A DNA stretch of 26,894 nucleotides, taken from positions 1 to 26,894 of the IMG/VR virus record IMGVR_UViG_3300034280_000269; one strand, given 5' to 3'. This document shows positions 1-26,894 of the stretch, piece after piece. Both the position numbers and the translations under genes were made by a program. The notes beneath the pieces are model-generated. The model saw only the letters and a program-made list of their open reading frames with translations. It was not told the DNA's origin and made no database searches. Each line of letters begins with the position of its first letter. The first letter of the stretch is position 1. This DNA is from a virus.

Positions 1-2751
1 AACGGGGCGAGCGAAGCCAAGCAGACTTGGCGGCGGAATCTGCTTGGATACACCGAAGGGACGGTGGCTCAACTTGGAACGGGCAGCAATGTTACCGATG
101 CGGTTTCAAGTATTAGCGGCTTTTCTAATTCAATAGCATTTGTCGATAATGCGTTGACCCGTTTTGCCTATAAAGTCATTCAGACAGTTGCAAGTGCGAG
201 TTATACATTTTCCTTGTTTGTCCAAATGGACGACGACTCCGCTCCGGTGGTTGGCACTAACACGACAACGGGCGACTTGTGCCTCATTTTGGAAAGTAAC
301 TTCGCAACCTCTGGGATTACGGTTTCTCTTGTATCCGGTTCAATTTACCGAATCAGCGGAACGGTTACTGGAAGCGGATTGACGACTAGGAATTTTGGGG
401 CCGTTAAGTACACCGGCCAAAGTGCAAAGGGCTTTCGGGTTACAGGCTATCAGCTTGAAATCGGCTCGCTCTCCACCTACCAGCCCATCACCGACTTCAA
501 CACCGAGTTCAAAGCGGCGTTCCCGTCGCACAGCCTCTACGTCGATTCAAATGGCGTGGCCCCTGCTGTTTATCCCGGCGACCAAGTTGGCCTTGTGATT
601 GATTCGAGCCGTGGCGGGCTGGAGAATCTTGGGGCGGAGTTGGTGACGAATGGCGGGTTCGATAGTGATACGTGGTGGACGAAATCAACCAACGTGACTA
701 TCTCAGGAGGGCTTGCCAACTATAACACTGTAGCACTGAACAACGGTGTTTTCCGGTCTGGTGTTGTTACGGCTGGAAAGTTCTACGTTGTTACCTTCAC
801 GGTAGCTAGTTTTTCGTCCGGTGGCGTTCGTGTTTACACGGGCGGAAATCGAACGTCTACCTACGCAGCAACAGGAACGTATCGGGTTTTCTGTCTTGCC
901 GGAAGTTCTGACACCCAAATCATTTTTGAGGCAACGTCAGCGGGAACGGTCCTCGCTCTCGACAATATCTCCGTCAAGGAAATCCCCGGCATTCACCCGT
1001 ACCAGACGACCAGCGGAAGTCGCCCGGCCTTGTGCCGTACTCCGGATGGGGGCAGGCGGAATCTGCTGACGTATAGCGAGCAGTTTGACGTAACGAGTGG
1101 TGGGTGGGTTAAATTCCAATCAACAATATCACCGAACGCAACAACAGCACCCGATGGGACTTTAACGGCTGATTCGCTTATTGATACGGTGGCTTCTCAA
1201 GAGCACAATGCGTATCAAACAGCAACGACGACGACAGCGACTTTTTCTTGCTACGCAAAAGCAAGTGGCCGAAGTGTTGTTGGACTTCGGGCGTATAACT
1301 CAGCAAGTCAATTTTACACCGCGATATTTGATTTATCCGGTGGAACCGTAACGCTTGAAAATGAGACAGGGACTACGTTCAGTGGTGTTTCGGCTGCAAT
1401 TTCCGATTCTGGAAATGGCTGGTATCGTTGCAGCATCACCTATACTCGTTCATTTGGGTTGACGTATCACGTTATTGATTTAGCAACAAGCACTACTCCT
1501 ACGCTTGGGGCAGGTGGTTCAGAATTTTACACCGGAAACGGGACCGGCATTTTCATTTGGGGAGCCCAACTCGAAACCGGCTCCTCCGCAACCACCTACC
1601 AGCGAGTCACCACCACCCACGACGTAACCGAATCCGGCAAGCGAGACTGCTGGGGCCTGTTGGCAGACGGGTCAGACGACAGCCTGATTACGACGAGCGT
1701 GGATTTCAACACTTGGACCGCTCAGACACGGCGGAATTTGTTGGTCGATACGGAGAGCTTTGGGACGAGCAGTTGGACGAAAACAAGCTCGACAGTAACG
1801 GAAAATTCCGAAGCCAATCCGATAGAAAGTCTTTCGACAGCCGACTCGATAATTGAAGTTGCTGCTACTTCAGCCCACAATGTGCAGCAAGCGGCTACTT
1901 TCACTACAAGTGCTGTTCACACCTATTCTGTCTACGCAAAAGCAAACGGAAGAAACCTGCAATTCGTTATACCTACGGCGGTGGTGACATCAGGCTATGC
2001 AAACTTTGATTTGATAAACGGCGTGGTTGGTGATAAGTCGGCAGGTGTGACCCAGCAAATCACTTCTTTAGGAAACGGCTGGTATCGCTGCGCTATCGAA
2101 TTTACGGCAGCGACAGGTAGTTCGCAAACAATCAATTTAGCTTTAATTACAGCAAGTAATTCTGCTCGCGGCCAATCGTATCTCGGCGATGGAACCAGCG
2201 GGATTTACCTCTGGGGAGCCCAACTTGAACTCGGCACTCTCACCGACTACCAGCGAGTCGGCACCGACAAGATGACCGTGATGGCGGGGGTGCAGAAGAA
2301 TAGCAATGCTTTCACGCCTGCTATTATAGAGCTTTCTGCGACTTCTTTGACTAATAATGGAAGTTTTCATCTTGGCTCTGGTGAAAACAATACAGGAAAC
2401 TATTACTTGCAGTTAAGAGGAACATCTGTAAATGGATACAGTCCACGCATTTACAATTCTCCACATACGGGGGTCGTTTCTGCTCAATTTAATATTGCTC
2501 AATCCGCTAAAGCTGATGAAATAACAGCACGAGTAAATGGAGTTTCGGATAATGGTGCATCAGTTGGCACTGATGCAGGAACAGGAAACTTTGGAAACTA
2601 TCCTATTTATATCGGTCGCCGCAACAACGCAGTGCTTCCATTCAACGGCATCATCTACACGCTCATCGTACGTGGAGCCGCAACACCCACGGGGACGATT
2701 GCAGATTTTGAGCGAAACCTGTTAGCCAAACGTGCGGGGGTAACTTTCTAA
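1..2751 (+). CDS. Large virion adhesin with repeated lectin-like domains (5' truncated)
   Basis: The reading frame is open from base 1, so the true start lies upstream; GTG at 64 is only the first in-window candidate. The protein is built from repeated modules. Each opens with RRNLL-x-(Y/D)(T/S)E (about bases 31, 1057 and 1732), continues with S-x-YAKA and NGWYRC motifs, and closes with a GAQLE-x-G...YQRV motif (about 1560 and 2215). This is the pattern of carbohydrate-binding jelly-roll modules common in phage tail and head-fibre proteins. A variant module starting near NLGAELVTNGGF (about 630) lies between them. The last 170 or so residues resemble a LamG/concanavalin-like domain ending in IYIGRRNN...FNGIIY. 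I infer a surface adhesin binding host or environmental glycans. The exact structural position (tail tip, side fibre or capsid fibre) is not determined. The stop overlaps the next start by one base (TAATG). Confidence 0.8.
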   Translation, partial: NGASEAKQTWRRNLLGYTEGTVAQLGTGSNVTDAVSSISGFSNSIAFVDNALTRFAYKVIQTVASASYTFSLFVQMDDDSAPVVGTNTTTGDLCLILESNFATSGITVSLVSGSIYRISGTVTGSGLTTRNFGAVKYTGQSAKGFRVTGYQLEIGSLSTYQPITDFNTEFKAAFPSHSLYVDSNGVAPAVYPGDQVGLVIDSSRGGLENLGAELVTNGGFDSDTWWTKSTNVTISGGLANYNTVALNNGVFRSGVVTAGKFYVVTFTVASFSSGGVRVYTGGNRTSTYAATGTYRVFCLAGSSDTQIIFEATSAGTVLALDNISVKEIPGIHPYQTTSGSRPALCRTPDGGRRNLLTYSEQFDVTSGGWVKFQSTISPNATTAPDGTLTADSLIDTVASQEHNAYQTATTTTATFSCYAKASGRSVVGLRAYNSASQFYTAIFDLSGGTVTLENETGTTFSGVSAAISDSGNGWYRCSITYTRSFGLTYHVIDLATSTTPTLGAGGSEFYTGNGTGIFIWGAQLETGSSATTYQRVTTTHDVTESGKRDCWGLLADGSDDSLITTSVDFNTWTAQTRRNLLVDTESFGTSSWTKTSSTVTENSEANPIESLSTADSIIEVAATSAHNVQQAATFTTSAVHTYSVYAKANGRNLQFVIPTAVVTSGYANFDLINGVVGDKSAGVTQQITSLGNGWYRCAIEFTAATGSSQTINLALITASNSARGQSYLGDGTSGIYLWGAQLELGTLTDYQRVGTDKMTVMAGVQKNSNAFTPAIIELSATSLTNNGSFHLGSGENNTGNYYLQLRGTSVNGYSPRIYNSPHTGVVSAQFNIAQSAKADEITARVNGVSDNGASVGTDAGTGNFGNYPIYIGRRNNAVLPFNGIIYTLIVRGAATPTGTIADFERNLLAKRAGVTF

Positions 2752-3119
2752 TGAGTCAAACAGAGTGGAAATACAGCATCGTGATGATTGCCCCAACGTA
2801 CACCCGCGACGGGGCCAATGCAGTTGCCGAAGCACTGGGGCACGGGCCGAATAACTTCTCAGCAACGCTCTCGGCAGACGGGCAGACGGTGACGCACTAC
2901 GGTTGCCGGACACAAGCTCAACAGTCATTCGTGGACCTGCTGGCCGGAATGGGGCAAGGCGAGTTTCCGCCAATTGAGGGAGCAGACCCGCAGGTTATTG
3001 GTACTATTCTCGCCAGCCTGATTATCGACATATCGGAAAATGAGGATGGGTTCAGTCATTTCAATCGGGTCATCGAGGCCAACGGGCTGACACGGTTTGA
3101 AGTGGAACCCATTCAGTAA
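2751..3119 (+). CDS. Hypothetical small protein in the structural operon
   Basis: A 122-residue acidic soluble protein. Its ATG shares its first base with the stop of the adhesin gene, which points to translational coupling. I do not recognise a family. It begins MSQTEWKYSIVMIAP, has no transmembrane segment, signal peptide or Cys cluster (a single Cys), and ends in a segment around FSHFNRVIEANGL that looks helical. Its place between an adhesin and small virion proteins suggests a structural or assembly role, perhaps as a chaperone or small partner of the adhesin; this is inference from position only. Confidence 0.7.
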   Translation: MSQTEWKYSIVMIAPTYTRDGANAVAEALGHGPNNFSATLSADGQTVTHYGCRTQAQQSFVDLLAGMGQGEFPPIEGADPQVIGTILASLIIDISENEDGFSHFNRVIEANGLTRFEVEPIQ

Positions 3120-3149
3120 CAAACCACGATAGATGGAAAGGTTTAGGAC

Positions 3150-3527
3150 ATGCCATTTCTCAACGACCGGGTATTTGACAACGGCCTGACGGTCTTGGAC
3201 ACCGAAGGCAACCGACTGGACATTTGCTCCAGCGAGCCGACAACCTACACGCAGGCGACAAGCACGCTAACCCTCGGCAATAAAACGCTGGGTGCTGGCG
3301 ACATTGGAGCACCCGCTGCCGGTTCGCCCAACGGTCGGCAGGTCACGGTTCAGGCCTTGACCGCTGGGAGCGTCACTGGCACTGGCACGGCAACGCACTA
3401 CGCCATCACTGACACCGGCAACTCACGCCTTCTGGCGACTGGTGCTTTGTCTGCATCGCAGTCCGTGACCAACGGCAACACGTTTTCCACCAGTTCATTC
3501 ATCATTCGCATCCCGCAGGCGAGCTAA
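3150..3527 (+). CDS. Small conserved phage structural protein
   Basis: A 125-residue protein starting MPFLNDRVFDNGL. AAGG and AGGA purine tracts lie just upstream of ATG 3150. The pattern of LDICSSEP, LGNKTLG and a beta-rich, Thr/Ser-rich C-terminal half with an ATHYAITDT motif is one I associate with small virion proteins next to tail-fibre genes in many siphophages. It has no membrane segment and no enzymatic motif. It lies three bases before the next gene, so the two are probably co-translated. The role is inferred from family resemblance and context and is not proven. Confidence 0.75.
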   Translation: MPFLNDRVFDNGLTVLDTEGNRLDICSSEPTTYTQATSTLTLGNKTLGAGDIGAPAAGSPNGRQVTVQALTAGSVTGTGTATHYAITDTGNSRLLATGALSASQSVTNGNTFSTSSFIIRIPQAS

Positions 3528-3530
3528 CAA

Positions 3531-3980
3531 ATGGCTGACAACGTAGCAATCACACCAGGCAGCGGGGCAACCGCAGCGTCTGACGACATCGGCGGCGTGC
3601 AGTTCCAGAGAATCAAGCTGGTGCATGGCGCAGATGGGGTCAACGATGGCGACGTATCGTCGGTCAATGGCCTGCCCGTAAAAGGTGTGGGCGAATTGAT
3701 GGAGGCAATCGAGGCGATGCGGTTTGCGATTAACACGCTGACCAAGACAATCGGCATGGCACTACCGAATGCTCAAGGATTTCCAATCATGGAAGTCCGG
3801 CAGGCAACGGCGGCAAACATGAACGTAACTGCGTCCGTTAGCGGTACAGTGACTAGCAACATCGGAACCGGCTCGCTCGCCAATCAAACTCAGATGGGCG
3901 GGTTTGCCGCAAACGACCAAATTCCAGCTTTGATGCACTTGCAAGCCGACAATCTTCGACGCAACATTTTAGTCACTTAG
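3531..3980 (+). CDS. Phage structural protein of the ITPGSG-DDIGG type
   Basis: A 149-residue protein starting MADNVAITPGSGATAASDDI. The N-terminal block, with ITPGSG followed by DDIGGVQFQRIKLVHG, is a recurrent signature of small structural proteins encoded beside tail or fibre genes in siphophages. Residues about 52-80 (GELMEAIEAMRFAINTLTKTI) look like an amphipathic helix suited to oligomer formation; the rest is Ala/Thr/Gly-rich. The C-terminal part around ADNLRRNILVT is hydrophobic and short, which fits packing into a larger assembly. The exact virion location is unknown. Confidence 0.8.
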   Translation: MADNVAITPGSGATAASDDIGGVQFQRIKLVHGADGVNDGDVSSVNGLPVKGVGELMEAIEAMRFAINTLTKTIGMALPNAQGFPIMEVRQATAANMNVTASVSGTVTSNIGTGSLANQTQMGGFAANDQIPALMHLQADNLRRNILVT

Positions 3981-3990
3981 GAAGCAACCC

Positions 3991-5421
3991 ATGCCAACAA
4001 CCAACGGAAACCGAAAAATTCTCGACCTCAAGCGTTGGGAGTTTTGTACACCCTCACCGAACGCCAGCGCGGCGGGTTCGTTCATCATCTCGTCGCGCCA
4101 CTTCCGCCAGCAGCAAATGTTTGTCGTCTCTAATGCGATCGCGTTGATCTACAACCCAAGTGAAGATGGTTGGATCAACATTGCGTCTCCCGGCCTTGCT
4201 GGCACGTTTGGCGCGGGAGCGAGCGGTACTGCGGGCGGATGGTCAACCGGATCGACCGTTGGCGCAGGTTCGCTAACGGCGACCGCTGGCACGACATCCA
4301 CAATCACGACGAACCAGAACTTTCAGCGAGATTTGCGAGGTTACAAGGTCCACATTCTCTCTGGCCCGAACAATGGCGCGGTGCTGGATATTGTCAGGAA
4401 CACGACCGGCGCGAGTTCGGTTATCACGGTCGCCACGCAAGGAACTGCTTTCAGCGCATCGACGGTCTATCGCCTGCTGACCCCGCGCTATTATGTGGTT
4501 GGTGCAGGCACCCTGGCATCTGCAAGTTTTCGAGTCTATGACTACGCCACGAACACTTGGACGACGCTCTCGCAGACTGGCTTGCCCGCATCGCTGGCGA
4601 CTGATGGCAAACTGATCTCAACCCCTTCGATAATTGATGGTAACTTCAAGACGTTTGCCACCGGGACCGCGACCAGTGCAACCGGCACGACACTGGTGCA
4701 GACGGGCAAGACGTGGACTGCGAGCCAGTGGATCAACTCGCAGGTGCGCATCACGGGCGGAACCGGCGCGGGCCAAATCCGAACGATTACCGCGAACACT
4801 ACCGACACGCTGACAGTTGCGACTTGGACTACCAACCCTGATGCGACCTCGACCTATGCCATCGAGGGCAACGACAACTTCCTCTACTACATCGGAAACA
4901 ATGCGGTCACGATGTACCGCTACGACATTACGGCAAACACTTGGTCAACACTCTCGCCGGGGGTCGCTCGCGGCGGCGCGCCTACGACGGGCATGTCGGG
5001 CCATTGGGTTCACTCGTCCCCCGAATCGGACTGGACAAACGAAAGCGCGATCCAGAACGGGCGATACATCTTCTCTTTCCGAGGTGCTGCTGGCGCATTG
5101 CTCGACCGCTACGACATTGCTGGCAACACTTGGTCGGCGGTCGCTTACGCCCCCTCAACCGAGACGTTCACAACGGGGACGAAGTATGCGCTGCAAGGCG
5201 GAACGCTCTACATTCAGAAGGAAGCGACGGGCCGCTGGTTTGCCTACGACTTTGCGCGTTCTGAAATGTTCCCGTTTGGAACAATGCTTTATCCGCAGGG
5301 GGCAGCAATCCTTGGTGACACGGCTTTTGACGTAATCTACCGAGACGGATCGACGGATATTCTTTACGTCTACATGTTGCTCAATACTTCAACCATCCTC
5401 CTGCGACAAATGGTGATTTAA
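3991..5421 (+). CDS. Kelch-like beta-propeller virion protein
   Basis: A 476-residue protein. Three kelch-like blade signatures are visible: YDYATNTWTTL (about 183-193), YDITANTWSTL (about 311-321) and YDIAGNTWSAV (about 374-384). Two further segments, about 92-165 and 220-292, share a layout of T-x-TL, ILSGPNNG or ITGGTGAGQ, then a Thr-rich strand and an S-T-x-Y close. They look like small beta modules inserted between the blades. The fold is probably a propeller exposed on the virion, binding protein or sugar. GGAAG at 3979 precedes ATG 3991. Base composition is more GC-rich (GCG, CGC codons) than in the genes after 6660. The stop overlaps the start of the next mini-gene. Confidence 0.8.
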   Translation: MPTTNGNRKILDLKRWEFCTPSPNASAAGSFIISSRHFRQQQMFVVSNAIALIYNPSEDGWINIASPGLAGTFGAGASGTAGGWSTGSTVGAGSLTATAGTTSTITTNQNFQRDLRGYKVHILSGPNNGAVLDIVRNTTGASSVITVATQGTAFSASTVYRLLTPRYYVVGAGTLASASFRVYDYATNTWTTLSQTGLPASLATDGKLISTPSIIDGNFKTFATGTATSATGTTLVQTGKTWTASQWINSQVRITGGTGAGQIRTITANTTDTLTVATWTTNPDATSTYAIEGNDNFLYYIGNNAVTMYRYDITANTWSTLSPGVARGGAPTTGMSGHWVHSSPESDWTNESAIQNGRYIFSFRGAAGALLDRYDIAGNTWSAVAYAPSTETFTTGTKYALQGGTLYIQKEATGRWFAYDFARSEMFPFGTMLYPQGAAILGDTAFDVIYRDGSTDILYVYMLLNTSTILLRQMVI

Positions 5422-5582
5422 TGACCATTGCCTATCTCATCGAACTATTGCATCGCAAAATTGCCAATCTTTCGATGCTGCGCACCAGCGCAGCTGCGCT
5501 CGGTGAAATCGATAAGGTCGAGCAGTTGGACGTTCAAATCGCGGAGACAGAAACAACGCTTGAGGCGTTGCGGAGCCTGTAA
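5421..5582 (+). CDS. 53-residue helical mini-protein
   Basis: ATG 5421 shares a base with the TAA of the propeller gene, and its own TAA ends four bases before the next start. This wedged position strongly supports a real coupled gene. The protein begins MTIAYLIELLHRKIANLSML and ends IAETETTLEALRSL. It has alternating Leu/Ile and charged residues typical of a short two-helix coiled coil, and no Cys or membrane segment. It may be a small virion assembly factor or the partner of a neighbouring fibre protein. No family was recognised. Confidence 0.65.
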   Translation: MTIAYLIELLHRKIANLSMLRTSAAALGEIDKVEQLDVQIAETETTLEALRSL

Positions 5583-5586
5583 ATAA

Positions 5587-6654
5587 ATGGCTGAGCTGCA
5601 AGGGCTGACATTCCTGTTTGGCGGTTTGCTTGGGGCTGGGGCAGTCGGCAACGACTCCCTCACCCTGAGCGGAATCGCTGCCGGTGCGCCAGCCTGCGGC
5701 CAGCCAAGCCTTTCGCAGAATCACAGCCTGACCGCAAGCGTGGTCGCATCCGGTTCGCCGGTTTGCGGCACGACAACGCTGACGCAAAATCACAGCCTCG
5801 CAGCAAACAGCCTTGCCACTGGTTCGCCGGTGGTGGGGGCAACCACCCTCTCGCAGAACCACAGCCTCACGGCGACGGGGTTTGACAGCGCGAAGGCGCA
5901 GGTACGCGAAACAACGCTGACGCAGAATCACGTGCTGGGGCCAAGCGGATTGGCAACGGGTTCTCCTGTAGTTGGCAGTCTGGCAATCGGGCAAAACAAC
6001 GCTTTCAGTTTGAATAATCTGATTTTTGGCGCGCCTGTTCTGGGTTCACCAACTTTAAGTGTTATTCAACCAAACAACGAAGTTAATTGGTGGTTCTATT
6101 GGTATAAACCTAAAGGTCTAAAAATGAAAAAAAACCAACCGGGACAATCAATTACCCTGCTTGCCATTGACACGCTTACCGGCACGCCAAAAACCGGGGA
6201 TGCAGCAAACTTAACCGCTTACGTTTCAAAGGACGATGGCACGGTAACTGCACTGGCAGACACCACCGCACTACAACTCAACGCCACAAACGCCAAAGGG
6301 CTTTACAGTTGGTCGTTGACTCAAGCAGAAACCAATGGCGACAAGCTGGTGTTCTCGGGCAAAAGCACAACGCTTGATGTCGAGCTGGTACCGGAAGTTG
6401 TCTACCCAACACAGTCAGCAGTCGGAAATGGTGGAGTTTCTTATACGGTAACTGTAACGGATGGTTCTTTTCCTCTGGATGGAGTAGCTGTCTGGGTGAC
6501 AACCGACCAATCAGGAAACAATTCGATTGCTGGACCTGTTTACACAAATGCAATGGGCCAAGCTGTTTTTACTTTGGAACCTGGCTCCTATTATGCTTTC
6601 TGCCAAAGGTCCGGCGTAAATTTTCAAAACCCCCAGCTAATTACGGTAGCCTAG
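5587..6654 (+). CDS. Virion protein: six 23-residue repeats plus two beta domains
   Basis: A 355-residue protein in three parts. Residues 22-159 are six tandem 23-residue repeats of the form NHSLTA-x2-LATGSPVVG-x3-LSQ. Residues about 180-272 (MKKNQPGQSITLLAIDTLTG onward) form a domain often encoded alone or as a module in phage structural genes, with KDDGTVTAL and GLYSWSLTQAETN blocks. Residues about 284-355 resemble an Ig/transthyretin-like domain (VTDGSFPLDGVAVWVTT). An in-frame ATG at 6124 could give a shorter product lacking the repeats, but it has no clear ribosome site, so I keep 5587. The repeats are known as an elongated spacer type in phage tail-fibre-like proteins. I infer a fibre or spike component. 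Confidence 0.78.
   Translation: MAELQGLTFLFGGLLGAGAVGNDSLTLSGIAAGAPACGQPSLSQNHSLTASVVASGSPVCGTTTLTQNHSLAANSLATGSPVVGATTLSQNHSLTATGFDSAKAQVRETTLTQNHVLGPSGLATGSPVVGSLAIGQNNAFSLNNLIFGAPVLGSPTLSVIQPNNEVNWWFYWYKPKGLKMKKNQPGQSITLLAIDTLTGTPKTGDAANLTAYVSKDDGTVTALADTTALQLNATNAKGLYSWSLTQAETNGDKLVFSGKSTTLDVELVPEVVYPTQSAVGNGGVSYTVTVTDGSFPLDGVAVWVTTDQSGNNSIAGPVYTNAMGQAVFTLEPGSYYAFCQRSGVNFQNPQLITVA
5650..6063 (+). repeat. Six tandem 69-bp repeats encoding 23-residue units
   Basis: The six units fill 414 bases exactly, with starts at 5650, 5719, 5788, 5857, 5926 and 5995. Conserved positions are Asn-His (or Asn-Asn/Asn-Asp) at the start, a G-(A/S)-P-x-x-G core and Leu-(S/T)-Gln at the end. The fourth unit has lost the GSPVVG core (it reads GFDSAKAQVRE), and the sixth is the most diverged. 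Such repeats expand and contract by recombination and may set fibre length. Confidence 0.85.
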
Positions 6655-6661
6655 GTACAAA

Positions 6662-7207
6662 ATGACTACAATTATCGGCACACCAGTTGTTGTTACACCA
6701 CAATACAACACGTTTACAAATAATGGTTTCACCAATGTCAGCAATGTAAAAGCGTTGTATGGTGCAACTGGTTATGACAGCATCCTTGATGACCTGTCAT
6801 CTGATGATGTTGATGAAATCATGTCACAAGTAATCTTTGATGCTGAACAAACGGTCATCTTGCGACTAAACCGCTTCTACAAGAATGAAGATCTTGTCAA
6901 CAGCGCATGGGTCCGAAGTCGTACAACCTGGATTGCAGCACACCTGCTTTCCAAGCGTCGTGGGAATGAACACTACTTTGCTGACCTATATGAGGATGCT
7001 CTCCGGGAATTGGATGGAATTGCATCAGGTGAGATCAACCCACTGGTTGATATTCCTACCAGAGATACCATCATCCCGAGCATGTCCAACATCTACATTG
7101 ATGAGATGTTTGTTTCCGCCAAGACTCGGGTTCGACAGAACATCAGTGTGGGTGGTTCCTACAGTGGTCAGGACATCTCGTTTGGCTACTTTTGGGGTTG
7201 GCTGTGA
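6662..7207 (+). CDS. Putative head-tail connector/adaptor protein
   Basis: A 181-residue protein. The central part reads DAEQTVILRLNRFY...WVRSRTTWIAAHLLSKRRGNEHY...LYEDALRELDGI. It is predominantly helical with a conserved Arg/Trp core, and is followed by a short beta tail ending in Gly/Phe/Trp. This resembles the small helical adaptor proteins that cap the portal (gp6/gp15-like, or the Mu gp36/DUF1320 group). The next gene, a tail-completion type, starts inside its stop codon (GTGA), which is the usual connector-completion-terminator order. The assignment rests on fold-like features and neighbours and is moderate. A head-completion protein is the main alternative. Confidence 0.65.
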   Translation: MTTIIGTPVVVTPQYNTFTNNGFTNVSNVKALYGATGYDSILDDLSSDDVDEIMSQVIFDAEQTVILRLNRFYKNEDLVNSAWVRSRTTWIAAHLLSKRRGNEHYFADLYEDALRELDGIASGEINPLVDIPTRDTIIPSMSNIYIDEMFVSAKTRVRQNISVGGSYSGQDISFGYFWGWL

Positions 7208-7797
7208 CAACTAGAATTGCCATCCCTCGAAACGGGATAGCCAAACTGAAGGAACTGACCAAGAACATTGGCGGGTATATTTCTGGAAGAAAGCTGGATG
7301 AGCATGGGATTGGGCGGGTGTTCTGGAATACCCTCGCATCCTATCTCTTCCAGAAAATTTATGAGGCTTATGTGGTAAAGTCTCATGGTGGAACAGATGA
7401 ACTTGGTAATGCTTGGGAACCATTAGCCGAATCAACTGTCAGCATGAAGAAAGCAGCTACCAGCGCACTACGTTCAGCCCGGTCCAAGGAAAAGAAATAC
7501 CTGCGAGGATTGAAACCTGAGAGATCCCACAAACGATTGATCATGCGAGAGACTGACAGATTGATCAACAGTTTCAAGCCATCCATCATTCGTGGGTTCG
7601 GAGAATACACCGCAAGGAATGATCAGATTGCCTACAAGACAACCAGATCATTTGTGATTGGAACTGACGTTGAATATGCCAAGTACCATAATTCAACCAG
7701 ACCAGTCATCCCCGACAATGCTGACATTTGGGTAAAAGAAGCAATTGAAGCTGCTGTTGATGCAGCAAGAGAACGATTGATACAGGTGGTACGATGA
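7204..7797 (+). CDS. Tail completion / virion morphogenesis protein (HK97 gp10 / Mu gpG type)
   Basis: A 197-residue protein from GTG 7204, chosen because GTG forms a 4-base GTGA overlap with the previous stop; TTG 7192 would add four residues. The order of motifs is characteristic of this family: GNAWEPLAESTVSMK (about 70-85), RETDRLINSFKP (about 120-132), then FVIGTDVEYAKYHNS (about 152-167). It is rich in Lys/Arg between about 85 and 115. Members act at the head-tail joint or in tail completion. The stop overlaps the next ATG (ATGA), which fits a coupled connector cassette. Confidence 0.72.
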   Translation: MTTRIAIPRNGIAKLKELTKNIGGYISGRKLDEHGIGRVFWNTLASYLFQKIYEAYVVKSHGGTDELGNAWEPLAESTVSMKKAATSALRSARSKEKKYLRGLKPERSHKRLIMRETDRLINSFKPSIIRGFGEYTARNDQIAYKTTRSFVIGTDVEYAKYHNSTRPVIPDNADIWVKEAIEAAVDAARERLIQVVR

Positions 7798-8378
7798 GTG
7801 ATTACGCTTTACTGTCAGGTGTTCAAACCTACCTGCGATCACTCGATCTGTTTGATGACACCAATTGTGGGGTTCAGATTGACGAACGACCTCCACCTGT
7901 CATCCCGGACTTCTATGCTTCCATCCACATGATTGAAACCCGCACAGGGAAATTCGATGATGGTGGATTGATTGAAGAAATCTATGTGTTTGGGGTGACA
8001 GTCTCCAAGCGCATCAAGGCAGTTCCCCGAGACAGAATCGCGGGAGATGTCTACATTGAACAACTGGCAGGTCTGTCTCGAATCTGCCGTTATGTTGTAG
8101 CTGCCCTGCATCATCGTTCATCCCCAATCATTACAGCCAACACCTTGGTTGATGATGAGGACAATGCAGGGTATTTGGCTATTGTTGCAGGTGAGAAGTT
8201 CATCAATGTTCCAACGTGGATTGGCACAACTGGTGTCCCGCAACTGCACAATGAAGAATGGTTCCATGGGACGTACAATACCCGCAATGCAAGAATGGAG
8301 TCTCCAGGATTTGTTGGGATGAGCAAAACCTGTCGATTCCGTGTTACCAAGATCACCAAACAAAAGGACAATTGCTAA
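7794..8378 (+). CDS. Putative tail terminator-like / neck protein
   Basis: A 194-residue alpha/beta protein beginning MSDYALLSGVQTYLRSLDLF. ATG 7794 overlaps the previous TGA, and its own TAA shares a base with the next ATG. The early helix, then DERPPPVIPDFYASIHMIET and a strand-rich central region with a VTVSKRIKAV stretch, look like small neck or terminator proteins that dock on the tail tube. The position directly after a gp10-like completion gene and before the tube gene agrees with that. No clear family signature was recognised, so the role is inferred from order. Confidence 0.6.
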   Translation: MSDYALLSGVQTYLRSLDLFDDTNCGVQIDERPPPVIPDFYASIHMIETRTGKFDDGGLIEEIYVFGVTVSKRIKAVPRDRIAGDVYIEQLAGLSRICRYVVAALHHRSSPIITANTLVDDEDNAGYLAIVAGEKFINVPTWIGTTGVPQLHNEEWFHGTYNTRNARMESPGFVGMSKTCRFRVTKITKQKDNC

Positions 8379-8731
8379 TGAACAACATTCCACTTTTCAA
8401 ATCCCGCGAAGATTTGGGTTCCAACCGTTTCTATGCTTTCATCAACGGGGCAAAACCAACCAACGAGTTCATCCCGGTGAAACGCATTGTCCATGTCAGC
8501 CGGGTTGAAAAAAAGGATCAACCTTATCATCGTGAGGTTCGTCCTGCATTTGGAAGAGTCACCCGCTGGGTTTATACTGCACCGCAAGTGTGGGAAGATG
8601 TCATGGAAACCGGGAAACACATGATTACCACAAATGACCCGGAAGCAGTCAGTGATTACCATTCCCTTATTGCCCTTGGGCTCGGGGACCGAATTATTGT
8701 TGTCGATGGTCAACAAAAACCCGCAACCTGA
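8378..8731 (+). CDS. Hypothetical small tail-region protein
   Basis: A 117-residue protein from ATG 8378, which shares its first base with the previous stop. The open frame extends upstream to 8258, but that would overlap the preceding gene by about 120 bases, so I keep the coupled start. It begins MNNIPLFKSREDLGS, has a strand-rich core (KRIVHVSRVEKKD; FGRVTRWVYTAPQVWEDVM) and ends DRIIVVDGQQKPAT. It has no Cys or membrane segment. Its place between the neck genes and the probable tube gene suggests a tail component. No family was recognised. Confidence 0.6.
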   Translation: MNNIPLFKSREDLGSNRFYAFINGAKPTNEFIPVKRIVHVSRVEKKDQPYHREVRPAFGRVTRWVYTAPQVWEDVMETGKHMITTNDPEAVSDYHSLIALGLGDRIIVVDGQQKPAT

Positions 8732-8769
8732 TCATTAACAATTCAATTCCAGCAATCGGAGAAATATGA

Positions 8770-9363
8770 ATGTCCACACCACTGATCAATGTTGCTTCGG
8801 GTCACTACGATGCCACTTACAACGCACTCGCTCTTGGAAAAACTGAGGATGGTTGGGAGATTGACATCATCCATAAAGGGATGATTGTGACTGCTGAAGA
8901 ATGGGCTGAGAACGAACTTGACCTGATTGGTCGAGGAGCCCAGATTCGCATCCGCGCAATCCTCAAAGAATGGGACTCCCCAGGTCTGATGTCAGCCTTA
9001 TGGGGTTCACCTGCATTCTCCACCGGAGTCAACGAGTTCGGTGAAATGCTTTGCGTTGGTGAGTCTGCTGTTCGGGGAATTGACGCTCAGGGTAACACCC
9101 GCGCCAAAGCCTTGGTTCTGACTGCTGGCTCCTGCCATTTCAACAAAGGCTCGGTTCAAGGTGAAGGTTTCTACCACGGTTCAACCACTAGTGGCATCAG
9201 TGACCTTGGCTTGGGTGTCATCACCTTCCATCGAACCATCCTGACTCCTGATTCGATCTCCAAGATCAATTTGAACAACAAGCCCCGAGTTGTGCCGGTT
9301 GAGTTCATGGCATTCTTCACCCAGATTGATACAGGCAACACCCGGTTCTTAACGGTAACCTAA
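8770..9363 (+). CDS. Putative major tail tube protein
   Basis: A 197-residue protein with a good ribosome site (GGAG at 8758) before ATG 8770. It has the size and beta-rich character of tail tube proteins: MSTPLINVASGHYDATYNAL at the start, then EDGWEIDIIHKG, an IGRGAQIRIRAILKEW strand and loop, and a C-terminal FHRTILTPDSI...FMAFF stretch. The neighbour is a tape-measure-like gene, the expected order. It is preceded by the longest non-coding spacer of the connector block (38 bases), with no convincing promoter. The role is inferred from size, fold character and position. Confidence 0.62.
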   Translation: MSTPLINVASGHYDATYNALALGKTEDGWEIDIIHKGMIVTAEEWAENELDLIGRGAQIRIRAILKEWDSPGLMSALWGSPAFSTGVNEFGEMLCVGESAVRGIDAQGNTRAKALVLTAGSCHFNKGSVQGEGFYHGSTTSGISDLGLGVITFHRTILTPDSISKINLNNKPRVVPVEFMAFFTQIDTGNTRFLTVT

Positions 9364-9367
9364 TTCA

Positions 9368-11059
9368 ATGGCTGACAACAAGCTGGAAATTGAGATCATC
9401 GACGATGGGGATGGTGGTGCAACATCACTGTCCCCCGATGATTTCTCATCAATTCGTGAGTTCAACAAGGCATTAGCCCGGTTGAAAGCCGAAACTCGTG
9501 CGCAAGAGTTTGAAGCCAGTCAGGAGTTGAAAGCTCGTCGAGCCAATCTCAAGAATCAAAAGGCAACTTTGGATGAAGAGAAGCAGGCTCGAAAGACTGG
9601 CGTTGAACAGATCCGCATGGAGGTTCAGGAACGCAAAGCACGACGACAGCTTGATGTAGTTGTTCAACAGGAAGAACGGGCGCGAGAAGCCGAGATCAAC
9701 AAACGTGATCGACATCGGGAAATGATGTTGCGTCACATCCTGGGTGCAGTCAATCCAAACTCCACCTTCCAATACCGGATGAGCAGCATCTACGGTTTGC
9801 TCAACACGGCTGGGGTTACTTCCTCCAGAGAAAGTTCTGGCGAGGAAAATGAAAATGGTGAACGTGGTGTCTATGACCGAGTTCATGACATCATGGAAGC
9901 GGCTGCATCAGGCATCAAAAGCCTGTTTGGTCAAACAACCACATTCTTTGCTTCATTGTTTGGCAAAGCTGCACTGTCCTCTGTTGTTTCACCAACATCA
10001 TCACCAAATGTTCCACCGATTGATCCAGCTTCAACACAAGAACTGGTCATGCCCGGTGAAACAGAAACAGACATGCCGTGGTGGTGGAGCTATCGACCAC
10101 AAAAGTTTCGTCCCAAATGGTACATCGAATCAATGCGCCCCAGTGGTGCATTGAATGCTGGTAGCCAAATGATGGGAATGGCTATTCCACCAGTCCCAGT
10201 TAATCCATACCCAACCGCAGCAGGTGGTGCTGGTGGTGGAGGTGCAATTCCTCCAATCGCAGCAGGTGGTGGTGGAGGTACAATTCCTCCAATTGCTGCT
10301 GGTGCAAGTCCTGGTGGTCAAGGTGGTGGTGGTGGAAGCGGAAAATTCTTAGCGGCAGGAATTGCCCTTCGTGGAATGTCAGCATTAGGTCTTGGCATTG
10401 CCGGTTTCGCAGCAGGAGCATTGGTTGCAACAACTGCTCTGACTGCACTCTATGGGGCAACCAATCTTCTTTCCAGAAGGTTTGTTGGTGTGGCTGATGA
10501 AATTGGTCAATGGTCGATTGCAATGACCATGGCAAAAACTGAAACCACTCTCCGAACCATGGCATTTAACATGGAACGGGCAAACAGGTTTGGTGAGCAG
10601 TTTGCTGAGTTCGAGAAAGCAAAGACTACAGCCAACATTGGGATGGCTAAGTTGTATGACTCAATCACAATGCCATTCATGCCTCTGGTAACAGGGTCAT
10701 ACAATCTTCTGGGAAAGATTGCTGATGGTCTTAGTGAATTGATCGACATGGCATTCACCTTTACTGGTGGAAGGTTTGTGCTTGATCTCCTTGGTGAGTT
10801 CGCCGGTAATACCATCCCCGGAATCTGGGAAGGTCTTAACAACCCAGATGGAACCCGTGGTGCTGGAGCGTTCATTAAACTCCTTCAAGACATTTTCCGT
10901 GTGCTTAACCGCAACCTTGGAATTGGTAATGGGCCATCACAAGGCGAGTTGACTGCTTCTTCCCAGTTGGCAGCGTTCCTCAACATGCCAATTTCAAATC
11001 AGATTGATCGTGTTCGTGTTAGTGGGTTCCAAGGTTTTGCTGGTGACATAGGACTGTAA
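9368..11059 (+). CDS. Tape-measure-like tail protein
   Basis: A 563-residue protein. Residues about 30-120 are strongly charged and helical (long coiled coil). About 285-325 is Gly/Pro-rich with a doubled IPPIAAGGGGG unit. About 327-368 is a strongly hydrophobic segment (IALRGMSALGLGIAGFAAGA) that could cross a membrane. The rest is helical with Phe-rich stretches. This coiled coil plus hydrophobic segment layout is typical of tape measure proteins, which set tail length and may enter the host membrane during DNA delivery. It is short for the class. By the rough rule of about 0.15 nm per residue the tail would be about 85 nm, which is only an estimate. No lysozyme or peptidase domain is evident. 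Confidence 0.68.
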   Translation: MADNKLEIEIIDDGDGGATSLSPDDFSSIREFNKALARLKAETRAQEFEASQELKARRANLKNQKATLDEEKQARKTGVEQIRMEVQERKARRQLDVVVQQEERAREAEINKRDRHREMMLRHILGAVNPNSTFQYRMSSIYGLLNTAGVTSSRESSGEENENGERGVYDRVHDIMEAAASGIKSLFGQTTTFFASLFGKAALSSVVSPTSSPNVPPIDPASTQELVMPGETETDMPWWWSYRPQKFRPKWYIESMRPSGALNAGSQMMGMAIPPVPVNPYPTAAGGAGGGGAIPPIAAGGGGGTIPPIAAGASPGGQGGGGGSGKFLAAGIALRGMSALGLGIAGFAAGALVATTALTALYGATNLLSRRFVGVADEIGQWSIAMTMAKTETTLRTMAFNMERANRFGEQFAEFEKAKTTANIGMAKLYDSITMPFMPLVTGSYNLLGKIADGLSELIDMAFTFTGGRFVLDLLGEFAGNTIPGIWEGLNNPDGTRGAGAFIKLLQDIFRVLNRNLGIGNGPSQGELTASSQLAAFLNMPISNQIDRVRVSGFQGFAGDIGL

Positions 11060-11062
11060 TCA

Positions 11063-13033
11063 ATGGCTGGTGATGCAATCACAAGAGAACAGACCAAAGC
11101 CATCATCAAGCCGTATGGCTATGTTGAATACAATGGCTTTGTGTTCAATGAATTGGTCAAAACCAAACTGGAGATCACACCAGTTGAGAACCATGCGCGA
11201 ACAGGGTCTAAATATGAAGAGTACCTGTTTACCATTGAATCATTGATTACGCCCGAGGACATCAGGGCTCAGCGTTTGTCAATTGATTATGACACCCAAG
11301 AACATTACACCGACACAAACGGGATAACATCTTATGTTGACCCTTATGGTCCGTCCACACCATTGAAGAACCGTACCGGGCCGACTGACACAACTGACCC
11401 AACATTCCGATTGCTGCGTCGGGTTCTTTCCAGAGCAGGTGGTGTATTTGTATATGGCTACAAAGGTGCTGGAGAAGATTTAATCTTCAGTAACAGGGAT
11501 GACTACTACACCAGACAGGACATCTGCTTTGGACCAATGCCAAAGTTGATCTCATTCGAGCCGGTAGCCGGTAATAAAATGGCTCGGGTCGTGTTTCAAG
11601 TTCTTGTTCGCTTCAAATCAGGTTGCACAACACCTAAAAGCTATGGTGTTGTTGACTTTAATGTTACAACAGCCATCAAGACCAATGGCTCAGGCTACAA
11701 GCAAATAATCAGGAAAGGTTACCTTGAAGTTTCTTTGCCAAGAATCACAAGCACCCAGAATGCAAAATCAATCAATCCCAGTGATGATGTTCGTTACAAC
11801 GAAACTTGGAGAATTGAAGAACAATACAAGATTGTTCTTGATCGTTTGATTGGCATCAACATGCAGGGTTACCGGGTTGAACATGAGATTGACTTCTCAC
11901 CCGATCACCGTTCCTGCAATTTCTCCATTCGCTATTCCGAGATTGAATCACCAAACGCATACCCGAATGGTGTTGTCAAAATCAATGCAACCCATCGCGC
12001 TGCATCATCATTGCTTGGTGACGAGGGTAAACTTGCTGCCAGCAACTACTCCAAGTGGTTGAATGAGATGTCAGCGAGCATCACCCTCAGACCAAACATT
12101 CCACCAATCAAAGCATGGTTCATATTCACTGAAATTCTGAATGAGCGATTAGCCTATTCAACAGTCATTGAAGAGGATTTCTTTGGTGTTCTTCGTGCCA
12201 AGATCCCAATGATCCTTGACATCGAAATGGAAGAATCACTGTTCTCCCATGAATACAACTTCAAGGTCACTTGGGTTACATGGCTTGGTAACCTGAGCGA
12301 AATGCTCAACAAGACCGGAATGTTCAAACCATTGGAGTCAACCAACTGGTTTGACTGGACAACCGATGTACGAACAGTCAACGGAATCCACGGTGCTTAT
12401 CCACTTGTTCCAGGAAAGCATGGGTCCACAGCTTTTGAAGTCACACTTTGCAATTCAAATCTCTATGGTCCAGATCGTTACATTATTGACCTTGAGACAA
12501 CCCGAGGTCTGCCGGAAGAATTTGTATTCCAACTGTTTGGAACCGAATGCCCACCACCAAGTTCATCCTTCCTTGACTACCAAGAAAAGTTCTACGTTGT
12601 CAGCCAAGGTGGAAAACTAACTTACCAGCGTTACAAGAATCCGAATGACAGTTCCAGCAGGGACTACACCAGCAGCGTATCCGATGAACCACAACTTGAA
12701 CGTGGCTTCGACATGCTGGATTACTACCGTGATTCACCAGAAGAAGAATACTATCGTCAGGACTTCAACAAGGATCAATTCAAACTGATCGTTCGTGGGT
12801 ATGCCATTCGGCTTGGTGGACCAACTTCGCCAGCAGCTCACAAAGAGATCGGCGGAAAGAAGGTTGAACTAATCCCTGGGGCTGATATTATCAGCAATCA
12901 GATTAAATCAGCTTCCGGTAACTGTCCAATCGTTATCACGACTTGGGAACGGCATTATCGAATCCTTGGCAAACCAGCCGATGATATGTCACGTTCAAAC
13001 AAGGGAACTGGTGACCCTCGTAAACATCAATAA
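11063..13033 (+). CDS. Large structural protein, probably tail tip or baseplate
   Basis: A 656-residue protein starting MAGDAITREQTKAIIKPYGY, three bases after the tape-measure-like gene. It is beta-rich and aromatic-rich, with no repeats, membrane segment or Cys clusters. Features include QVLVRFKSGCTTPKSYGVVD (about 180-200) and a repeated pattern of long strands separated by Pro/Asn loops. An acidic, Tyr-rich part near EEEYYRQDFNKDQ lies at about 575-587. Its place after the tape measure is where distal tail or baseplate hub proteins are normally encoded. I do not recognise the family. Confidence 0.65.
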   Translation: MAGDAITREQTKAIIKPYGYVEYNGFVFNELVKTKLEITPVENHARTGSKYEEYLFTIESLITPEDIRAQRLSIDYDTQEHYTDTNGITSYVDPYGPSTPLKNRTGPTDTTDPTFRLLRRVLSRAGGVFVYGYKGAGEDLIFSNRDDYYTRQDICFGPMPKLISFEPVAGNKMARVVFQVLVRFKSGCTTPKSYGVVDFNVTTAIKTNGSGYKQIIRKGYLEVSLPRITSTQNAKSINPSDDVRYNETWRIEEQYKIVLDRLIGINMQGYRVEHEIDFSPDHRSCNFSIRYSEIESPNAYPNGVVKINATHRAASSLLGDEGKLAASNYSKWLNEMSASITLRPNIPPIKAWFIFTEILNERLAYSTVIEEDFFGVLRAKIPMILDIEMEESLFSHEYNFKVTWVTWLGNLSEMLNKTGMFKPLESTNWFDWTTDVRTVNGIHGAYPLVPGKHGSTAFEVTLCNSNLYGPDRYIIDLETTRGLPEEFVFQLFGTECPPPSSSFLDYQEKFYVVSQGGKLTYQRYKNPNDSSSRDYTSSVSDEPQLERGFDMLDYYRDSPEEEYYRQDFNKDQFKLIVRGYAIRLGGPTSPAAHKEIGGKKVELIPGADIISNQIKSASGNCPIVITTWERHYRILGKPADDMSRSNKGTGDPRKHQ

Positions 13034-13047
13034 CAGGAGAATGCCAC

Positions 13048-13386
13048 ATGGCAAAGAAACCCGCAAAGACCAAGCAGGAAACCAAACAAGTTGTTCAACC
13101 ACAAAACGAACCATCATTCGATGTTTCGGGTGATGATCGCCAGGTGGTGTTCAACCTCACTCTCAAGGGTCAGGAAGCTGGCAAGATTGAATCCTCAGTC
13201 TGTCTGCTCCATCGTCTGATGCTTCGGTCCCAACATGAAGCAATGACTGTCCGGGAGAACGAGGACTACATCCCCTACTACGCCAAGAACCTCTCCGATC
13301 AATTCGGAGTGTTTGTCAGTGAACCAGCCGCCTACCGCATTGCCTGCATTGTGGCTGACCTGTTTGTTGAACAAAAAAAAAGTTGA
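13048..13386 (+). CDS. Candidate tail assembly chaperone, upstream frame
   Basis: A 112-residue protein with a strong ribosome site (AGGAG at 13035) before ATG 13048. The first 20 residues are basic (MAKKPAKTKQETK), followed by DVSGDDRQVVFNLTLKG and a helical C-terminal half. The last sense codons, CAA AAA AAA AGT, lie on a nine-A run, and the next gene is in the -1 frame. That is the layout of gpG/gpGT tail assembly chaperone pairs, in which a fraction of ribosomes slip to make a longer protein. Here the pair lies after the tape measure rather than before it, so a chaperone role is an inference from the slippery site. Confidence 0.6.
   Translation: MAKKPAKTKQETKQVVQPQNEPSFDVSGDDRQVVFNLTLKGQEAGKIESSVCLLHRLMLRSQHEAMTVRENEDYIPYYAKNLSDQFGVFVSEPAAYRIACIVADLFVEQKKS
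13374..13380 (+). promoter_or_regulatory. Candidate -1 programmed ribosomal frameshift site (A AAA AAA)
   Basis: Nine A residues run from 13373 to 13381. In the upstream frame the codons read CAA AAA AAA AGT TGA, so a canonical A AAA AAA heptamer is in register two codons before the stop. Slipping back one base continues as AAG TTG ACA CCA into the next gene, giving a product of about 205 residues. A 6-bp inverted repeat (GTTGAG 13395-13400 and CTCAAC 13443-13448) lies downstream with a large loop; it is weak evidence for a stimulatory structure. Confidence 0.6.
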
Positions 13387-13664
13387 CACCATTAGTTGAG
13401 TTTGCCTGCCAGTTTGGAGTTGAATCCATCCCTGACAGACTGCTCAACGATGATGTCATGTATATCCTTCAGTTAGAAGCCGACAAGATCAACGCTTACA
13501 AAGAAGCGAGGGTCAGGTCGGCTTCAGGTCCACTCACAGCAGATGGTATTTACAATCTTGTCCTTCGGGCAACAGGTGACTTGTATCAAGCAGAATTGAT
13601 GAAAGCCAAATTCATCAACGAGGAAAGAAAACATGCCGCGCGAAGTTCTGGTCAACATCAATGA
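13383..13664 (+). CDS. Downstream frame of the frameshift pair (gpT-like)
   Basis: A 93-residue frame. Its only upstream start is TTG 13383, which overlaps the preceding TGA and has no ribosome site, so translation by -1 frameshifting from the gene before is more likely than independent initiation. It contains LVEFACQFGVESI, ADKINAYKEARVRSASGPL and YNLVLRATGDLYQAELMKAKF. It is helical and soluble, with no recognised enzymatic motif. The last 32 bases overlap the portal gene. Confidence 0.6.
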   Translation: MTPLVEFACQFGVESIPDRLLNDDVMYILQLEADKINAYKEARVRSASGPLTADGIYNLVLRATGDLYQAELMKAKFINEERKHAARSSGQHQ

Positions 13665-14931
13665 CCTCTTAAACACCCAAGTCACTGACTACGTTCCCGG
13701 CACCTACTGGGCACAATGGGGCTACACCCGCAACCGTCCCCTCTTCAACACTTACACCATCCGGGAGATGTTGATTGACCCCCGAGTTCGCTTTGGACTC
13801 TGGATCATCAAAGGTCACCTGATGGCAAAGGCCAAGTTCAAGGTTGAATCCGACACCCCAGATGTTCAAGAGTTTGTCCAAGACCAGATCAAACGATTCT
13901 GGAAGCAGGGTGTCACCCAAGCTCTCAAGGCAATCGAATGGGGCTACAGCGGCGCAGAGGTCCAATACGAGCAGGACGAAAAGACTGGCCGAGTGGTCTA
14001 TGCCAAGCTCAATGACTTCGAGCCCCCATCAGTCAAGATTGTCACCAACAAGGGTGAACGGGTTGGTCTGTTGGTATCCAACTATCAAACGATCAACATG
14101 GCTCCCGGCAAAGCAATCTACCTTGGTGGTCCCAAGGCATTCCACCATGTCCATTGGAAGGAATACAACAAGCACTACGGTCTGTCCCGACTCTATGCTG
14201 CCCACGTTCCATGGAATGAAATCTGGTCTGAAGGTGGCTACCGGGATGTTCGTCGGTTGTGGTTCTACAAGAACGCATTTGAAGGTGGCATCATGCGACA
14301 CCCTCAAGGAACCGTCAAACTCCCCAGTGGCCAGGTTCGCTCCTACCAAGACATCGCTCAGGAGATGATTGAGAAGAAGCGAGCTGGAGCTGTTTTGACT
14401 CTCCCCTCCGACACCGATCAACGTGGCAACCCGCGCTGGGATTATGAGCCAGCCAAAGGCAACACCATCCCGGCTGGTCTGTTTGAATACGGTCAGTCCC
14501 TTCGAGTCGAGATCCTTGAAGCCTTGGGCATTCCTCCCGAGGTCATCGAGTCATCCGGCTCCCAAGGGTTCGGCTCCTCATCCGGCAGAAGTATCCCCGA
14601 GGATGCTTTCTACTCGGTCCTCTTCGAGCTGCTGCTGAACCTGACCAACGATGTTGTGGAACAGATCGTTCGTCCGTTGGTTCAAATCAACGCACAACTG
14701 GGCCTGCTCCCCTACGACACCTTCGATGTGATGCCCTTCCCCCTCAATTCGATGCCGGGCAATGGGATGACCGATGGGGAGCTGTTCCCGACCGATGAAA
14801 TGCTCAACCCCATGGCAGCAATGGGCCAGCAACCGGGTCAACCGGGACAGCCCGGTACGCCCCCCGTTGAAGGGGATGAAGATGAGGTTCCAGCTGATGA
14901 GGCTACCCCTGACCTTGGATTGGTGGCTTAA
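13633..14931 (+). CDS. Phage portal protein (Mu gp29 / DUF935-like)
   Basis: A 432-residue protein from ATG 13633, with GAGGAAAG just upstream. Portal signatures are RFGLWIIKGHLM near the start, IEWGYSGAEVQYE (about 101-113), FHHVHWKEYNKHYGLSRLY (about 170-188) and WFYKNAFEGGIM (about 210-221). The part ILEALGIPPEVIESSGSQGF (about 294-313), followed by a helical stretch ending in VRPLVQIN, matches the gp29-like type. The C-terminus is a Pro/Gln-rich disordered tail. The portal forms the dodecameric DNA gateway of the capsid. No terminase or capsid gene is adjacent, which is unusual. Confidence 0.85.
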   Translation: MPREVLVNINDLLNTQVTDYVPGTYWAQWGYTRNRPLFNTYTIREMLIDPRVRFGLWIIKGHLMAKAKFKVESDTPDVQEFVQDQIKRFWKQGVTQALKAIEWGYSGAEVQYEQDEKTGRVVYAKLNDFEPPSVKIVTNKGERVGLLVSNYQTINMAPGKAIYLGGPKAFHHVHWKEYNKHYGLSRLYAAHVPWNEIWSEGGYRDVRRLWFYKNAFEGGIMRHPQGTVKLPSGQVRSYQDIAQEMIEKKRAGAVLTLPSDTDQRGNPRWDYEPAKGNTIPAGLFEYGQSLRVEILEALGIPPEVIESSGSQGFGSSSGRSIPEDAFYSVLFELLLNLTNDVVEQIVRPLVQINAQLGLLPYDTFDVMPFPLNSMPGNGMTDGELFPTDEMLNPMAAMGQQPGQPGQPGTPPVEGDEDEVPADEATPDLGLVA

Positions 14932-14953
14932 CACCCCCGTATTCTTCGCAAAA

Positions 14954-14999
14954 AGGGGTCACCAGCGTTAGATCGACCCCTAATTGGTGTCACAACACC
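14954..14999 (+). terminator. Two short hairpins after the portal gene
   Basis: AGGGGTC (14954-14960) pairs with GACCCCT (14975-14981), 7 bp. It is followed by GGTGT (14986-14990) and ACACC (14995-14999), a 5-bp stem with a CACA loop. They start 23 bases after the portal stop and could end the structural transcript, but there is no U-tract, so intrinsic termination is uncertain. Confidence 0.35.
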
Positions 15000-15074
15000 C
15001 TGAACCCCTGATCGTGCGTTATAGGTCAAATTTAGAGGCTACCCCCGGCACCCCCCTATCTCTGGAGGAAAACC

Positions 15075-15242
15075 ATGCCCGAGGGATTTCCCGGATTTTC
15101 CCGGTCCATGGTGTTGACAAACCGGCGTGGGAAGGGGTACAAACCGAGCGCAGCGAGGTTTGGGGGGTTGGGTGATGGAGGTAGGGCGCAGAATAACAGT
15201 AGATCACTAGCGCAGTATGTATCAACCTATGGAAACATGTAA
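15075..15242 (+). CDS. Possible 55-residue small basic protein
   Basis: ATG 15075 follows a GGAGG ribosome site (15064-15068) at ideal spacing, and the frame runs to TAA at 15240. The peptide begins MPEGFPGFSRSMVL, is rich in Gly, Ser and Arg, and shows no known domain. It overlaps a promoter-like sequence, a perfect small hairpin and the left arm of a large palindrome, which suggests that the DNA is mainly regulatory. I keep it as a low-confidence gene because the ribosome site is so good. Confidence 0.3.
   Translation: MPEGFPGFSRSMVLTNRRGKGYKPSAARFGGLGDGGRAQNNSRSLAQYVSTYGNM
15114..15143 (+). promoter_or_regulatory. Sigma70-like promoter before the mucin-like gene
   Basis: A perfect -35 hexamer TTGACA (15114-15119), an 18-base spacer and TACAAA (15138-15143, 4 of 6 matches to TATAAT). 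Transcription would begin near 15150 and give a 5' leader of about 240 bases containing the large palindrome and the ribosome-site hairpin. It is a plausible start point for the 15392-21677 cassette. Planctomycete promoter rules are poorly known. Confidence 0.45.
15140..15162. repeat. GNA-loop mini-hairpin (copy 1)
   Basis: CAAACC and GGTTTG form a 6-bp stem. Inside come GA opposite GA (tandem sheared G-A pairs), GC opposite GC, and a GCA loop. This is the architecture of the unusually stable GNA-loop hairpins. A second element of the same plan forms the tip of the nearby long palindrome (15247-15265). Confidence 0.6.
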
Positions 15243-15308
15243 TTACTTCCGAACGTAGTGAGGAATAATTACATGTTGGAATAGGTTAGATACTACAAGC
15301 TAGTGATC
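15202..15308. repeat. 107-base imperfect palindrome capped by a GNA-loop mini-hairpin
   Basis: The outer arms GATCACTAGC (15202-15211) and GCTAGTGATC (15299-15308) are perfectly complementary. Moving inward, 15219-15223 pairs with 15289-15293 (5 bp), 15224-15230 with 15281-15287 (7 bp), and 15234-15245 with 15266-15277 (12 bp). TTCC/GGAA (15247-15250, 15262-15265) then leads to tandem GA/GA, AC/GT and a GTA loop. About 40 base pairs form in all, interrupted by a GGA/GGA internal loop and small bulges. As RNA it would be a long rod in the leader of the downstream gene; as DNA it could extrude a cruciform or serve as a protein-binding site or origin. It is not a tRNA. Confidence 0.75.
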
Positions 15309-15343
15309 AACCAGTTATCAATAACAACTACCAATGGTTGATT

Positions 15344-15386
15344 GATCCTGTAACATGATCCTGAACCAATCACAGGACCAAGGATC
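15344..15386 (+). promoter_or_regulatory. Possible ribosome-site sequestering leader
   Basis: The ribosome site of the 15392 gene lies in AGGATC (15381-15386). Two upstream copies of GATCCTG (15344-15350 and 15357-15363) each contain its exact complement GATCCT. A competing stem, TCCTG (15359-15363) with CAGGA (15373-15377), would free the site. The layout could switch translation of the surface protein on and off. This is inferred from complementarity only. Confidence 0.4.
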
Positions 15387-15391
15387 AGCCA

Positions 15392-18094
15392 ATGGCATCA
15401 GCTTTCATCTCTCTCGGTGGTGTTTACTGCGTCATCCCCGATGACAACCTTCTTCTCTTCCTCCAGAAAAACGGCATCCGGCTTGGGTTCAAGTTGGTTG
15501 GTGGGAGGATGTCAGGTTACGGTCATGTCCTGCTGCTGAAGGATGACCTCGATGGGTTGGTCAACCGTGACAACCTTGAATTGAAAATGTCAGATGGTGA
15601 ACGCTCAATCACCATCAACAACCTGATGATTGTGGAAGTGACCGCTTCCAATCCAATCAAGAATCAGAATCAGCTTTATGTTGCCAAGATCGCTGATCAG
15701 CGTCATGTTGCTTTTCAGCATGAAACCAGGTTGACGTTCGACCCGTTTCCTCCTCACGAAAAGTACGACCAGTCCGGTCGAGCAACATCTTGGCTTTCCG
15801 CGCTGGAAGGCTATTGGAACAACAGCAACATCAATTCAGTATGGGCTTCTGTTGAAAAGTCTGAAGCTGATTTCCCGAGCATCATGCTGCGGGATGTTGC
15901 AACCCAGACAACCAATTCTGATTGGAACATGCTGAATGATGTCTTGCAGCTTTCATCACATCAGCTTTACAAGCGTCATGGCTCGGGCAACACATTCAGA
16001 ATTGTTCGTAATGGTTATATCAATCAAGATAATCTGGATTTGTTCGACGAGCATGAAGGCAGGCTGGTTCAACGTAAGTTAAACACGGACATCTACGCTC
16101 CCTATCTTCCAGAAGAATTGCATGTGAAGTATCGGCAATTCAATTCATCATTCTGGAATGATCCGATTGTCTGCACTGAGGCATATTCGGGCTCAGAGAC
16201 ATTCAAACCGGGGATGTCAAAGGATCTGAATGTTTACAATATCTATGACCCGGATCATTCTCGCGCCAGTGATTACCTTATCGAGCTGACAATCCTGGCC
16301 TGCATTCTCAGCAAACTTTACTACGACACCTTCACTGATCTTCATCGCCGTGATGCTGTCTACTTTGGAATCATTCCATTCGAGCCTGATGCCTCTTGCC
16401 ACAGCATCGAGTTCTTCCATGGTTTCATCGGTGGTGAAGCCGGGATGTTCACTGAAGTCAAATCTCTTGACATGTCAAACTACCAGTTCCCGGAGTTTGA
16501 CCGCGAGATTGAAATTTTCATGGAGCAGTTTGACTCGGCAACGACGACAACGACATCTCAGGTTCTTGGTTCACCGCAAGTTTGCGAAGGTGAATGTAAG
16601 TGGCAATGGGATGAAGCATTGCTGCAATGGATTCAGGTTGATGAGATTGGTTACGGTTGTGCAAATGTTGTTTCATCAACATCATCAACCAGTTCAACAT
16701 CAACCCCGAACCCACTGTTTGCTGATTGCTATACCACTCACAGTTCAACGACATCAACCACAACATCTCCAGCTTGTGATTGCTTGCATCCTGATTTCTG
16801 TGGTGAGAATGATGGTGACATCACGATTACTTTCTGTACCAACAATCCTGATGACAACGAACCACCATACTGCTCAACCACGACATGTGATTGCAACACA
16901 ACAACGACCAAGCCATTCATCAGTTGCGCATCAAGACCTGGATGTGATTACGCTGCCTATTACGACTGGTCAAACACTTCATGCAACCCACCAATTGTTT
17001 GGTATCTGACCAATTGGCAATGTGGTGTTGGTGTTGACAACAGAACTCCTGATTACTGTCAGCAAGATTACAACTATTGCTGCTCTGACACTGACCAAGA
17101 CAATGATTGCTTGGTATGTGGGTGTAATGGTTCTTTGCCATCAGAACCCGAGTGTGGTGATACATACCATCTTGGTTGCGCTGGTGACTGCGTGAATGTT
17201 TCGTCCTGCTGCCAGGGTACATGTGTTTGGCTGTGGGTGCCCTGTGAAAATGGTCTTATTCTAATTAGCGGTGATGACAATTGGGGTGGAGAGTTTTGTT
17301 GGTACTTAAAATGTGAGGAATGTTCATCATTCTCTTGTGACCAGAATGACACTGGTGTATGCCGGTGTGTAACTCCTCCATCAGTTGAGACACCTGACCC
17401 ATGCAAGATTTACTACACAACCTGTGAAGGTGATCGTGGGTGTGAACCATGTGAGGATTGCTATACCACAACAACCACACCACCATGGCGATGTGACTAC
17501 TGCATTCGTCGTTCGTCAGATGGATCATTCTGGGATGAGATCATCGTTGATGAATGCGACTCACCGTGTTACTGCGGCATTCCTTCCAGAGATCCTGTTG
17601 GAGGTGGTGATACAGCTAGGGTTGGTTGTCTTGAGTCAACAACTTCAACCAGCACCACAACGTCATCCACAACCACCTCAACAACTGTTGCACCAACTGG
17701 TGCATGTTGTGAATGCCCTGCTGATGGGTGTACCGTTCTCACTGAAGCAAGTTGCACACTTTGCGGTGGAATCTGGCAGGGAGCCGGGACTGTTTGTGAC
17801 GAGTGTTATGGCGATTGTACGGGAACCTGTGTTTACAGTTGCGTGAACAATCAATATGTGCTAGTATCCTCTGACTGTGACGCTGGTGCATTGATTCAGT
17901 GCGAATGCCCTGCTGGGATTGCTGGAACGTACTGTGATGACCCGGCTACACATCCTTGTGCTAGACCGTCAACAACCACCAGCACAACACCAGCACCGGC
18001 GACTACAACAACTACCACAACCACAACAACAACCACTACTACAACAACAACTTCTTCTACAACGACTTCCACGACTAACATTGTTCCAGGATAA
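15392..18094 (+). CDS. 900-residue mucin-like Cys-rich, Thr-rich virion surface protein
   Basis: ATG 15392 follows AAGGA at good spacing. Residues 1 to about 382 form a globular domain with few Cys, which I do not recognise; it may be the virion anchor. From about 383 on, Cys-dense modules alternate with Thr/Ser linkers: SSTSSTSSTST (about 428-438), HSSTTSTTTS (about 450-459), STTSTSTTTSSTTTSTT (about 749-765) and a C-terminal tract at 860-895 with 17 Thr in a row. The module at about 769-805 (GACCECPADGC...CTLCGGIWQGAG) resembles Cys-rich modules of secreted planctomycete proteins. The many Cys suggest disulphides outside the cell, and the Thr/Ser linkers look like O-glycosylation targets. 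The next genes encode sugar-modifying enzymes. No signal peptide is seen, which fits a virion protein. Confidence 0.75.
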   Translation: MASAFISLGGVYCVIPDDNLLLFLQKNGIRLGFKLVGGRMSGYGHVLLLKDDLDGLVNRDNLELKMSDGERSITINNLMIVEVTASNPIKNQNQLYVAKIADQRHVAFQHETRLTFDPFPPHEKYDQSGRATSWLSALEGYWNNSNINSVWASVEKSEADFPSIMLRDVATQTTNSDWNMLNDVLQLSSHQLYKRHGSGNTFRIVRNGYINQDNLDLFDEHEGRLVQRKLNTDIYAPYLPEELHVKYRQFNSSFWNDPIVCTEAYSGSETFKPGMSKDLNVYNIYDPDHSRASDYLIELTILACILSKLYYDTFTDLHRRDAVYFGIIPFEPDASCHSIEFFHGFIGGEAGMFTEVKSLDMSNYQFPEFDREIEIFMEQFDSATTTTTSQVLGSPQVCEGECKWQWDEALLQWIQVDEIGYGCANVVSSTSSTSSTSTPNPLFADCYTTHSSTTSTTTSPACDCLHPDFCGENDGDITITFCTNNPDDNEPPYCSTTTCDCNTTTTKPFISCASRPGCDYAAYYDWSNTSCNPPIVWYLTNWQCGVGVDNRTPDYCQQDYNYCCSDTDQDNDCLVCGCNGSLPSEPECGDTYHLGCAGDCVNVSSCCQGTCVWLWVPCENGLILISGDDNWGGEFCWYLKCEECSSFSCDQNDTGVCRCVTPPSVETPDPCKIYYTTCEGDRGCEPCEDCYTTTTTPPWRCDYCIRRSSDGSFWDEIIVDECDSPCYCGIPSRDPVGGGDTARVGCLESTTSTSTTTSSTTTSTTVAPTGACCECPADGCTVLTEASCTLCGGIWQGAGTVCDECYGDCTGTCVYSCVNNQYVLVSSDCDAGALIQCECPAGIAGTYCDDPATHPCARPSTTTSTTPAPATTTTTTTTTTTTTTTTTSSTTTSTTNIVPG
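17969..18076 (+). repeat. Low-complexity ACN-triplet tract (poly-Thr)
   Basis: An imperfect ACA/ACC/ACT triplet run near the 3' end of the mucin-like gene, encoding residues 860-895. It includes 17 consecutive Thr codons that use ACA, ACC and ACT in irregular order. The mixed synonymous codons suggest selection for the Thr sequence rather than simple recent slippage. Confidence 0.8.
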
Positions 18095-18099
18095 GCCCG

Positions 18100-20139
18100 A
18101 TGAAAAATATCCTCACTGTTGGGATGGCTGTGCATGATGACTTCAAGATGCTCTGGGCTACAGTCCAAGCATTGAAACTTGAAATCCTCAAGTTCAATCT
18201 CCCGGTTGAAATTCTTGTTGTTGACAACGCACCAAACACTGTTGATGGTCGAAAGACCAAGACGTTCATTGAGAACTACGGTGGACCGACTCGTTGCAGG
18301 TATGCTGTTTGCCCTGCTGAATTGTTTGGGACAACACAACCACGACAGACAGTTTTTGAATTGTCTGATACCGAGTGGACCATGTGCATTGATTCGCACA
18401 TTCTGCTTTGGCCGGGTGCATTGCAGCAATTGGTTCAGTGGTTGCAAACAGCTCAGTCAGAACCGTTTGTGGATGACTTGCTGAGTGGCCCAATCATGAT
18501 GGATGAACTCCAGACATCAGCAACACATTTCAATCTGATCTGGGATGCTGAGATGTGGGGTAAGTGGGGAACCGCTTGGTGGGACCGTGTGAGCATGGGT
18601 TACTTCTCGGTTATCCAGCATCCAATCGAAGATGCGATGTGCAAGTTCATTTCTCTTTCTCCAGAGATCACTGATTACAAATTTCCTGCTGATGCAATGC
18701 CAAGAAAGGTGATGTATTACGGGCATGAAAGCCATCTTAATCAGCTTGGGTTCAGGACTGCTGTTGATATGGGCTACCCATTTGAGATCCCGGCAATGGG
18801 TCTTGGTTTGTTCTTGGCACGAACAAAGTCATGGCTCGGGTTTAACAAGAACATGCGAGGATTTGGTGGTGAGGAAGGTTACATTCACACCAAGTACCGG
18901 AATGCAGGGCGACGTTGCATTTGCCTCCCGTGGTTGCGGTGGGTTCACAAGTTCAACGGTCCCGAGGACATCAACTATTCCGTTGATCGTCGCAACAAGG
19001 TTCGGAACTATGTTCTTGGATTCAATGAAGTTGGCTTGCCATTGAAGCCAGTGTTCGATCACTTCATTGCCACCAAACTTCTTCCACAGCAAATTTGGGA
19101 CAGCATCATTATCGACCCTGTTGGTTACAAGGCTGTCAAAACAATTTCACCGAAGGAATCTCTGGAGAAGAAGGGGGCAACACAAGCCAAACTTGAGATG
19201 CCCAATCTCAGTCATTGTTCAATCCAAGACCTGTTTGAATACTTCAAGCAGGAGCCACGGGATTTGGACAAGCATCTTGAAACTCTAAAGACTGTCGCTG
19301 AACAGAGCAGGACTGTTGTTGAATTGACCCACCGGAGGGAATCAAGCGTTGCTTTTCTTGCGGGTGGTCCTGACTTGCTGGTTTCTTACCAGTCAGAGAA
19401 TGACCACGTAGTTGATGCTCTCAGTGGTGTCTTGATGAGAACATCGTTTCCATCAACTGTGTCTTGGACCAAGGTTGGTGTGTTGAACCATACCAATCTG
19501 GACTTCAGCAACTTGCCTGAAAAGTTTGGTGCGCTGTTCATTGACATTGATGGGTTGTCATCGTCACTTGAAAAGTACCTGAATAAACTACACAAGTCAG
19601 TCACAAGGTTCATTGTCATCCATGACACATTTATCTACGGTGACATTGATGCTTCAGCCTCAAAGGGTTTGAACTATGTCATCCGCGCTTTCTGTGAGGA
19701 CAACCCGCAATGGGAACCCGTGTTCTACACATCCAACCAATATGGGATGACCGTTCTTGGGTGCCAGGATCAGGATCGGCCTAAGAAGAAAATCATGGCT
19801 TGGAAAGTCGGCAAAGGTCCTGGGACTGAGCTGAAGAAGATGAACGCTGAGTTGGGCATCAAGCCTGCTGAGAATTGCTCCTGCAATCGTCTTGCTGCTG
19901 AGATGGATTGGCTTGGTGTTGAAGGATGCAAAAGCGAACGGGACAAGTTTGTTCTCGGGCTCAAGCAGAACTCTTTGCAATACAAATGGACTGACTTGAT
20001 GATGGCTGGTATCCGTTCGGCAACCTGCTCATTCGTAACCAAGATCAATCCTTTGGATGTGTATGGTTCGATGGTGGATGAGGCTATCAGAAGGGCTGAA
20101 GAAAATGAGCGACAAGGATCTGGTTCTACAGCGGTGTAA
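18100..20139 (+). CDS. Multidomain protein glycosyltransferase (DxH type) fusion
   Basis: A 679-residue protein starting five bases after the mucin-like gene. Residues 1 to about 300 are a GT-A glycosyltransferase: VGMAVHDDFKMLWATV (about 7-22), VEILVVDNAPN (36-46), a nucleotide-sugar/metal motif IDSH (97-100) and FGGEEGYIHTKYRNAG (about 255-270), followed by CLPWLRWVHKF. A DxH plus GGEx plus VH set is what polypeptide GalNAc-transferases and Skp1-type GlcNAc-transferases show, and both glycosylate protein Ser, Thr or hydroxyproline. Residues about 400-560 look like a Rossmann, methyltransferase-like or second nucleotide-binding domain (GALFIDIDGLSSSL, TRFIVIHDTF). Residues about 572-625 (KGPGTELKKMNAELGI...CSCN...MDWLG) form a small Cys-containing domain often attached to phage and planctomycete glycosyltransferases. 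The likely acceptor is the upstream Thr-rich protein. Confidence 0.75.
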   Translation: MKNILTVGMAVHDDFKMLWATVQALKLEILKFNLPVEILVVDNAPNTVDGRKTKTFIENYGGPTRCRYAVCPAELFGTTQPRQTVFELSDTEWTMCIDSHILLWPGALQQLVQWLQTAQSEPFVDDLLSGPIMMDELQTSATHFNLIWDAEMWGKWGTAWWDRVSMGYFSVIQHPIEDAMCKFISLSPEITDYKFPADAMPRKVMYYGHESHLNQLGFRTAVDMGYPFEIPAMGLGLFLARTKSWLGFNKNMRGFGGEEGYIHTKYRNAGRRCICLPWLRWVHKFNGPEDINYSVDRRNKVRNYVLGFNEVGLPLKPVFDHFIATKLLPQQIWDSIIIDPVGYKAVKTISPKESLEKKGATQAKLEMPNLSHCSIQDLFEYFKQEPRDLDKHLETLKTVAEQSRTVVELTHRRESSVAFLAGGPDLLVSYQSENDHVVDALSGVLMRTSFPSTVSWTKVGVLNHTNLDFSNLPEKFGALFIDIDGLSSSLEKYLNKLHKSVTRFIVIHDTFIYGDIDASASKGLNYVIRAFCEDNPQWEPVFYTSNQYGMTVLGCQDQDRPKKKIMAWKVGKGPGTELKKMNAELGIKPAENCSCNRLAAEMDWLGVEGCKSERDKFVLGLKQNSLQYKWTDLMMAGIRSATCSFVTKINPLDVYGSMVDEAIRRAEENERQGSGSTAV

Positions 20140-20704
20140 GAACATCGGTGGGTGGATGTACGATGAGGAACTTCTTTGGCTGAACAAGACAGCTAATGAA
20201 TGTTCTCTGGTGGTTGAGATTGGCGTGTGGCAAGGTAAAAGCACAACTGCACTTGCATTGGGCTTGCCACAAAATGGCAGGTTGTTCTGCATTGATTCAT
20301 GGCAAGGTTCAGATGATGAACTCCATGCAGCGCATTCAATCATGCAGACCACTGAAGGTCAGAAGTCAGTGTTCCTCAACGCAATGGACAACTTGTTTGA
20401 GTTCATTGTGATGGGCAAGGTTGTTCCAATCTGCATGAAGTCGATTGAAGCATGTCACCTGTTTCAAGACACGTTTGTTGATGACATTGACTTTGTGTTC
20501 ATCGACGGTTCGCATGATTACTTGAACGTCAAGCAGGACATTGCAACTTGGTTCCCGATGACCCATTCAAACAGCATCATCGCTGGTCATGATTACGGTT
20601 CATTCGAGGGAGTCACCAAAGCTGTCAACGAAGAGTTTGGCGGCAAGGTCAAGCGTGGTCCCGGTAGCATTTGGTACGTTGATCGCTCGGAACTCCCATC
20701 ATGA
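20105..20704 (+). CDS. Class I SAM-dependent methyltransferase
   Basis: A 199-residue protein. ATG 20105 is preferred over 20057 because the upstream extension is basic and would overlap the previous gene more deeply; 20105 overlaps it by 35 bases. Motif I is VVEIGVWQGKSTTALALGL (about 36-54), with LFCIDSWQGS (60-69) for motif II and IDFVFIDGSHDYLNVKQDI (about 128-146) for the acidic/His region, followed by IIAGHDY. This matches the Methyltransf_24-like small-molecule or sugar O-methyltransferase group. The stop overlaps the next start (ATGA). I infer that it methylates the glycan made by the flanking transferases. Confidence 0.82.
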   Translation: MSDKDLVLQRCKNIGGWMYDEELLWLNKTANECSLVVEIGVWQGKSTTALALGLPQNGRLFCIDSWQGSDDELHAAHSIMQTTEGQKSVFLNAMDNLFEFIVMGKVVPICMKSIEACHLFQDTFVDDIDFVFIDGSHDYLNVKQDIATWFPMTHSNSIIAGHDYGSFEGVTKAVNEEFGGKVKRGPGSIWYVDRSELPS

Positions 20705-21435
20705 AAATCTCCTGTCTGCTTCCAACTTACAACAGGTTTCCACATGAAGGTCATCTTGTCTGTGAGGCTGTCAATTCATTCCTGAATCAAGGCTACAAAG
20801 ACAAGGAACTGATCGTCTGCAACGATACACCAGGTCAGGAGATTTGGTTTAATCATCCATCAGTCAAGATACTCAACGTACCGGAGCGATTTGAAACTCT
20901 GACCCACAAATTGAGGTTCATGATCGCTCACGCTGATGGTGATGCGTTCTGTCGTTGGGATGACGATGACATTTCTCTCCCTTGGCGGCTTGCTCTTTCT
21001 TCCAGAAACATGGAAGGAAAGGATGAATGGAGATGTGAAAAGCATTTCTATTCTGAGAACAATCACATCAAAAAGATAACCATGTACCCCGGCAACTCGC
21101 ACAACATGAGTATCTGGTCAAGGACTGTTCTTGCAAAGTTTGGTAATGGTTACCCGATGCACTCCCAAGTGATGGGTGACGAGGACCAGACATTTAATCG
21201 TGCATTGGTCCAAATGGGCTACCCGATTAACGGTGAAGAGATTGACCCAAAGATGATTTTCTACATCTATCGTTGGGGAGTTTCATCCAACCATTTGTCA
21301 GCCAACATGAACAAGTGGAAGCAGATTGGTCAGGCTCCAGTTGTCAAAGGTTCGTTCAAGATTGAACCTCAATGGCAGCTCAATTATGTCAAGCAGATGT
21401 CAGACTATCTTCGAGCTGTTGGGTATAGCTTGTGA
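20701..21435 (+). CDS. Family 2 glycosyltransferase
   Basis: A 244-residue GT-A enzyme. MKISCLLPTYNRFPHEGHLV (1-20) is the classic nucleotide-sugar binding start, followed by VNSFLNQGYKDKELIVCND (about 24-42) and the acidic CRWDDDDISLPWR (84-96), the DxD-equivalent metal site. MGDEDQTFNRALVQMG (about 158-173) is a probable catalytic base region. It has no transmembrane helix, so it acts in the cytoplasm. The gene is coupled to the methyltransferase (ATGA) and to the next gene (GTGA). It probably adds a second sugar to the modified protein; the donor sugar cannot be read from the sequence. Confidence 0.85.
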   Translation: MKISCLLPTYNRFPHEGHLVCEAVNSFLNQGYKDKELIVCNDTPGQEIWFNHPSVKILNVPERFETLTHKLRFMIAHADGDAFCRWDDDDISLPWRLALSSRNMEGKDEWRCEKHFYSENNHIKKITMYPGNSHNMSIWSRTVLAKFGNGYPMHSQVMGDEDQTFNRALVQMGYPINGEEIDPKMIFYIYRWGVSSNHLSANMNKWKQIGQAPVVKGSFKIEPQWQLNYVKQMSDYLRAVGYSL

Positions 21436-21677
21436 ACATCATTGAGTTGAATGTGATTCAACGCGCTCCCTGCGATTACAGGGGAGAACCAAAACGACGA
21501 CAGGCTGGATGTTGTGGGTTCCAGCCTGTCGTCACGGTTTTCAATTGTGAGAAGTTTGGCGAAGCTACCGTTATTCCGTTCGAGGATGAACAGCGGGTGA
21601 TGCTTTGCTCAAACTGTTGCTTCAAGCGGAAGGTTGAGTACCAACCACCATCACAACCCGATAGTCCGCAAACGTAG
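21432..21677 (+). CDS. Small Cys-rich (zinc-ribbon-like) protein
   Basis: An 81-residue protein from GTG 21432, which overlaps the previous stop (GTGA). Cys at about 14, 27, 28, 39, 59, 62 and 63 in CDYRG, AGCCG, VFNCEKFGE and CSNCC form a zinc-binding-like pattern. Similar small CxYRG...C...CxxC proteins accompany glycosyltransferase genes in phage and planctomycete contigs, but the function is unknown. The last 56 bases overlap the 3' end of a convergent - strand gene. A strong hairpin lies inside the gene at 21496-21533. Confidence 0.65.
   Translation: MNIIELNVIQRAPCDYRGEPKRRQAGCCGFQPVVTVFNCEKFGEATVIPFEDEQRVMLCSNCCFKRKVEYQPPSQPDSPQT
21496..21533. repeat. 13-bp perfect inverted repeat inside a coding region
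   Basis: GACGACAGGCTGG (21496-21508) and CCAGCCTGTCGTC (21521-21533) are perfect complements around a 12-base loop, followed three bases later by TTTT (21537-21540 in ACGGTTTT). As + strand RNA this resembles an intrinsic terminator or attenuator about 60 bases into the Cys-rich gene. It may limit transcription beyond the glycosylation cassette. Confidence 0.65.
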
Positions 21678-21840
21678 ACAACCGGGCGTTCATCACATCA
21701 ACCGCATAGGTAGCTGCTTCGTCGTAAGTTTCAAAGGTCATTGCATCCGAAGTCCAGTCTTCGGTTACTTGCTCCAGAAACTCAACCTGATACTCGTTTG
21801 CAACCTGTTGCAATTCATTGTTGACCTGTTCAACACTCAT
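21622..21840 (-). CDS. Small hypothetical acidic phage protein
   Basis: A 72-residue protein on the - strand. On that strand AGGAG sits 8 bases before the start, a very good ribosome site. It begins MSVEQVNNELQQV and contains FETYDEAATYAVDVMNAR and ADYRVVMVV. This resembles small phage proteins of the F-x-T-x-E-E/D-A type. It is acidic and probably folds as a small alpha/beta unit. It is the second gene of a - strand pair with the helicase, separated by 88 bases with three hairpins, and its end overlaps the convergent Cys-rich gene. Confidence 0.65.
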   Translation of the reverse strand: MSVEQVNNELQQVANEYQVEFLEQVTEDWTSDAMTFETYDEAATYAVDVMNARLSTFADYRVVMVVGTQPSA

Positions 21841-21885
21841 CTCAAATCTCCTGTCTAAAAGTGACGGTAGCTGCCATCGTCAGAC

Positions 21886-21903
21886 CACCCGCACTACCGG
21901 GTG
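21886..21903 (-). repeat. Perfect 6-bp hairpin between the two - strand genes
   Basis: CACCCG (21886-21891) and CGGGTG (21898-21903) flank a 6-base loop. With the UUCG hairpin next to it and a weaker imperfect stem at about 21863-21881, it forms a structured spacer that could set the ratio of helicase to small-protein mRNA. Confidence 0.5.
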
Positions 21904-21906
21904 ATG

Positions 21907-21922
21907 ACACCCCGAAGGGTGT
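21907..21922 (-). terminator. C(UUCG)G tetraloop hairpin after the helicase gene
   Basis: Read on the - strand, ACACCC-UUCG-GGGUGU is a 6-bp stem closed by the exceptionally stable UUCG tetraloop, starting 6 bases after the helicase stop codon. No U-run follows on that strand. It may be a partial terminator, an RNA-processing site or a 3' end stabiliser, since the next gene on this strand begins only 67 bases further on. Confidence 0.45.
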
Positions 21923-21928
21923 TTCGGC

Positions 21929-23479
21929 TTAGTTGAACTCGGGTTCCATTTCCTTTGCTTCGCTGACCAGAATCAGTCGATGCTTGCTGCGAGTCTCAGC
22001 AACGTAGATCAGGTTCAATTCCTGCTGCTTCTCCCAAGGCTTCTTTGCCATCGGGTGAGGCATCTTCTCGCGTCCAAGGATGAACACGTTGTCCGACTCC
22101 AAACCCTTTGCCTTGTGAACTGTTGACAGTGTAACAGACTTGTCAGCGGTCAGCTTGCTGCTGAACAGGCTGTCAATCCGATCAACCAGCTTGGTCACCG
22201 TATCAAGCCCACCAGTCAGGTAGACGAGCGATTGGTACTTCTCTGCCAGAAGTTGCAACTGCTTGTCAGGGAAGGTGTAGGCTTTGTTGATGCGAGCCTC
22301 TTCTTCACCACGCCAAGTCTTGAGGGTTTCCACCAAGGTCTTGATCTTGTCGTCAGTGTCCAACTTCTTGACCAAGCTGATGAGGTTTGCCCCGTAGTCA
22401 CGACCAAGAATCCGGCAGGGTGTGCCATTGCGAATCAGGCGGAAAGCTGCTGCACAAAGGTTGGCATTGACCCGGCTGATAACCATGTCACCAATCTTGG
22501 CTTGGGCTGTCAGGTCATCAGCTTCACTGTGTTCGATGATACCTTCCTCTGCGATGTCTGCTGCCTTGATGTCAGCAACATACTTGTTGACGTTGACGAC
22601 ATGAGACTTGGGGCAACGCCAAGTGGTTGTCAGCGTCAACTTCTTGACACCAACCTTGGTTGCACTCAGGTATTCTTCCATGCGTTCCATTGACTTGACA
22701 TCAGCTCCACGAAACCCGTAGATGCTCTGGAATGAGTCACCGATCAGAATCAAACGCTTTGCCATCTTCAGGACCATCTGTTGCTGTGAGCAATTCAAAT
22801 CCTGGCACTCATCCACGATCATCAGGTCAAACTTGTCGTAGTTCAATTCCATGACATTGGGCAACCAGATCATGTCATCGAAGCTGATCCAGTTCACCTT
22901 GCCCTTGACCAGCTTGAGTGACTTCTCCATCACTTGCTTGACCAAGTTGAACACCTGTGGCTTGTTGCCGTTGACATCAACATCATTCTCGTTGATGACC
23001 ATCTCCAACTCTTCGTCAGACCAACCAATCAGGTTGTTCTTGAGGATGGCAACGATCTTCTCAACCACCATGCTATCCCGGTAATCTTCCTTGGACATGC
23101 TGGTTCCCTTTGCATAGCCAAGCAGGTCACGAACCATGTAGCGAGTGGTTTCACTCCCGGCTTGAATCCGATAACCGTTCTTGGCGAGGATGCTGTAGCC
23201 CAAGCCATGCAGGGTCTTGGCAGTCACACCGCTTGGAACCTTCTGCTCCAGCTCCAATTGGATCGACTTGTTGAATGCGACGAAGATGATTTCATCAGGC
23301 TTGCCACCTGCTGCCATCTCGTCCCAGATTGCCTGTTGTTCATCAGTGCCTTTGAACTTGGGCTTGTTGCCGAACATCAGGTTCAGACCGGCAATCATGG
23401 TGCTGGTCTTGCCAGTCCCAGCGCGGGCTTCAACGATAATGTGCGACTGAGTGTTCTTCTTCTTGATCTTGTACGCCAT
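21929..23479 (-). CDS. UvrD/Rep-type superfamily 1 DNA helicase
   Basis: A 516-residue protein from ATG 23479, chosen because a GGAG ribosome site lies upstream on this strand; extension to 23614 would add 45 residues unlike the family. All SF1 motifs are visible: Walker A ARAGTGKTS (18-26), FVAFNKS (66-72), TLHGLGYSIL (89-98), Walker B DECQDLN (223-229), IGDSFQSIYGFRGAD (246-260), TTTWRCP (284-290), STVHKAKGLESDN (452-464) and IYVAETRSKHRLILV (491-505). It should unwind DNA 3' to 5' using ATP in replication, repair or recombination. It is shorter than UvrD, as expected for compact phage versions. It is transcribed away from the recombination operon. Confidence 0.92.
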   Translation of the reverse strand: MAYKIKKKNTQSHIIVEARAGTGKTSTMIAGLNLMFGNKPKFKGTDEQQAIWDEMAAGGKPDEIIFVAFNKSIQLELEQKVPSGVTAKTLHGLGYSILAKNGYRIQAGSETTRYMVRDLLGYAKGTSMSKEDYRDSMVVEKIVAILKNNLIGWSDEELEMVINENDVDVNGNKPQVFNLVKQVMEKSLKLVKGKVNWISFDDMIWLPNVMELNYDKFDLMIVDECQDLNCSQQQMVLKMAKRLILIGDSFQSIYGFRGADVKSMERMEEYLSATKVGVKKLTLTTTWRCPKSHVVNVNKYVADIKAADIAEEGIIEHSEADDLTAQAKIGDMVISRVNANLCAAAFRLIRNGTPCRILGRDYGANLISLVKKLDTDDKIKTLVETLKTWRGEEEARINKAYTFPDKQLQLLAEKYQSLVYLTGGLDTVTKLVDRIDSLFSSKLTADKSVTLSTVHKAKGLESDNVFILGREKMPHPMAKKPWEKQQELNLIYVAETRSKHRLILVSEAKEMEPEFN

Positions 23480-23541
23480 GACTATTCTCCAGAAAGGAAA
23501 CTCGAATTGAAACTTGCAGCGTTTGCTGCTCACAGGAGACG

Positions 23542-23569
23542 ATTCTACAGTTGATTGATATACATACAA
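23542..23569 (-). promoter_or_regulatory. Weak candidate promoter for the helicase gene
   Basis: On the - strand TTGTAT (23569-23564) and TAGAAT (23547-23542, 5 of 6 matches to the -10 consensus) are 16 bases apart, with the helicase start about 60 bases downstream. The -35 match is poor. Confidence 0.3.
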
Positions 23570-23634
23570 GCCTAATCGGTAGGATTCTGGAAAAAACTTC
23601 AAAAAATTTTCCAAACCCCCAGTTTCTCAAGGAA

Positions 23635-23663
23635 TTGACGGGAAAAGTCGAAACTGTTACCAT
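23635..23663 (+). promoter_or_regulatory. Sigma70-like promoter for the DNA-metabolism operon
   Basis: TTGACG (23635-23640), a 17-base spacer and TACCAT (23658-23663), followed by AGGAG (23688-23692) and ATG 23701. It lies in the 221-base divergent spacer with the helicase, whose remaining bases show no gene. It fits an early promoter for genes 23701 onward. Confidence 0.5.
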
Positions 23664-23700
23664 AGATAGGTCGTAAAGGTAACCACTAGGAGAATCACAA

Positions 23701-24222
23701 ATGCCGAAGAAACCCCCGCAACTGACCGTCAGTAGCCTCAAGATTGAGAAAACCCCATCCCTCATCTACACCAAGTACCGTCGCAAGAACGTGGGCAAAA
23801 AGTTCAAATTGAACTACTGCGAGTTCGTCTACCAACTGTTCTCAATGAACAGCACCCAGCTCCCCCGGTCCCGCAAGATGACTGATGGTGAGATTGCCCG
23901 ACAGATCCTTGTCGAGTTCGGGCACATTGAAAAGTTCCGAGAAAGGTTCACCAACCCGGACAGACTGACCATCCACCTTCTGCGCAACGATTACAATTAC
24001 GGCAGGTTGTTGCGGAAGAAAGGGCCACCCAAGGTCAAGTGTTTCTGCTTTGACGAAGAGGGTGATCCGGTCAATCCGCGATATGCGTATCCACGGAAGC
24101 TGACCAAGGAAGAGATGGATGAACAGCAAAAGGAACACGAAGAGAAATACTACAAGCCTTGGGTCGAAGGAAAGGACAAGTATCTTCTTGCCCGGAAACG
24201 TACCAAGCAGCAAGAACAGTAA
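23701..24222 (+). CDS. Hypothetical basic protein, first gene of the recombination operon
   Basis: A 173-residue Lys/Arg-rich protein with a strong ribosome site (AGGAG, spacing 8) before ATG 23701. It begins MPKKPPQLTVSSLKIEKTP, has a helical centre (MTDGEIARQILVEFGHIEKF at about 60-79, then a helix ending in HLLRNDYNYGRLLR), a short CFCFDEEGDP segment and a highly charged C-terminal helix (KEEMDEQQKEHEEKYY). The GEIARQIL part looks somewhat like a helix-turn-helix, so DNA binding is possible. It is not a recognised family. Confidence 0.65.
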   Translation: MPKKPPQLTVSSLKIEKTPSLIYTKYRRKNVGKKFKLNYCEFVYQLFSMNSTQLPRSRKMTDGEIARQILVEFGHIEKFRERFTNPDRLTIHLLRNDYNYGRLLRKKGPPKVKCFCFDEEGDPVNPRYAYPRKLTKEEMDEQQKEHEEKYYKPWVEGKDKYLLARKRTKQQEQ

Positions 24223-24538
24223 AGTTTGGACTGGCAAGTTTCTTGTCAGCTCCAAGCTGGTGACCAAATGGACCAAACTCACCAAGCAACACTTCGAGGT
24301 AAACCGAGACAACTTCCTGCGATTGATTGAGGACAAGGATTGCCCCTTGCGGATTCGGTTCACGTTCGTGCGTGACAGTCGCAGGAAGTTTGATTACATC
24401 AACCCGCTTCAAACCATTCAGGATGCAATGGTGAGGCATAAATGGATTCCTGATGACAACTGTGACATCATGATTCCAGAGTTCGGATTGTATAGCGTGG
24501 ATAAAGACAACCCTGGAGTTTGGATTGAAGTCCTATGA
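24119..24538 (+). CDS. RusA-like Holliday junction endonuclease
   Basis: The frame of 139 residues shares features with RusA: a central LRIRFTFVRDSRRKFDYINPLQTIQDAMV, then KWIPDDNCDIMIP and a DKDNPGVWI ending. Here D of KFDYIN and D-D of PDDN would be the acidic metal ligands. The first 35 or so residues do not look like the family. ATG 24119 has AAGGA at spacing 8 but overlaps the previous gene by 104 bases; GTG 24260 is a shorter alternative without a ribosome site. RusA enzymes resolve recombination junctions and cut branched DNA before packaging. The stop overlaps the next ATG (ATGA). Confidence 0.6.
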   Translation: MNSKRNTKRNTTSLGSKERTSIFLPGNVPSSKNSKVWTGKFLVSSKLVTKWTKLTKQHFEVNRDNFLRLIEDKDCPLRIRFTFVRDSRRKFDYINPLQTIQDAMVRHKWIPDDNCDIMIPEFGLYSVDKDNPGVWIEVL

Positions 24539-25110
24539 ACCCGTTTAACTACAACCGGATGCACGCTTACGCCAAGCATCGAGCAAAGTGGAGCAAGTGT
24601 ACTCGCTGCGAAATCTCATGCCGAGTCAAATCATTTTTCCGCGCCAATGGCAACAGGTGTGACTACCTGTTTGTTGGTGAGGCACCCGGACCATCAGAGT
24701 CAGTGGTTGGTCGGCCAATGGTGGGTCAGTCAGGCAAGCTGCTTGATTCATTGTTGGCTGAAGTCAGCATGAAAAACTACATCATCACCAACGTCATTGC
24801 CTGCTACCCCAAGGGTGATGAGAACGGGTTTCGCTTACCTTCCAAGCAGGAGATTGCCAACTGCAAGGAGCGGTTGGATGAGTTTGTTGAGATTGTCAGA
24901 CCAAGGTGGTACATCTCTCTGGGCAAAGTAGCCAAGGCAAATCCACCAACCGGAACCAGTTACCATCTTGAACTTGACCACCCATCATTTATTGTGAGAA
25001 GCGGTGGAGTCGATTCGCTCGTTTACCGAAGAAACAAACACAAGTTGATCTCATTCATGGAGAAAACGGGTGATGGAAAACCAGCGGAGAAGATCCTCAA
25101 GCCAATTTAA
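24535..25110 (+). CDS. Uracil-DNA glycosylase, family 4-like (Fe-S)
   Basis: A 191-residue protein coupled by ATGA. Cys22 and Cys25 (KCTRC) plus Cys90 and Cys110 match the four-Cys iron-sulphur ligands of family 4/5 enzymes, though the Cys90-Cys110 spacing of 19 residues is longer than the usual 15. Motif A is FVGEAPGPSESVVGRPMVGQ (46-65), the motif I/N region is ITNVIACYP (84-92), RWYISLGKVAK (124-134) follows, and the active-site loop is HPSFIVRSG (149-157). It removes uracil from DNA, a repair or anti-mutation role. The nearby recombination genes fit a replication/repair module. Confidence 0.85.
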   Translation: MNPFNYNRMHAYAKHRAKWSKCTRCEISCRVKSFFRANGNRCDYLFVGEAPGPSESVVGRPMVGQSGKLLDSLLAEVSMKNYIITNVIACYPKGDENGFRLPSKQEIANCKERLDEFVEIVRPRWYISLGKVAKANPPTGTSYHLELDHPSFIVRSGGVDSLVYRRNKHKLISFMEKTGDGKPAEKILKPI

Positions 25111-25417
25111 CTGGTGGAGAGTTATCCACATTGATGAGTCAAATGTCGCATATCTCGGGCTGTACCAAGTTGGTTCGCTCGATGAGATTGTGACAAGCGT
25201 TAAGAAGTATTCCCCCGACATTATAGCTATCGTTGCATGGAGAGTTGAACATGGCGAAGAAGCGACCAGCAAAGACCACAAACTCGTTAAGCAAATTCAA
25301 GAAGTCCACAAAGAGTTTGCGAAAGACAAAGCTAAGCTCGTTCAAGAAGCGAGTCGATCCACTCTGGGACATGGAAAGGGACGGTGTTACTTACTCTTCG
25401 ATGAGCAAGTTCCTTAA
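25073..25417 (+). CDS. Hypothetical protein overlapping its neighbours
   Basis: A 114-residue frame from ATG 25073, with GGAGA about 9 bases before it. It starts 38 bases before the stop of the glycosylase gene. The centre reads RVIHIDESNVAYLGLYQVG and DEIVTSVKKYSPDIIAIVAW, a natural-looking alpha/beta pattern, followed by a charged helix. The last 167 bases overlap the start of the PD-(D/E)XK gene in another frame. Either both are translated, or the nuclease begins at ATG 25371, which would cut the overlap to 47 bases. Without this gene, 25111-25250 would be an unexplained gap. Confidence 0.5.
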   Translation: MENQRRRSSSQFNWWRVIHIDESNVAYLGLYQVGSLDEIVTSVKKYSPDIIAIVAWRVEHGEEATSKDHKLVKQIQEVHKEFAKDKAKLVQEASRSTLGHGKGRCYLLFDEQVP

Positions 25418-26438
25418 CTGCCGTGAGCGATTTCGCTTGAGCCAGGTTGAAGGTTGGACATCCAATAACGTCTCAGTCCCGTTGGAGTTCGGCAACCTGT
25501 TCCATCTGTATTCTGAAGCGCAGTCCCACAAGTTCTCCGAGAAGGAGATGCTGAAGATCGGGATGCGGTATGCTGACAAGCGATTGCAGAACGCTGACGT
25601 TGACACCATCGCTGACATGCAACGCTTGGTTGCTGTCTCCTACGTCACCTTTGATGAATACGTCAAGCATTGGACCAAGTTTCCCTCCATGCAGCACAAT
25701 GGGCTCGACCTGTACGAAGAGAAGTTTGACTGGGCCGGGAAGGAAGTTCAATTCGATGAACGACATCAGGTGCCGGTCCTGCTTTCTTCCAGAGAAGTTC
25801 GTTGCCGAGGTAAGATTGATGGTGTGTTCCGTTTGAACAAGAAGAACCCAAGCCTCTGGGTGATGGAGAACAAGACCAAGGGTGACATCGACGTTGATGG
25901 TATTCGTGGTGGTCTGAGCAAGGATCTTCAGACTGGGTTCTACATGTTCAACGTGTGGAAGAAGTTTGGCCGGATGCCTGATGGGGTTCTTTACAACGTC
26001 ATCCGTCGAACCGGGCTTCGTCCCCGAGTCAATGAGACAGCCAGCCAATTTGCTGATCGTGTGCGAGATGACATCCAAACTCGTCCTGAATGGTACTTCA
26101 TGCGATGGAAGGTTGAAATTACCAAGCAGGACATGGAGGACTTTCAGACCAAGATGCTGAACCCAATCCTCTATCAAATGATTGTGTGGTGGGACAGCAT
26201 AAAAAAAAATCCTTTCGCCCCTCATCTGCTCCACGACGACGATGGAAACCCAATCGGCCCAAACCCCCATCATTATGAGCGACCATTCGGTTGCTACGAT
26301 TCAGCGATGCACTCCCAGCGCGGAGACTTCTTTGAGATCATCGCCAACAGCAACTACTATCAATTCCACCAACGGCAATTTGCCTTTACCGAGTTGGACA
26401 GCGATTTGACAGCGTTGGACCAGTATCTTGACGATTGA
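25251..26438 (+). CDS. PD-(D/E)XK nuclease (RecB/Cas4-like)
   Basis: A 395-residue protein from ATG 25251, with GGAGAG six bases before it. The first 38 or so residues are Lys-rich. The nuclease part then shows TYSSMSKFLNCRERFRL (47-63), EFGNLFHLY (79-87), GKIDGV with Asp190 (187-192), WVMENKTKG with Glu206 and Lys208 (203-211) and QTGFYMFNV (227-235). This is the order H, D, ExK, QxxxY of the RecB/Cas4 family. Only one late Cys (about 348) is present, so a Cas4 iron-sulphur cluster is unlikely. Members process DNA ends for recombination. An alternative start is ATG 25371. Confidence 0.82.
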   Translation: MAKKRPAKTTNSLSKFKKSTKSLRKTKLSSFKKRVDPLWDMERDGVTYSSMSKFLNCRERFRLSQVEGWTSNNVSVPLEFGNLFHLYSEAQSHKFSEKEMLKIGMRYADKRLQNADVDTIADMQRLVAVSYVTFDEYVKHWTKFPSMQHNGLDLYEEKFDWAGKEVQFDERHQVPVLLSSREVRCRGKIDGVFRLNKKNPSLWVMENKTKGDIDVDGIRGGLSKDLQTGFYMFNVWKKFGRMPDGVLYNVIRRTGLRPRVNETASQFADRVRDDIQTRPEWYFMRWKVEITKQDMEDFQTKMLNPILYQMIVWWDSIKKNPFAPHLLHDDDGNPIGPNPHHYERPFGCYDSAMHSQRGDFFEIIANSNYYQFHQRQFAFTELDSDLTALDQYLDD

Positions 26439-26465
26439 CCCCGAGCAACCACTAGATTTTGTGGA

Positions 26466-26493
26466 TTGCAGTTGAACCCGCAAGTTGTAAGAT
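26466..26493 (+). promoter_or_regulatory. Weak promoter-like sequence before the ATPase
   Basis: TTGCAG (26466-26471), a 16-base spacer and TAAGAT (26488-26493) lie in the 91-base spacer before the next gene. Both hexamers are only partial matches. Confidence 0.25.
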
Positions 26494-26529
26494 TGACTCC
26501 CCGTTTGTTTTTCAGAAAAGGAACCTGAC

Positions 26530-26894
26530 ATGGTAAAAGTTTCAAAGACCCGCAACAAGAAACGCCGGGAGGAACCGGCAGAGATCCCGTTGGACTACAT
26601 GGAGGATGGAACATTCCAAGAACCATCCAACACGTTTCTTGACTATTGCATCTTGCTTTATGGCGAGTCTGCAATTGGCAAGACCAGTGTGATTGCTCAG
26701 ATCCCCGGATGCTACATCCTGCAATGCGATCCCAATCGCAAGTCTCTCCGGGTTCGTCAATCAGCCATCAAGAACATGACGCTTTCCGAATTGAAACGGG
26801 AACGTCCTGACTTCAGCCCATGGCAGGTTGCCTGTGCTACTCTCCAGAAAGCGTTGGAGGATGATTCGGTTCGTTGCATTGCCATCGACAACAT
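26530..26894 (+). CDS. RecA/Sak4-like ATPase (3' truncated)
   Basis: The frame starts at ATG 26530 after AAAGGA and runs off the window end. The visible 121 residues include a basic start (MVKVSKTRNKKRREE), then FLDYCILLYGESAIGKTSV with a Walker A GESAIGKTS at about 48-56, and SVRCIAIDN near the end, which looks like a Walker B strand. The compact P-loop with hydrophobic CILLYG before it resembles phage Sak4-type recombinases of the RecA superfamily, which act in single-strand annealing or strand exchange. Position after the RusA, glycosylase and RecB-like genes supports this. Another AAA ATPase is possible. Confidence 0.72.
   Translation, partial: MVKVSKTRNKKRREEPAEIPLDYMEDGTFQEPSNTFLDYCILLYGESAIGKTSVIAQIPGCYILQCDPNRKSLRVRQSAIKNMTLSELKRERPDFSPWQVACATLQKALEDDSVRCIAIDN

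What the first reader, a model, noticed from the sequence alone, without database searches (positions are those of the whole stretch)
15202..15308. 107-base imperfect palindrome in the leader of the mucin-like gene
About 40 base pairs form with perfect 10-, 12- and 7-bp blocks and a symmetric GGA/GGA internal loop, in the only long non-coding gap of the window. The size and order are far beyond chance. It may be a structured leader RNA, a protein-binding or packaging element, an origin, or the remnant of a miniature mobile element.
Basis: seen in the sequence. Interest (0 to 1): 0.75.

Follow-up and report, generated by a model that had tools for sequence, protein, structure and literature searches.

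The report
Conserved hairpin in a phage leader
A long hairpin in the gap before a phage structural gene is real and kept, with matched changes on both arms, in the one related virus found, so it is probably a regulatory fold in that gene's messenger RNA, although a DNA-level role or a self-repairing neutral palindrome is not excluded.

Summary
Bases 15202-15308 form a 43-bp hairpin (RNA fold z about -10). It is the only strong local inverted repeat in the window: 61.7 bits, against at most 41.9 in 40 shuffles. The 460-bp gap that holds it is the longest non-coding gap.

A second virus (two near-identical IMG/VR contigs, about 70% nucleotide identity) has a 44-bp hairpin at the same place, between the portal gene and the Thr-rich gene. 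In a rung-by-rung alignment 32 pairs are unchanged, 6 are changed on both sides and none on one side only. Both hairpins end in the same sense-strand cap, GARCGNAGYGA. The cap also tops a small hairpin about 94 nt upstream and occurs nowhere else in either record. In both viruses the downstream gene's ribosome-binding site is the least accessible of the starts tested.

Distant portal relatives, three of which also keep the downstream gene, lack the hairpin. No copies turned up elsewhere, and there is no Rfam, phage or plasmid match.

Best reading: a genus-level 5'-leader element acting as RNA (processing or insulation plus a closed ribosome site). The absence of G-U pairs in 87 bp leaves open DNA-level function or template-switch repair. 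Only two independent sequences exist; mechanism stays inferred.

The parts
15202..15308 (+). Main hairpin, 43 bp
15193..15318 (+). Weak outward extension of the stem
15251..15261 (+). Cap GAACGTAGTGA (tandem GA, A-T and C-G pairs, GTA triloop); conserved in L003 as GAACGAAGTGA
15231..15233 (+). 5' side of the GGA x GGA internal loop (3' side 15278-15280); in L003 this place is a 7x6 loop
15215..15222 (+). GTA-T-GTAT with one bulged T, paired with 15290-15296; same motif in L003
15140..15162 (+). Small hairpin with cap GAGCGCAGCGA, 6-bp stem; counterpart in L003 around the cap at 9771-9781
15344..15386 (+). Local pairing that occludes the Shine-Dalgarno (AAGGA, 15380-15384)
   Evidence: prediction only
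13633..14931 (+). Portal gene upstream (Portal_Mu, phrog_113)
15392..18094 (+). 900-aa Thr/Ser- and Cys-rich gene downstream; its N-terminal part has homologues after the portal in L003, L011, L012, L018

Best explanation
The feature is a genuine, selected hairpin in the 5' leader (or portal-to-next-gene spacer) of a virion-gene transcript in one genus-level group of uncultured tailed phages. It most likely acts as RNA on the sense strand. The long stem, capped by a rigid GNA-triloop/tandem-GA loop, would insulate or separate the portal message from the Thr-rich gene's message (a double-stranded stem of this length would be a natural substrate for host RNase III) and would work with the downstream pairing that closes the ribosome site to hold down or time synthesis of the 900-aa protein. 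Shown: the hairpin, its conservation in one relative, the shared caps. Predicted by folding: the occluded ribosome site. Inferred: transcription through it, RNase III cleavage, translational control.
For: An orthologous hairpin lies at the same place in L003/L004 (z -12.7 for L003:9818-9940). Rung alignment: 32 same, 6 changed on both sides, 0 one-sided, 11 unaligned. On an alignment made from sequence alone, 6 pairs change on both sides and 81% of cells pair, against at most 2 pairs and 46% when slid. The cap motif GARCGNAGYGA occurs exactly twice in each record, always in this leader and always on the sense strand, with the variable base at the triloop N; the reversed control pattern occurs 0 times in both. 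The + strand scores above the - strand with the covariance model (91.1 vs 34.3 bits in the window; the model was built from these two sequences on the + strand). The ribosome site of the downstream gene is the least accessible of 19 starts tested in the window (0.22) and of 6 in L003 (0.02). Flanking genes are on the + strand. RNA helices that close the ribosome site are known in T4 genes e, soc, 49 and I-TevI (PMC3014915).
Against: There are only two independent sequences, so covariation is thin: on the sequence-only alignment 14 of 500 column shuffles reach it. None of the 87 pairs is G-U, against 12.6% in ordinary folds of this genome, which is unusual for an RNA under RNA-only selection. 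The GNA triloop is a well-known stable DNA hairpin cap (own knowledge), so the cap does not prove RNA. The segments that close the ribosome site differ between the two viruses. No + strand sigma-70-type promoter was found upstream. There is no expression evidence.
Confidence: 0.45

Rival explanations
1. Self-maintaining quasi-palindrome: DNA polymerase template switching keeps rewriting one arm from the other, so the arms stay complementary with little or no function.
For: No G-U pairs in 87 and no one-sided changes, only double changes. Template switching is documented to create and maintain perfect stems with instantaneous double changes (PMC8794818). Absent in distant syntenic phages.
Against: The cap, the bulged-T motif and the 28-29 nt spacings are conserved, and a separate small hairpin with the same cap accompanies it; pure arm copying should also erase bulges and internal loops.
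Confidence: 0.2
2. DNA-level element: the segment extrudes as a cruciform or folds on single-stranded DNA during replication or packaging and is read as structure by a phage or host protein.
For: All pairs Watson-Crick; AT-rich stem (35% GC against 49% for the window); GNA-triloop caps are exceptionally stable in DNA (own knowledge); the genome encodes a RusA-like resolvase.
Against: Cap is strand-specific and on the sense strand in both viruses; no origin or packaging signature seen; no GC-skew switch at the site; attC cores absent.
Confidence: 0.2
3. Remnant of a miniature mobile element or an insertion-prone site product.
For: The same gap holds an endonuclease-like minus-strand ORF in L011 and small ORFs in L018.
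Against: No copies anywhere searched; arms diverged in step between two viruses at the same place, which independent insertions would not give.
Confidence: 0.06
4. Transcription terminator or attenuator at the end of the portal transcript.
For: Position after the portal gene.
Against: No U run after either hairpin on the + strand; terminator scan negative there in both.
Confidence: 0.05

Closest known systems
T4 leader structures that close the ribosome-binding site (genes e, soc, 49, I-TevI; PMC3014915)
   Same: Phage mRNA leader in which a helix occludes the Shine-Dalgarno of the gene
   Different: Here the closing pairing is separate from a much longer upstream hairpin; no promoter inside the helix was identified
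RNase III processing hairpins of T7 and lambda mRNAs (own knowledge)
   Same: Long stem with internal loops between genes of one likely transcript
   Different: About 43 bp, all Watson-Crick outside defined loops; cleavage not tested
Quasi-palindromes and RNA stems maintained by template switching (PMC8794818)
   Same: Perfect pairing, double changes, no one-sided intermediates
   Different: Conserved cap, bulge and spacing point to selection as well
GNA-triloop mini-hairpins (GCGAAGC type) and phage N4 promoter hairpins (own knowledge)
   Same: C-GNA-G triloop cap
   Different: Stem is far longer; as far as I recall the orientation relative to transcription does not fit an N4 promoter, and no virion RNA polymerase was recognised in the window

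Membership tests
Described RNA families (Rfam 15) | Score at or above a family's gathering threshold | tested here: not met
   Only Hammerhead_II elsewhere in the window; permissive scan of the gap gives only sub-threshold hits
Structured leader RNA (general kind) | Pairing conserved with compensatory changes in relatives | tested here: met
   6 double changes, 0 one-sided, but one relative only
Structured leader RNA (general kind) | Transcribed as part of the downstream gene's mRNA | not testable with these tools
   Uncultured virus, no RNA data; gene orientation is compatible
T4-type translational leader | Shine-Dalgarno or start codon held in a helix | tested here: met
   By prediction only: lowest accessibility of all starts tested in both viruses
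T4-type translational leader | A downstream or internal late promoter gives a second transcript without the closing strand | tested here: inconclusive
   Only sigma-70-type consensus was scanned; no + strand match
RNase III processing site | Cleavage in the stem by RNase III | not testable with these tools
   Stem length compatible; no experiment
Intrinsic terminator | GC-rich stem followed by a U run on the sense strand | tested here: not met
Miniature mobile element | Copies at unrelated loci | tested here: not met
Integron attC site | RYYYAAC / GTTRRRY cores at the two ends of the imperfect palindrome | tested here: not met
   In the window one GTTRRRY inside the stem only, no paired cores at the ends; none in L003

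The most novel reading that the evidence does not exclude
A new class of phage structural element with a recurrent GA-RC-GNA-GY-GA cap on tandem hairpins, read as a folded single strand of DNA or RNA by a phage protein to time virion-gene expression or genome handling.
Probability: 0.15. Interest if true: 0.6.

Novelty: new member of a known kind. Interest (0 to 1): 0.36.

Why it matters
It is an undescribed conserved hairpin in an uncultured phage group, with a clean pattern (double changes only, no G-U) that bears on how long perfect stems persist: by selection on RNA, by DNA structure, or by template-switch repair. It also points to leader control of a large Thr-rich, probably virion, protein.

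Tried and rejected
Rfam search, gathering and permissive. Copies in own and related records: none. Hairpin motif scan of viral contigs found only the known relative. blastn of the gap in phages and of the hairpin in plasmids, and tblastn of the portal and of the Thr-rich gene's N-terminus in phages: none. Further relatives by the Thr-rich gene and by portal alignment: only L003/L004. A portal segment found distant relatives without the hairpin. GTDB genome contigs gave no relatives. The 17-mer CGTTATAGGTCAAATTT hits in L021 and L022 look like chance: no other similarity. Structure prediction of the gene's N-terminal domain failed (mean pLDDT 36), so no fold search was made. The small ORF 15075-15242 does not keep its frame in the relative (read by eye).

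Full report
Observation. The segment 15202-15308 folds as a 43-bp hairpin with every pair Watson-Crick, a GGA x GGA internal loop (15231-15233 / 15278-15280), a bulged T, and an 11-nt cap GAACGTAGTGA. MFE for 15192-15318 is -55 kcal/mol, z -10.2; DNA parameters give z -10.4. A minus-strand self-comparison reports this as the window's only local inverted repeat; 40 dinucleotide shuffles of the whole window reach at most 41.9 bits against 61.7. It lies in the longest gap between main ORFs, 14932-15391, between a portal gene and a 900-aa gene with Cys-rich and Thr/Ser-rich segments.

Relatives. Two IMG/VR contigs, 99.99% identical to each other over 21 kb and so counted as one virus, carry the same genes: portal 88% identical, N-terminal domain of the next gene 73%, about 70% nucleotide identity over the aligned stretches. 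In L003 a 44-bp hairpin sits at 9821-9937 in the same gap and is the only local inverted repeat of that locus. A rung-by-rung alignment gives 32 identical pairs, 6 with both sides changed, 0 with one side changed, 11 unaligned. On the MAFFT alignment, which knows no structure, the window's pairs show 6 double changes and 81% paired cells, against 0-2 and 28-46% for slid partners. Lengths from the bulge motif GTATGTAT to the cap, and from the cap to ATACTAC, are 28-29 and 28 nt in both (read).

Cap motif. GARCGNAGYGA, that is GA, an R-Y and a C-G pair, a GNA triloop, and GA, tops both big hairpins and also a small hairpin 93-94 nt upstream (window 15140-15162). Across the three distinct loops R-Y covaries and only N varies freely. 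In the two whole records (26.9 and 46.9 kb) the motif occurs exactly twice each, only here and only on the sense strand, and the reversed control pattern 0 times.

Distant relatives. A conserved portal segment found eight further virus contigs beyond L003/L004. Homologues of the next gene follow the portal in L011, L012 and L018, but none of the distant loci has the hairpin; in L012 the gap is about 30 bp. So the element belongs to the window's own genus-level group as far as sampled. In L011 the gap holds a minus-strand ORF resembling phage endonucleases.

Leader. The ribosome site of the 900-aa gene is predicted to be occluded in both viruses, the lowest of 19 starts tested in the window and of 6 in L003, by local pairings whose sequences differ. 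In L003 the big hairpin's 3' arm could also pair with the ribosome site (-22.6 kcal/mol), so removing the 5' arm alone would not open it. The scan found no sigma-70-type match on the + strand, although TTGACA at the same place is conserved.

Mechanism. The sense-strand cap, gene orientation and the occluded ribosome site favour an RNA leader element. RNase III processing or insulation is inferred from stem length. The main reservation is the complete absence of G-U pairs in 87 pairs, where folds in this genome average 12.6%; taking about 55 pairs as independent, chance would be under 0.1% (own arithmetic). Template switching yields that pattern and is documented for RNA stems (PMC8794818), and a DNA-level role would too. 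Conserved bulge, cap and spacing argue that the structure is selected, whatever the mutational route.

Status. No described RNA family matches and no copies were found elsewhere. It is filed as a new member of a known kind, a phage leader hairpin, with mechanism unproven and only two independent sequences behind it.

Noticed in passing
window 21865-21929, - strand: Hammerhead ribozyme type II above Rfam's gathering score (46.9 vs 37 bits), directly after the stop of the minus-strand helicase gene; no hammerhead hit in the corresponding stretch of L003.
   Followed up: partly
L011:10404-10868, - strand: A minus-strand ORF with weak similarity to phage endonucleases/DUF1064 sits in the same portal-to-next-gene gap of a distant relative, suggesting an insertion-tolerant site.
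   Followed up: partly
L003:9915-9960 and 9985-10004: In the relative the 3' arm of the hairpin is complementary to the ribosome site and start region of the next gene (duplex -22.6 kcal/mol); a possible alternative fold, not seen in the same form in the window.
   Followed up: partly
window 15014-15036 and 15114-15119: Conserved non-coding blocks around CGTTATAGGTCAAATTT and TTGACA upstream of the hairpins; possible promoter or operator, no scan match.
   Followed up: partly
window 15156-15186: G-rich tract between the two hairpins (also in L003), possibly able to form a G-quadruplex.
   Followed up: no
window 18100-21432: Two glycosyltransferase-2 domains and a methyltransferase directly after the Thr-rich gene; they might modify that protein.
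   Followed up: no

Follow-up and report, generated by a model that had tools for sequence, protein, structure and literature searches.

Genes of the locus

The analysed DNA (the window) is a stretch of 26,894 nucleotides that corresponds to positions 1 to 26,894 of the IMG/VR virus record IMGVR_UViG_3300034280_000269. The proposed glycosylation cassette adjoins the structural gene module, which is represented by the portal protein gene. The following features were assigned:

13633..14931, + strand: portal protein (Mu type), Pfam PF06074 (E 2e-8), phrog_113
15392..18094, + strand: candidate mucin-like substrate protein, 900 aa, with an N-terminal domain followed by Cys-rich modules and Ser/Thr tracts
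16673..16705, + strand: Ser/Thr tract, residues 428-438 (SSTSSTSSTST)
17636..17686, + strand: Ser/Thr tract, residues 749-765 (STTSTSTTTSSTTTSTT)
18002..18076, + strand: C-terminal Ser/Thr tract, residues 871-895, starting with Thr17; proposed cluster of O-glycosylation sites
18100..20139, + strand: glycosyltransferase GT1, 679 aa, in which a GT27-like GT-A domain is joined to a methyltransferase-like domain of class I; the tail contains Cys
18100..19125, + strand: GT-A catalytic domain of GT1, residues 1-342, structural match to GalNAc-T2 (6nqt)
18391..18399, + strand: DxH motif D98-S-H100, invariant, opposite DSH of GalNAc-T10
18865..18876, + strand: GGEE motif G256-E259, invariant, opposite GGE of GalNAc-T10 and T7
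18940..18954, + strand: WxH-x-F motif W281-V-H283-K-F285, opposite the R-V-G-H segment of GalNAc-T10 and T7
19222..19779, + strand: methyltransferase-like C-terminal domain of GT1, residues about 375-560, assigned by profile
20057..20704, + strand: free methyltransferase (Methyltransf_24, PF13578, E 1e-19), start alternatively at ATG 20105
20701..21435, + strand: GT2, glycosyltransferase of 244 aa (PF00535, E 1.9e-8), proposed to extend the glycan
21432..21677, + strand: Cys-containing ORF of 81 aa, possibly the last gene of the cassette, no function assigned

The initial annotation described a Cys-rich protein of 900 residues with Thr/Ser linkers and 17 consecutive Thr near its C-terminus, and the composition of the ORF 15392-18094 (106 Thr, 79 Ser and 65 Cys) agrees with this. 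The N-terminal domain of the 15392 protein extends from residue 1 to about 383, and the Cys-rich modules beyond it are split by Ser/Thr tracts. Runs of Ser/Thr occupy residues 384-389, 428-438, 451-459, 495-498, 503-506, 692-696, 749-765, 860-866 and 871-895, with Thr17 at exactly residues 871-887. In having dense Ser/Thr tracts between Cys-rich domains, the protein meets the definition of mucin-like. Thr17 is encoded by mixed codons (ACA nine times, ACT five times and ACC three times) which form no DNA triplet repeat, and selection therefore seems to act on the residue and not on a DNA repeat. The Pfam, PHROG and NCBIfam searches gave no match to the 15392 protein. Among its homologues, L003 shares 73% identity with it in the N-terminal part and L007 39%. 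The model of the N-terminal domain, based on three homologues only, had a pLDDT of 31 and no conclusion was drawn from it. Judging from the position of its gene, the protein is likely to be part of the virion, but its incorporation has not been shown.

The stop codon of the 15392 ORF is followed after 5 nt by ATG 18100 of GT1, just as had been reported. The presence of a methyltransferase and a second glycosyltransferase downstream was confirmed by the Pfam matches. The 4-base overlaps proposed for these genes were found only in part: the end of the free methyltransferase gene (20704) overlaps the start of GT2 (20701) by 4 nt, whereas its own start shares 35 nt (ATG 20105) or 83 nt (ATG 20057) with GT1. 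Another 4-nt overlap joins GT2 with the 81-aa ORF at 21432. The free methyltransferase gene is missing from the closest relative, L003.

GT1 and the polypeptide GalNAc-transferases

The DxH (IDSH), GGEE and WVH motifs which were recognized at the outset correspond to D98-S-H100, G256-E259 and W281-V-H283. Within a set of 80 diverse GT-A domains, no variation occurs at D98, at H100, in the two Gly and two Glu of GGEE or at W281; H283 and the adjoining F285 are conserved in at least 90%. With regard to a peptide-binding acceptor cleft as in GT27, the conserved F285 is a pointer from sequence alone. A profile built from 80 GT1 sequences matched GalNAc-T10 (E 6.4e-7), GalNAc-T7 (E 2.2e-4) and GalNAc-T4 (E 6.5e-4), and DSH and GGE of the two families line up in these alignments.

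Comparison with the GT27 fold had been named beforehand as a test able to refute the hypothesis. The best 50 Foldseek matches listed for the GT1 model were all polypeptide GalNAc-transferases (best E 2.5e-12). VIA-align superposed the GT-A domain on GalNAc-T2 (6nqt) with Z 24.0 and an rmsd of 3.0 over 259 residues, the next-best family being chondroitin polymerase (Z 20.4). Foldseek, the second aligner and the profile thus all favour GT27. The GT-A fold is common to many glycosyltransferases, and fewer than 4 Z units separate GT27 from the next family. The motif layout had been ascribed to GalNAc- and Skp1-type transferases alike; the fold and the profile speak for the former type, whereas PF11397 (Skp1-type) was matched neither by GT1 at E 0.1 nor by 34 relatives at E 0.01 in Pfam searches, and the Skp1-type identity was dropped.

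The C-terminal domain of GT1 matched the O-methyltransferases 4pca and 4oa5 in the profile comparison (E 4e-4), and a Pfam match to Methyltransf_24 was obtained for 2 of 34 family members. Short members of the family lack this methyltransferase-like C-terminus. A profile match of the domain to SufS (E 0.02) was short and implausible and was set aside.

Polypeptide GalNAc-transferases (CAZy family GT27) carry out mucin-type O-glycosylation in animals and Toxoplasma. GT1 resembles them in its GT-A fold, for which they are the best structural match (Z 24), in the same order of DxH, GGE and the downstream metal-binding His, and in its Thr/Ser-rich candidate substrate. In contrast to them, it is encoded by a phage beside its own candidate substrate, shares only about 15% identity and carries a fused methyltransferase-like domain instead of the ricin-B lectin domain (no Pfam match to the ricin-type, beta-trefoil lectin was found in GT1 or 34 relatives). 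We propose that GT1 is an initiating protein O-glycosyltransferase; this activity is inferred, without biochemical data.

Pairing with Ser/Thr-rich proteins in viruses and bacteria

A survey of relatives for co-occurrence of the two genes, suggested by the initial annotation, gave strong support to the pairing. The gene directly upstream of GT1 encodes a Ser/Thr run of at least 7 residues in 38 of 57 viral clusters, compared with 1/44 downstream genes and 11/346 background genes (3%). On the upstream side (Fisher p 3e-29 and 3e-12), such runs are about 20 times as frequent as in neighbours from the same contigs. These p values overstate independence because the clusters share ancestry and the genes were called by a crude method. 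The linkage is kept across a deep tree, and its recurrence in distant relatives (p 3e-29) places it beyond chance. In their N-terminal parts, the partners form 24 largely unrelated BLAST groups, and the Ser/Thr tracts recur among them. About a third of the viral clusters have no Ser/Thr-rich immediate neighbour; in some of them it lies two to three genes away. Downstream of GT1, the GT2 family was the commonest (16/55); Methyltransf_24 was present in 10/55 and Sulfotransfer_2 in 5/55. A match to GT29 (sialyltransferase) in L011 was discounted as a local match of 33 residues.

The same pairing occurs in dozens of unrelated uncultured phages, with relatives present as prophages of Planctomycetota; a GT27-like enzyme and a dedicated mucin-like protein travel together across many uncultured phages. 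No relative of four GT1 members was detectable by tblastn among cultured phages in a collection of 50,697 records. In bacteria the pairing takes a different form: homologues of GT1 adjoin TAT-signal peptides with Ser/Thr tails (e.g. in Oricola, L325), which contain few or no Cys. We found no description of the pairing in the literature on phage O-glycosylation, GT27 in phages, Thr-rich phage proteins and PqqD/HprK/TAT systems, most subscription journals and preprints being outside the scope of the search.

In the converse test, only 3 of 53 genes following those for poly-Thr proteins in an unselected sample belonged to the GT1 family. Poly-Thr alone therefore does not predict GT1, and a role of GT1 as the general partner of poly-Thr proteins is ruled out. 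This test led to phrog_4417, a family of unknown function from cultured phages that infect lactic acid bacteria, enterococci and staphylococci. Its genes come after those for major tail or capsid proteins which end in poly-Thr. In Lactococcus phage 1706, the phrog_4417 gene is orf14 and the major tail protein ends with VTTTTTTTTTTHHD. The assignment of phrog_4417 as a glycosyltransferase was made by eye and from the genomic context only; a search against the PDB for kinship with a solved glycosyltransferase found no sequence relative. Like GT1, phrog_4417 is encoded after poly-Thr-tailed virion proteins, but no sequence relation between the two was detected, and in several phages it is the major tail or capsid protein that carries the Thr tail.

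Proposed function of the cassette

GT1 might target a non-protein acceptor (host polysaccharide, LPS, teichoic acid or phage DNA), its co-transcription with the Thr-rich gene being incidental. The targets of phage glycosyltransferases are often phage DNA or glycans of the host surface (PMC12619734). GT1 also gave weak profile matches to teichoic-acid enzymes such as TagF, although these cover only the general nucleotide-binding half, whereas the best fold matches and the longest-spanning sequence matches are peptide-modifying enzymes. Moreover, the linkage is confined to the upstream side and to Ser/Thr-rich proteins (38/57 against 1/44 downstream), persists with very different partners and is seen again beside TAT peptides in bacteria, which makes such an acceptor unlikely.

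The 65 Cys residues of the 15392 protein, the presence of at least 20 Cys in 47 of 55 partners and a weak profile match of GT1 to SunS (E 0.17-0.2) could suggest that the partner is modified at Cys (S-glycosylation, as by SunS on sublancin) or at other residues of the Cys-rich modules and not on the Thr tracts. This seems even less probable, as the Ser/Thr tract is the feature shared across contexts, including the Ser/Thr-rich partners in L019 (61% S/T, 2 Cys) and L026 (no Cys) and the Cys-poor bacterial TAT partners. The least credible explanation is that replication slippage produced the Thr tracts as neutral spacers of low complexity, next to an unrelated glycosyltransferase: poly-Thr proteins are indeed common in viral contigs among the matches listed, mostly without GT1 after them, but the mixed Thr17 codons, the upstream enrichment over same-contig neighbours and the pairing of a second enzyme family with poly-Thr proteins contradict it.

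We therefore read the locus as a phage mucin-type O-glycosylation cassette for a dedicated virion protein, with a probability of about 0.77; the sugar, the site and the location in the virion are inferred. The original suggestion that the phage glycosylates its own protein is thus supported by the fold and the co-occurrence, while the modification itself remains an inference. The particular roles that had been put forward (adsorption, immune masking, binding to mucus-like matrices) received no support. No biochemical or mass-spectrometric data stand behind this reading. In the infected cell, GT1 would move the first sugar, which need not be GalNAc, from a nucleotide-sugar donor onto Thr/Ser in the tracts of the adjacent protein, with D98, H100 and H283 predicted to hold the metal. 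This sugar may be capped or otherwise modified by the fused and the free methyltransferase, and GT2 would lengthen the glycan. If the N-terminal domain anchors the 15392 protein to the particle (probably to the tail or neck), the virion would display rigid, glycosylated, disulfide-braced stalks.

GtfA/GtfB are the enzymes of the serine-rich repeat glycoproteins. In Gram-positive bacteria with accessory Sec systems, these glycoproteins are O-glycosylated in the cell before export (PMC7948813, PMC6973325); the proteins are likewise Ser/Thr-rich, but they are bacterial cell-wall adhesins, not phage proteins, and are modified by other enzymes. In mycobacteriophages, glycans were reported on virion proteins as well, namely at the C-termini of the capsid and tail-tube proteins (Freeman et al. 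2023, as cited in PMC12619734), whereas a separate mucin-like protein is proposed as the substrate here.

Few systems are known in which a phage encodes the glycosylation of its virion. Since the pairing recurs in unrelated phages and bacteria, many phages are likely to have their own dedicated mucin-like proteins and to coat them with sugars. If this is true, the cassette provides a concrete enzyme-substrate pair, explains a part of the puzzling poly-Thr proteins in viral metagenomes and hints at the way in which phage particles acquire a coat of sugars. Somewhat better than even, in our view, are the chances that there is a prokaryotic mucin-type lineage, in which GT27-like enzymes of uncultured tailed phages and diverse bacteria act on Ser/Thr tags of dedicated partner proteins and poly-Thr is read by at least two unrelated enzyme families, GT1 and phrog_4417. 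The parallel phrog_4417 system allows the idea to be tested at once in dairy phages. If it holds, the origin of mucin-type glycosylation would be reopened: this modification would not be a eukaryotic invention alone, and in phage biology poly-Thr would serve as a portable tag for glycosylation.

The glycosyltransferase cassette and its GT27-like enzyme

The window, a complete IMG/VR record of 26,894 bases, is probably a genome fragment. Its tailed-phage structural module ends with a Mu-type portal, after which the cassette follows:

13633-14931, Mu-type portal
15392-18094, 900-aa Ser/Thr-Cys-rich protein
18100-20139, GT1
20057-20704, free methyltransferase (MT)
20701-21435, GT2

The 4-nt overlaps ascribed to the genes after GT1 in the initial annotation exist between MT and GT2 but not between GT1 and MT, which overlap by 35 or 83 nt. 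An 81-aa ORF which comes after GT2 overlaps it by 4 nt. The closest relative, L003, has no free methyltransferase and its GT1 overlaps GT2 directly (4 nt); the gene was inserted or lost inside an otherwise conserved cassette. A UvrD/Rep-type helicase gene (21929-23614, minus strand) lies directly after the cassette and is kept in L003.

GT1 matched PF00535 weakly (E 2.8e-5). When its structure model (built from 34 relatives; mean pLDDT 84) was compared with the PDB using Foldseek, all of the best 50 listed matches were polypeptide GalNAc-transferases (best E 2.5e-12). VIA-align gave GalNAc-T2 (Z 24.0, rmsd 3.0, 259 residues), the next families being chondroitin polymerase (20.4), a fucosyltransferase (19.4) and B4GALNT1 (18.8). 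As evidence independent of the model, we used a profile built from the sequences of 80 GT-A domains, which matched GalNAc-T10 (E 6.4e-7), T7 (2.2e-4), T4 (6.5e-4) and Toxoplasma GalNAc-T3 (0.007) in long alignments including the DSH and GGE motifs, whereas matches to other glycosyltransferases were confined to the nucleotide-binding half. D98, H100, G256, G257, E258, E259 and W281 are invariant among the 80 domains, and H283 and F285 are at least 90% conserved. Towards its C-terminus, GT1 resembles the O-methyltransferases 4pca and 4oa5 (profile E 4e-4), and Methyltransf_24 was matched in two GT1 relatives. In contrast to GT27 enzymes, GT1 lacks a ricin lectin domain; by domain make-up it is therefore GT27-like and not a GT27 member. 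One relative in an alignment of the family (A2) also matched Radical SAM and SPASM domains, possibly a fusion of peptide-modifying enzymes.

Linkage of GT1 to Ser/Thr-rich genes

The relatives were collected by the glycosyltransferase sequence alone, so their neighbours are not an artefact of selection. After dereplication at 60% identity, 57 viral clusters had an upstream gene on the same strand. In 38 of them this gene carried a Ser/Thr run of at least 7, compared with 1/44 downstream genes and 11/346 other genes of the same contigs (Fisher p 3e-29 and 3e-12). These p values are only guides, since the clusters have ancestors in common and genes were called with a simple tool. Such a gene was found within four genes of GT1 in 49/60 cases. 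The Ser/Thr-partner label is spread across the whole phage side of the GT-A tree (80 domains) and changes 14 times, versus 26.8 for shuffles.

The 900-aa protein contains 106 Thr, 79 Ser and 65 Cys. It has nine stretches of at least 4 consecutive Ser/Thr residues, and the last of these (25 residues) starts with Thr17, whose mixed codons (ACA 9, ACT 5, ACC 3) indicate that the residue is kept and not a DNA repeat. The N-terminal parts of 51 partners fall into 24 BLAST groups (the largest of 22), whereas the Ser/Thr tracts recur, as do Cys modules in most cases, and some partners are almost pure Ser/Thr (e.g. L019, 61% Ser/Thr and 2 Cys), which is an argument for a tie between the enzyme and the tract. 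Intein-like (Hint) segments were seen by eye in two Ser/Thr-Cys-rich partners:

L012:5597-7957, CFIAGSQVLMSDGS...VHNC
L024:5434-7977, CFLPNSLVLMENGS...FHNC

The cassette comes after the tape-measure region in the relatives L002 and L262 and after the portal in the window, which places the partner among the genes for virion proteins. At its end L262 carries host regulatory genes, L252 has an integrase and both lie in Planctomycetota assemblies; the relatives are therefore prophages there, and Planctomycetota are inferred to be the host of the window's phage.

Bacterial relatives and phrog_4417

Bacterial members of the GT1 family form a separate clade. In Desulfobulbaceae, Hyphomicrobiales, Oricola, Rhodococcus and Saprospiraceae, their genes adjoin those of small TAT-signal proteins (LPxxWTKPxVxSVVxPAHA) that have a Ser/Thr tail:

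L275:4231-4905, TAT-signal peptide with Ser/Thr-rich tail beside a GT1 homologue
L297, L325, L269, L304, L316, the same pairing

A motif scan was positive in 15/49 loci, including L285, where the scan frame looks spurious and a genuine TAT peptide was seen separately. Upstream genes on the genome side were Ser/Thr-rich in 7/31 cases versus 2/227, the 31 including planctomycete prophage loci. An HPr-kinase-like domain is fused to the glycosyltransferase in at least one locus, and PqqD-like proteins were noticed by eye nearby. Bacteria provide a second context where a Ser/Thr tail goes together with the enzyme, and these loci apparently represent an undescribed bacterial glycopeptide system.

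In an unselected sample of poly-Thr proteins, the following gene was GT1 in 3/53 cases and phrog_4417 in about ten others, among the matches listed. The latter family (about 300 aa, DxD-like motif) is of unknown function:

L073:3898-4815, phrog_4417
L332:3504-4412, phrog_4417
L337:1601-2452, phrog_4417
others, phrog_4417

In cultured phages, this gene comes after poly-Thr ORFs or after virion proteins whose C-terminal tails are poly-Thr. It follows the major tail protein in Lactococcus phage 1706 and in Enterococcus phage phiFL1A, where that protein has the C-terminus TTTTTSTTTTTTSSTTTTTTT. It also follows poly-Thr ORFs in Chryseobacterium phage MA9V-3 and Lactobacillus phage Semele, and those adjoining capsid/tail proteins in iLp84, vB-SscS-F1 and TPWB06 (whose capsid/tail proteins carry poly-Thr ends). 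Its neighbours in LP65 and 521B are Thr-rich without long runs; among the cultured phages examined, bIL285, VPE25 and 9183 had no Thr-rich neighbour. We infer that phrog_4417 is a glycosyltransferase and consider that it may be a second family of protein O-glycosyltransferases in phages.

Proposed glycosylation of the partner

Virion glycosylation is already known in mycobacteriophages, as reported in PMC12619734. In the literature searched, the coverage of which was incomplete, no paper was found to describe a GT27-like enzyme as the partner of a mucin-like phage protein.

Domains, motifs, fold similarity and linkage were observed for the cassette. By inference, an unidentified sugar would be transferred onto Thr/Ser in the cytoplasm before assembly, the glycan may be extended by GT2 and capped by methylation, and the partner, presumably anchored by its N-terminal domain, would be displayed on the virion. 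The 55 genes downstream of GT1 include GT2-family genes (16), Methyltransf_24 (10) and sulfotransferases (5), the kinds of gene that extending and capping a glycan would call for:

L201:7896-8660, sulfotransferase-family gene downstream of GT1

The presence of sulfotransferase genes in several phages suggests that some phage glycans are sulfated. It may be speculated that glycans on the partner would benefit the phage, for example by protection, adhesion to a matrix or slowed adsorption.
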